A stretch of DNA of 64,000 nucleotides from contig NC_135172.1 in assembly GCF_041146795.1 (NCBI RefSeq), forward strand, positions 34,457,623 to 34,521,622, given 5' to 3'. The stretch comes from Maylandia zebra. Taxonomy: Eukaryota > Chordata > Actinopteri > Cichliformes > Cichlidae. The translations under genes were made by a program, and so were the position numbers. Shown here in pieces: positions 1 to 64,000 of the stretch. The number at the start of each line of letters is the position of its first letter. Positions within the stretch are counted from its first letter, which is position 1. Under the pieces are notes generated by a model. The model did not search any database, was not told the DNA's origin, and saw only the letters and a program-made list of their open reading frames with translations.

Positions 1-1567
1 GAGAATGACTAATAAGAGATTCTGAATCACTCTCTCTGTTCTTTAACTCATTGTAATGAAATAATAACAAATGCAGGATCAAATACAGGACTCTACAAAA
101 GAAAAGAAAAATGAAATACGCAAGGCTGGCTTTAACATAAACCTTCTCTTTCTCAGCATGTTAACAACAGTCAGGGACTTTGAAGTTCGACACAAGAAAA
201 ACAAACCATCCAATCAGCATTAAGCAGTTGGTTATTTTGTTTTGAACGTGTAATGTAATGCAGAAAATAATGCACTCCTGTGCATGTGTGTATTTATGCT
301 TTCTGATGTGAGGTAACCTATGATGTTTGATTTAATCTTGGTAATTAGGTCTCGTGGAGTTCAGAAAAGAGTGCAAGTCTAGCCTGTGGTTTAATTGCAT
401 CATTGAATATGTTGTAATTTGGGCTTCCATTCACTTCTTATAATGCTATCGTGAGCCTCTGTTTTTCTTGCGTGATAACACAGATAAAAAAGACAGTGAG
501 AATAATAACTGGCTGTTCAACTAAGCGGCAAATGTCAGTGTGTGTTTATATCATCCTTTCTGCTTAAACCAGAAGTCAAATACAGCTCCTTGTAGTTTAC
601 CTGCTAGACTTTACAGTTGCTGAAAAGACTGGAGTTCATCCTTGCACAAGCAAACAGGAGAACATCTTATCGCCTTCAGTGGAGCTACTATTTATTTATT
701 TATAGCTGTTTCTAGAGTGGAGTAATTTAAGTATTAATTAAGCCTTCCAGTTCATCAACAGCCATAACACATCTCAGCTGTTCCTCGTGGACTTTGGTGT
801 TTTATGCATTTAATAAATATTCTCTGTGCATAATGTCAGCAATCCCATAACAGATATTTTTTTAAATCTATACATTAAAAAAAACCTTAAATGCAGTTTG
901 TTTGTTTTGCCTCAGCTGTAAATTCATGGAAAACCAAGTGGCAGGTTTTGAACTTTACGGCCCCCATGCTTTTGTGTGCACCAAGTAATGCAAGTATTGC
1001 ATTACTTTCATCAAATTACATTTTTCAGTAACAGAGTAATGTAATGTCCTACTGTGTTAAATTCAGTAATCACAACACAACTGCAATTATGTCGTTACTT
1101 GCATTACAGAGGTTCTGAATTTACTGTATCTGCATGGCAAGTGGATAGAAAAAAAAAACTTCAAACATGGCCTTTATCTTGCGCTACAGTAATCTTATTT
1201 TAGTTCAAGAGCAGGAGAAGGAAAATAATGGAGCAGTCTACACCTTTTGAGGAGTGAAAAACTTGTAGACTGCTCCCCCTACATGTTTTGAGGAGTGGAG
1301 TGAACAGTCGAATGAACAGGAGCACAATGGTAAAGTGAAAACTGGATCCAGGACAGAAATAAGTGGATTTTACTGCAAAAACAACTCCGGCTTTTTGCAA
1401 GAATCTGCACAGAAAGCTAGTAAAGAACCCAGAGTAAACATTTCAGATCACCATATGAAGTAATGTGAAAGCAATGTAAAGAGTAGTGTAATATTATGTC
1501 TCCAGGTCCATATTCAATTCAAAATCTTAGTATAATGGCAAATAAAGCACGGTCATAAAAAGCAATT
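1..1567. other. AT-rich intergenic DNA, no gene seen
   Basis: No protein family, RNA gene or transposon end could be recognised on either strand. Open frames here are short and contain nothing protein-like. A distal enhancer or a large intron of a gene outside the window cannot be excluded. Confidence 0.5.
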
Positions 1568-1575
1568 GCTATTAG

Positions 1576-2406
1576 TACGGCTGGGCCATATCATACCGTT
1601 CACGGTAATACCGGTATAATGTTAGGCAATGAAAATGAGAAAAAATTAGAAAATGAGATATCGCGATAGAATATGGGTAAAACGCACCTTTGTGTTCATA
1701 CGCACATGGCGGAAAAAGCACGGCAGCGACAGAGAATGAGAAGGGCGAAAGCGTATCGTTGAATGAAACAGATGAACCATGTTTACAATTGGTTTGTAAA
1801 CATGATGTAACTTCAGTGGTGTGGAACTGGTTTGGCTTTTGTCTGGCAGATGCACACCAAAGCACATTTTTGGTAGAGCATGCAAGCGGGCCGTCGTTAT
1901 TACGAACCAATTTTATGTGGTACGCGGCGCTAAAAAATCGCTCAAAAAATGTTTTAGTACGACTTTGCTAAGCTACGAAGCCGTACCGCTTGATGGATTG
2001 TCGGAGCATTACTGCTACTGTAGTCAGGAGCCTCGCAGAGTGATACGTACTGTGCTTTAACATAATATTACCGCATTGTGTGTATATAACCAACTTTTAA
2101 GTTTTGTGGGTATTATGCATGGTTACGCTCAGAATATGTCGGCCAATTTCCACTGGAAATGCCTTTTTGTTAAACTGTCAGCAAGGAATTTGCATTTGCG
2201 CTGTTACATTTTTATATAGCTTTAATGCACATAAAAAACAGCTGCTTGTTTAAGTGAAAATACATTGATGGGTTTTTTTCCACAAATAAAGTTAATGAGT
2301 TATTAAGTATTTTGTCTCGCATCAATTATATTGTCAGTAATATCGTTATCGCAAATTTTCAAATATATATCATGATAAATATTTCTGGCCATATTGCCCT
2401 GCCCTA
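1576..2406 (+). mobile_element. Non-autonomous hAT transposon with intact ends
   Basis: The element is flanked by identical 8-bp copies of GCTATTAG at 1568-1575 and 2407-2414, the target duplication length expected of hAT transposons. Its ends form an imperfect inverted repeat: TACGGCTGGGCCATAT on the left and, read inward from the right, TAGGGCAGGGCAATAT. Inside, around 1815-1900 on the plus strand, a short reading frame contains VVWNWFGF, which resembles the start of the BED zinc finger in hAT transposases and ZBED proteins. The frame soon degenerates and no catalytic RNase-H-like domain is visible. It is therefore probably a deletion derivative moved in trans by a full-length hAT. Ends and duplication are seen directly; the family assignment rests on known hAT features. 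Confidence 0.85.
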
Positions 2407-2414
2407 GCTATTAG

Positions 2415-5400
2415 TTTCAGCTGCATTTTATATTTAGCCAACAAAAGCTAACTAATATCTTGTGAACGCTTTCATGACAGCATGAAAATGTTAGCATTCA
2501 GCTTAAGTACAACTATAATAGCATACAGTGTCATAGAGGACAGTAACATTCAGGGTCCTTCCACAGTCTTTTGCTTTACTCTAATACAGCAGTTTAAAAC
2601 CTTTTTACACCTGACATGCCTCATTTTCAAAAGTCCAACAAGAAAAGTTCAAGCTTCACACTCCATCATTTTTTATCAAATTTTAACAATAAAACACTGC
2701 ATCCCACAACCGCACAAAGTAAACCGATGCATGTCTAAATCTGTTAAGAAGACGCAGACTGTCCCACCTGTATGCATATGGATCACACCTCCCAAACCAA
2801 TAAGATTTGAAAAGAAAGCAAAATCACACAAGTAGGAGCTGAATGTATGTCTGGGCAGGTAACATGGCCAGTATGTGCAGGTGGTGGTGTGATTATACTG
2901 AAAGTGAACGAACCTTAAGTCTTATTTAGCTCCATTGATACTGACTCAGAGTTGCATGTTTAGAATGGCTAAAAACCTTAATCGGCTTTGTATGTAGCCC
3001 TAGCTTCATTCTTGGAGTACTTCCCGGGAAAATATCAAGTATCATATCAGCCATCACTCACTGGATGCAGTCCCTAAGCATGAAATCACTTGAGTTGCAA
3101 CACTGACACCCACACACTGTTCCTGCCACGCAGACAGAAAAAGCAATCAAGGTATGACGGTTAGGATATGACATTCCAGGGAGTAAGCGCTGATTTTCTA
3201 CACAATTGGCATGCTGTGACATGGGGTAATAGTGGCAAATCCTAACAAGTCACTCTGTCAAACCACAACTGCACAATTTACATCTGTGGTTTACAACCTT
3301 CACAGCCTTTATATCTTGGGGTAGTTAGTTGGGTTTGGGAGTAAAGTGGTCTCTGTCACTTAGTATGGATATCATACTAAAGAGAAACAGAGCACAGGGT
3401 TGCATAGCTTAAGAAGAAGGAAGAATAGAGGAACAAATGTTAAGCCTGTTAAAAGTCCAGGGATCCATAGAAATCTCCAAGCATGGAAAAAAACATAAAT
3501 ATAATTGACTTGTAGATACAAGTAAATGCCTAACATATGTCATTATCTGAAAGAATTGTGAGACTACTTGAGTATCATAGGTGTAGTTTGTGAAGAGTTT
3601 TTATAACAATCATTTCACAGCCTCACAGTCACATTCACTGTTTTCATAGTAAAAATGTCCTTGAGATGTGTTGTTTTGTACAAGAGAGTGTGTTTGTACA
3701 ACTTCAGGGCTAGACCTCTAAATATCACACACCGAAAATATGTTTAACTTGACTTCCACTGAGAAAGATGAAGAGGTTCATACACTGACAAGATTTGGAC
3801 AACTGTGCAGTGGATTTTAAACTAAGCATTTAAGATGTGACTGTAGGGCAGCCTTTCAGAGTTTAGCAAACATAATGTATTAACAAACGCCAATGCTGCC
3901 AGTGGAAACAATGAACTAGTGTTTTTTGATGATGTACAGAGCTGCTGTCTCTGGTCTGATTCCGACAAATGCTGTGAAAATGAATAATGAACCAAAGCAT
4001 ACTGTGGAAGCAAACCACACCCAGACTTGCTCAAGGCAAAGAAAAGGAATGGGATAGATGATCAGGTGACCATCTATAGCTAAACTAGTCACCTGATCGC
4101 AACCCAAAAAAACATACTTTTCAGATATTGAAGAGAAAACTGAAGGTAGATACCCACAAACATAAATTATTAATGCAATGCTTTTTAAAAAAAACAACAA
4201 CTTTGATCTGAAGCTGAAAGACTGCACTTCGATCACATCTTGATTGTCTGAATTAAAATCCACTGCTGTGTTGTACAGAGGCATAATTACACAAAGTTTG
4301 CCATGCTTATGGACCTAACTGTACCTTCTAGCAGTACAGAAGGGTTTATTAAATAAAATAAAATCAGTCTTATATCATAAATGACTCGAAAGGTTCCATG
4401 TAAAATCCAACTGATGAGATTTCCCCGGTCTTGGGTTGCAAACCCTTTCTGTCTTTGACTATTGATTGAAAACGTTCTGCCAGTGAAGCCCTAAGACTTT
4501 AACATCGATGATTGCCGCAGGTGGAAATGGTTAATGGATAAATATCCTTAGCTTACTTCACCTGCTTTCATGTTTGTAGATCAGTGTCTGTGAATCAATA
4601 TCTGTCCTTGATAAATCTTCCCTGCATACAGTTGGCCCATCCTGACCAGGCAAATCAAATCTCTGGCCATCATACCATTACAAAAGAGTGGTCTGATGTC
4701 TGGGTGAAAGCACCGAGCCCTCAGCCAAGACATTTCTTTTTTATTGAAAAGAGAAAAAAACATATAAGAGGGCAAGAAGACACAAGAGGAGAGAAAAGGT
4801 TCCATTTTTAAGAAATTGGATGCAAGCATCAGAACAAACATGGGGTATTTTGTGTTCAGAAGACTACAATTCAGAGCAGGTCTATCTGTGCATAGTATAT
4901 ATGGTGTTAAGGATGGATGAAATGAATACAGTGTTCTTGTGACTGAAAGTAGCCAGTCATAACCTAATCTAAAATGCCCCCGGGACAAGAGTCCAAGTTG
5001 GCTTCTCTAAGGGCAAACCAATCGGTGTGCAGAGCGTTCAGGCGCAAACACAAATAAAAAATACATCAAATACAATAACCATGAAAAGCATCTATGTAAC
5101 TATTTTCTTTTCTTTCTTTCTTTCTATTTTCTTTCTAAATAGGATCAGACAATTACAATACATAACCATACTAAAATGTATCCTATTACAGCTATAAAAA
5201 GCTTTGACTGTTTTGTGAGGTCATTATATAATTTAAATTGCAGTCACAGTTTTCTATTTAGTTGTAATGCTCTTCTTTTTTTAATATCACAGTCAAGGAA
5301 ATGATCACAAAAAGCTCAACATTAGACCCTTACAGAACTACAACACTGACTGGTTTATCTGTATAGGGGCACTCTTAGCCTCCACTGACATATTGCACTA

Positions 5401-6400
5401 TGAGCTCTGTCTGAAGCTGCATTAGACAGCTGCGATGAAAGCTGTAAATTACCTGGCAGATATTGGCTAAGGTCTGACGATTTTTACTGTCACTTTTTTC
5501 TTTTTTAATCAAGTGATTACATAAGAACAATAAATTTACAGTTAAAGAGAAGACACCTTACTTGTTGATGTTACATGGTCCTTAGCTGCAGATGAAAAAT
5601 GTTAGGAAACTGGAACTTTTTAGGCACATACAGCAATAACATTGCCGTAAAGCAAAAGGAAATATAAATACGTCTCATATACAACTTACATCTTTGCAGT
5701 TTTGTGTTAATGCAAAACACTAAAACTTGCTTTGCTGGAAGAGCTTGTCTACTTCATGGCTTTGCTAGAGATATTTATCACAACTCAACTTTTCCACAAT
5801 CCGATTTAAGTGATCACGGACCTTTCGTTCCACATTAACAAACCACACGAGATAAACTAACACTGGCATTTCATATTATTTAGTTATCTGATGTCCCATC
5901 CCTTTAGAACAGCCCAAATTAACTGGTCCGAATTTATATTAAAGGCTATCTGTGCTTCCGATGATAACTGACGGAAGAAGAGGCACATTTAACAAGGTTT
6001 GCCAGTCCCTTCATGTGCCCGGCGCACTCACATATCCTTGAGAATCAGTCATACAAGAGCACAGAGGCGTGGAAGACAAGAAGGACTTTGTGAATGACAA
6101 GAAGGATTGCAACTGTGTAAATGCATTCAATAAGAACAGTCCTAACACTTTAAAAGCAAAAAGGAAACAATCACCTAAAGCCTCAGCTTGTAGAACACTT
6201 CTAAAAGCTGAGCTTCACATTTCAGTCAATGATGCCGGAGAAAAATTATGCCGGCTCCAAAAAAATAAATGAATAACACTTAAACAATGTCCCTCAATAG
6301 AGAAACTCGCATGTGACAACCAGAATTTTCAGTCATCACTTTTTGTGATGACAGAAACCAGAAAATCAGATAAACAGTGCGAACTCCAACCAGTTTGTTT
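2415..6400. other. Intergenic DNA, no gene seen
   Basis: AT-rich sequence without a recognisable exon, RNA gene or repeat end. The longest open frames (about 135 codons near 4581-4988 on the minus strand and 122 near 3916-4284) have no family resemblance and no splice context I trust, and look like chance. Confidence 0.45.
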
Positions 6401-6419
6401 TCTTTTCTTTCTTTTTTTT

Positions 6420-6810
6420 TTTTTACCTATGCTTCCAGACCTCCTCTTGCGCTCTTGGCACCCCCACACTGCCCGCTGTTCATCCGGCCCATCACAGCAG
6501 GTAGGTCCACAGCAGACAGACTATGTATTACAGTGTCCAGAGGCAGATTTATAAAGTAAGAACGAAAAAACAACCTGTGAGTTCTCAAATTAGCTCTAGT
6601 CCAGTTAAGCAGCACTGGGTCTTTTTGTTTCTTTCACTCTTGATGTCTGTAAATCACTTTTTAAAGTAAATGTCGCTCTCTTTGCAGTGCGGTCCGCTGT
6701 GCGCTGTACTCAACGCTGCGCTCTTAATGGCGCTCCGCGCTCCTGTATTTCACAGAAAGCGATGTAGAACAAGGACTCCAACTTCCGGTGTCAAGTTTCA
6801 AAATACAACT
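6420..6810. promoter_or_regulatory. Locally GC- and CpG-richer segment, possible promoter or first exon
   Basis: This stretch is clearly richer in GC and CpG than its surroundings, with several GCGC groups at 6690-6760 and an ETS-like ACTTCCGG at 6781-6788. A second ETS-like ACTTCCGGGAGG lies about 1 kb away near 7851. Such composition often marks a vertebrate transcription start, but no coding exon could be recognised. The direction of any transcript is unknown. Confidence 0.25.
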
Positions 6811-7042
6811 CCACATGATGAACGGCAGGAACAATGTATGTGTGTTTCTATACCTGAGTCAGTCTGTATAAGCACAAGCACTATCAGAATTGTAATAATT
6901 TCGGTGGTGACATTTATTTACCCATATAAATAAAAATGATTAGACTTTAACAAATGAATGTGGCAATAGAAGGTGATTTAACATTAGGTGCACGAATAAA
7001 ATGAGCAGGAAAAAAGATGCTGGAGAAAAAAAGGCCTGCGGG

Positions 7043-7098
<56 letters not shown>
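7043..7098. repeat. (GATA)n microsatellite
   Basis: About fourteen tandem GATA units, slightly degraded at the right end. Confidence 0.95.
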
Positions 7099-7239
7099 TG
7101 ATATGATAAAATGAATAAAAATGCAAAATATATTATATATATTATAAAATATTATAAAATATTGTTCAAGTAAAGTTAGAAAAAACAATTAGGAAAAAAA
7201 TAACAGGTATAACAAATAAAATGACTGGACAAAACCAGG

Positions 7240-7545
7240 AAATAACTGTCCATCAATCCATTTCTTACCAGTTATTCAGTTCATGGTCGGTGGGAACGTA
7301 GCCTATCCCAGCTACTATAGGCCAGTCTGTGCAGGGCTAACACAGAGAGACACAAAATATTCACAACTATGGATAATTCAGAATCACCAGTTGCTGGAGA
7401 ACCCAGAGAAAGTCACGCAGATAAATGGAGAACATGCAAAATGCGTACAGAAAGCCTTCACCGAACAGTGGATTTGAACCCACTGCTTGTTATGAGGCAG
7501 CATTGCTAACTACACCGTGCCATCGTGCTGTTCTCAAAAAAAAAG
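7240..7545. repeat. Dispersed teleost repeat, diverged copy
   Basis: The text CCATCAATCCATTTCTTACC, followed by a 'cctatcccagct' segment and, near 7470, a 'gatttgaaccca' segment, matches in order the repeat copies at 13319-13601, 34728-34826 and 52736-52851. It is an old interspersed repeat of unassigned class; no coding potential is visible. Confidence 0.6.
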
Positions 7546-8196
7546 AAAAAGAAAAAAAGGTCAGAAATATAAAACCCAGTGACACCCAGGGTCTAGGTAA
7601 AGCCGACGATATAACGTGTCATACATTTATTTCAAAGGTGTTTAATTTTCCTCATTTTTCTTTTTCCAAATGTCGCAACATGTTGTGATACCTGTAAAAC
7701 TGGTATTCGCTTCGATTGCAGATACTTTCTTAGTACAACTGTATGATGGATATTTTATTTAGGCTATAAATTTTACACCTTTCCCTCGTAAATCCATATA
7801 CAAAAGTTAATTTGGCATGATTTGATTTATTATGAAACGAAATTCGCTTAACTTCCGGGAGGCTTATTCCTAAACATGGTTAGCTTTATGTAGGTCCGTT
7901 CCCACCGGTACTTTTAACTGAATGTGATTGAATGTTTTTCCTTTCTAACTCAAGTGTTGGCCCTGAAGAGGCGATCACAGCAGAGTTTTCCATCTGGAAT
8001 ATATATAATAAAAATAAAATACTAAATAAGTAATCACTTGATGGTTACCAGTGACACACAGTGATTGGAGTGGGGAGTGGGTGGGAAGAAGTGAAAATAG
8101 ACATCATTAAATAAACGCAATACATAAATAAATAAATAAAATAAAATAAAACTATCCAGCAGACTCAAGAGGTAACACGAATAAATGACTCCAAAG
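7546..8196. other. Intergenic DNA with low-complexity AT stretches
   Basis: No gene recognised. An AAATA-rich simple stretch lies near 8123-8152. Confidence 0.5.
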
Positions 8197-8306
8197 TCAG
8201 CACATCTTAAGAGATTCGTTGTGTGCACTTTTTAATGTTTGGTAACATTGAAGCTCCAGTGGTTTGCTGGCAGTAAGGAATCCATCACGATTCCGCCCCC
8301 AGTATC
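8197..8306 (-). other. Candidate terminal coding exon, gene unknown
   Basis: On the minus strand a long pyrimidine tract ending in TTTCCCTTTTAG is followed by an open stretch of about 36 codons that begins YWGRNRDGFL and ends in TGA. The composition looks protein-like and the acceptor is good, but a stretch this short can stay open by chance roughly one time in five. I do not recognise the protein and found no convincing partner exon upstream. Treat it as a hypothesis only. Confidence 0.2.
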
Positions 8307-9356
8307 CTAAAAGGGAAACAAAAAACAGAAAACGTCAGTAAGAGGCGGCATTTAGCTGATAAATAAATAAATAAATAATTAAGTAAGTAAATCTTGTCCA
8401 CTCTTAGCCATGGATGCAATTAAAAACATGATTACATGCAACATTGCAATAAAAAATACACTGCAAAATGAGGAAGTCATTTTCATACTGGTCAGAAAAT
8501 AACCTAGTTTTATTGTTTTAAAGTGTGTTTGTGTGAGGTATACTACCTCCCTCTAATCCTAGATGTTTGTAGGCAACTCAACTCAGAAATACCTGCACAG
8601 AAATACTTTGAATGGGACAAAGCATAATTTACCCATCAACACGAGAGAACAAAAAAGAAAAGAAAAAGAAAATAGCAAGTATATGGTATATAGAATACCA
8701 CAGGAAGCCCTTTCCAATGGGTGCCAGCAGGAATAGGATATTAAGAAATTAGGGGTGTGAATTCAAAAGATTTCTGATAGCTCATCTGATTTCTCTATTA
8801 AGAACAATGCATTCATAAGAGCAGCTGAGAAACTGCTCAGACTTTTCTACTCCCAGGAGTTGATCACAGCTTGAGGAAGTAAAAAAGAGTGGAAAAAAGT
8901 CAAATATCAAAAGCAACCAAAATGACATTTGATTTGTGTTTTGTTGCATGATATATGAAAGAGTAAATGAACTTAGACAACAACCTAAACATCTGCACTA
9001 CATTAGAATTCTGACAGAAGTTTATATGTAAGAAATATTAAATGTCAGTTTGCATTTTGAATTAAGCATTTACTTTTACGTGGCATTTACCAATCAAAGG
9101 ACAGCGCTGTCCTGCTTGGTTCTGTGGCAAACAATGGCACGTGTGATATGAGCAAGGTTTTCGTTTCTCTTTTTGACCTTTGTTTCTTTACACAGAAGAC
9201 GTTACATGGGGGTTTTTTTTGTGTACAATAAAACAAGACTTCAAAGACTTTGTTCATGATATTGAGCTCATCATTGATAACTATAGCAAACAAAAGTAAT
9301 CTATTTAGGTATTCCAGAGCCTAATATAATAATGAACATGTGCTAATGAACATGAC
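8307..9356. other. Intergenic DNA, no gene seen
   Basis: Nothing recognisable apart from short AAATA-type simple repeats near 8360. Confidence 0.45.
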
Positions 9357-10419
9357 AGATCCACTGGGGTGCCCCAGGGATCTGTCCTCGGGCCCCTTCT
9401 TTTCATCATCTACCTTCTTCCACTCGGACATATTTTTCGTAAATATAATATTCAGTTCCACTGCTACGCCGATGACACCCAGCTCTATCTCTCTACCAAA
9501 CCTGACTCTACTCTTCCTCCACCCTCCCTCATCCTCTGTCTAGCTGAACTTAATTCTTGGTTCTCCTCCAACTTTCTTAAACTCAACAGCAATAAATCGG
9601 AACTTCTTCTGGTTGGCACTAAACGACTGCTATCCAGAATTAACAATTTCTCTCTCACCATCAATAACTCGCTGGTCCCTATCTCTCCCTCTGTGAAAAG
9701 CTTGGGTGTCATTCTCGATAGCACATTATCCTTTAACTCACATATCAATAATATTACACGTGCAGCATATTTCCAACTCCGTAACATTAATCGCCTCCGC
9801 CCCTTCCTCACACCTCACGCCACTGCCATTCTCATCCATAATCTTGTTATCTCTAGAATTGACTACTGCAACTCATTATTATTTGGCCTTACACAAAAAT
9901 CTATCAACAAGCTCCAACGTGTCCAGAACTCTGCTGCCCGTATTATTACTAGGACTTCTTCTACCCACCACATCTCCCCAATCCTGAAGCAACTTCACTG
10001 GCTCCCGGTCAAATTTCGCATCCATTTTAAAATAATTCTGTATACATTCAAGGCTATTCATTCTCTCTCTCCACCGTACCTCTCTGACTTATTACAGATG
10101 AAGCTCCCATCCCGCTGCCTCAGATCTTCATCTTCTCTTTCTCTCTCTGTTCCCTCTGCTCGTCTGATCACAATGGGAGGGAGGGCCTTTAGCTGCTCTG
10201 CCCCTCGACTTTGGAATTCCCTACCCCCGGACCTCAGAAATATTAGTTCATTCTCTCTTTTTAAGTCCACCCTCAAAACTCATCTGTTTAAAATTGCCTA
10301 TTCTTAAATTTCTGTATGTTTTAACTTTTATCTTCTATTTTTATCATTGTGTATATTTCCAGTTTTTATCTGTTGTACAGTGTCCTTGGGTGCTTTGAAA
10401 GGCGCTATTTAAATAAAAT

Positions 10420-10449
<30 letters not shown>
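9357..10449 (+). mobile_element. 5'-truncated L2-like LINE with open reverse transcriptase end
   Basis: An open frame of 312 codons (9369-10307) covers the C-terminal half of an L2/CR1-type reverse transcriptase. It contains the fingers-palm motif [11 protein letters not shown], the catalytic [13 protein letters not shown] box (YADD), the thumb motif [11 protein letters not shown], the RIDYCNSLL block and the HWLPV block. After the stop, a short 3' region ends in GGCGCTATTTAAATAAAATG and an (ATT)n tail near 10421-10449, as in fish L2 elements. The copy starts abruptly just upstream of the PQGS motif, so it is a normal 5'-truncated insertion. The undisturbed frame suggests a fairly recent one. 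It cannot be autonomous because the endonuclease and the first reverse transcriptase motifs are absent. Confidence 0.88.
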
Positions 10450-10450
<1 letters not shown>

Positions 10451-12197
10451 GTTTTCTTATTATTTTATTACAGACAGTATGTCTGCAGCTATTCCTTTGA
10501 CTCCCCTGCCTTCCTGAATGTCCATGAGGCAGTTTTGGTTTGGCAGTGTAGAGAATAGGTAATGACACAATATCAGTTTTCATATTTTATATCATACAGA
10601 AGTTTTTTAAATAAGCTGTTTCAAAAAACAATTTCACCATGTGGTAATACAGAAACAAGTTAGATAACATGCTTGTAGGCGACTGAGACCGCTGAAGCAT
10701 GAAAGTGGGGGTCATGTAGAAAACCCACATGCTGATAAAGCAACAAGATTCATGAGGGAAATGATACTGGAAACCATGTTTATTATCCCGTCTCTTCAAT
10801 TTCAGCTCTGTAAACTGGCTATACGCCTGCAGTAACACAGGGTCCTCAACCATCAGGAAAATGAAAATATGGTTAAATGGAAGTTCAGTTCATTTTAAAA
10901 GAAAATTTGCCTCTTCTGTGTCAAAAAGGACATACAGTTTCAACTGCTGACATTTTTGTCACAGATGATGCTCATAAAAATGACAAATTAGCATTAAATT
11001 TTGCTCATTTCTCTTGAACATTTGCAGCCTTTATTTTTTTTACAGACAGTGATAAACAGAAAGTAAAGAGAGGAGGTGAGTGCTGTACGTTGGCATCGGT
11101 GATGCTGGTCAGGAGAGAGCCGCCATGTGAATTTTAAACTGATAACACGATGATTCAGGGGGAAAATGAATGGGCCATGAGGCACGGATAGACTGGAGTA
11201 ATGAATGAAGCAATATGGTACAGAGAATGAAGCAGTAAGAAGTAAAATGTGCCAAAACTTAGCTGACCAGCGAGGGGTCTGCTGTAGAAGGCTTGAGCGC
11301 TACCAATCAATTTTCAAGAGAAACAGACAAACAGCAGCGAAAACATTGCTTGGCAGAGTAATAAGTACGTCAGAAGGAAGACATATCGAACCGAAATGTT
11401 GTTGTGCATACAAAAGCATTTACAGTGCACTGAAGCGCATTTATTCTTCCAAATGAGTGGTTTAAACACAGAGATTTTAAAATGTCTGACTATCTGCAAG
11501 TTTAATTTACTCCCTGAATTTTCTTTTCCACATTATGCCATTAAAATCGTTTGTTTTCTGATGATTGTCACTTTAATTCCTCGTGGTAATTAATTAACCA
11601 TGATAAGAGTTGAGGAATGAAATCCAGCCCAGTCACATCACGATTCATCATTCTGGAATGGATTTGAGCGATGAGGCTTATTTTTTAAATCACATGGCAG
11701 GACCTTGAGCTGAGAAGCCTGCCGTCAGCTGCCACAGCCTTTGCATGAAAGTCACAAAAAAGCTTCATAAATCTGTCAGATATGTCTGAATATTTTTTTT
11801 TCTGAGTTAGCCTCTTATTTCATGTTAGACATTATTGTCTTTCTCCTCTTCCTCAGTCTGCCTCCTCTTTCCTCGTATTGTAGGTGGTGCAAATCAGTAA
11901 GTGTTGCCTCTGACCTTGAGCTGCTAAAGCTTCATCTTAAAGCACGATTCTCAAACGTATGCTGGGCAAGGACGAATACTAGCAGCAGTGTTTTACGTTT
12001 TATTTTTTGCAATACGAATGATAAAAAAAACTGTTATTCAAGCTGTGAAATTGAATTGAATGTTTAGGTTCACAGAGAGTTGGAAGCTGAATGATTAACG
12101 TGTAAAAAATATTTCCCAGAAACATCTAGTTTCCAGTCAGCTGAGAGCAGTTTAATCAATGAACAAAGAATCATTTATTTATGACATCGGTCCCTCT

Positions 12198-12200
<3 letters not shown>
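10450..12200. other. Intergenic DNA with one unexplained 88-codon frame
   Basis: No gene recognised. A minus-strand open frame at 10587-10853 begins MVEDPVLLQAYSQF and overlaps a possible acceptor (GTTACTGCAG followed by GCGTATAGCC). It matches no family I know and is not called as a gene. Confidence 0.4.

Positions 12201-12228
<28 letters not shown>
12201..12228. repeat. Poly-C tract (28 C)
   Basis: An uninterrupted run of C. A second, 30-C run lies less than 300 bp away at 12493-12522. On the opposite strand both are poly-G and could form quadruplex structures. The exact length is likely to be uncertain in any assembly. Confidence 0.9.
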
Positions 12229-12229
<1 letters not shown>

Positions 12230-12489
12230 TTCCAGACATGCTCTGTTTTGAATCAAAATTTTGTCTCATACATTTTTTCCACAAAAAAAGGTGTTATGTA
12301 TTTAGTAAAATCAGTTTATAGTTTTGTGGTACTACTTTCTGTGTAAAGTAGAGAACACCAAGTGTGGTGCATGTGCGCATTGATATGCCTGTGCGTTCCC
12401 ACAACATGGTTATTAAAGTAAGTTACTAACAACCAAAACGGTGTTGTTACTTTACCAGTTAAGTTATAAGAGAGAACATAACAAAAGGA

Positions 12490-12492
<3 letters not shown>

Positions 12493-12522
<30 letters not shown>
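12493..12522. repeat. Poly-C tract (30 C)
   Basis: Second of two uninterrupted C runs. The flanks differ from those of the first run, so this is not a simple local duplication. Confidence 0.9.
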
Positions 12523-13318
12523 TTCCTTATTCAGTTACTAGACAAATATTGTGACTTTCAAAAGTTTAACCAATTCGTGGAAACCACTATTTGAGGTCAC
12601 TTAGATGATCCATTCTCCATGTATGTGGTGCGGAAAAGTCAAATTTCCACTTGACTATTAGTAACTAATTGGCTTCCAAACCAGTGTTAGGACCACAAGG
12701 CGCTGAAAAACTCTGAAAGCGCTTGGATTAAGGATGACAGAAAATTTAATTGCAATTTAATTGCAATACTTAAAAAGTGTGAAATTATATTTTTTATTGG
12801 AGAGACCTTAAAAGTTTGGGCCTTTGCAGAAAATGAAGACCACTTTACTCCAAACTCACTTGTAACTATTATCCTGCTCACATCAGGCTATACTGCATCA
12901 GTATATGACCTGTGGGCTGTTATGGAATAGTGATGGAGCATGAGACTGCTGTTTGACTGGGCATTGGTTTTCAAATAAAAGCTACAAAGCGGTGTGATGG
13001 ACCGAGCAGTGAAGGAAACTTAGGCACAGGTTAAAGTCCAAAAAATGATTTTTTATTTAACCCAAAAAACATAATTGGTTAACTCATGCAAAAAGAATCA
13101 AAATCTTGGGCCCATAAAAGAGGTCAAACTAACAAAACTCTACTCAAAGTTAACAACACAACTGATAACTCAGACAAACTGACCCAACTGAACGAGACAA
13201 AGGGGAAACTTAAATAGTGGCTGATCAGCCCACAAAAACAGGAAAAGGGGTAAAACACACAAAACCTAACTAAACCAAACATAATGAACTCCAATTCCCC
13301 ACCCAGCTGCCTTAGGTA

Positions 13319-13601
13319 AGAGGCAGGGTACACCCTGAAGAGGTCTCCAGGCTGTCACAGGGCTCAACACAGAGAAACTGACAATCATTCATACTTAATT
13401 TCACACCTATGGTCAATTTAAAATCACAGATTAACCACACTAACTGCTTGTCTTTGGACTGTGGGAGGAAGCCAGAGCACCCCGAGAGAACCCACACAAA
13501 CACTAACTCCACACAGAAAAGCCAAGGAAGATGGTGGAGTTGAACCCAGGTTCGTCTTACTGTAAGGCAGTTACACTACCTACCAGACCATCATGCTGCC
13601 C
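13319..13601. repeat. Dispersed teleost repeat
   Basis: Begins 'agaggcagggtacaccctga', continues through 'cacacctatggtcaatttaa' and a 'ctttggactgtgggaggaa' segment, and ends with 'gagttgaacccaggttcg' and 'taccagaccatcatgctgcc'. This order of segments is a very common interspersed repeat in bony fish. Partial copies occur at 7240-7545, around the LINE at 20271, at 34728 and at 52736. Class unknown; non-coding. Confidence 0.7.
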
Positions 13602-16600
13602 CTTAAGTCTATGTGTTTGTAGCAATGAAAACATTTTCTTCTGAAAAGATAAAGAAGATATAAATTAATAATGTCTGTGATATATTACAGCTTATCTAAT
13701 AGCATCCTACTAAAACACATCCTCAGTATGGGATTGCTGTTATGGATTATGGATTATGGGTTTGTGCTTTTTATGAGCACCTAATGTCAAATTTAAAAAA
13801 GAAAAGAAAAGAAAGACTTTGGGTCTTCATGACTTTAATGTCATACAGTACTACATCAATTAACATAAACTGGGACAGCCAGAGGTGTCGAGTCAGCTGG
13901 TTTTCTTTTTTGCTGTATTTTGAGGTGTTGATAAAACTTTCCTTCAGTCGTGGGCAGTGAGGATCTTGTGACTGGCACAGTTATTTTCTTGTGTTTGGCA
14001 CATGACTTTAAGTTGTATTCTGCCCTTCTACGCTTTGCCCCATTTGTAATGTCTGTAGCTACTGCAGTTGATGCAGTGACTCTCTAGCATCTTTGTGTTA
14101 ACACTTTATCATGCTCTATTTTCACCTCTGCAAGTAATCAATACTTACTTGCAGATGAAAAGATGTATGTGGTAAAACCTGCATTAAATCATTTTAAGGC
14201 ACTTTGAGGTTATAGCACATTTTCCTTTTGTATTTGGTGTGTAAGTGTAAGTGGTTTATCAAAGAAATTATACTGATGAAATATATCAAAGTGTTAAAGC
14301 CAATATAAGCATATAAAATGCTCCATATATCTTTTGCATTTTCATTTTAAGTGATTCTATTCAATTTTGTTTCAAACTTCCAAGGCATCAATGAACCATA
14401 TTTCCCACCAAGATGGCTGCTTGATTTCATGTTTTTAAAGTCCTGCAACTAATTTTTTTGGAGCTTCAACCCTCCTGAAAGTTGAGCCCAACTTCCAGCT
14501 CTCCTGGAAGTTTCTTGAAATACATTAAAAACTAATTGAGTTGCTAAAGGTATTATTATTACTATGGAGTTCCAATTAAATTTGCTTGTGATGAATATAA
14601 CCCAAACAAACTCATCATATGCATATATGGAAATTGTCTGTGCTCTCTTTTCTTGCCTGTGCATATTTTTCTGCATGAATGAGGAATCCGGTTTATTGAA
14701 TTAATGCCCTAGAATGTTATGATATTCCGCAAGCCCACATTTCCTTTACCACAGCTCACTTTACAGCCACACTGACTACATGAAAGTAAAATCCTGAACT
14801 CTGAGTAGGAAATGTAGAGATAAAGGAAATGTGCTGTGGAAGAAGCAAAGCACAGATCCAAAATCAAAAAGTTAACGATTGACTTTTGACAGATACAAAT
14901 TGTTTCAGCTACCTTTAATTCTAATAGCATAGTCAGAAATATGCATCGATGAATCCTCAGTATTCTTTTAAACAACCAGCAGACATGCACATATATAGCA
15001 CACCCACAAGAGATGGATTCCCTTTTTGTCTTTTCTCACAATCCCTCTAATCCTTCCTGAGGCTCTCACTCACCCCCACCACCACCAATATGATTCACCA
15101 CCAGTTCCTCCTTATGCACACACACAGTCAGAGTTAAATGTGTCACGTAAGAGAAGACGAATAGTAACACCAAACTCAGACAATTTGTCTTGAAACCCTT
15201 GACGCTGTTTTTGATCTGTGGCAGGAATGCAGAGTGAGTCTGGGTCAACATTACAGAGGAGGTGTGGTGGAGAGCGACTCTGTGCAGCATGATCATGTTT
15301 TTTCAATTCAGGCAGAACCATGAAAGATGTCATTTTCCAAATGAACCCGTGGAGCTGGATAGCTAGGTAAAAAAAATCATCTGGATCCAAACAAATGAAT
15401 AGCTGCATAGATATACCTGATGATTATACACTAAGTTGTGTTACTGAATGTTATTTCTCTTTTAGCTCAGTTGATGTCTAATAAGACCTGGGGAAGTATC
15501 TGTTCAGTGCTTAAATTCTGTTTAGCAGTGCAGATATTGCATACTGGGTTTTTTGAGCTTTTCATTTAAAAGCAGGTGTCTGCTACAACTGCTGAAAACC
15601 AAGTTATAGGACAGAGAGAGAAAATAAACCTAGTAAACTGCTAAAAGCCAGGAGAAGGTCACATTCATCATTCAAAAAAACTGTCAACCTGCATGATCAA
15701 CTATGTACATTTAACATCATGTGATACATAACATACTAAATGAACCTTAAAGAATGAGTGTTTGGCCATCTGCCTTCACCAAGGTCAGTAGCATCATTTT
15801 CAATCACAGAGAGGTTTTAAGTACGTGTCATCCAAGATTTGTGTTCTTCACAGGAATATTCTGTATTTCTAATGATTTAATATTATTTCTTTTTACTATA
15901 TGATGAAGTACTTTACACGTCCTAAGGCATTAAAATAGAGCTGAAGTAATGTAAGACCTTTTACTTACTGATGTTACAGTTAATACATGCTATCTCCTTG
16001 ACTGGAGAGCATGAGTTTTAGTGTGCAGTTTAAAGTGTAGGAAGCTCTTGGGGTAGTGCTGTTTCCTTCTCTAAAAATATTACTAACGCAATAGCGTGTG
16101 CTATCTATTTTAATTGGTGTGTGATCTTAGCTGCTGCTGAGCTGCAAGGACCTCATTGTATCCAACGGCCAGTGGCAGAAGTCTTGAGATGAATGTTGTT
16201 AGAACCTGACGGCTCGTATGTGCAAAGCACCTCATTCCATCTTGCTAATGTAAAAGGAAATATGACCAAAGAACTGAAACATCTGTCATCCAATCTATTG
16301 ATCAGGTCCTACAGAGTGTTTGTGGTGAAGATGTTATGGCCTTGCAACTTAAATAATGTGAACTGAGTGGATATATTTTCAAATGGCAAACGGCCATTAA
16401 AAATGGTAGACATTTGGAGCTGTGCTAAACCACTGAACTTCAGAAATAAAGCAATAAAGTTATGCTTTGCGTAATTCATTATAATTTCAAACCTGAAATG
16501 GAAGAATAAATAAAACAGAGTAAGAAAAAAATTAACAAGAAAAATAAAATGAACACAATTCTTACTGTAAGCAGAACAGCACTGTGCTTTGAAGACAACT

Positions 16601-16690
16601 TTAATCTGCTTTTCACCATTGGTTTTTGGCTTGCCTTTCTCTTTAGTAACAAAATCTAAAAAGCCTTTTGTGGATGTGCTCACAAAAAGA
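13602..16690. other. Intergenic DNA, no gene seen
   Basis: No recognisable exon or element. A 124-codon minus-strand frame at 16309-16683 is lysine-rich at its start and then hydrophobic. It matches nothing known to me and adjoins the LINE fragment that follows. Confidence 0.4.
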
Positions 16691-17331
16691 CAAATCCACT
16701 ACAGCTAAACAGACTGGACTTACTGAACGCTAATCCTGATGTTGATGGGGACAGGAAGAGACTGAACAGGGTGATCCGAAGGGCCAGCTCTGTTCTAGGA
16801 TGCCCTCTGGACCCAGTGGAGGTGGTGAGTGACAGGAGAATGGCGGCTAAGCTGTCATCCCTGATGGACAACATCTCCCACCCCATGCAGCAGACTGTGA
16901 CAGCACTGAGCAGCTCCTTCAGTGGGAGACTGCGGCACCCACGGTGTGGGACGGAGAGATTTCGCAGGTCTTTCCTCCCCACTGCTGTCAGACTCCACAA
17001 CAAAGACTTTAACTGAACAAACACACACATCCACACATGTGCAATAACACTAAGTGCAATAATCTTTTCTGGCATCGTTGTATTTTTACTCAGTTGTATA
17101 TAGCATTCGTATTCTATTTTTATCTTATTGTATATTTTTATTCTATTTTATTCTACTGTATATAGTATATTATTTTATTCTATTCTGTACAGCTGTGTAC
17201 TGTATTTATTCTTATTGTATTCTAATTTTTGCGTCATAACTTTTGCACTGTCCACTTCCTGCTGTGACAAAACAAATTTCCCACGTGTGGGACTAATAAA
17301 GGTTATCTTATCTTATCTTATCTTATCTTAT
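16690..17331 (+). mobile_element. LINE 3' fragment with (TTATC)n tail
   Basis: A plus-strand frame around 16720-17014 contains RLNRVIRRASSVLGCPLD and, further on, RFRRSFLPTAVRLHNKDFN before a stop. This is the extreme C-terminal end typical of many fish LINE reverse transcriptase proteins, where the last residues are ...SFLPTAVRL.N. It is followed by a T/A-rich 3' region, the words 'gtgggactaataaaggtta' and tandem TTATC units to about 17331. The clade could not be settled by eye. The copy is strongly 5'-truncated and carries no catalytic motif. Confidence 0.75.
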
Positions 17332-19640
17332 GTTGGTATGTCTAATCAGAACATCTTAAAGCAACACATCACTGACTGTGACTGAGGGAAAAAAAAAGGT
17401 TCATTATTATCTCAGAGTTATTATACAGTCGGCATCACTGGTTTATGGATTTCTTGTTCATACGAGTAGTCTTAAATGACTTAAATGAACTTTCTTGATT
17501 GCGATGGGAATTAAAGTTATTACATAACTATGGGGAGGGTCACAGTGTGTTAGTGAAAGGACTTGTGAGGATGAAAGTTATCAGGAGGGACATATCCCTT
17601 ACTGCCATTTATTTAGCTGTGACCTGTAATTATTAATCTATAGTTACTGCCTCTTGTTTTTGCTTATTTATTTAATTATTTGTTTTGTTATCTTTCAATA
17701 AAGCAAAAACTTGGGCATTAAAGACCTATTGGGTATCTGTACCTGATGCTGAATGTAAGCATTCATGTTTCCTTGTGAATGACACTGAGGGAAAAAGAAA
17801 AAAAATCATTAATGCAATGCAGATGAATGAAAGGTTACATGAAGGCCAAGGTGTTGAAAATAACAAAAACCAGAGAGAAAGCAGTAGAGTTGTGGAACAA
17901 AGTCCTGTGGATTGAACCAAAATTGTAAATCTCTATCAAAATGACAGAAAGAAGAAAGAGTAAGAAAAAAGGATCAACTCATGACCCGAAGCAACACCTC
18001 ATCTGTCAAATATGGTGGTACTTCTGTTACTGAGTGTGTATGGTTTGCTGGTGGAACCTGACATTTATTGATGATTTCAGTGCCGGTGGAAGAAACACGA
18101 ATGCAGTGGTGCAGGAGACTTCTGTGTGCTCAGACTGAACCAAATGCAACAAAACTCAGTGCATGATATCATCAGTAATGGCTGCAAATATAAGCCCAGT
18201 GTAACCAAAGAGGTTTTTTTAGGATGAAGACAAGCAATATCATCAAGTGATCTAGTCAGAAAACATGATTAAATTTATAACAATCAGTAGATAACCATCA
18301 TTTTACAATCTACTTTTACTGAACCGCTAACCCTGTAGAGCCACAAAGGTTGAGGGATGAATATTTGTGGTGTGGACTGTGTTACCAGATGAGTTACCGA
18401 GTGCCAAGTAACATGGAAGAAAAACTTTCATTCTTAGATCGCTTTCATTGTCGCCAGAGTTTCACCGTGACCTTTGAGTTAATATCATTTCCTGCTGTTC
18501 CTCCATCTAGACTCAGCCCAGAACCCGCAATCACTTTTCACTGAGCTCTTGACCATGCTGAGATCAAACTGAACCGCAGCTGGCCTTTAAAGCAACATAG
18601 TGGTCAGCAAAGTGGGTAATTGTTGTCTCATCCATCCTCAGAGTTCTAAAACTATCATAACGGTCTATAAGCCAAATCACTGCTGAATGAAATCAGGTGA
18701 TGCATGTGATAAACAGAGGCGAGTAAATAAAAGCAGCACTGGATTTTTATTCCTTTGACAGTTGCATTTAACTTTGTATTAGCTAAAGTTAAAATTTTGC
18801 TATGTGTGTTGCCCTCGTTTGTTAGTGAAGTCTCGTTAAGACTCAAGCTTTGCTTTTTAATCTCATGGAGAAAACCAGCGGGTGCTTCATAATGATATGG
18901 AGGAAACTTCTCAGTCACAAGGTAGGCCTGCTCAAAAACATCCCCTATTTTATCCTCTTTTGTTTACTCTAATGTTGGACACAACAAAATTAAAATGACT
19001 TCTACGGCGTATTCAATAAAATTTCAAATTATGAAATCATATCAGGAAAGTATTTACTGAGGTCATACAGCAAAAGATTCTATATAGATTGACCTCTATT
19101 TGAACCAGAGGAGTCAACCTCTCCAGGCCATTAGAAAGAATGCAAGTTTAAGGCAGTCCTGCATTGGCTTCATTTTTCAGTCCCAGAAGCTATGTCCATC
19201 TTTTTTCATACTGCCTATGGTTGAATGGAATGTATTTAATGTGTTTGTTGAAAACTGCTGTTCACTAAGTTTCTGCAGCTCTTAAATTAGTGACAATCCT
19301 CTGTAGCTTTGTCACCTCTTTCAAAGTCTTTTGCATATGAATAATTTTACTTACTGGTCCAAAGTGAATTGAAATCTTATGAAAACAAAATTCAAAACTG
19401 TTCTTCAAATTTTCATTTTTAAAAAAGTGATGCGTTTACTGTCACAGAATCTAAATCAGTCCTTTATCCTTAGCTTATTTTCTTTTATGGAAATGAAAGG
19501 GAATAGTTACTTTATTCAAGAGCTTTCAGGGCATTTATCTTGGATGATTTCTCACTCAGTCTTTTAATTTTAGTGGATTTTAATATTTGCTAATACTGTG
19601 GTTCACAGTATGTTTAGAAGATTTGTCCCATCTATCAGCA
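17332..19640. other. Intergenic DNA, no gene seen
   Basis: No recognisable exon, RNA gene or repeat end on either strand. Confidence 0.45.
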
Positions 19641-20130
19641 GAGCCACACAGCAGATCTTGTTTTATTGGCATTTCTGTTAACTTTGAAACTGTTGATATC
19701 TGTATCTCAGGCTATTGCATGTGAGTCTACGCTTCGTGCCACATTCCAGCCACAATCCCTTTCTTGTTTCATTATTCCAGCTGCTTTTACTCTTAAGTTT
19801 CTGTGCCTTCAAAAATCTAGCATAGATGCCTCTTACACAATCAGGCAGTATCTCATGACTCTCTTTAACATGTCTTGCTCCATTATAATCAACAACATAG
19901 CTCCACTTAAATTCCAGAAAACCAACCCTCCTAGCTGAATGAATCTATCTGTGCACTGTTGATTCTGACTCTTGTACTGTTGATGGATACGCTCGACACC
20001 AATTTCCAACTTAGCTTAAAGATAGAACCTTTATTGTCCAAATAGGAAACTGCTCATCATCCTCAGCTTCCAATAACTGTGGCGACCCTCAAGGATCCAT
20101 TTTAGATGCTTTTTTAATTTTCATTTTATA
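19640..20130 (+). mobile_element. Ancient degenerate LINE reverse transcriptase remnant
   Basis: Around 20020-20130 the plus strand encodes DRTFIVQIGN, then CGDPQGSILDAFLIFILYAP. This is a worn version of the [13 protein letters not shown] reverse transcriptase motif preceded by the usual serine-rich loop. Upstream to about 19640 the sequence gives scattered LINE-like peptide pieces in changing frames. The key YADD box is not recovered. This is a much older insertion than the neighbouring LINE at 20271-22082. Confidence 0.55.
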
Positions 20131-20134
20131 TGCT

Positions 20135-20270
20135 CCATCTATGTACTCCAGCTTCCTCTTCCTCCCACAGTGCAAAGACATGTAGTTACTGAGATTTGGG
20201 TTAATTGGTGGTTCTAAAATGCCCGTAGTTGTGAACGTGAGTGTAAATGTCAGCCTGTTTCTCTGTTAAT
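20135..20270. repeat. Left part of a dispersed repeat split by a LINE
   Basis: The segment from 'tactccagcttcctcttcct' through 'gaacgtgagtgtaaatgtca' to 'ctctgtta' is the left half of a common teleost repeat. Its continuation, 'gacgacctgttcacggtgta' followed by 'ccctgcctctcgccc', appears only after the LINE, at about 22085-22140. Confidence 0.65.
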
Positions 20271-22082
20271 TCAATTCAATTTTATTTATATAGCGCCAAA
20301 TCACAACAAAAGTCGCCTCAAGGCGCTTCATAGATACAGAGAAAAACCCAACAATCATATGACCCCCTATGAGCAAGCACTTTGGCGACAGTGGGAAGGA
20401 AAAACTCCCTTTTAACAGGAAGAAACCTCCGGCAGAACCAGGCTCAGGGAGGGGCGGCCATCTGCTGCGACCGGTTGGGGTGAGAGAAGGAAGACAGGAT
20501 AAAGACATGCTGTGGAAGAGAGACAGAGGTTAATAACAGATATGATTCAATGCAGAGAGGTCTGTTAATACATAGTGAGTGAGAAAGGTGACTGGAAAGG
20601 AAAAACTCAATGCATCATGGGAATCCCCCGGCAGCCTACATCTATTGCAGCATAACTAAGGGAGGATTCAGGGTCACCTGGTCCAGCCCTAACTATATGC
20701 TTTAGCAAAAAGGAAAGTTTTAAGCCTAATCTTAAAAGTAGAGATAGTGTCTGTCTCCCGAATCCAAACTGGAAGCTGGTTCCACAGAAGAGGGGCCTGA
20801 AAACTGAAGGCTCTCCCTCCCATTCTACTTTTAAATACTCTAGGAACAACAAGTAGGCCTGCAGAGCGAGAGCGAAGCGCTCTAATAGGGTGATATGGTA
20901 CTACAAGGTCATTAAGATAAGATGGGGCCTGATTATTTAAGACCTTGTATGTGAGGAGCAGGATTTTGAATTCAATTCTGGATTTAACAGGAAGCCAATG
21001 AAGGGAAGCCAAAACAGGAGAAATAGGCTCTCTCTTTCTAGTCCCTGTCAGTACTCTTGCTGCAGCATTTTGGATTAGTTGAAGGCTTTTCAGCGAGTTT
21101 TTTGGACATCCTGATAATAATGAATTACAGTAGTCCAGCCTGGAAGTAATAAATGCATGAACTAGTTTTTCAGCGTCACTCTGAGACAGGATATTTCTAA
21201 TTTTAGAGATGTTGCGCAAATGGAAGAAAGCAGTCTTACATATTTGTTTAATATGTGCGTTGAAGGACATGTCCTGGTCAAAAATGACTCCAAGGTTCCT
21301 CACAGCGTTACTGGAGGCCAAGGTAATGCCATCCAGAGTAAGAATCTGGTTAGATACCATATTTCTAAGATTTTCAGGGCCGAGTACAATAACCTCAGTT
21401 TTATCTGAATTAAGAAGCAGAAAGTTAGCGGCCATCCAGGTCTTTATGTCTTTAAGACATTCCTGCAGTTTAACTAATTGGTGTGTGTCATCTGGCTTCA
21501 TGGACAGATAGAGCTGGGTGTCATCAGCATAGCAGTGAAAATGTATGCTATGTCTTCTAATGATACTGCCTAAGGGAAGCATGTATAATGTAAACAGAAT
21601 TGGTCCTAGCACTGAACCCTGTGGAACTCCATAATTAACCTCAGTGTGTGAAGAGGACTCTCCATTTACATGCACAAACTGGAGTCTATTAGATAGATAT
21701 GATACAAACCACTGCAGCGCAGTACCTGTAATACCTACAGCATGTTCTAATTGCTCTAATAGGATATTATGGTCGACAGTATCGAATGCTGCACTAAGGT
21801 CTAGCAGGACAAGCACAGAGATGAGTCCACTGTCAGAGGCCATAAGAAGATCATTTGTAACCTTCACTAAAGCTGTTTCTGTGCTGTGCTGAGCTCTGAA
21901 ACCTGACTGAAACTCTTCAAATAAACCATTCCTCTGCAGATGATCTGTTAGCTGTTTGACAACTACTCTTTCAAGGATTTTTGATATGAAAGGAAGGTTG
22001 GAGATTGGCCTATAATTAGCTAAGACTGCTGGGTCTAGAGATGGCTTTTTGAGTAAAGGTTTAACTACAGCCAGCTTGTTAG
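20271..22082 (-). mobile_element. CR1/L2-type LINE (Rex1/Maui-like), 5'-truncated
   Basis: The minus strand stays open from about 22080 to the stop at 20689 and encodes most of a reverse transcriptase. In order it shows [30 protein letters not shown], the [13 protein letters not shown] palm motif, [13 protein letters not shown], the catalytic [13 protein letters not shown] box, [21 protein letters not shown] and [11 protein letters not shown]. The 3' region (20271-20688) ends in the 'ggcgctatataaataaaatt' and GAATTGAATT tail familiar from fish Rex1-type elements. The frame is intact but begins inside the reverse transcriptase, so the endonuclease is missing. A short repeated 'tgtta' at both ends is a plausible target duplication. 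It sits inside another repeat, which dates it as younger than that repeat. Confidence 0.88.
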
Positions 22083-22140
22083 TCCCGTGTCAGGTTGACG
22101 ACCTGTTCACGGTGTACCCTGCCTCTCGCCCTGTGTAGCT
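22083..22140. repeat. Right part of the dispersed repeat split by the LINE
   Basis: Continues the repeat whose left half ends at 20270; see that entry. Confidence 0.6.
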
Positions 22141-25100
22141 TCCATCAAGTTTCATTGTTGCTAGAAAAATAGATGCTGTACTTTATGTCCTCCAATTGGG
22201 GAAATGTTCCTAGAAGGTACATAACACAACAGTATAATAAATTGGACACGAATGAAAAGCCAGAAATACAGAATACAAATGAGTGAATTGCTAAAAAAAT
22301 ATAAATTGACTGTTTAGAAAGACTCATTTATCATAAGTACCTGCTGTTCCCCAAAGAGAAAAATAAATAATATGACAACAGTTGGACACAGAACAAACGA
22401 ATCCCTGGATGATGCTGGAAGTACTGAATGCCCTGTACAAAATGTACTTTAGTCAAAATGTTGAATCTTTTTTTTGAACAAATACATTTGTGAGGAACAG
22501 TGTTTATTGACTGAGAGCTAATGAAGTGATGGGCCTCCTGAAAATAAATAAGGATTTTTTTCACCACTGTACACACAGATGGCTTACATAGCTGTGGAAA
22601 AGTAACACTCTTGAATATGTACGTGAGCAGGTTAAAGATCATAATCACTACTGTGAAGGATGGTATTATTAATGTAAAGGGCACCTAGATTAATTCGTTC
22701 GTTAATGATTATGTCCGAATATAATAACTTAACCACATAATTGTGCAAAGGAAGTAGTGATCTAAAGCCTCGGGGTGGGGGTGTTGAGAGGCATTAAACT
22801 ATGTCCTTGTTCTATTGAGGCCAAATCCCTGAAGATGAAGTTATTTCACAATCACAGCCACTGTTATTTCACAGTGTGAGCCTATGGCACAAGAAAAAGC
22901 ATCAACACAAAGACTACCCTGTTTGTTTTATGACATAGACTTAATATAGCCCAGTGGGTCTGCAGCTAATTTATTAAATGTCAAAAATAATCATCACAAA
23001 AAATACGGCATGACTAACAGCACCTTAATTTTGTTCCAAAATAAAGCTTTACTATAATGTAATAAATACAAAACACCAATTTTAAATTAGTACTTTAATT
23101 CCAAAAAACATTTGTTAAAATCTAAATCAGAACTCATCACACTGATCCTCCAGTTTCATTTTTTCACAGTTCATCCTAGGATGAAGATGCAGGGTTACTT
23201 GGATGCACACTTGGATGACGCTTCACACGTTTCTATGCTGCCCTCTGCAGGACAGACACTTTAAGGCAACATGACTTTACAAGTTCTGTTAACAGAGCAG
23301 GCAAAGCACTTCAGATGCATCATTTCTCTGAACCGAAGTGAAAGTTGTCACAGAACAGTAACTGGGATAAGACATTAACGTTGCTAACCAGAACTTTACT
23401 TTTAGAACATGCTTTAACATACAGCATGTGTTTCTAAGCAGCAGGTCAATCATAATGATTTCAAGGGTCATCTCATAAAACAGAGAAGCATCCTGAGACA
23501 AACTCTGACATGCATCTAATTAGAGAAAACACTAGGATTAAAGAATGCTACAGCAGTTCTTCACAGGCATCTTTATAGATTTAAAAAGAATTGTAAGATA
23601 TCAAGTGGTTATTGAAAATTTTACTACAGAAGCTCTGAGAAGCCAGTCAGACAGAAATAAAGAAAAAATCCAGTGATTTTTAAAAGGGTGGTCTATTTCT
23701 TTTTTGTCACTCCTGTGTTAAAGCAACTCATTCTCCTTCCCAAGGCTTCAAATGCAGTCATTTTACACAATACGCACAAAGTGTCCGTTGGCATTGATGT
23801 ACTGACACACTGATTATGGCATTAGTTGGTGGCTGTCGTTCCCAGCTTGTCACATAAGGATGAACAAACTACTCCTTTCACATCTGAATGTACGCGGTAA
23901 GTTTTATTCTTGAATGTAGAGTGTTAATGATGTGAAGGGTCATCTTGTAAAAAGTGTGATCATTCCATAGCAAGTAGTTTTTGATGGTTAGATGTAACCA
24001 GTGGGTGATAGCATTTAGAAAAAAAGCAAAAGCTTAGAAATGTATTTTCTTTTGAAATGTGAAGAAGGAAGTGGAAGACACCGAGCTCTGAAATGTGGCA
24101 CGAACTGCAGTCTCCTGGGTGACAAACTCGTGACTTCTTTCACATCCCCTTTAACCTCAGAAAGCGTATTTTGTCGCCCTTTAAAAGAGGACCCATTATG
24201 TCTCAGCACCTAATATTGCCTCAGCCAGTGCATAAAGGGACAGATGCCAAAAGGACACTTTATGGGTATCTCTGCAGCACTAGCAGTAGTGCTTTATCTG
24301 ACACCTGTGAATGAGAATGTATTGATTTATGACTTAAGAACAGGCAGGAAAAAGAAAAAAAAATGATATTCTATATTTAATATTATTCATATGGGAGAAC
24401 AGATGAAAGAAAACAGACTGTGTTAGAAGGTAAAACTGTTTTGGGGTTTTTGGGTTGTTTTTTTTGTTTTTTTTTTTAATCTGCCCCAAATTCACAATGT
24501 GTTTGTACAGTACGATTTTTGGTCAAGAGGTTGTCCCTGTGTTTTGAATGGAATATAAACTCTTATGTGAGAATGAGTGCAAAGAACAGTAACACTGATG
24601 ACTGTATCAGATAAGAAAAGGTGGTGATTTAGACCCATTTTACTTCAAGTTAAACCCAACAAACCCCTAACGAGCTATGATACATTTCTATCCAAAGGAA
24701 ATTCATAAATGTAATGTTAGAAATGTGCCAACACACAATGTAAGTGCCTCGTGTTTATACTAAATGCTGAAATTAACATGAGGGCCTTTAGTTTTATTTA
24801 TAACATGGAATAGAGATACCTCTAGTGGCCAAAGTTAGTACTGCAAAACACTTTTTCCCCCCCAGTAAAATAACAAATTAAGAAAGATTTCGCTGAAAGA
24901 AATTCCAATTAGTCAAATACAGGAGAGTTAAGACTTTAGATAATGTGCAAAGCCCTCAATTTGCCACGAGGTCTTCTGCACAAAACAGCCTCTATCTTCA
25001 TTAGGATTTTAACAGCCTCCTCCTCTGGTTCACACTTTCTCCACTAATTTCCTTCTCACTTAGAAAATGCAGCATTAGCAAGACTGGTCCTTATCTTCTC

Positions 25101-25567
25101 TTGATCTGAGAGTGAAATGCTAACAAAGGAACGAAGTAAAATACAAAATATCTGGTAAACGATAATGTAACTTTAACCTGCGAAAAGTCGATTTCCAGTT
25201 CTAAAATATAAATTAATCAACAAGGAAGATAACAAATAAATCAGTACCAAGAGTACAGCCCACATGGTTAACGTTGGTTGGAATGGTTATCATGGAATTA
25301 CGTAACAGCTTGTTTAGTCATGCTTCAGTAATGGCTTTGGTATTTACTGTTACGGTCTATCAGAGTCACACTGAGGACAAGGCCATGCTGGGTTTGTTTT
25401 TAAGCTTCATAAGTAGATTTTACAATTCTATAAATCCTAAACATGTCTTGGTATAATATGATAACAATCAATGGTTAGAAAAGGACTTATTTAAGCAACA
25501 ATTCTTAATTCAATTATTACAATCACGTACCCATCTGTAGCTAAAATGATCATGGATATCCATTAAT
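22141..25567. other. Intergenic DNA downstream of SLC25A10, no gene seen
   Basis: No exon or element recognised. Homopolymer-rich sequence (T runs) occurs near 24450-24480. Confidence 0.45.
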
Positions 25568-25573
25568 TTTATT
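25568..25573 (-). terminator. Candidate polyadenylation signal of SLC25A10
   Basis: AATAAA on the minus strand, about 315 nt past the SLC25A10 stop codon. Position is plausible for a 3' UTR end, but other weaker signals may be used. Confidence 0.35.
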
Positions 25574-25887
25574 ATCTGTCATTCTAATAACCCATTACAG
25601 ACCTTTTTGATTAAATCATTTCTAACTAATATCATATCATTAGTATTTATGGATAATCAGAAGAGGATTAGCTCCTTACTGGAAGTTGGTGCTCCAAATA
25701 AAAAAAACAATTTAACTACTAGCTGTAATGTAGAGGTAGAGCTAAAGGAGAGGGAAAGCATACACAAGCCATAACAAACTGTGTGTGTCTTCCTTCCTTC
25801 CCTTCTTTCCTTTGATGAACAGCAGAGTGACTGTGGGTGTAGTGATAGGCAGTAAGGGTGGCTTAAGAGCGGCTGGTCAGAGGGCAA

Positions 25888-28800
25888 TCAGGAGATGATA
25901 CGAATGCCAAAGTGTTTCTTGAGCTGCTCAAGGAAGATGAAGGTGAGCACTGTGTGGGGAATCAAGCGGATTCCTGCAGGAACAAGTCCCTGTAAACAAA
26001 AGTTACCAAGAGATTACTATTTGCAAGTTTCCTCTAACAAATCTATTCAATTAGAGCTCCTACATGAGATTAGGCAATAAACTAAACAATGCTTTTAATA
26101 TTTTATTTATTATTTTTGTAAGGGTATTTCTTTTTTCTTATTTTAATTTCATGGAGGTCACAGGTACAGATGAGGCTGTAGATGAAAAATAGCTTCTTGG
26201 TGATCTCAGTCATTTGCAGCAATCTTTATTCATCTTTGCTGCCCTGTTGAATAAACTAATACATAAAAATGTTGCAGTTTGTGTTTATGCACAATGCCAA
26301 CGTCATCAACAATTATCTCCAGCAACAACAAGAATAAGCAGTACTGTAAAAGATTATCTGCCCCCGCATCCACCAGATCTCAGCAACATAATCAATAGGC
26401 CCTGAAATGATGAAATGCATGGACGTACAGCAAGTAGAAACCTGAAAGTCTGTCATGTCTCTATATCCTCTGGTAGCAGCCATTGTTAACCTCAGCTGCT
26501 GTAGGTCAGTGGTTCCCAAACAGTGGTATGCGTACCACCGGTTGTACATGGGCTCCCTCTAGTGGTACGCGGGAAGTATCCCCCCAAAAAATAAGATTAA
26601 ATAATATACCATGTTCTGACTGAGGGATTTCTGAAAAATTAAAAACGTAGACATTTCTGCGGTTGATAAAGTTTATTTCAGGTCATACAACCACCTCTAA
26701 AATGTTTGTTTTAAAAGAGAGTAAAATAATGGAAGTGATACATTTAGGTTTTAAATGTATTTTGTTTTGTGTGTCTTTTACCTTGTAAAATGCGAGTGGA
26801 CCCAGTTTGGCTGTTTCTTGTAAGCAATGCATCACCCCCTGAAGACAGAGACATTAGTTAAAACTGAATACCAGCAAATACCAGGATTGAGGGATGAAAG
26901 TATGAGAAATGAAAAAGTGATAATGAATGATCCACTCACTGTATACTCTCCTTTTGAATTCATCAGCCTCGTCTTCAGTACGTCTAGAGGCTGACACAGG
27001 AATGTAGCACAGCCTCCCTGCAAATGATGTAGATGCAGTTCATATGGGCGAAGATCAATCAACAAAAATGTGAGTGCAAAATGTCTGTGTGATCAGTTAT
27101 CAAGATCGTGGTAGTCTTGAGAGCTTGGAAAAGGAAGCCACTGAACTCTAACTTGGTGAAGACACTTCACTTCTTGGATGAAGACATTTTGCATCTTAAG
27201 ATAAAGGTTCGTTCAGTTTTAAAAACTGACAAAGTCCACTTACTTATTAAAGCTCTCAAGACTTTATACCAACTGAATTAGACTAAAATAAAACCAGATA
27301 CTTACCGCAATGAAGCTGGAAAGAAAGTGTGTGAATATGTTATCTCCCATCATGCCTGTTCCTAACACCAGCTGCTTGGCTTGGTCATAACATGCCAACT
27401 ACAGAAGAAGAAAATAAGAGGAAGAAAATGAGTGTTAGTGTAAAAAGAAATAATGTGCCCTTTCTGAATTTCCTACCACTTTCGATTTAAATAGTTGGCT
27501 GCAATTTGGATTATTTAAAACACTGTTTGCCCAAAAGATAGTGACATCCTAGAATTTAGTTTTACAAAAAACAAACAAACAAGTCCAAAATACAGTCAAA
27601 AATGTACATTTTGAGTTTGGCTCCTCCTAGTGGTAGTACAAGAAAAAAAGACGATGTCAACAGGTGGGAGTGTTGAGTAAAAATATTAAGACAGCTGGCT
27701 GTAACAGTTACACAGCGATCAGTCATGCTTGGAGAATGCAATGTAACAAGCACTGCATGTTGTCAAAATATTCTTGCTTTCTTCTTACACTCTATACAAC
27801 AGAAATGCTGCTTGATGCTTTGCTGCTGCAGACCTTCAATGATCTGTCTCGAACATAAAATGTACTTTATACTCATTTTCTGACTTACAGTTTACATTTT
27901 TCTGATTACACTTTTAGAATAATTAGACGTGAGCAGTTAGAACAGCGCTACATTGCTTTTTGAATGTTATTTAAGTGAGAGTTACAAACCTTTTCAGCCA
28001 GAAAAGAACAAATGGGGTCCACTGTATGACGAAATATCCTTTTTACCTTGTTACTTTTAATTAAAATCATTCAGAAATGTCTATGGTTGTGCTACTCTGA
28101 CATTAGAATGCATGCAAATTGCTGGACAAAATTATTTCAAGTATCTAAACAACTATCAAACTTTTCATAGTTACCGATTTTGATTATTCCAACAATTTAA
28201 GTCATGTCTGAATAATTCATTTAAAATTTTTGATCAATTAAGCACCAATCTTAACAGTTTTTTTTAGTCCCTTGACTGTGAAAGAATATTAATTAAATGC
28301 AGTGAAAATACATTTAAACTGAATTTCACATAATAGACTCTTCAGATCACGAATCGACTGAATGATTTTAAATACAAATAATGTCGTCTATCAGGAAATA
28401 AGAATATCACATCAATAACCCACCAATATTAAAATAAAAATTAAAATAGATGCAAATCGCCCATCATTGACCTGAGAACTATTAAGGTCTCTAACATTTT
28501 CAGACATTGTGATAATTGTTTAAAATTGGTATTGTTAAAAAAAAAATACAGACAATGTTTCCTGATAGGAAATTGTAGCCTGCGAGCACATTTGTACTAC
28601 CGTAACTTGCCTGTCCCACAGTAACCATTGCTCCTCTGCTGGAGGCCATGGAGGCTCCTGAAAAGAGTTTCCTGATGCCCTCTGCATGACAGGATAGAAA
28701 TCAGAAGTCACACGTGATACCCGTGAGAGCTAAACATGAAGCTATTTGGTATTTACCTTCTCTGAAGACTCTAAAAAGTCCATCAATGGCGTGTTTGTAG

Positions 28801-29135
28801 CTGGAGGAAAAAAAAAAAAAAAAGCATTAAATTAATAAAAAAAACATTCAAGCTGAACTTTTTAGACTATGAATTACAACACTCACTTTCTCCTCAGTTC
28901 TGGTGGTAGTTTCATGTCATTCTGCATCCTAGGGACAAGCACATTTCATATATTCTGATTTCAATAACTAGTGATTGCAGTAATTTGGATACAGAACTGT
29001 AACTGTATGTTACCTGACATTCACCATGTCTGCAGGGGTCCCAACAAACCCACCAGTGAAACCTGTTGGCAGAGAAACCTTGTTGGAATGCGTGTTTGTG
29101 AAAGCCCGAGTTATAGAAAAAAGTAACAAAATATT

Positions 29136-29209
<74 letters not shown>

Positions 29210-32200
29210 AACTCCATTAAACTTATAAACAGTTGGGTCCTTAGGTAACTGACCACTGACCCAAACTGTAAAAGCAGTTTTCTTCTGTTTCTCAGCGATT
29301 TCAAACAATAAAAGCTTTTCTCCTAATACATGTTCCAACCTCCAAAGGCTCCCAGCAGGACCTTCTGGTAAAAAGGCATGGGGCCCTGGTTCGTGCTGCC
29401 CATCATGTCCCTCACTGTTTCATAGATGGCAAATCTGGTGAGGGAATATGACATCTGACAAGAGAAAGAAAACAAAGAAAAAGACAAGAAGAGAAAGAAT
29501 TCTTTATTTAATTATTGAAAATTTTGTATTCTGGTTCTTTCCCCCCTTTTTCTTTTCTGTTTTCTTTTGTAAATCGACTAGTACGTACGTACGGACGGAC
29601 AGACCTACCTACCTAAAGCAAAGCAGTTTTAAAAGCAGCCTTTACATTAGTGAACTTTCATAAATTCTTCATTTATTATGTCCCAAGTAAAATAGTTCAA
29701 ACCTTTAGTTTGTTTTGTTTTTTTCATTTTCAGGATTCACATAGGACTGATATCAGGCGAGTCAATCAGTAATCACATGGTCAGACCACCATTTAAGAGT
29801 TTTGACAGTACAGAGAGGTGCTAAGACCTGTGGGAAAATGATACTGACATCTCCATGAAGTTTGGCAACAGAAGGAAGCATGAAGTCCTCTAAAGTCCTT
29901 CTGCTGATAAAACCACGAGCAACACCAGCAGATGACATGGCACCCCAAACCACCACAGACTGCAGAAACTACACACTGGACTTCAAACACTTTAGATTCT
30001 GTCCCTCTGCACTTTCTCCAGACTGTATGACCTTGACATAAAACAAGGAAATAAAATGAAAATCACTTTCATCTGTAAAGAGTATTTTGGACCGTTAAAC
30101 CGAAATCCAGCTCTTTTTTCTTTATCCCAAGTAAGATGTTTTTGACACTGTCTCTGGTTCAGGATGAACTGTAGCTCCATTCCTGAAGATGTTTGTTCGT
30201 GGTGGCCCTTGATGCATTGACACCAGACTCAGTCCACTCCTTCTGAAGCTTTTCCAAGTTCCTGAAATTACTTTTCCTGGCAATCCTCTCACGGTTGTGG
30301 TCATTCAGGCTGCTTGTTGACGTTTTGATACCACACTTTCCCCTTCTAGTCAACTTTCTATTGATCAATGCATCGACACAGCATTCTGCAGCCAGGCTTT
30401 GTCACCTTTGTCAACTGGACAACTGTCAAGTCAGCAGGTTTCCCATGACTGTGGCTGAATGTGATAGAGTGCACAGTACTACTACTGTTTAAATTTACAC
30501 AAACTCTAAATAAAATACGCTAATAATTTGAGATAATTTGGATTTCTGATTTTTATGAGCCTCTATCCATAATAATTAAAGTTAAAACAAAAATATTTGA
30601 AATATTTCTCTTTATTTGTAATGGATACAGATATTATAGTTTATTTTACTTACATAAAACATTTTCAAAATTGTCTTGAACTTCATAATTACTAATTCAT
30701 TTAAACATTTGGGTGTATTTGGTATGGCTTAGGTGCGTGCGCCTTTAATTACAGGGTGGTTGAGAGGAGAGTTTAGTTCACTTACGGTCTGACAGGATCA
30801 AACTTGAACAACCCTTTATTGACAACTCTTCGTTCTCACCGCGGTCACACCTCTGCAACATTTATAGACTTGCAATTTACCAGTGACGTATTTGATCATA
30901 CCCTGCTGCAATAAACCAGTTATTTTATTCATCAACCACAGTTAACTTCACATAATAGTCAGCACTACAGTGTAGTAAGTTCAAATAGTAACATTTTTAA
31001 TCTCAGTACTATGCATGTGCTACAGGTACCAAATTACATGCTTAAAGTAAATGTCTCACTCTGTTTTAGTGAGAGAAACAACCAATGAAGAAAACAACAC
31101 ACACAAAGACACAGAATCCTATGGTATGCACACAGGCACCCATACCTGTCTACATAGTGAAGCAGATAGACCACTGTATAGAGCCAGGACTCCGTCGTTC
31201 TTCACCACATGAACAGCCATTCCAATCATCCTCTTCTTTACCTCCTGCTGCGTCTGTAAGTGTACCTGGACAGACAGTCATGAAGATCACACAGTAAATA
31301 CACAGCAAATAATGAAGAAACTGATATAATGTGTGTCTATTGTGGCTGATACAGCAACCTCACAAACTTTTAGTTTTACAGAACAACTTGTACCACAAGG
31401 GGTGACTGTATAATCTGAATTCTCTGGTATTAGTAAAGCTCTAAAACACTCACCAAGCTCTGATGAGACAGTCGTAAGAGGAGGATAAGTCATGATAATA
31501 CGTGCAATTTAGGCAATCATAAAGAAGTTTTCCAAATGTGTTACCAAGATATACTTGTTTTATTTTTCTTATCAGAGAAGGTCAATGGTCCAAAATGTGG
31601 CTTTAATCCTATGTTATTACCAAGATTACACCATGAAGGTCACTGAGCCTTCAAATGAAACTGTTGTCAGTGTCTACTGCAGTAAAATAGATGTATAAAT
31701 AGTTATGATTCCTTGAGTCGCTTTTTTGTTTAATCACCATCCTTCTGGTTTACACTGACAGACTGTTTTTAAGCACAGTTCAATTCAAATGGGAAATTTA
31801 ATATTCATTTCCTAGTTTTACTTTGGAGCTCTCAGTATCTCGTTTATCACAGCTTTTCAAAGTATCAGCAGTGACATGGAGAACTACTGACAGTCTGTAC
31901 TGAATTCTGTTGGGTTGGGCTTAGGACTCTCTGTAAGACAGCCAAGTTCTTCCACCCCAAACTCTCTAATCCATGTCTTTGTGGACCTTGCTTTGTGCAC
32001 TGGTGCGCAGTCATGTCTTGCTGTTCTAAACTCTCCCACAAAGTTGGGAGCATGAAATTCTCAAAATTGTCTCTTTATGGTGAAGCATTAACAATTTCTT
32101 TCACTGGAACTAAAGGGCCGAGCTCCACTCCTGAAAGGCAACCTCACACAATAATCCCCCTTCCGCCAAACTTTATACTTGACACAATGCAGTCAGACAA

Positions 32201-35200
32201 ATACCGTTCTCCTAGCAGTAGCCAAACCCAGAGTTGTCCATCAGATTGCCAGATGGAGAAGAACGATTAGTCTCTCTCGAGAAAATATCTCCATTGCTCT
32301 AGAGTCCATTGGCAGCATGCTTTACATCACTCCATTCCATGCTGCTCGGCCAGGGAAACCCATTCCACAAAGCTCTCTACGCACTGTTCTTGAGCTAATC
32401 TGAGGGCCACATGAAGTTTGGAGGTCTGTAGCTATCGACTCTACAGAAAATGACAAACCTCTGTATACTATGCATCTCAGTATCCATTGATCTGGCTCTG
32501 TGATTTTATGTGACCTACCACTTTGTGGCCTGAGTTGGTGCAATTCCAAATAGCTTCCACTTTCTTACAATACCACTAAAAGTTGAACATGAAATATTTA
32601 TTTTTTGACTGGACTTGTTCCACAGGTGGCAGCTTATCACTGTATCACCCTGGAAGTCTCTGAGCTCCTGAGAGCAACCCATTCTTTCACAACCGTTTGT
32701 AGAAGCAGTTTGCCTGACTAGGTGCTTGATTTTATACACCTGTGACCATGGAAGTGATTGGAACACCTGAATTCAATGACTTGTAAGTGAAAACTTTTGG
32801 TGTAGTATTGGGGTGTTAACTGCACAAGCACTACCCCGGCTTAAGCTGAGTTAAACTGGACTCGACAACATTTTGCATGTTTCTGGAATCTTATTTTTAT
32901 TATTTTAAGCATGGCTGCACTTGAGGAACTTTTCCATTCTGTTCCTTGTTTATGCCAACACTGCTGTACGTGCTTTGTCCTCAGTGGTTACTATACTTAA
33001 GCTATCAGTGAACCAACATGCATTCACAAGCCAAGAAACACTTGTGCACACTCATCGTGTTGAAATATTACACCAGGATGAGGTGATAAGAGTCTGGCTA
33101 AATTATTGTCTTTTTAGGTGAGGTCAGAAAAATCTTGTTTAGCAACTCTCCAGTACAGGTTCAGAAAACAAAAAACAGTTTATCTGATGGTGTAATAGAT
33201 CTCCTGATTAACACACATACAAAAAAAGTATGCTGATAGGGCATGACCAGGCAGTTTTCTTATTTGACGTGGGTTTGGTGATACACGTCATTCCTAAATG
33301 CAGATGTCCTGCTGTTAACGTTTATGGAAATGTGGTTTGTTGGTATGCGTTGGCTTTGTAAGTTGCAAAGTCGCAAACTGCCTTAATGTTGGGTTACAAA
33401 CTACAGAATAAACCCCCAGTTCTTTTGTGTATGATATGCACTAATTATAAGCGTATCCTTTCTTTTCTTTATCCAATGACAGCTCCCTACAAAACCTATA
33501 AAGTTGTTATTATGGTATTTAACTCGTGGGGGAATGAAGGTTATTACAGAGGAGTAAAGATGACATATTTAGGCTGCAGTGGAACACCGCTCAATGCTCT
33601 GAACAACAGACTGAATACTTTAAATCTGTTTTTATGCTAAAAGATAGCAAGACAAGCAGTGACAAGCAAACATGGAATGCGACTCACTTCAACCGTATAT
33701 CAAAAGTAAACAGATTCAGTGAAATTCACTTTTGTTAAGTAAACAAACAATTCTCCCACATGGGATCCAATTCACTCTGACACAAAGAATAACAATGGAG
33801 CAAAACAGCATCACCATTAGCTTTCAGAACACACCCTTTCATTTCCACAACAAGGAAATAAGCTCCAATTACTTGCCCTCGGTTTATGGAAATAACCACA
33901 GTACTGTATACAACACAATAAAAACTTGCACAGTCACTCTATTGTCTCACAGTGAAATCACTTTGTTGTTCACTAATGTAGACTATCATGTTAGACAAGA
34001 ATAGCTTGTCAGTAATAAATCTCAAAATCACCTTAAACTAACTAAAATCAGGTTACTAACAAAAACCCCACGGGGGACAAATGTTGACTACTTTTTTATC
34101 ATTTCCCGAAAACTAGTCCTTGAGGCAACTTTTGTTTTGGTTTAGCACTATATAAATACAATTGAACTGAACTGAACAGAAGCATCTATAATTTATGTTT
34201 TAAATAATACTTTTAGAGGTCAAAGGTTCATCACTGTCATGAAAGGTGCCTTGATTTTTCCTCTGCCATAAACTTGTATTTTAATCTTTCCCATAATTTG
34301 TGTGCCAACTACGAAGATGAAGCTACACTTCAAAAACATCTCCAACCAGTTCACAAGCTAACACACATAGAGCACTTCATGGCATGTTTTGCAGTGGGGT
34401 AATTGCAAGCCTTAACTACATAATTACACACCACAGGACTTCCTGAGGACCATTTGGCCTTATTAGGCTCACATGCTGCTTTTTTCTGTGCAATCAAAAG
34501 GGAGTAACATAAGAAAGAATTTGAGTAATCTGTTAGAGATGTACAAATTTACTTCTCCATGCAGCAATGTGACGAAATCAACAAGAGTGAACAAGCATGT
34601 CCCTGCAAACACTCACAGATCTGCATTCTCCACCAAGGAGAGTATGTGGCAAAAGTTTTTTTATTTTTTTATTTCTCAGTGTGATTTAAATTGCACTTAA
34701 TCTATTGATATCCGAACATACATTCTCTTCCATTTATCCATTTCACACTTGGGGCAGCTGGAGCCTAACTCAGCTACCATAAAGCGAGAGGCGGGAGTAT
34801 CCCCTGGACTTAATGCCACCCTGTCGTAACACCACTTTTTTTATAATTTTACTCAAGTAATCAACATGTTTTGCTAATTAGACCTGTATATCCTAGACTG
34901 GAAGTCTAGTCCCAACTTATCTTAATTCATAAGTCATATATGTGTCATGAGTGGGCCTGAACAATAACGCCACTCTTCTAAAATTTGTCATAAAAATAAA
35001 AAGTATAATTTATCCATTTACAAAACAATTAGCAGCCTGAGATAAATACAATTTCCAAAATATATTTCAGTTTTCCACATTTAATGAGACTACTGTCACT
35101 GCACAATGCTTACAGTTTACAGATGACAGGAACAAAAATCTTCACATGTAGTTTTTGTAGCTAATCAATAGTACGTTTTTATTTTATTTTAATCAAGCTT

Positions 35201-35720
35201 TTTAAATATTGTAATACTTGAATTTTCATCCCATTTTTACTCCTGTAATTAAGCCCAACATCTCCGCCGAAGGGTTAGCAGTACATTTAAATGAAACATT
35301 GGGGTAATCGATGCCTTCACTGCAGGTTTCACACTTTAAAGACTCGTTCGATGGGGCAAGCAATCCGACGGCCCAGTTCGGGCTCCCAGACCGGATGTTT
35401 AACACATCTGTCTTCGACCATGGTACCTCGAAGTCTGTCTGTCTTTAATAAAGGCTGAAGGTGTGCAGCTTTTGAAAGCACAGAATGATATCTGAAAACC
35501 ACTCTGTGATGAGCTATTCGCGAATAACTAATATGTCATGTTCCCCAGTACTGCCTCTGGGAACAGCTGTACCCATGTGTCAAGGCCTGCACACGCGGCG
35601 GAAGGTTACTGTGCCCCTTACGCCGCTCACCTTAAGGAGATCCAGAGGATGCGTGCAGCAGGCGGCTCCACATGATGCCAGCCCACCGAAATACCACCGC
35701 GACATTCGTTTTTCAGTCAT
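25888..35720 (-). CDS. slc25a10: Mitochondrial dicarboxylate carrier, 11 exons
   Basis: Inner-membrane carrier that exchanges malate and succinate for phosphate or sulfur oxyanions. Coding exons in order: 35631-35720, 31146-31265, 29340-29454, 29014-29062, 28887-28928, 28757-28800, 28611-28681, 27306-27398, 26940-27017, 26782-26838, 25888-25989. They total 861 nt and join in phase to 286 residues plus TGA; human SLC25A10 has 287. The protein starts MTEKRMSRWYFGGLASCGAA. Carrier signatures sit in each third: PLDLLK at 25-30, PADMVN at 118-123, PLDVLK at 218-223. Other blocks match the family: QTQQEVKKRM, LYSGLSASLCRQ, SGASMASSRGAMVTVGQ, CYDQAKQLVL, GGCATFLCQPLD, and the end GIRLIPHTVLTF. All introns have GT donors except that after exon 7, which has GC. 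Introns 1 and 2 hold Tc1 remnants, intron 3 a (CA)n tract in the sense strand. The gene looks intact. Confidence 0.95.
26507..26600 (+). mobile_element. hAT-like transposon end in SLC25A10 intron 10
   Basis: Starts CAGTGGTTCCCAAACAGTGG and continues with 'ctagtggtacgcgg', the left terminal sequence of widespread non-autonomous hAT elements in vertebrates. The opposite end was not found, so the right limit is arbitrary. Confidence 0.55.
28605..28611 (-). promoter_or_regulatory. slc25a10: Non-canonical GC splice donor of SLC25A10 intron 7
   Basis: Exon 7 ends ...GTGGGACAG and the intron begins GCAAGT. The reading frame VTVGQ then LACYDQAK continues exactly in phase 0 into exon 8, matching the known family sequence, so the GC donor is required. 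Apart from the C the site fits the consensus AG|GYAAGT fully, as is usual for GC-AG introns. Confidence 0.85.
29139..29206. repeat. (GT)34 microsatellite in SLC25A10 intron 3
   Basis: Sixty-eight bases of perfect GT on the plus strand, which is (CA)n in the SLC25A10 transcript. It fills about a quarter of the 277-nt intron between exons 3 and 4. Confidence 0.95.
29735..30690 (-). mobile_element. Decayed Tc1-like transposon in SLC25A10 intron 2
   Basis: On the minus strand the sequence follows the order of a well-known fish Tc1 family. It has a terminal region ('ccaaattatctcaaattatt'), a leader ('agccacagtcatgggaaacc'), DNA-binding pieces (ERIARKSNFRNLEKLQKEW, then SRATTNKHLQEW), LNQRQCQKHLTWDKEK, and the catalytic-domain piece VVWGAMSSAGVARGFI followed by FMLPSVAKLHGD. 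Frames change several times and the copy stops before the last catalytic aspartate/glutamate region, so it is inactive. It lies in the same orientation as the host gene. Confidence 0.8.
31860..32815 (-). mobile_element. Decayed Tc1-like transposon in SLC25A10 intron 1
   Basis: The minus strand gives the terminal region 'caggtgttccaatcacttcc', then in order MGCSQELRDFQGDTVISCHL, a NKSSQKIN block, SESIATDLQTSCGPQISS in slightly altered form, RTVRRELCGMGFPGRAA, and near 31865-32053 FMLPTLWESLEQQD-type residues. These are landmarks of a second, distinct fish Tc1 family. Several stops and frame changes show it is inactive. Confidence 0.8.
32816..34127. other. SLC25A10 intron 1 sequence, nothing recognised
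   Basis: No repeat end or exon identified by eye. Confidence 0.4.
34136..34180 (+). repeat. LINE 3' tail fragment (Rex1-like)
   Basis: 'gcactatataaatacaattg' followed by AACTGAACTGAAC is the characteristic tail of Rex1-type LINEs, here as a very short 5'-truncated copy in SLC25A10 intron 1. A similar tail in the opposite orientation lies at 40701-40770. Confidence 0.5.
34728..34826. repeat. Dispersed teleost repeat, fragment
   Basis: 'tttatccatttcacacttgg', then 'ggcagctggagcctaactca' and 'gcgagaggcgggagtatccc', is a diverged copy of the repeat seen best at 52736-52851. Confidence 0.6.
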
Positions 35721-36200
35721 GCTACCAGGCTCTGCTTGTCCCGTGCAGATACAGCGGTTACTTCCTTCCTGTCAGTCCGACTCGACACGCTGTCCGGCTG
35801 CTAGGGTGGATTCGTGGCCTGCTGGGAACAGCTGCTGTATCTCTGGTGGTCTAGAGGACACGGATAACCTCGTTAATCTTCAAACATTGCGATAAGGGCC
35901 TGCGCTAAGGACCGGGGACTTTGGCAGCATCGCGCACACTCGCGCCACATCTCTTCTGTGTTTTGGTCTCGAGCTGAAGCGTAATAGGAATCAGTAGTTC
36001 TCAAGAGAAGAGGAGCACAGCCAATTGTCAGTGAGGACGGCGGATCTGCCTACTGTCCCCGAGGGTCGAGATCCAAAGGTCGACAGCGGTATGAGAACGC
36101 TACAGCCCCCGACACAGCAAAAACTCACATAGCCCACTTTTGCATCTATGAACTGTCACGCTTTTTAAAGCGACAGGCGTCCTCTGCGCAGCTGCAAACA
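35560..36200 (-). promoter_or_regulatory. slc25a10: CpG-rich promoter region of SLC25A10
   Basis: CpG density rises sharply over and upstream of SLC25A10 exon 1 (start codon at 35718-35720), as in housekeeping vertebrate promoters. No TATA box stands out. A 136-codon plus-strand frame (35485-35895) runs antisense through exon 1 and is an effect of the high GC content, not a gene. Confidence 0.55.
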
Positions 36201-36590
36201 AGACGAAGTGTCGCACTGTCCCTTTAAGAAGACAACTGTCGACATTCTCACTCAAGCGGTAACGAGCCATGAAAAAAAAAAAGAGTTTGGTGATGGATAC
36301 TGTTCATATAAGACAACGTTTTATCACGCGAGACCACTTCAGGTGATTAAAAAGTGTAATTTAGTCATGCAGGAGGGGGTAGCATGCAGGAGGGGGTAGC
36401 ATGTCCAAACACGTGTCTCTGAATGGTTGTTTGGTGTTTGTTTGTTTTTCAGACAATTAAATATTAATATTTAGAGAAAGAATACGCTTAAAGGACTGTA
36501 AAATAAACGAAATATAAGTGAGGCGTAGTGTGGGTAATAGCAGGCCTTAACATAAATATTTAATCCCTAGACAGATAAATATTACCTTTG
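36201..36590. other. Intergenic DNA with a short tandem duplication
   Basis: A 17-bp unit 'catgcaggagggggtag' is duplicated in tandem at 36366-36401. Nothing else recognised. Confidence 0.5.
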
Positions 36591-36595
36591 GTTAC

Positions 36596-36813
36596 TTCAC
36601 CCGTTGCCTACTGATGGTGGTCAGAGGGCTCGGTGGCGCCAGTGTCCGGCAGCCTCACCTCTGTCAGTGCGCCCCAGGGTGGCTGTGGCTACAATGTAGC
36701 TGCCATCACCAGTGTGTGAATGTGTGTGTGAATGGGTGGATGACTGGATATGTAAAGCGCTTTGGGGTCCTTAGGGACTAGTAAAGCGCTATATAAATAC
36801 AGGCCATTTGGTT
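36596..36813 (+). mobile_element. AFC-like SINE, 5'-truncated
   Basis: The body 'tcggtggcgccagtgtccgg', 'gtcagtgcgccccagggtgg', 'caccagtgtgtgaatgtgtg' and the tail 'tagtaaagcgctatataaat' plus 'acaggccattt' correspond to the AFC SINE family known from African cichlids. The tRNA-like head is missing. The tail resembles the L2-type LINE tails of this window, which fits mobilisation by such a LINE. Confidence 0.75.
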
Positions 36814-38370
36814 TTGTTAATTATTCCCATATATTCATATATTGAACATGAACATGATTTTTTAAAACATAATCTCCATTTCAGAATATATTTGTTTGTA
36901 CAGGCACAGGAAAGAGCTTTGACAGTATGACAGTGACAGGGGATTTCTTTAAATCACCCTGTAATTCTTCAGCTAAGACACCTGAGTTAGAAAACACAGA
37001 GACTGCAGTCATTTTTACACGCGTGGGCAGCAGCAAACGCACCCTGCAACTGCACACTGCTGCCTGCGTTCCTTTATTTTATACATGTCTGTGTGTGTGT
37101 GTGTGTGTGTGCGTACAAAAATAACAACGTCACTCAGAATCAGCACACACTTAAGATTATAGTTTCACTTCTATAAAAAACATGCTCTGCAGACCTGTAG
37201 TTTCCTGTCTACACTTACCTACACTGTACAGAGTGTACTAAAAGCAACGGGTTATTTCCCTTTTCTACATCTGTTCTCAAAAAGAGGAAATGGTTCAGTA
37301 GCTGAAAGAGTTCATCAAAAATTATTAGGTGAAAAAGTCACATAGACATTTAGATTGCTTAAACAACAGAAAAACACATTTCATGAAGCTGATCAAATTA
37401 TATAAAAACAAAAATCTCTTGACAGACAGGGTTGTACATGCTTTGAGTCCATAACAGTCCATAACATAGAAAGACAACCACACATGCTACATGCTATTTA
37501 ATGACTAATTGTAAAGATTTCCTTGCATTTAGCGTGTTGTTGTCAAATTCACTGGTGAGAACACTCTTAATGAATTACCTGTGGAGAGGTAATCATGACT
37601 GAGGCCACTCTAGCTTTGCAGCTTGATGTTTAACTTTTTATGCTGAGGCTCCAGAGCTGACCCCGAGTTCAGCAGAGAACTTATTCTTCTAGTCTCAAGA
37701 GAAAAGACGCTTAAGAAAGGTGTGAAAAAAGTTGACTAGAATTCAGGTAGTTTTCAGTTTTAAAATGACATTTTTTATGTTTACATTTCACCTTAACTGA
37801 ATTTGACATGTAGATTGCTTAGTGATCAATAAAAAGAGCACATCTCATGAAGCTGATCACATTATATACAATTTTTCCTCTGACAAATTGTACCATATTG
37901 CAGCTGAGGGTGCTTGGAAATAATTAGACTGTGAATTATGTTGTGTCAAAACAAAAGCGATAAGGGTGACTGAAAATAAACTCACTGTTTGTTCCATTCC
38001 AAAAAGAAGAACTCCTCATCAATATATTGCCCAATTGCACAAAAGAGGCCTACCTTTAAAAAAAACTTTTTAACAAAAGTTCAATATGTTGCTGTGAGGG
38101 CAGCATAAAGGAAACACTACATAGAGACACATCTTCTCAGGTGATGTGTGCTTTGTTTCTTTCTGATGTAAAACTAAACAATGATCACATAACACATAAT
38201 GACACCTAAACCGGTCCCAAAAGTAATATATAAAGGTTGTTGTTGGAATAGTGCATTGTTTCCTTACAGTTTACTTGTGCCCCCTTGTGTTTTTTGGGTG
38301 CTATTACTACTCAAAGTGCTTTAAGATCCAGCAGCATTTCATTCTTCTCTTACTCATACTCTGTATGGTT

Positions 38371-38373
<3 letters not shown>
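36814..38373. other. Intergenic DNA, no gene seen
   Basis: Contains a short (GT)n run near 37090-37110. No exon recognised. Confidence 0.45.

Positions 38374-38467
<94 letters not shown>
38374..38467. repeat. (AC)47 microsatellite
   Basis: Ninety-four bases of perfect AC dinucleotide repeat. Apparent open frames across it are repeat artefacts. Confidence 0.95.
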
Positions 38468-38469
<2 letters not shown>

Positions 38470-38891
38470 TAGAACAAACATGCAGTAAATGGGAAATGGT
38501 TAACAAGAACAATGTGAGCCGAATGCTTAAATGATAATCTAGATTCTGCATAACGTTCAAGTTCAGACTGAAAAGACCTCAAAGGACAAATTTTGTTCTG
38601 TGTTCATAATCGGTGACATGTGAGGTAATCATTAACATATCATTGCAGCTGTCCTTCAGCGAGAATGTGTGTTGCTCTTGAGGCCATTTTTTTAAAGCAA
38701 ACCCAGCTTGGATTTTTTTTTATTAGATTAGGAAATGTTCAATGTGTGGTAAAGTCTTGACAATAAAGAGCACTGGGAATAGAATTTTGTGAACATCTTT
38801 TTCTGGGATGGTTACATTCAATACATGTTTACTCAGTTTCATTAGACATCAAATATGAACAGGACAACCAGCTGTTGTGATGGCAAACACA

Positions 38892-38897
38892 TTTATT
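38892..38897 (-). terminator. Candidate polyadenylation signal of the claudin gene
   Basis: AATAAA on the minus strand about 1 kb past the claudin stop codon. Long 3' UTRs are common in claudins, but nothing else ties this site to the gene. Confidence 0.25.
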
Positions 38898-39894
38898 GTT
38901 GTGCATAGGTCATTACAATCCAAATAAAATAATTAATTAAAAACAATAGGAATAAAACAATTCTTAGTAAAGTATATTGTATTATATTCATTGCATTTGC
39001 TGACTTGACAGAAAAAAAATGCAGTATTAAAACACAATCAGAAAAAACACAAGTAAAAATGTATTTGTTTTATTACACTAAAATAGAAAAACTGTGTTTA
39101 CTGGAAATAACATTTAGATCAATAATTATTACTAGTGGAAAAAGTCCCAACTGTCATCAAGCTATAAAATGTATATCTAATAATAGCAGACTAAAATGAA
39201 ATTTAACAATTTCTTTGTGTGTGTTAAAAGTAAATGGCATTGCTCCAACTGCCCACACATATTTTCAGTGCAAACACCAGCTCACACAGCTACAATATGC
39301 ACACTGGTCTTCTGTACACAGACAGCCCCCACACACACGCACAAACACAAGCAGAGGCTGATTGGAATCTGACAAATGTAAGTCACATGCATTAGTAAAC
39401 ATCTGCAATCCACCCACAACTCATTTCACTTTCTACTCTTTTAAAAAGCCCTTCTATCCATTTCCTTAGCAGCTTGTTCAAATTAGGATTAATTAGTTCT
39501 TTAAAACCTGAATCATGAAATAACTGCCAGAAATCTTTTTTTTTTTTGATAATGGAGTGTTTGTTGAACTTTTAGACAAAATATATATAACATTATTTCA
39601 AATTTTAATCTGCATATATGAGTTTTAATTTGTATCACATTTGTTACATAAGCCATATTTTTGCAATTTAGTCATTAAATATTTGTCATGCAATTTATAT
39701 CATTTTTGAGAGTAAAAAAGTCATAAGCCTTCCACCTTATTAAATAAACTTAATTTAACAAACCAAACTTAACTTTATAATACTATGAAACCTATTATGT
39801 TCTGAATATCCCCTTGTAGATAATGACCTTGCAGTTTCCAGAAACTTAAATAATGAAGTTGTGACCTCTGTATCTGTTCAAATACCCACTGGTT

Positions 39895-40563
39895 TCATAC
39901 AAAGGATTTCTCTTGTTGCTTTACCTCTCCTGTTGCTACTGTTTGTTGGTCGTCTTTTGCTGGTCTTCCGATAATGGGCAGAGCTCTTGCTCCTGGTGGA
40001 GGAGAGCCGATGTGCAGCAGAGCTCCCCCCACCAGGAGCAGTATGCTGGCCCCCCAACCCAGGTACAATGCCGGCCCCAGTTCTCTTTTCAAAGGCGCAG
40101 CAACATTTGGATCATAGAAGTCCCTGATGATTGCATAGGCAGTTCCACAGATGGGTATCAAGTAGGCAAGCCCAGCCACAATGAAGAGCACCCCTGCTAT
40201 CCTTTCCAGTCTTGCCTTGGAGTCCTGGTTATTGTCTCCCATGCAGTGAGTACACTTGGCTCCTGACACCCCGAGGATGATGGCCAGAAGACAGAGAAGT
40301 AAAGACAGAACTGCGAGGCTCCGGGCTGCTTGGGTAAACATAGGCAGTGCCAGGGTGGAGTCATAGGTCTTGCACTGGATCTGTCCTGTGGTCTGAGACA
40401 GACAGTTCATCCACAGTCCTTCCCACAACACCTGGGCAATGACTATCTCTCCACCTACGAATGCAGATACACGCCACAGAGGAGCAGCACACACCAGCGC
40501 CCCACAAACCCAACCCAGCAGAGCCAGCACCAAACCCATCAGCTGAAGACCTGTTGATGCCAT
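39895..40563 (-). CDS. Claudin (claudin-3/4-like), single coding exon
   Basis: Tight-junction membrane protein of 222 residues that would set paracellular permeability in epithelia. Four membrane segments are visible at about 8-28, 82-102, 122-142 and 162-184. The first extracellular loop carries the claudin signature W30, G49-L50-W51, C54 and C64. R81 follows, just before the second membrane segment. The second loop has the aromatic FYDP stretch at 149-152. The tail ends EKSFV, close to the usual claudin PDZ-binding ending YV, so it probably still binds ZO proteins. The start MASTGLQLMGLVLALLGW matches the claudin-3/4 pattern MASxGLQ, which fixes the start codon. Having the coding region in a single exon is normal for this branch. 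Which fish paralogue it is cannot be decided by eye. Confidence 0.95.
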   Translation of the reverse strand: MASTGLQLMGLVLALLGWVCGALVCAAPLWRVSAFVGGEIVIAQVLWEGLWMNCLSQTTGQIQCKTYDSTLALPMFTQAARSLAVLSLLLCLLAIILGVSGAKCTHCMGDNNQDSKARLERIAGVLFIVAGLAYLIPICGTAYAIIRDFYDPNVAAPLKRELGPALYLGWGASILLLVGGALLHIGSPPPGARALPIIGRPAKDDQQTVATGEVKQQEKSFV

Positions 40564-40700
40564 TGTTGCTTATGAAACTTTAAAAAAAATACCCAAAAGT
40601 GATCTTTTCTTTGAAATACCCTGGTTCAGTTTTTTTCTTTTCTTCTCCACTATATTCCAGTCATTTAAAGGGATTTTAAGCTGTTTGTATGGGTCCCTTC

Positions 40701-40770
40701 AATTCAGTTCAGTTCAACTGAATTTTATTTATATAGCTCCAAATCACAACAGCAGTTGCCTCAAAGGCAC
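40701..40770 (-). repeat. LINE 3' tail fragment (Rex1-like)
   Basis: 'ttcagttcagttcaactgaa' followed by 'ttttatttatatagctccaa' and 'atcacaaca' is the same 3' end as the LINE at 20271, in the same orientation (minus), with only about 70 bp retained. Confidence 0.65.
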
Positions 40771-42720
40771 TTCTTCTCCTCAGTGTGCTTTCTTTTTCTT
40801 CCAATAGGTATGCTGCAAAGATGAAATCAACTTCAGGAAATTAATTTCATAGAGACACATTTCAAATTTGCTAAGACATAAAGTAGTATCAGAAAATTTA
40901 CACAGCAGTCAAAATGTAGTCCTTTCAATAACATATCTTACACAAATTTCAACACTTACTTTAATCTGTTATCCACAGACGATGTGATGGTTTGTTAATC
41001 ATTTGTGTGTTTCTAGTGATGGAGAGTAGCCATATGATGCAAGTAGTTGATGTCTTTCTTCTGTTGTGACTGACCAGTTTGTCTCACACACAGAGATGTA
41101 GGAGGGCAGCAGTGTAATAGTGCATACTAAATACACACCACATACACAGAGCTGGTTATGCAAAAAATGAAATAACAGCACAAGGACACTAGGACACTTT
41201 GTTACAGACATTGTTGCTTGCTACTATGTTCTCATCTCTTTGAGCTTGAGTGGGCAGAATGAGGCGGAGGATGAAGTCAGGGAGTAGTTTGAAGCTCATT
41301 AGCATATGCCAAACTGACTATAGTGGGATACTACAGAATTGGAAAAACTCTAATAAGAACTAAAAGTAACATATTAAATTATATATAATATATAATAAAT
41401 TATATAATATATTGCTTTATATATTATATAATGTTTTAAGTTTTAAGCTGACAAAAAATTTGTTTGGTTTTTGTAAGTTGTTCTGTGATCAGACAGCCAC
41501 TAGATGACATTAGAGACACTGCTAACACTACCACACTGGCATAAGGTCCATTTGAGGCCTATGTTTTCATTATTTCCGTGCTACACAGGCTTTCCTGATG
41601 GTGATATCCTGTTAACAGTTTTGAATAGCATCCACTTATACTCCTTCTGACACAGCTGGTTTCATTGTTTCAACATGAGGTCCCTTGTTTGTTGTCACTG
41701 CTTCTCCAGCTCAAAATAAACCTACTAAATAACGCCAGACTTTCTGAGAGTAAAAACACTGTCTCTGAATAAATTACCTAAAAGTCGAGTCGGCTTCTAA
41801 ACCTTTGGTCCATTTATAACTCTACATAAATTAGTGTGAAAGTGACAAAATGAACGATAATGAAGGCAATTTAATAATCCATATAACAGGTAATTTAATG
41901 GAGTTGTATTTGTTTAATTTTAATTTTAGTATGCACTTTTAAGAGTAATGCTGTGTCTGGTAATGTGTTGTTTGTTCATGAGCTGACGATGTGCAGTGGG
42001 AGTTATGAGGGTAAAAACTAAGCAAAATCCATATTTGACATGTCTCACAGCATTAAAGAAACATACAAATAAAACGTGTTAACAGAGAAATGTTTGCTAA
42101 CACTGTTGAAAAAGACCATTTAAGATGTGAAAATCTGACTCCATATTCAGAATGGATTTCCACCTTACAATATACAGAAATTACTTATAAGAATTACCCA
42201 TTCCCGCAGTTAATAATCACTGTTGGTGTAAAGGTTTTACAGGACACAATTATCTTTTTTTATTATTTGAGCTATTATTTACTTATGAAAGTGGCCCTTT
42301 TGCATTTGGTTGGTTCATACTTAATTCCCACAATATCAGAAAAATGGTAAAAGGGGCCACATTTAAGAGCAAATTGTTGACACCTAGACATAAAAGTCCG
42401 AGTTTTTATAGCATTTACTTTGTTATGCTTCTTGTGTTTAGTACAGAACTGAAAGCCTTTGTGATCACTGTATTCAGAATACAATGGGATTAGGTGTGTT
42501 CCTCCTGCTTGTTGCAGTTGTAAAGATATAACATTAAATTATAATTAAAATATACTAAGAACACCATAAAACCACTTGCACACATTAAAAAAGAAGTAGC
42601 TTTACCATGATGTGAAATGTAATGAAATAGCATAAAATTTAATATGTAAAGTCTATTTTTAAGCAAATTAAAATGCTATTTTGAGCCTACTTATCAACAT
42701 CTTACCTAAAGTGTGTTTGC
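40771..42720. other. Intergenic DNA, no gene seen
   Basis: AT-rich. A TATA/ATAT-rich palindromic stretch lies at 41377-41435. No exon or element recognised. Confidence 0.45.
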
Positions 42721-42741
42721 CAATTCAGGGTGAGACCCTGT

Positions 42742-43083
42742 TCTATGGGGGGGAAGTGTGACGGCCAGTGGGCTGGCCTTGTGTTTTGCTTTTTCTTTTA
42801 CCTGTTTCTTGCAGGTAGGTGGAGCTGACCCAATTACTGATGCAGCACACCTGAGGGGCCAGTCCCAGTGTATATAAAGACACCTTGACTGAACCAGGGT
42901 GGCTGGCTTTTGGCTTCCTCTGACGTGTTATGTTTATTTGGAAGTTTCAGTTATGGCTGTTATGTCCTTTAACTTGTGCTTAAGTTGCTTTACCTTATTT
43001 TCATTAAATATGTCTTACAGTCTTTAAAAGCCTGTGTGTGGTCTCCCATTTGTTTGTCACTTCCTATGAGCCGGGTTGTGACA
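42742..43083 (+). mobile_element. Gypsy-type LTR with preceding polypurine tract (fossil)
   Basis: The LTR runs 42757-43083 (327 bp), starting TGTGACGGCC and ending TTGTGACA. It contains a TATA-like 'tatataaag' and an 'attaaa' polyadenylation-like signal in the order expected of an LTR. Immediately upstream is a purine-only run (GGGGGGGAAG), the usual primer site before a 3' LTR. Only the 3' edge of the element is therefore represented; no coding part is recognised upstream. Age cannot be estimated from one LTR. Confidence 0.65.
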
Positions 43084-43098
43084 GTGTTGCCTTGCAAG

Positions 43099-44781
43099 AT
43101 GGCACCGGTGTACGTGGCTTGCCGTCCTCGGCTACATCTGCTTCGCTGCTTCTTACCCTCTCTACGCTCTTTATGGACCTTGGCATTGTATTTTTTTATC
43201 CTTTTAGTTGTATGCGCATCTAATGGCTGTGCACTGATTACATACGACAGGCAAACACTTTTAAATCTAAGACTCTCTCATTCCTCTCGGCCTGATCCTT
43301 GCTGGAACCTGAGTGACGCCACCGCGCCCCGACCGGACCCTCCGACCGGCTTCCTCCACCTACCTATTCCGAATCTACACAAGAAACGCTATAGGAAACG
43401 CGGTAGAAGGAGCGGCCATCGCGTTCGCTTCAGGCTCTACTTTAAAGCCAGAGCCACAGGCTACCCACATGCCAGCCTGGATATTTTATCTTCTTTCCCT
43501 CCTTCCCAGGAGCGCTCTGATGCTAAGTTGCTCACCCACCGTTGGATCTGCTTGGCTGACCACGAAGTCTACCCTGCGATTCCAGTGGCATGTTCTCCTG
43601 CTTGGGTTTGGATAACATCGCTCCGACGCGGCGTTTGCCGAAGCAACCTAAGTGTCCTACGACGCACCACCCGTGGCGACTTAGCCCCTAGGATACGGAT
43701 GGCATTGCTTAATGTCAGGTCGCTGGTCAATAAGACCTTTCTTTTAAATGACTTCATCTCCACTAATGGGATTGATGCCTTATTCCTGACTGAAACCTGG
43801 ATTCGTCCTGGTGAGTTCATCCCTTTTACTGAACTTCTTCCGTCGGACTGTGTTGCTTTTAGCTCACCAAGGCTTACTGGTAGGGGTGGCGGCGTAGCCT
43901 CGGTTTTTAAGAATTCGTATGCAGTTCGGCAGCTACCCTCACCTACCTACTCTAGCTTTGAAGTCCAATTATTGGAGATGACTGCATCCACGACCACACT
44001 CTGCGTGGTGGTTTATCGACCGCCTAAATATAGCAAATATTTTATCACGGACTTTGCTGATCTCCTAGGCTCCGTTCTTTTTAAGTATGGTTGTGTTTTC
44101 ATTGTCGGTGATTTTAACATACACACTTGCTGTAAGGATGACTCATTTGCTAAAGACTTCCTTGCCTTAACGGACTCTTTTAACCTGGCTCAGTGGGTTA
44201 ATGACCCAACGCATGTTAAAGGACATACTTTGGACTTGGTTTTCTCATATGGTCTGGACATTTGTATCAAGGATATAAGTGACGCTGGGATCTCGGATCA
44301 TTTCCCAGTTATATTTGATACTGGCTTATGCACTAATGAACTACATCCTGCGGCTCCCCTTCGCCCGCTACGTGTAATTAATGCTGAAGCGATGTCAAAC
44401 TTCTCTATGTCTTTCTTGGATTCTGCATCTGTCACTCTCGACTGTTGTTCTTTTCACTCGGTTGATGACTGTGCTAATTCCTTCCTATCGCTGATTTCTT
44501 CAATCCTTGATACTGTTGCCCCCATTAAGATGAAGCGCCCTAGAACCTACTCTCAGTGTTGGCTTAATGACACTACGCGCGCCTTACGTCGCGAGTGTCG
44601 GCGCGCTGAGAGAAGGTGGAAAAAAGATAAACTTCAGGTTTCCCATGACATGCTACGGACTAGCCGCTTAAAATTCCAAAGTGCTGCTAAAACGGCCAAA
44701 GCGTCCTTCTTGTCCAAAATCATCCTGGCCAATGACCATAACCCCCATACCTTATTTAAAATTTTTAAACTCTGTGGTTAA
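43099..44781 (+). pseudogene. L2-like LINE: N-terminal part with APE endonuclease
   Basis: The natural start is probably ATG at 43099 (MAPVYVACRPRL) within AAGATGGC. The open frame runs further back only because it reads by chance into the LTR. After a hydrophobic N-terminus and ITYDRQTLLNLRLS comes the AP-endonuclease-type domain. It shows LNVRSLVNK, the metal-binding glutamate in FLTETWI, the VVYRPP block, the VGDFNIH motif and the terminal SDHFPVIF motif with its catalytic histidine. The domain nicks target DNA for insertion. The frame ends at 44781 because of a one-base shift near 44770; the expected continuation NSVVNPSPDMP is in the next frame. Confidence 0.85.
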
Positions 44782-44869
44782 CCCTTCCCCGGACATGCCT
44801 TTAATTCATTCTCAGGGTCTTTGTGAGCGATTTCAAACTCACTTTTTAAAAAAGGTCTCATCTCTTTAG

Positions 44870-46495
44870 TCCTCCCTTCCCCCTGCTTTATATCCTCTCC
44901 CCATTCCTGAGTGCATTTCAACTTTCCACCAGTTTGAGCCTGTGTCACTTTTGACTCTTAAGCGGCTAGTTGCTCAAATGAATAACACCAATACTGTGCT
45001 TGACATTCTTCCATCTCGTTTAGCTAAGGACTGTTTTGATGTAATCGGACCTAGTATCCTATTTCTTATGAACTTTTCCTTGCTCTCAGGCTGTGTTCCT
45101 TTGTCCTTTAAGCATGCTGTAGTCCACCCGATTCTTAAAAAAAGAAATTCTGACTGTTATGACCTTTCAAACTATAGACCGATCTCTAAGCTTTCGTTCT
45201 TGTCCAAGATCCTGGAGAGACTAGTTCTCTCCCAGCTCCAGGCGTACTTGGACACGAACAATATTGCTGAGAAATTTCAATCTGCCTTTAAGCCATTGCA
45301 TAGCACTGAAACAGCGTTGGTTAGAGTTCTTAATGATATTCTTGTAATCACTGATACTGGACGCTCTATGGTCCTAGTTTTACTGGACCTCTCTTCGGCC
45401 TTTGATATGGTAGACCATAACATTTTATTACTAAGACTTGAGCACACTGTGGGTATTAGAGGCACTGCCCTCGACTGGTTTAAATCATACCTCGCTGATA
45501 GATCCTTATCAGTTCACTTAGGCACCTTCTCCTCTTCCTCCGCTCCGGTCTGTTGTGGTGTGCCTCAAGGATCAGTTTTAGGCCCTATTCTCTTCTCATT
45601 GTATTTGCTCCCTCTAGGCGCAATCTTTGAAAAATACAATATCGCCTTCCACTGTTATGCCGATGACATACAAATCTATTTTGAACTTACTGACGACCTT
45701 GCTGTGTCCCTGCACTACTTTCAAGAATGCATGCGGGAGGTCAAAGAATGGTTCCTGAGTAATTCCCTCGTTTTAAATGATAAGAAGACTGAGATTGTGG
45801 TGGTCAACAGTAAAATCCCTCGTGCCCAACTCTGTGCTGCCCTGGGTTCCTTTGCTAGTTTTTCTTGTGACTATGTCAGTAACTTGGGTGTACTGCTGGA
45901 TAGCTCGCTCAAACTCGATAAGCAAGTGTCTGCTGTAGTGAGATCTAGCTTCCACCAACTGAGCCTTATCTCTAAGGCTAGGCATTATATTCCGCATGAG
46001 GACCTGGAGAAGCTTATTCACGCTTTTGTGACCTCCAGGTTGGATTATTGTAACTCCTTGTATTACGGTCTTCCCTCTTCTCTTCTTCTTAGACTGCAAA
46101 CAGTCCAAAATGCAGCAGCCCGCCTTTTGACTGGTACCAGGAAATTTTGCCATATTACCCCTGTCCTAGCTAGCCTGCATTGGCTGCCCATAAAGTACCG
46201 TATTCAATTTAAAATATTACTCCTTACTTTCAAAACTATTAATAAATTAGCGCCAAGTTATCTTAGTGAACTTCTCAAACCACATACTCCTGCTAGAACA
46301 CTCAGATCTGCCACTCAACTACTTCTGACCCAACCCAGATCTCGACTGAAGTCCCGGGGTGACCGTGCGTTTGCTCTGGCTGCCCCGGTACTGTGGAATA
46401 CCCTTCCTCTCGACCTCCGCGCATCTGATTCCATTGCACTGTTCAAATCACGATTAAAAACCCACTTATTCAATCTTGCCTTTCCCTCTAGTTAA
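44870..46495 (+). pseudogene. L2-like LINE: reverse transcriptase part
   Basis: This is the reverse transcriptase that copies the LINE RNA at the nicked target. The frame is open from just after a TAG (44867-44869) to 46495, beginning SSLPPALYPLPIPE. Motifs in order: [42 protein letters not shown], the palm motif [26 protein letters not shown], the catalytic FHCYADDIQIYF box, [24 protein letters not shown] and SLHWLPIKYRIQFK. The frame upstream of the TAG is continuous with this one, so the single stop is the only break here. With the frameshift upstream the element is probably inactive. Confidence 0.88.
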
Positions 46496-46710
46496 TATTT
46501 CTTTTATGATTTTATATCATGCACTTTTATGCTCATTTAAATTCTTGTTTGCTCTGTACCTGTTGCTTTCCTATGTATTAGTGACAGTTATCTGCTTGCA
46601 TATTTAGTACTTGCTTTGGTCCTATTTCTATTATCCTCCTCCTATACTCTATTTTACTTGTTAAGCACCTTGGCATACCCTTGGTTTTTAAGTGTGCTTT
46701 ATAAATAAAG

Positions 46711-46742
<32 letters not shown>

Positions 46743-46748
46743 AGTTTT

Positions 46749-46836
46749 AGTTTCATTTTTGAAACCTCTGTGTTGTGAATAGTTTCATTTCACTGAAACC
46801 CACTGTGGTGAGCAAGAGTTTCATTTCACTGGAAAA
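46749..46836 (+). promoter_or_regulatory. Three ISRE-like direct repeats upstream of GIMAP gene 1
   Basis: AGTTTCATTTTTGAAAC at 46749-46765, AGTTTCATTTCACTGAAACC at 46781-46800 and AGTTTCATTTCACTGGAAAA at 46817-46836 repeat every 32-36 bp. On the opposite strand they read GAAATGAAACT (two copies exact), close to the interferon-stimulated response element GAAAN(N)GAAACT with a one-base spacer. They lie 150-240 bp before the first coding exon, within a plausible promoter. Binding by IRF/ISGF3 factors is inferred, not shown. Confidence 0.5.
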
Positions 46837-46985
46837 CACTGTGTTGGAGAGAGCCAGAGACAAAGAACGATAGAGGGTGACTGGCACGCCTCAGTATGAA
46901 CATACCTGCTGTAGAAGAAAACATTACACGGAATAACAGACAGGTTTTGTGTTTTTTTTCTGTTCCTTTTTTTCCCTACAGCAAG

Positions 46986-47964
46986 ATGAGTTTAACCACG
47001 ACTGAAGGTTGGTATTTTTACTTTTGTGCATGCACGCATTTTCTAACATGCTTATGTAATCTGATACAGAACCCATGAGTTGTTTTGATTTTTAAAATCG
47101 ATCCCCACAGACTCCTTTTCCCCAGTGATCGGTGACTTAAGGATTGTTCTGCTGGGGAAAACTGGCTCAGGAAAGAGTGCAACAGGGAATACTATCCTGG
47201 GTTACAAAGCTTTTGACGAAGAAATATCTCCATCTTCTGTAACAAAGATGTGTAAGAAAGTGACTGGACATTTTGATGAAAGAACTGTGAATGTTGTTGA
47301 CACCCCTGGAATCTTTGACACATCAATTAAAGAAGAGGAACTGAAAAAGGAAATAGAAAAATGCATAATGCTGTCTGTCCCAGGACCCCATATGTTTCTG
47401 CTAGTGATCAGATTGGATGTGCGCTTCACAGAAGAAGAGAAGAGTTCTGTTAAATGGATCAAAGAAAACTTTGGGGATGAAGCCTCAAAGTATACAGCAG
47501 TGCTTTTCACAAGGGGTGATCAGTTCAAAGAAACATCCATTGAAAACTACTTAGAGCAAAGTCCTGATCTGAAGGAGCTCATCGCTGAGTGTAAAGCTGG
47601 GTATGTTGTATTTGACAACACATGCAAGAAAAATCGCACTCAGGTAGCTGATCTGTTTGAAAAGATAGACCAGACAGTGCAATTAAACGGGAACCATTAC
47701 ACCGGCAGCAAATACGAAGAGGCCCAGAAACAGATGAATTGGAACAAATGGTGGCGCAAATGTGGAGACACATTGAACTCTGCAGGTAATTATTTGCTTG
47801 TGGCAGGAGCGCCAGGAGCAGCAGCTGCTGCACCTGCAGTTGGTGCTGCTGTAATGGCAGAGGAAGCAGCAGTCGCATCCGTTCGGCCTCTATTAATGTT
47901 TGTAGGAGCAGGGATTGTTAAAGGCATTGGGGGCTGGATCAGACCTAAAACAGAGAACAGCTAA
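46986..47964 (+). CDS. GIMAP-family GTPase, gene 1
   Basis: AIG1/GIMAP GTP-binding protein of immune cells. Two coding exons are seen, 46986-47007 and 47111-47964, with GT-AG ends, joining in phase to 291 residues (MSLTTTEDSFSP...). Exon 2 has no ATG before the P-loop, so the ATG in the small exon is needed. An acceptor (CCCTACAG) directly precedes that exon, so a 5' UTR exon lies further upstream. The P-loop GKTGSGKS is at 23-30 and the G3 motif DTPG at 71-74. The family box SVPGPHMFLLVIRL follows, then a hydrophobic alanine-rich region and a glycine-rich hydrophobic end (about 230-280) that may contact membranes. The 3' UTR appears to end near AATAAA at 48599-48604. The gene converges on gene 2. 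Confidence 0.92.
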
Positions 47965-48610
47965 GTATTACCAAGCCACAACCTTTATGAAGTCTCTTTA
48001 TGAAGAAGAGGCTTTTTGTATACAAGGACAAATTCACGCTTGATATTATACCTGCTGTTTTAAACTTTATGAAGATCATCAGGTTTGGTGTACAGTTTAT
48101 TTCATAATGCTTTTTTTTATTTTTATCATGCAATAGTTTGTTTCCATAGATAATCAAAAAAAGAGAATATTTATTGAAAACATATAGTTATGTAGAGGTG
48201 AAGCAAAAAGAAAATGATTCAACATCTCTTAATCATATTTTAATCTGCATTGTCACTACTGTCTCATCTTTATTTATTGTATTACAACATTTACAGCACT
48301 TTTTAAGTAGTATTTCTTTTTCTTTTTTCAATTTGTTTTTCTTGAAGGGTGCGACTTATTCAAATCATCTGTTGTGTAATGATAGACAAGCTGGACTATG
48401 TACCTGAAGTCATCTGATACTTGCGGTTCATTACAGATATTTACTGTAAATTCTTGTCAGGATTGGGTTTTTTGTTTTTAAATTTAATGTATGATCTGAT
48501 TTACAGTTTTATATTTAATTTTACTATAAAAGGGCATTTGAAAGTACATTGTCCACTAAAATCAATGCCATTTCTTGTGCCTTCTTTCATTGTTTTAAAT
48601 AAAGTCATCC
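47965..48610 (+). terminator. 3' UTR and polyadenylation signal of GIMAP gene 1
   Basis: AT-rich region after the stop codon with AATAAA at 48599-48604. No other exon or repeat recognised. Confidence 0.55.
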
Positions 48611-49767
48611 ACTCTGTACCAGAATGTCATTAGTTCTTTTTTGCTCATGCCCCACCACCAAGATTGTGCAAAGACCTCCAAGTTGAAATTCATCAGTCTT
48701 GCCGATATACAACACTAATCATACACTGGCTGACAGCTAAATTACCATGTTATGATATCACATTCAAACTGCATTGAAATAATTTGATTTTACACTTGGT
48801 CTGGTTTAGGCTATATGAAAGGTCATAAGGTTTTCTTGGCATAAATGGATGGAAATAAACACAAAACGCATAATAAATAAACAAACCGCACTTATGACAA
48901 ATGAAACTGAAACAAGAAATGATTCTTGGTACAAGTTTGCTTGTAAGATTCATTAGCAAATAATACATAACACTCATTCCATTGCAGGTATTAGTCAAAC
49001 AGATGAAAATAGACCAGTCTAACCTGTAATACGGGTTGTAGGTGTAGTTGGCATTTAAAATATAACCTGTACATTTGAAGCACCACAACTCAGTTTACAA
49101 CCTTTTCACATCTGAACACACCCATTATTTGATACTGAGCCTCCTTTCATTTGTAATTTTAAATAAATAATGTTCAGCTTCAGTGTGTTTTGTTCTTAAT
49201 TGCAGAACAAGTAGCAGTGTCCTTACTTTGATCCTTTTGTGGCTGACAGAAACTGACTACCATTCATTTTAACATCTGTGCTGGTCTTATTTGTACTGAT
49301 GGTATGCACTGACATTGTTGTAGTGGCAGGACAATGAGGACTTGCTCTGTTTCCGCAGACGTGATGGGTCAATGGACGTCTACCATTGTTTCTCATTTCC
49401 TTTGGGGAAATGAGCTCAGAATGCTACTAATAAAAAGTAAAGGAAGCAGTGTGTCAGTTTCTGCGCATTTTAACAGTTATAAGTTACCAAGGTATAATCT
49501 ATAGGTGAAAAAGCTTTTTACATTTGGGTTTTAATATTAATTATTTTGAATCCTACTAATGAGCCAAAAGAAGTGATACTCACATTCATATATAAGATGT
49601 AAACGATAAAAAAGACAAACAAGTACATTTCATACCATTTGTTTACTATTAGCTTTAAATTCACATACTCATTTTGAAACAGAAACAGAACCTAAACAAG
49701 TCACTTACGCAAAGTTCCAAACCATAATGTGTGGGATACTAATACTGTATATGGAATATTTCTGTTT
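48611..49767. other. Spacer between convergent GIMAP genes 1 and 2
   Basis: No coding region or repeat end recognised. Confidence 0.45.
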
Positions 49768-49773
49768 TTTATT
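49768..49773 (-). terminator. Polyadenylation signal of GIMAP gene 2
   Basis: AATAAA on the minus strand 53 nt past the stop codon of gene 2. Confidence 0.5.
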
Positions 49774-49825
49774 CAGTGACACAAACTGTAGCCGAACAAT
49801 ATCCTTGCCACTACCCTCCATCTTG

Positions 49826-51423
49826 TTATACAGGCACGTTTGCTTTAGCCTTGCATTTTATGCCTTTCCAAATGAAAATGGCAGATAAACCGCATAAGAT
49901 TCCCAGGACAAGTGCAGGGGCGCCTAGAGCCAGGGCCACTGTGGTGTTAGCTCCCACTGCAATGACCACCCCAGCAAACACCAAGACAACAGCAGAAGCT
50001 GCGGCCACGCGTATATTCTTTCTTTTAACCTTTTTCTTCCTGATTTTCTTTTCCTCCTGCTTCTGTCTCTCTGCATCCCATATTTTCCTTTCCTCCTCTT
50101 TCTTCTGTTCCTCCTCTTGCTTCCTCCGCTCCTCCTCCTCTCTCAGCTTCCTCTGGGCTTTCTCATACATTTCATTCGTGTAGTGCTTACCGCCGTTATC
50201 CTGTACCATTTCCTTGATCATGTTGATCAGCTCTTTTACCTGTATGCGGTCATCCACGTCAGTGTTGTTGAAAGCATGATATCTGCGTCCAAATGTGATC
50301 GAGAGTCTCCGCAGCTCCTTGCACTCCTTCAGAGCATTGTCAGCTTTAGCTTGATCTTTACACGTAAACAGCATGATTGTGTACATGGAAGCATCGTCTC
50401 CAAAGTTATCTTGGATCCACTTAACAGCATTTCTTTCCTCTTCCGTGAACCTTACTCCAAGCCGGATTACCAGTAGGAAAGCATGAGGGCCAGGAACTGA
50501 CATTTTGACACACTCCTCTATTCTGACTTTTAATTCTTCCTCTGAGATGCCTGTATCAAACAGACCCGGAGTGTCAATAACCTGCACCAAGGTCCCATCC
50601 ACTTCCCCATTCTGCATCTCACAGTGTTTGGTCACAGACACAGGGCTGGGATCCTCTTTGAAGGCAATTCTTCCAAGGATAGTGTTTCCTGTTGCACTCT
50701 TCCCTGATCCAGTCTTTCCCACTAAGACTATCCTCAAACCTCCAGACAAATCCAGACCTGTGGTAGAAACAACAGACACAGAATTACTGGCATTTACAAT
50801 AAAAAACGAATCCTTTCTTTTCTGCCTTGTTAGTCTTAAGTTAGTGTGGGGTTTTTTTTGTTGTTGTTGTTTTTTAATTTAATCTCTGGACTGTCTGGAA
50901 AAAAAAAGCCTTTAGCATATTTTCCTTGAAATATACTATTCATTCATTTGTTGTTGTTTTAAAAAAATAATAATAGTAAATAAAACAACATTTATATATT
51001 GTTGTTAGTTACTGTTCTTACTGTCTTGGAGCTCCTGTGATCTTTGACCAAATAATTTCCCCTGGGATTAGTAAAGTATTCTGATTCTGATACAAAATTA
51101 CTGAAATTAGAGTAGAACAGCTACTAGTAGATTCGAGTGACTAGAGAGAAAATGAAGGAGCATACCATCAAAGTTTTTCAGACCACACCCATCAGACCGA
51201 GGTAGAGTTTTCTGCTTCTTTTCTCTGAGTTGTATTTCTGTCACAAGTTACACCATTGAGAGAAAAAAAGGTAAGATTAGTCACTGACATCTTTAAGAAG
51301 GTCTGTATCTTTTTGACTTTGCCTCTTTTGCCCTTTTCAGTGTATCAATATCACATCCTAGAGTAATTAAATAATTAGTGCATTTTTAAACTAGTTCAGA
51401 GAGATGATCTTACCTTCAGCCAT
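49826..51423 (-). CDS. GIMAP-family GTPase with C-terminal membrane anchor, gene 2
   Basis: Three coding exons: 51414-51423, 51166-51237 and 49826-50757, all with GT-AG ends, joining in phase to 337 residues (MAEEIQLREKKQKTLPRSDG...). A start inside intron 2 (MSVVSTTG) is possible in the genomic frame but sits upstream of a clear acceptor (CTACCACAG), so the spliced start is preferred. The P-loop GKTGSGKS is at 41-48, followed by [11 protein letters not shown] and [14 protein letters not shown]. After the GTPase domain comes a charged coiled-coil stretch rich in E, K and R. About 45 hydrophobic residues then follow (roughly 277-324), likely one or two membrane segments as in anchored GIMAPs, and a short basic tail. 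The GTPase should face the cytosol, unlike that predicted for genes A and B. Confidence 0.92.
51010..51092 (+). repeat. Probable retrotransposon 3' tail
   Basis: 'aatttcccctgggattagta' followed by AAAGTATTCTGATTCTGAT resembles the 3' end and tail of common fish non-LTR elements. It lies in intron 2 of GIMAP gene 2. The family is not assigned. Confidence 0.35.
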
Positions 51424-51969
51424 TACTTCAGATCTTGCTTTATATGTCCCAGGTGGCCAAGTCAGTTTTTTCAGACCTGAGTTCTGAACTTAGACAAGAC
51501 AAACGTAGACTGTGTCTCGACACATTTCACATTAACTTTGTGGGAAACTTCTGGAAGCCTAGGCACTGGGGGCTTCCCATTTCCTTGTATTGTCTTCAGT
51601 TTGAAATGTGAAAACTGTCTGTGTAGGCTGTCCGCAGCCCTCTAAATATCGTTAACAGGTTTGTGTTTGGACATTGCTGAGAAGTTTTCATAGCAAACCA
51701 ACAAAAATATTAAGGTTTCTCATTTAATCGCATAAGAATATTTTATTATTTATATAAAATGTATATATTTTACAATAACTCTATAATGACTTTGCTCTCT
51801 TTTTAAAGGAGCATGAGGGGGTCAAGAATATCTCTCAAGTTCATCTTATTCTTTTTAAAAAAAAATGTAAAGAAATTTAAAATAAAAGAAAAGGATCTGT
51901 CTGAGCCTAGAGTTGTAGGTCAGTACAGATGAAAAGGGTTTTACTTTGGTAGATGTTTGGTATTTGAAG
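51424..51969. other. Upstream region of GIMAP gene 2
   Basis: A TATAAAG at about 51444-51450 (minus strand) lies some 20 bp before the ATG and may be part of the promoter or the 5' UTR. No coding region seen. Confidence 0.35.
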
Positions 51970-52262
51970 TAATAATAATGACAGATTGCATTTATATAGC
52001 GCTTTTCGAGACCCTCAAAGCACTTTACAATTCCACTATTCATTCACACACTGGTGGAGGCAAGCTAAAGTTGTAGCCACAGCTACCTGGGGTAGACTGA
52101 CAGAAGCGAGGCTGCCATATCGCGCCATCGGCCCCTCTGGCCATCACCAGTAGGTGAAGTGTCTTGCCCAAGGACACAACGACCGAGACTGTGTGAGCCA
52201 GGGCTCGAACCGGCAACCTTCCGATTACAAGATGAACTGCCAACTCTTGAGCCACGATCACC
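51970..52262 (-). mobile_element. tRNA-derived SINE with complete head
   Basis: On the minus strand it begins GATCGTGGCTCAAGAGTTGG, containing an A-box-like TGGCTCAAGAGTTGG. A B-box-like GGTTCGAGCCC follows, so the head is an internal polymerase III promoter from a tRNA. The body includes 'gtgtccttgggcaagacact' and 'caccagtgtgtgaatgaata'. The tail is 'aaaagcgctatataaatgca' ending in ATT units, like the L2-type LINE tails nearby. It shares its body with the AFC-like SINE at 36596. Confidence 0.85.
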
Positions 52263-52494
52263 CATGAGCAAAGTCTCTTGTTTGTTTCCCATTTTAATTG
52301 ACAAAAAAAGCGAAACTATAAACAAACAGTCAATAGGTAAATAAGAATGGAAAACAAGTGTATTCAAAAATTCCTTTCATGCGGATGGATGGAATGCACA
52401 AACATTTTAAAAGTACATGTTATTGAAAGTTATTATTTGCCACATTCTTAGCCATTATTTTCACTTTTTTCCATCATAGAACTCATACCTAAGG

Positions 52495-52640
52495 AAAAAG
52501 GTCCATTGTGCCATTTAATTGAATGTGTCCAAGTGCTCCAACTAATGTCACCAGAACATATGAGGGGCAACATGCTTCTACACCAAAAGGTCCCTGGCAA
52601 GTCTTCGCTCTTCCTCCACTGTTATCCTCTTTACTCCAAC
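52495..52640 (-). pseudogene. Relic of a GIMAP C-terminal region
   Basis: The minus strand encodes GALGHIQLNGTMDLFP before a stop, matching the end of gene B ([16 protein letters not shown]) in both peptide and DNA; the DNA similarity extends back about 140 bp (compare 57034-57150). The GTPase domain that should precede it is not present, and the sequence upstream is unrelated. This is the remains of another GIMAP copy whose main part was lost. Confidence 0.7.
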
Positions 52641-52735
52641 TCCAACTCCCAACCACCAATGTTTGTTTCACACAGCAAAAATCTACAGTAAAGCTAAAGA
52701 CATTTTGTATCATTATGTTTCAGATTTAATGTAAG

Positions 52736-52851
52736 ATCCATCCATCCATTCGCTTCCGCTTATCCTTTTCAGGGTCGCGGGGGGCGCTGGAGCCTATCCC
52801 AGCTGTCACAGGGCGAAAGGCGGGGTACAACCTGGACAGGTCGCCAGTCAT
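52736..52851. repeat. Dispersed teleost repeat, well-preserved fragment
   Basis: 'atccatccatccattcgctt', 'gggcgctggagcctatccca', 'gctgtcacagggcgaaaggc' and 'acctggacaggtcgccagtc' in order. The same family as the copies at 7240, 13319, 20135 and 34728, and the least diverged here. Confidence 0.75.
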
Positions 52852-53091
52852 AATATACAATAATATTATTTAATATCTATTCCTATTTCAAAATATACAA
52901 ATAAAAGCTTATTTTTTCATTTTCTTTTGCAGGCCAGTAAAAATGTAGATGGGGCACTAAAACTCTGAAACATCAACCTCAGACTGCTGGGTTAGACTCT
53001 GGTTTAATATTATCTTAATTAACATTAACACCATCAGAATGTTATTAAATGTGCAACGACCACGAGGTCCTTTCCAGGATTACAAAAACAC

Positions 53092-53115
53092 ATTCATTCA
53101 TTCATTCATTCATTC
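53092..53115. repeat. (ATTC)n microsatellite
   Basis: About six ATTC units, perfect. Confidence 0.9.
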
Positions 53116-53479
53116 TCAAGCACAATTAAACACTCAGATTAAGCACACACAAGATAGATAGACAGATGCAAATATAACTGAAATAACAAGAGAAAAGAAA
53201 CTTAAAAACATCAAGTTTTCATTAATATCTGTATGTACACAATGTTTATGCTCGAAAAGGAGTAACGGGAAGAACAATTACATTCTCTTCCACTAGAGGG
53301 CAGTACAACTTCTTGCTCCAATTAAATGGGATGCAACTTCCCATAAAACTGAAGAAGACAAAGAAATTACATGCTGCAAGTGAGACAACGCAGAACGCAG
53401 TATAGATGAATATTTGAAGGAGAAAAAAAAGTAGTCAATCTGACCTGGGTCCTGGAGAAAATTCCAAATCAGATAAAGG

Positions 53480-53690
53480 TCCTAGCATGAGTAGTGGTCA
53501 GAAGAAAGCAAAAAAAAAGAAAAAAAAAAAAGAAAAAAAAAAAAGGTATATTGGGGACAAATCAAGCCAATTTCACTATGCCTGGTGTGCAGAGAAAAAT
53601 TACATATTTGTTTGGTGGTGTGCCATGTGATTTTTCTAATGTGAAATATGTGCAGTGGCTCCAAATGGTTGGGAAACACTGTCTTAGAAT
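53480..53690. mobile_element. Non-autonomous hAT-like element
   Basis: The right end CCAAATGGTTGGGAAACACTG, with 'ggtgtgccatgtgatttttc' before it, is the terminal part of a widespread short hAT family. A/G-rich simple sequence (53508-53544) lies inside. The left end is not clear. Confidence 0.5.
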
Positions 53691-53994
53691 ATACACCAGG
53701 AAAATGTGGTTTTGAATTTGCACTATATACATAAATTTGAACTGAACTAAATGAGGATGGTTCTACTGTGGTACATTGTTACGGTGCGATGAATTTAAAA
53801 TATTAATATATCTACAAATCTGTTTCACAGTTGTTTCACATATTCTTAAATTGTGATTTGACAAAAAATACTCTATTAAAAAAACAGTCACATTAGATTA
53901 GAAATAAATGCAACATAAAGTAAATATAAAGTGAATTCAAACGTAATTTAAAACCACCTAATTCCAAATGACATTTGATTTGATGCCCAGTGTG
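53691..53994. other. Region downstream of GIMAP gene A
   Basis: AT-rich; likely the 3' UTR of gene A. A short LINE-tail-like 'tttgaactgaact' lies near 53737. Confidence 0.35.
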
Positions 53995-55452
53995 TTAGCC
54001 ATTATATATTGGCCTTTTTGTTTTGTAAAGGTGTAAGGCCCAAGTAAGCATACTTATTATGCAATTAAAGCCAAGTCCTGAAGCTACTGCCACGAGAAAA
54101 GGTGAGGTATAAAACAGCCCTGCACCCAAAAGTGCTGCAGATGTATATAATATCATTTTACACCACTCTTTTAATTTGATCCTCTCCTCTTCTTCCCTTT
54201 TTCTTTGCTTTTCCTCCCTCCTCCTCGTTTCCCTTTCTTCTTCAAGTCTCTTCTGGGCTGTCTCATACATATCATTGGTGTAGTGACTTCCTCCATTCAA
54301 TTCCACCATTTGCTCTATTTTATCTAGAAGATTTTTGACCTGTTTTCTGCTTTCTTTCTGATTATTGATGAGTGAATGGTACCTTCCTCCACACTTGTTT
54401 ATCAGTGTTCTAAGATGTATGCTTTTTTTATAATAGTCTTCCACTGATTTATCCTGCAGCAGGTCACCATGTGTAAACAGAACTATGATGTATAGGGAAG
54501 CTTCGGAACCAAAGTTTTCTTCAATCCACGTGACAGCATCCTGTTCCTCTTGTGTGAACCTTGACTTCAGGCTGATGACTAAAAGGAAAGCATGCGGTCC
54601 AGGAACTGACTGTTCAATGCACTCCTCAATTTTTGCTTTCACTTCATCTTGTGTTTTGGTTGTGCCAAACAGTCCTGGAGTGTCAATCACAACAATTTTT
54701 CTTCCACTTTTGTCTACCTCTTTTCTGAGACAGCCATCAGTAACAGACTCAGGTGAAATGTCCTCTTTGAAAGCGTTTGTATCGCCCAGAATGGTGTTTC
54801 CAGACGCACTCTTTCCTGACCCTGTTTTACCAACCAGGATGAGTCTCAGTTCTTCATGATATGCAGAGTCTGTGGAAAATTAATGATAACATTTGAATTA
54901 TGTGAAGGAGTGTGCATGAGTGACACAACTTTTGACAGTGATTCTGTGCTTGCAGTTTTTAGGTTCTAGTAACCTCTTAATGTTACTGTAGAAGTTAATA
55001 ACTGCACAAATAAGTGGCTGAAGGCACTTCACTGTATAGTCTTGAGACTTGCCATTAAAGTGAGTTTGACTGTTTACCTTAAGAAACAACATTCAACTTT
55101 ATTTGTTTTATATACATAAATATATGTTTTCAAATACAGAAACATTAAACTGACTCCAGAAAACAGATTTTATAGATGAACAAGGCAAAGTACGAAACTA
55201 GGCTATTTGCTAATAACGTGTTAAATAAAATATATGTTTATAACATGTTATAAACAAATTTTCTGCAAATGAAGTCATTTATACAGCAACATATGTGAAC
55301 ACTTGTTATCTTTATGTATTCATGACTAACCGGCTATACAAGTTCTTATTCTACTTACCTTTGTGTTGATTTTGCCAGTGAGCAGTTTGTCCACATAACG
55401 TGAGTAACACCAGCAGGATGGATCCTTGGATCCAAGGTTTTGATGCCAACAT
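53995..55452 (-). CDS. GIMAP-family GTPase with N-terminal signal peptide, gene A
   Basis: Two coding exons, 55359-55452 and 53995-54869, with consensus GT-AG ends, join in phase to 322 residues. Exon 1 encodes [20 protein letters not shown] and then [11 protein letters not shown]: a basic residue, a hydrophobic core and a small-residue cleavage region, i.e. a signal-peptide-like leader. Exon 2 has no ATG before its GTPase motifs, so this start is needed. P-loop GKTGSGKS lies at 45-52, then [11 protein letters not shown] and [14 protein letters not shown]. An E/R/K-rich coiled coil and a hydrophobic C-terminal anchor ([16 protein letters not shown]...) follow. The leader predicts entry into the ER or a signal anchor, odd for a family acting in the cytosol. 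Close tandem copy of gene B, but with a different C-terminal tail. Confidence 0.9.
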
Positions 55453-56560
55453 TTCAGTAAATGCTCAAAAACTTTACCAAGAAAAGAAAAAAAGGAAAAA
55501 CGTTAAAGGAAAGTCTTTCAAACCAGATAGCAAGTAAAAGTTTATGAACATACACTGGCGTACAATATGATCCACAGGCATAAACTGAGATTTAGAAATG
55601 TGTACAGTCATTTGTGTGTAACTTCTGAGGACTCACAAATGCGTGCACCCATCCACATACACAAATATGAAGCAATTTGACAATACGTAAAATTATTCAA
55701 CAAATGCTTCCCTCCGAACCTAAATTAATAGTGACTATTTACGCAAAATTTATTAAGGTGAGCTTCACGGATCGGATAAATGTTTGAAAAAAACAAGTAA
55801 CGCCTGCTTCGCTCACTTACAGAACTTTAAATGCGCGTGCACCAATCGCCCAATGTACAAAGCTGGCAGTCTGAACTGTTGTTCAATTGATATTCTACTA
55901 ATACTATAACTGCTATCAGTTGACAAAACATTAAACACCTTGTTCCAGATTGCGCACAGGGCACACAAGCTAATTAACTAAGTAGAGCTAAGTGATCCGG
56001 GCTAAATGCTACGCCAAGGTAAACGGTGTTACCACTAAAGACGACGTACATCTATTTCTAAGAGCTGTGCAACACAGCCAGGAGCCTTACGAACATAACA
56101 CCAGGCACTTTTAACTCACTAATGGTGTAGAGACGTTATAAAACAAGTGTTTCGGCAGGTTGCCACATACCTCTGTTAATTTGCACCACGTTTGCAAAAG
56201 TTCCTAACGAGTTCTGTCCGCACTTCACAAAAAAGCCTCCAGCTTGTTTGGCGCTGTGAAGCTTTTAATATGAAGCAGAAGCAGCAGCAGGAAGGTGATA
56301 GGTTTGTATCAGCGGTAGCTTCACCAGTTTTGAATCAACTGTTGAATTCCGTTGCAGTGCAGGAATCGTTCATCTATCAAAATATTTAAATGTTTTATTT
56401 TGAAAGTACCCGTCCAAGTGCTTCCTCTGGTGTGCAGTGAGCTGTTAGGTCAGCAGCTTCTTTCACGACACACATTAATTTCACTGAAGAACACTACTTA
56501 AACCAATGAGGAATGACTGACTGAGGCTAAGTATGAAAATGAAAATCAGCCATTATAATT
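55453..56560 (-). promoter_or_regulatory. 5' region of GIMAP gene A
   Basis: The sequence at about 56400-56560 matches the upstream regions of units B (58440-58600) and C (59560-59720). Shared words include 'caagtgcttcctctg'/'caaggactttctc'/'caagtactttctc', which look like a 5' UTR exon ending before a GTA donor, and a CCAATG box. A GAAAATGAAA (GAAANNGAAA, IRF-type core) lies at 56535-56544, only in this unit. The region between is the intron before exon 1. Confidence 0.45.
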
Positions 56561-57033
56561 TAAACATTTATTTTATTGTTGCAAAATTATACACTGAGAA
56601 ACCTTTGAATAAACAAACCCCTGCCCCTAACAGAGAAAGCATGCACATTTTCATTTTATTTTAAAATTAACAAAGTAGTAGTTCAAATAGTGATTACTGA
56701 AAACTATTTCTAAACTCACTCCTGGATCTTTTTTTTTTTTTTAATTTTCTTCCAAGTTCCTCTGTCTATATGACAGAAGATGATAGAAGTTGAGTCATAC
56801 TAAGGATCATACAAATGACTCAGTAGAGTAAAATAAATATGCTATATGAACACACTACAAAGTATTTCTTTATTAAGTAGTCAGTTTTATGTAACAAAAA
56901 ACCCTGTCAAGTGATTGGTCAGAAATCGCACCACAGTATTATATAATAAAAAGTACAACCATCACTGGATGCATGACTTATTTTTTTCTTTGCTGGAGGA
57001 GTGGTGTAGGTTTAGTGGTCCTATCTCCCACAC
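56561..57033. repeat. 3' flank of unit B, homologous to 58975-59150
   Basis: The segment 56560-56735 matches 58975-59150 ('attatacactgagaaacc' against 'attatacacagagaaact', and 'gtgattactgaaaact' in both). This marks the junctions of the tandem GIMAP duplication. AATAAA on the minus strand at 56869-56874 is a candidate polyadenylation signal for gene B. Confidence 0.6.
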
Positions 57034-58234
57034 TTAAGTAAACATTCCCATTGTGCAATTTAACTGAGAATATCCAAGTGCTCCCCCTATTCCCATGAGA
57101 ACAGATGATGAAAAGTATGCTCCTGCACCAAATAATCCCAGGGAAGTGAGACCAAGAAATTTACACCACTCTTTTAATTTGATCCTCTCCTCTTCTTCCC
57201 TTTTTCTTTGCTCTTCCTCCCTCCTCCTCTTTTCCCTTTCTTCTTCAAGTCTCTTCTGGGCTGCCTCATACATCTCATTGGTGTAGTGACTTCCTCCATT
57301 CAATTCCACCATTTCCTCTATTTTATCTAGAAGATTTTTGACCTGTTTTCTGCTTTCTTTCTGATTATTGATGAGTGAATGGTACCTTCCTCCACACTTG
57401 TTTATCAGTGTTCTAAGATGTATGCTTTCTTTATAATAGTCTTCCACTGATTTATCCTGCAGCAGGTCACCATGTGTAAACAGAACTATGGTGTATAGGG
57501 AAGCTTCGGAACCAAAGTTTTCTTGAATCCACGTGACAGCATCCTGTTCCTCTTGTGTGAACCTTGACTTCAGGCTGATGACTAAAAGGAAAGCATGGGG
57601 TCCAGGAACTGACTGTTCAATGCACTCCTCAATTTTTACTTTCACTTCATCTTGTGTTTTGTTTGTGTCAAACAGCCCTGGAGTGTCAATCACAACAATT
57701 TTTCTTCCACCTTTTTCTACCTCTTTTCTGAGACAGCCATCAGTAACAGACTCAGGTGAAATGCCCTCTTTGAAAGCGTTTGTATCCCCCAGAATGGTGT
57801 TTCCAGATGCACTCTTTCCTGATCCTGTTTTACCGACAAGGATGATTCTCAGTTCTTCATGATTTGCAGAGCCTGTGGAAAATTAATGATAACATTTGAA
57901 TTATTTGAAGGAGTGTGCATGACTAACATGACTTTTTAAAACCTTGGATGAACAAGGCAAAGTCCGACACTAGGTTATTCATTCACATGTGTTCACTAAA
58001 AATATATTTAAATAAACACAATGAAATATATTAGAAACAAATCTTCTTTAAATTAAGTCATTTATACTACAACATAGGTGAACACTTGTTATGTTTATGT
58101 ATTAATGCAAACCGGCTGTACAAGTTCTTATTCAGCTTACCTCTGTATTGATTTTGGCAGTTAGCAGTTTGTCCGCATAATGTCAGTAACACAACCAGGA
58201 TGCATCCTTGGATCCAAGCTTTTGCTGCCAACAT
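57034..58234 (-). CDS. GIMAP-family GTPase with N-terminal signal peptide, gene B
   Basis: Coding exons 58141-58234 and 57034-57872 join in phase to 310 residues. Exon 1 gives [20 protein letters not shown] and then [11 protein letters not shown], again a signal-peptide-like leader, parallel to gene A with several replacements that keep its character. The GTPase exon starts [13 protein letters not shown], with P-loop GKTGSGKS at 45-52, then [11 protein letters not shown] and [14 protein letters not shown], and ends its charged helix with RIKLKEWCK. Up to this point it is nearly identical to gene A. The C-terminal tail is unrelated in sequence ([20 protein letters not shown], ending TMGMFT), hydrophobic, and resembles the relic at 52495-52640. 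An intact frame with conserved splice sites supports a functional gene. Confidence 0.9.
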
Positions 58235-58620
58235 TTTAGTAAACTAGCAAAAAACTTTACATAGAAACAAAAAAAGGAAAAGCATTAAAGGAAAGTCTTT
58301 CTAATCAGATCGCAAGTAAATATTGAACTACACTGAAAATATATGTTGAATAAATCATGCCCCAAGTTGGGGGCATGTAGACTTTTTATAGAAACTCTAT
58401 CAATAAAATCCGTCTTCTATTGAAAGATTTAAAGGTTCTATTTTGAACGTACCTGTGCAAGGACTTTCTCTTGTGTACAGTAAACAGCTGGGTCACTAGA
58501 ATCTTTCAAAGCAGACAGGACACGCCCACTTTGCATTTCCAAGGAAAACAATACTTAAACCAATGCGGAATGGTCGGCTGAACAGCACCAGCCAGTGATG
58601 ACAAGAGGAATAGCATCATG
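58235..58620 (-). promoter_or_regulatory. 5' region of GIMAP gene B
   Basis: Contains the candidate 5' UTR exon end at 58452-58475 (minus strand GAAAGTCCTTGCACAG, then GTACG) and a CCAATG box at 58559-58564, both shared with units A and C. No exact GAAANNGAAA core was found here. Confidence 0.4.
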
Positions 58621-58974
58621 TTCAAGTGAAAGCAGACCTACAGTGTTACGGTAGGTCTGCTTTCTCCAGAAAATGAATGCATTGAAACAAAAATAGTTTT
58701 GCATATGAAATGAAAAAAATATACAGTCATTTAAAGAAAAACATACGTTGACCTCTATAACTTGATTAATACAGATGTGAAGAGCAGGTTTGTGGGTAAT
58801 TATATATATTTTTTTCACAAATACCCTTTTATAACCTAGTTTGTCTCACATAATTGATAGTGACTATAGAACACCAACAAAATAGGCAAGCATTCAGTAG
58901 GTAAGTAAATATATAAATTATATTAGAACAAAAAGTCATTAGAAGTAAAATGAATAACAGCCTTTTTTATTAGA

Positions 58975-59720
58975 ACAATGATTTTATTTTTTGCACAATT
59001 ATACACAGAGAAACTGTTGAATCAAATAAACCCCTGCACCAACAGAGAAAACACCCGCATTTTTATTTTATTTGAATATTAACACACTAGTAATTCAAGT
59101 AGTGATTACTGAAAACTTTTTCTTAATTTATTCTTAGGTCTTTTTTGAATGTTTAAACTTGTTTCAACCTTAAGAAACAACGCTCAACTTTTTTTTTTTG
59201 AAAACTAGGTCACATTAAAATCCAACACCAGTTCCTTGAATTCAGTGAAGTCATGCTACAAACATGGTTCTATAACTACAGGAAAAAAGTTTAAAATTAC
59301 ATACAAGTATGATTTCAAATTCAGAACCATTAGCCTGACTCGGCTGTCGGAATCTGTCGGAAAACAGATTTGCTGGATGAACGAGGAAAAGTACAACACT
59401 AAGCTATTTTTAATGTCTTTTCATGTTCAAGTATTCATGACAAACCAGTTGCACAAGTTTCTGTGCCACTTACCTTTGTATTTATTTTGACAGTGAGCAG
59501 TGTGTCCACAGAGTGTAAGTAGGACAAGTAAAATACATTTTCTGGTAAAATATTTAACCTGTGCAAGTACTTTCTCGGCCATGCAATAAGTTGTTAGGTC
59601 AACAGATTCTTTTCTAAAAGGCAGAACACATCCACTGGTACACTGAAAACAATAACCAATGAGAAATCACCAGCTGAGCAGCCTAAGTAATGAAGAAGCC
59701 AGCCAGTGATGAGAATAATA
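58975..59720 (-). pseudogene. Third tandem GIMAP unit (C): promoter and first exon kept, GTPase exon lost
   Basis: From right to left it has the shared upstream region with a CCAATG box (59656-59661), then a first exon, intron sequence similar to that of unit A (59165-59465), then directly the 3' flank homologous to 56560-56735. The GTPase exon is absent. In the first exon the 5' UTR part and the leader part are fused without the intron seen in A and B. This creates an open stretch 59474-59582: [20 protein letters not shown], then [16 protein letters not shown], ending in the same phase and with an intact GTAAG donor. It may be a dead relic, or it may splice to the GTPase exon of gene B as an alternative first exon. 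Confidence 0.75.
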
Positions 59721-60181
59721 ATAATGTTTAAGTGAACACTGTTTTAGTGTGTTTGTATGTGTGATTTATCCAGAAAACATCAGAAATTCATTAAAACAAA
59801 ATCATTTTGCTTATTAAATTTAATAAAACAATAATTTAAAGAAAAAATAGGTTGACCTTTTTTACCCTGACTTCTATGGATGTGACAAGCTGGTTGGTGA
59901 GTATCTACAAGTTGCTTTTAAACATAACAGCTGGTCTTATTTTCTTTCTGCAGGATTTACAAAAAGATAATAGGGAAATAACAACTTTTAGACACAATAA
60001 TTCATAATATATAAATATATATATAATATAATATAATGTACAAGAAAATCTAAGAAAGCAAAACACTCTTTGCCAGAAATCCCTGGGCTCTTCTTCTTTT
60101 CCAAGGTGGCCAACCGGGAAAGTGGAATGTGGGAGGACAGAACTTTGCCCATGCAGATCAGATGCACCTGTGTCTCCCTCA
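59721..60181. other. Spacer between GIMAP unit C and the Gypsy fossil
   Basis: AT-rich with a TATA/ATAT simple stretch at 60008-60040. No gene recognised. Confidence 0.45.
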
Positions 60182-63100
60182 TCAAACAAAGAAAGAGGTT
60201 GGCTGTGGGTGAGTGCTTGTACTGTGCTCCTGGGCCATTTTATTAACACTTGCCCCATGTGGCCAAAAGAGACTGCTCGTCAGTAACGGTGGGGATACTG
60301 ACAGGAAATGAAAATGATCCAACGGGATGGTCCGGACTGGCCTAATTTGAGAAACATGAAACACGTTGTGTACCTTCATGTTGCATGGGTGGGCCAGCCG
60401 GACAGTCACTGGATTCAGGACTCAGTCCGCAGAGTGATGTTCCTAGAGGAAAAGCCATAACTGCTGGCCCACCCGATAGGCCGGTGTAGGGACACGGCGG
60501 CGGTCAGCCAGTCTCTTGTTTTGTGCGCTCGTACGCAGTAGGGCCGCTCGAGTCGCCCGCCAGATCCGTCGACAGCGCCTCATGTGATGTTGCACGGAAG
60601 GTACGGCCACCTCTCCCTCCATGATGGAGAGGAGTGGGGGTTGATACCCCAGGGATGCTTCGAAGAGAGAGACACCCGTAGCGGCCGACGTGCTAGAGTT
60701 ATGGGCGTATTCGGCCCACGCCAACTGCTCACTCCATGACGACTGGTTGGAGGAAACGACGCAGCGCAGCATGGCCTCCAGCTCCTGGTTCGCTCGCTCA
60801 GTCTGGCCATTAGTCTGCAGGTGGAAACCAGAAGACAGGCTGACCTGGTCAAGAGCTGGGCAGTCTCTAGAGCGGTGGAGAGTTTGGTAAGGGCAAAAAA
60901 TTGGGCAGCCTTAGAAAAACGGTCAATGATGGTGAGTATAACAGTTTTACCAGAGGACGGAGGGAGGCCAGTGATGAAGTCCAGAGCGACGTGCGACCAC
61001 GGCCGGCTGGGGACAGGCAGTGGTCTGAGGAGTCCCGATGGAGGGGAGTTGGACGTCTTATTTCGGGCGCACACAGGACATGTGGCCACATACTCCCGGA
61101 CGTCCTGAGAGAGAGACGGCCACCAAAACAGTCTTTGTAAAAGGGTGACAGTTCGGTTCCTGCCCGGATGGCAGGTAAACCGTGCGGTGTGTGCCCAGTG
61201 GATGACCTTACCCCTGACCGCTGAGGGAACATACAATCTACCTGCTGGACCGGTGCCCTTTCTATCTCCCAGGTGAGGGTCCCCACAATGCATGAGGCCA
61301 GCAGAATGGGCCTCTCCTTCTCCTCAGGGTCCGTGTCTGGCGCGAACTGGCGTGACAAGGAGTCTGGTTTCGTATTCCGGGACCCGGGCCTGTAGGTAAT
61401 GGTTAGGTTAAACCGTGCAAAAAACAATGCCCACCTGGCCTGTCGGGCGTTCAGGCGCTTAGGCGCTTGTAGGTAGGCGAGGTTCTTGTGGTCCGTCCAC
61501 ACGATAACAGGATGTTCGCTCCCCTCCAACCAGTGCCGCCACTCCTCCAGCGCCAACTTGATGGCAAGAAGCTCCCGGTCGCTCATGTCATAAGTCCTTT
61601 CAGCCTGAGTGAGCCGACGGGAGGAAAAGGCACAGGGGTGTAATTTACCTTCCTTGCGCTGCGAGAGAACAGCCCCAACTCCCGAATCAGAAGCGTCCAC
61701 TTCCACCACGAACGGCAGGGTGAGGTCAGCCTGGGCCAGGATGGGGGCCGAGGCAAACAGGCTCTTGAGACGGTCGAATGCTTGCTGAGCTGCTGGAGAC
61801 CACAGGTACGGCTGTTTGGGCGATGTGAGTTGTGTGAGAGGCAATGCTACCTTACTGAAGTCCCGGATGAAACGTCTGTAGAAGTTGCTGAATCCCAGAA
61901 AACTTTGCAGTCGGAACTCCTAGGCCCCCTACTGACCCTCGCCCATCTCCAGTCCGCCTGCCAAACTCCCGCATATGGTCGTCTAGACTGATACACATGT
62001 TAACCAGGGCACTTAACGATTTAGGAAGCTCTTTAGTGGCCAACTCACGTTTGACATTCTCATTTAAGCTGTTTAGGAATGATCCTCAGAGCGCCTTTTC
62101 CTCCCAGCCCGTCTCCTCGGCCAAGATCCAAAAGTCCACGGAGAAGTCTGCCACGCTCCGCAGGCCCTGCTTTAAAGTAAACATGCGATGAGTAGCACTG
62201 TCAGGGTTAGATCCTTTGTCAAACACACACCGAAATTTGTTCAAAAAAATCACTATATGAGATGGAGGGTTGGGCGCTCGGGACTGCTTGAGCCCAGAGC
62301 AGTGCTCGTCAGGTCATGAGCTCCACCATGAGGGTGATCTTGGCAATATCAGAGGCATAAGCTCGAGTCTGCTGCCTAAAAATCAGAGAGCATTGAGTCA
62401 AAAATCCCCGGCTTTTGTCCAAATCTCCACTGAATTTTTCAGGTACAGGTAACGTGTGTTCTCGCTGTGGCGGAGGTGGAGATGGAGGAAGGGGACAGGC
62501 CGCTGCTACATTTAGAAGCTCTACTGGTGGTTGTGGTTGTGTAGGGGGCTCTGGTGGTTGAACGAGTGCTCTAGGTGTAGCAAGCAACATACCTTTCAGT
62601 TCAGATACCACCTGTAGTAGCGCGGACTGCTCCTCGGCCACATGCTGCAGCATCTTTTCATGCCGCTCCAACCGTTCAGCTTGAAGCGCGAGCTCGGGAG
62701 TCAACGGGAGTTGAATCCGCTGAGTCCATTGCTGGCTGGATTGTTCTGTCACGGGTAATGGGAAAATACGGACTCAGTTGCGGAGCTCTGGATGGGAAGT
62801 ACACAGTGCGTTTATTTACAGTGCCCAAAAACAGTCTCAAAACACAAAGTGAAGTGCAAAGTCCAACAGTGATCTTCTCCAAACTCCCAGTGGTGCGCAG
62901 GTGAGTTTCCAAAGTGATTATCCGAGTGTGTGTTCTCCTCCAATAGCTTAATCCCGCGGGCTCCTTCTCTCCAACCTCCAGCTCCGTATCACTTCCTCCT
63001 ACAAACGAGCGAAAACAACAGGTGAGAAGGCTAGCCGGCTAAAGCTAAGTTGCAAGTCACAAAACACTCTTTACTACCGAGCTTCAAGTACAATCCAGCA

Positions 63101-63286
63101 TCGACTGCCATCTGGACACACAGTTAAATACCTCAGCCCACGACGAAGGATGATTAGTGACAGCTGGATGGCAAATTAGGTGCAGGTGTGTCAGCCGCTG
63201 GGTGAAGGAGGAGGAGAGAGAGAGAGAAACACACACACATACACACACAGGCAGGTCGCCCCGGGAAGGACCGTCCGACCATGACA
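60182..63286 (-). mobile_element. Ty3/Gypsy LTR retrotransposon fossil
   Basis: One LTR is recognised at 62747-63286 (540 bp, starting TGTCATGG and ending CCGTGACA on the minus strand). Parts in order after it: a gag-like region (about 62309-62746), an RNase H region (about 61300-61844), an integrase region (about 60580-61293, with the zinc-binding and core segments typical of Ty3/Gypsy) and a chromo-like end (about 60182-60409). The second LTR was not recognised. The copy is clearly broken, with more than five breaks, and is old enough to be inactive. The internal order is that of vertebrate chromo-type Gypsy elements. Confidence 0.85.
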
Positions 63287-63717
63287 CACACAAAGCTCAA
63301 ACCAGTCTCACTCGCACTCTCACGAAACACGTTGAAAAAATATGATTTGTGTTTAAGCCCCAATTACTCCAGTTATACTCCGTCACCCCCGGCTACAAAC
63401 TCACACCCTATACCTCGATTGGTAAAAGAATTGTGTGCCAGGGTGAAGTTGGTTTTGTCATGAAAACTGTTTACGATCCGCGGCCCCCAACTTACCTTCC
63501 TGTACCTTCACTGTACAAGCCCCACTCACCTAATGTCTCATCCACGCCCCCTGTGTACCAGGATTTAGCAGAAGTTTTTCATAAGGATCTTGTCTTGTTT
63601 TTCCTTCCACACCGACCCTATGACTGTGCTATTGACCTGTTACCCAGCGCACCACTTCCCACATGTAAGCTGTAGAGTTTGTCAAAGCCCAAACGTGAGA
63701 TGATGAAAAAATACATA
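63287..63717. other. Flank of the Gypsy fossil, nothing recognised
   Basis: A plus-strand frame of 108 codons (63349-63675) is proline-rich and matches no family known to me. It is not called a gene. Confidence 0.35.
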
Positions 63718-63960
63718 ACAGAAATCAGAAATCAGAAATCAGAAAGGGTTTTATTGCCAAATGTTGAGCAGGTTTACAACATTAGGAAATTGCTGCGGTG
63801 CTTCACTGCAAACATACTGTTATAAATTACGTTTAAATAGACATGAAAATAAAAATAAGAGTAAGAATTAAAAGTGCTAAGTAGATAGATATATACATGA
63901 TATATACATGAGTGCAGGTGGTGATCAGTGCCAAACATGGAATGGAATGATAACATGGAT
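63718..63960 (-). mobile_element. Probable non-LTR retrotransposon 3' end with (TTTCTGA)n tail
   Basis: On the minus strand, sequence ending 'caacatttggcaataaaacc' is followed by CTTTCTGATTTCTGATTTCTG. A polyadenylation-like word before short tandem units is the structure of a LINE or SINE 3' end. No coding part is visible and the family is not assigned. Confidence 0.4.
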
Positions 63961-64000
63961 GATAACAGACTCTCTGGCCAAAGGTTTCTTTTAGCCGTCT

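Follow-up and report, generated by a model that had tools for sequence, protein, structure and literature searches.

A conserved hydrophobic leader exon in a clade of cichlid GIMAP genes may encode a signal peptide for a lumenal or secreted GTPase

The window analyzed here, a stretch of 64,000 nucleotides of the Maylandia zebra genome, contains two tandem GIMAP genes, A and B, in each of which a short exon encoding a hydrophobic leader lies upstream of the GTPase (AIG1) exon. The features of the two genes and their surroundings are as follows.

55359–55452, minus strand: leader exon of gene A, 94 nt, phase-1 donor AAAG↓GTAAGT of 8.5 bits
53995–54869, minus strand: GTPase (AIG1) exon of gene A, PF04548 at 1.9e-62, with a hydrophobic C-terminal tail
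58141–58234, minus strand: leader exon of gene B, 94 nt, phase-1 donor AGAG↓GTAAGC of 6.3 bits
57034–57872, minus strand: GTPase (AIG1) exon of gene B, PF04548 at 5.5e-64
56410–56463, minus strand: exon-1 homolog upstream of A, probable 5′ UTR or uORF
58453–58506, minus strand: exon-1 homolog upstream of B, probable 5′ UTR or uORF
52495–52602, minus strand: remnant of the C-terminal tail of a GIMAP, with 50% identity to the tail of B over 36 residues (E 0.003)

Joining each leader in frame to its GTPase exon (at 54869 in A and 57872 in B) yields proteins of 322 and 310 aa, respectively. The first-pass annotation had stated that the GTPase exons lack an ATG ahead of the P-loop, and this was borne out: in both genes, a stop codon in the GTPase frame starts 13 nt upstream of the exon, no ATG lies between the two, and the first ATG within the exon is found only 187 codons in. 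A start within the GTPase exon itself was thereby ruled out. Its further statement that leader, donor and phase are kept in both copies also stood, with exact coordinates, a length of 94 nt and phase 1 in each. In A, an insertion of ~850 nt separates exon 1 from the leader.

We then searched for other single exons running from an ATG to a phase-1 donor, upstream to 57033 for A and to 60000 for B, with donors accepted from 1.5 bits, a threshold low enough to include the 1.9-bit donor of the neighboring gene D. For A, the leader was the only such start exon, in agreement with the first-pass annotation, while for B the claim of a sole candidate needs qualifying, as two were found: its own leader and a further leader copy, C (59582–59474). 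Of 400 first-order random sequences modeled on the region upstream of A, 2.5% contained an exon of this kind that was ≥60 nt long and had a donor of ≥6 bits, and 0.25% (1/400) a hydrophobic one. These frequencies, together with the codon tests described below, ruled out the leader as a chance ORF. The exon-1 homologs of A and B end in phase 0 and, as read by eye and presuming an acceptor AG just before the leader, would run into a stop inside the leader exon; they are, therefore, best regarded as 5′ UTR or uORFs and were rejected as alternative cytosolic starts. It is nonetheless conceivable, though improbable in our judgment, that most of the protein arises from other transcripts, which would begin at a remote first exon or combine several exons into a cytosolic start, and that the leader form is minor or tissue specific. 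The scan covered single-exon starts, whereas gene E, in the same cluster, has a two-exon cytosolic start; in addition, the exon-1 homologs contain ATGs from which uORFs would begin before the start codon of the leader, and the insertion in A could hold another promoter. Against such transcripts stand the result of the scan itself and a stop, read by eye, that any transcript entering at the leader acceptor would encounter in the leader frame before it reaches the leader ATG, at a distance of 15 nt in A and 12 nt in B, as well as a constraint on the leader in genes F and H close to that on their GTPase exons.

Leader copy C had not been listed in the first-pass annotation.

59474–59582, minus strand: leader copy C, phase-1 donor AAAG↓GTAAGT, inside the window
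59559–59612, minus strand: exon-1 homolog of C, continuous into the C leader

No GTPase exon was found between C and gene B, so C could splice only to the GTPase exon of B. Comparison with C2 (L031:6688-6596), a leader exon outside the window that likewise has no GTPase exon, revealed that a deletion in C fused exon 1 with the leader. Leaders were also found in gene F, ~10 kb upstream of B and outside the window, in the diverged gene G (L061) on another contig, and in gene H (L071) on a third contig, where the GT donor is absent after the leader. Thus, A and B are indeed tandem genes, but form only part of a clade in which the leader precedes all five full-length members found (A, B, F, G, and H) on three contigs. 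The first-pass annotation had staked its reading on the leader staying hydrophobic in other species; within this one genome, it stays so in diverged paralogs on two other contigs. In a survey of 40 fetched AIG1 loci (~18 more lie outside it), a P-loop-like motif was located where expected in 39, with none in L070 and one caught just beyond the P-loop in L057. With a donor minimum of 4 bits, peptides of up to 120 aa and hydrophobic candidates counted only from 18 aa, settings that miss weak donors like that of D, two loci passed as hydrophobic, namely gene G and L066. The L066 peptide resembles, by eye, a reverse-transcriptase fragment and was discarded as a leader gene. H was passed over for want of a GT after its leader and was recovered by tblastn. 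At L046, a hydrophobic candidate of 12 residues, below the length limit, lies 3.2 kb upstream.

The leader exon appears to be translated and selected as protein, judging from its codon substitutions. Over 22 codons, pS was 0.67 versus a pN of 0.16 between A and C and between B and C; Fisher tests gave p=0.0003 for the coding frame and p values of 0.25 or more for the two other frames. Over 31 codons, six of ten leader pairs reached p<0.05 (A-C2, B-C2, B-H, F-C2, F-H, and C2-H), and significant constraint was absent in the other four (A-B, A-F, A-H, and B-F). For F and H, the leader (pS 0.40, pN 0.13) closely resembled the GTPase exons (pS 0.46, pN 0.14). Among 20,000 neutral simulations, 0.24% (F-H) and 0.005% (F-C2) matched both the observed identity and the core; amino-acid identity alone was reached in 8.9% (F-H) and 57% (A-B). 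Conservation was not clearly higher in the leader than in its flanks. These data also bear on the notion that the genes are decaying pseudogenes and the leader copies what is left of an ancient fusion, which fits with C and C2 having no GTPase exon, with the lost GT donor of H, and with 14 listed dispersed partial copies, of which both copies read are internally deleted. We regard this as very unlikely, as A, B, F, and G have open reading frames, GT donors and intact GTPase motifs, and the differences between F and H and between F and C2 are relatively richer at synonymous sites.

The signal-peptide prediction proposed in the first-pass annotation was carried out with a von Heijne matrix and returned 6.4 for A and 7.5 for B, with 8.8 for C versus −0.2 and −1.8 for the neighbors D and E; the remaining leaders scored 8.9 (F), 6.5 (H), 6.7 (G), and 9.3 (C2). 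Among 2000 shuffles of the first 40 residues of A, 46 scored as high as A. The first segment of a claudin-like ORF also passes (7.2), and the matrix, therefore, cannot separate a signal peptide from an anchor. The arrangement sought in signal peptides, a basic n-region, a core of ~7–15 residues and small residues at −3 and −1, was found: the apolar core spans 9–10 residues in A, B, and C, and a basic residue precedes the core in A, B, C, F, and H, with none in G and C2. The motif A-x-C↓Q is present in seven of nine leaders (B, C, F, C2, G, H, and the contig-17 repeat copy), a count that excludes partial second leaders of repeat copies; it is missing from the contig-1 copy and from A, which has a W at −1. 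The phase-1 intron falls 5 codons past the best predicted cleavage site in B, F, C, C2, and H (the last without a GT at this boundary), 8 codons past it in A, and 12 or 6 in G. An excess of phase-1 introns has been described in the vicinity of signal-peptide cleavage sites (PMC1626468, in excerpt). A PDB search with the B leader and a Pfam search with three leaders gave no match, and hence no candidate donor gene for the leader.

The first-pass annotation had left the choice between an ER signal and a signal anchor open; the short core, the A-x-C↓Q motif in most copies and the phase-1 intron near the predicted site make a cleavable signal peptide the likelier of the two. Under the anchor alternative, the leader would reach the ER but stay uncut or be inserted with the GTPase cytosolic (signal anchor or reverse signal anchor), giving GIMAPs attached by both ends to the ER or to vesicles, with the GTPase in its usual topology. 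By Hessa-scale scoring, the best leader 19-mers range from 1.8 to 6.2 and are less membrane-like than the four control segments of the claudin-like ORF (−3.0 to 0.35), which, with the short core, speaks against an anchor, as do the retention of A-x-C↓Q and the N-terminal positive charge in the leaders of A, B, F, and H, which favors translocation of the C-terminal side. Yet the leaders of B (2.1), F (1.9), and C2 (1.8) are about as membrane-like as the tail of A (1.6), A has no A-x-C site, the nucleotide motifs are conserved, a basic helix precedes the tail, and the known GIMAP1, GIMAP3, and GIMAP5 are membrane-anchored (PMC8201404, in excerpt). Taken together, we consider the anchor alternative unlikely, albeit the most serious of the three rivals.

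The GTPase domain itself is well preserved. PF04548 matched A with 210.8 bits and B with 215.8 bits against a curated cut-off of 27, and the best PDB matches of B were human GIMAP7 and GIMAP2 (7e-45 by sequence for GIMAP7, and 2.3e-17 with a structure model of modest quality, pLDDT 62.9 from a four-row alignment). GKTG[SL]GKS and DTPGLF occur in all five clade members, and the G4 region reads FTHGD in all five, keeping the aspartate and having H in place of the R of D and the C of E; these we take to be the G1, G3, and G4 positions. Since the G1, G3, and G4 aspartate motifs are conserved in every member, the lumen is a less fitting location than the nucleotide-rich cytosol. Likewise, 11 K+R among the 25 residues ahead of the tail, in A and in B, favor the cytosolic side for this segment under the positive-inside rule. 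Signs of lumenal adaptation (sequons, paired cysteines) were not found in the clade: A has no sequon, B has two, and F, G, and H have one each, with no shared gain of a glycosylation site, and the two domain cysteines are invariant, including in D and E, with additional cysteines of its own in H. In a tree of 37 AIG1 domains (midpoint root), A, B, F, G, and H formed one group with support of 100/99, with E and then D nearest. Viral contigs scanned with B, with a four-gene alignment and with a 100-residue part of G yielded no relatives.

The two nearest relatives among the 37 domains compared are neighbors within the window.

46986–47007, plus strand: start exon of gene D (MSLTTTE), phase-1 donor into the GTPase exon 47111–47964
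51414–51423, minus strand: first coding exon of gene E (MAE), followed by 51237–51166 and a GTPase exon starting at 50757, each in phase 1; modeled by eye

Like the leader clade, D and E lie in the cluster and have a phase-1 boundary between start and GTPase exons; unlike it, they begin with short polar cytosolic start peptides (MSLTTTE and MAEEIQLREKKQKTLPRSDGCGLKNFD). Both types of start exon thus occupy the same phase-1 boundary in neighboring genes of one cluster. We propose that, on one stem branch, a signal-peptide exon replaced a short cytosolic start exon at this boundary, with both the direction of the replacement and its mechanism, exon shuffling, being presumptive. Splice sites, phase and conservation point to a transcript of three exons: one for the 5′ UTR, one for the leader, and a single one encoding the GTPase. 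The leader would direct the growing polypeptide to the ER, with cleavage by signal peptidase predicted at A-x-C↓Q in most copies, and the GIMAP domain and tail would pass into the ER lumen or the secretory pathway, where A may be tethered by its hydrophobic tail and B and F are probably weakly held or soluble. There, the protein might act as a nucleotide-dependent assembling scaffold as cytosolic GIMAPs do, which is the least certain step.

The leader is very likely translated and likely targets the protein to the ER, and a GTPase in the lumen is plausible; the conserved leader exon suggests entry of these proteins into the secretory pathway. Overall, we favor, with modest confidence, the reading of the leader clade as a GIMAP subfamily with an ER-targeting signal-peptide exon, whose lumenal or secretory domain would act as a scaffold. 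Counted against it are the missing GT donor of H, the missing A-x-C in A, the lack of a basic residue before the core in G and C2, the lack of a shared sequon gain, and the resemblance of the B, F, and C2 leaders to the tail of A in membrane-likeness. More tentatively, at somewhat less than an even chance, the clade may represent a lumenal or secreted GIMAP class in a vertebrate lineage, in which a signal-peptide exon was swapped in once and spread to three contigs and a dispersed repeat, placing the GTPase beyond the membrane. If so, an immune GTPase domain would have moved across a membrane in fish with its nucleotide motifs still under selection, and would act where a plentiful GTP supply is not known. 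The cluster, with its cytosolic neighbors as controls, would allow a direct test of GTP binding and hydrolysis in the lumen, or point to another reason for the motifs.

GIMAPs are usually understood to work as scaffolds on organelle membranes, on the cytosolic side. Mammalian GIMAP1, GIMAP3, and GIMAP5 have the AIG1 domain, a charged helical segment, a C-terminal hydrophobic tail and clustered genes in common with A and B (PMC8201404, PMC3100574, both in excerpt), while the N-terminal leader in the start exon is a feature of the fish clade. The term "signal peptide" does not occur in the excerpts of these two GIMAP reviews, and a list of papers linking GIMAPs with herpesviruses and teleosts held nothing on leader-bearing GIMAPs. 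In Entamoeba, six AIG1 proteins are listed among integral membrane components, although a leader exon is not described in the excerpted source and the lineage is distant (PMC6917348). The AIG/GIMAP expansion of Biomphalaria glabrata similarly comprises tandem AIG1 genes whose products differ in membrane topology, and its authors allowed for the AIG1 domain on either side of the membrane (PMC7053062, in excerpt).

The domain search placed four AIG1 (PF04548) genes in the window, D on the plus strand and E, A and B on the minus strand. The leader-bearing genes and leader copies considered here, within the window (positions 34457623-34521622 of contig 6 in a 962-Mb genome) and beyond it, are as follows.

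A: leader exon 55452-55359, minus strand; GTPase exon from 54869
B: leader exon 58234-58141, minus strand; GTPase exon from 57872
C: leader copy 59582-59474, minus strand, upstream of B
C2: C-type leader, L031:6688-6596 (L031, a fetched genome stretch), upstream of C
F: complete gene, leader L031:5431-5338, GTPase exon from 4889, 327 aa; upstream of C, ~10 kb from the B leader
G: diverged member on contig 4, leader MATVISFIVVLSLTLSRHVALCQHKNDK; GTPase domain 69% identical to that of B
H: diverged member on contig 3, leader followed by AT, not GT; GTPase domain 71% identical to that of B

The GTPase exons of A and B possess an acceptor at the 5' end, their reading frame is closed by a stop codon that begins 13 nt further upstream, and the first ATG lies 187 codons in, which confirms the first-pass annotation's claim that no ATG precedes the P-loop. 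Its claim that both copies keep the leader, donor and phase also held: each leader exon spans 94 nt, starts with ATG and ends in phase 1 at a GTAAG-type donor (8.5 bits in A and 6.3 bits in B on a hand-entered matrix). Splicing it in frame to the GTPase exon gives a predicted protein of 322 aa (A) or 310 aa (B). Read by eye, the leader frame is closed by a stop 15 nt (A) or 12 nt (B) before the leader ATG. The leader had further been taken as the only phase-matched upstream exon. In the single-exon scan this stands for A, where no other phase-1 start exon was found upstream, but not for B, where the third leader copy, C, is the sole other candidate. In A, ~850 nt between exon 1 and the leader (55560-56400) have no match in B or C, and this segment might contain a second promoter or an untranslated exon. 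The start exons of D (MSLTTTE) and E (MAEEIQLREKKQKTLPRSDGCGLKNFD, a model read by eye) also meet the GTPase exon at the equivalent position with a phase-1 junction; such a boundary is therefore usual in the cluster, and what sets A and B apart is what their start exon encodes.

The C2-F and C-B pairs look, from their sequence, like copies of one unit; relative to C2, C has a deletion that fuses exon 1 with the leader. Since no GTPase exon was found between C and B or between C2 and F, C and C2 could act only as alternative leaders for B and F, respectively. Searched at the DNA level, the genome matched the B leader region in three places (B, F and A). The genome-wide search with the B exon gave 143 matches, and of 376 candidates 139 were scored; the highest identities, at least 69%, were those of B, A, F, H and G, followed by a gap and then E (59%). 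A midpoint-rooted tree was built from 37 AIG1 domains, namely A, B, D-H and the best 30 of 151 family matches. In it, A, B, F, G and H formed one group with support of 100/99; E was its nearest neighbour, followed by D. The 5' side was inspected in 39 of 40 fetched AIG1 exons, among them G and H; only these two belonged to the leader clade by best match, and the donor scan gave a convincing hydrophobic start exon only for G; the H leader was recovered by tblastn, not by the donor scan. All five members have FTHGD at the G4 region, where D has FTRGD and E has FTCKD, a change at the guanine-recognition motif common to the leader clade.

Fourteen short matches listed on 10 contigs (1, 4, 6, 9, 11, 12, 17, 20, 21 and 22) are 74-77% identical to the C-terminal third of B, three of them with internal stops. 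The two copies inspected, on contigs 1 and 17, match each other at ~96% over 613 and 460 bp. Both contain a leader of the H type, part of a second leader and a GTPase exon with an internal deletion, and a stop interrupts the leader on contig 1; this leader-GIMAP fragment seems to belong to a dispersed repeat. Around G (stretch L061), GC is ~0.51 versus 0.39 in the window, and next to the gene lie a single-exon Ig V-set ORF and a long tandem array that codes for units like RPGYTFQPTWLHFPADLATL, possibly within a mobile or viral segment. Upstream of C, translated ORFs read by eye at 60440-62770 resemble LTR-retrotransposon pol fragments, and a stretch just upstream of C2 resembles the neighbouring sequence.

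Comparison of C with A or B over the last 22 leader codons gave pS 0.67 and pN 0.16 in the coding frame (Fisher p=0.0003), with no such bias in either of the two other frames. Over all 31 codons, six of ten leader pairs, whose shared history makes the p-values non-independent, fell below p=0.05: F-C2 (pS 0.53, pN 0.15, p=0.001), F-H (pS 0.40, pN 0.13, p=0.019), B-C2 (p=0.0043), A-C2 (0.018), C2-H (0.035) and B-H (0.043); A-B, A-F, A-H and B-F did not. The F-H values lie near those of the GTPase exon (pS 0.46, pN 0.14), which argues that leader and domain evolved under similar constraint. Of 20,000 neutral simulations, 8.9% (F-H) and 0.1% (F-C2) attained the observed identity by itself, and 0.24% and 0.005% attained identity together with the core; in neutral simulations for A-B, 57% attained the identity. 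The A-B leader is marginally more conserved than its flanks (12/94 versus 58/284 differences, p=0.06), and C matches A or B at 49/67 leader positions and at 42/58 (A) or 42/57 (B) intron positions. The selection signal resides in the position of the changes in the leader, not in their number. Over 777 bp of GTPase exon and 5' flank (53995-54933, 57034-57936), A and B share 96% identity, versus ~81% around the leader, the pattern that would be expected from gene conversion confined to the GTPase exon.

Scored with a hand-entered cleavage matrix, the leaders reached 6.4 (A), 7.5 (B), 8.8 (C), 8.9 (F), 6.5 (H), 6.7 (G) and 9.3 (C2), versus -0.2 for D and -1.8 for E. The first segment of a claudin-like ORF (40569-39895, read by eye) scored 7.2, and the matrix therefore cannot separate a signal peptide from an anchor. 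On this choice length is better evidence: apolar runs in the A, B and C leaders span 9-10 residues, and the best 19-residue leader windows scored 1.8 to 6.2 versus -3.0 to 0.35 for four claudin-like segments (Hessa scale, entered by hand). Against the length argument, the C-terminal tails scored 1.6 (A) and 3.8 (B) on that scale, so that the B, F and C2 leaders are about as membrane-like as the A tail. The motif A-x-C|Q occurs in seven of nine leaders (B, C, F, C2, G, H and the contig-17 repeat copy, but not A or the contig-1 copy), a count made without the incomplete second leader that each repeat copy carries; in G this site ranks second (6.1 after 6.7). Phase-1 introns cluster near signal-peptide cleavage sites (PMC1626468).

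G1, G3 and the aspartate of G4 are intact in all five leader-clade members, the GTPase domain evolves under purifying selection, no gain of sequons is common to A, B, F, G and H, and the helix before the C-terminal tail is rich in K and R. Since these features fit a cytosolic domain, we graded three steps separately: the leader is very likely translated and likely serves ER targeting, while the chances that the GTPase domain lies in the lumen are about even.

Within the accessible open-licence literature, we found no paper that assigns a signal peptide to any vertebrate GIMAP; the available text of two GIMAP reviews (PMC8201404, PMC3100574) does not contain the term, and that of a survey in the snail Biomphalaria glabrata states that none of its AIG genes encodes one (PMC7053062). 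The leader may already be present, unremarked, in automatic gene models of public databases. By structure, the AlphaFold2 model of the B GTPase exon, of modest quality (mean pLDDT 62.9, four-row alignment), found its best Foldseek matches in human GIMAP7 and GIMAP2, which were likewise the best structure matches of B by sequence.
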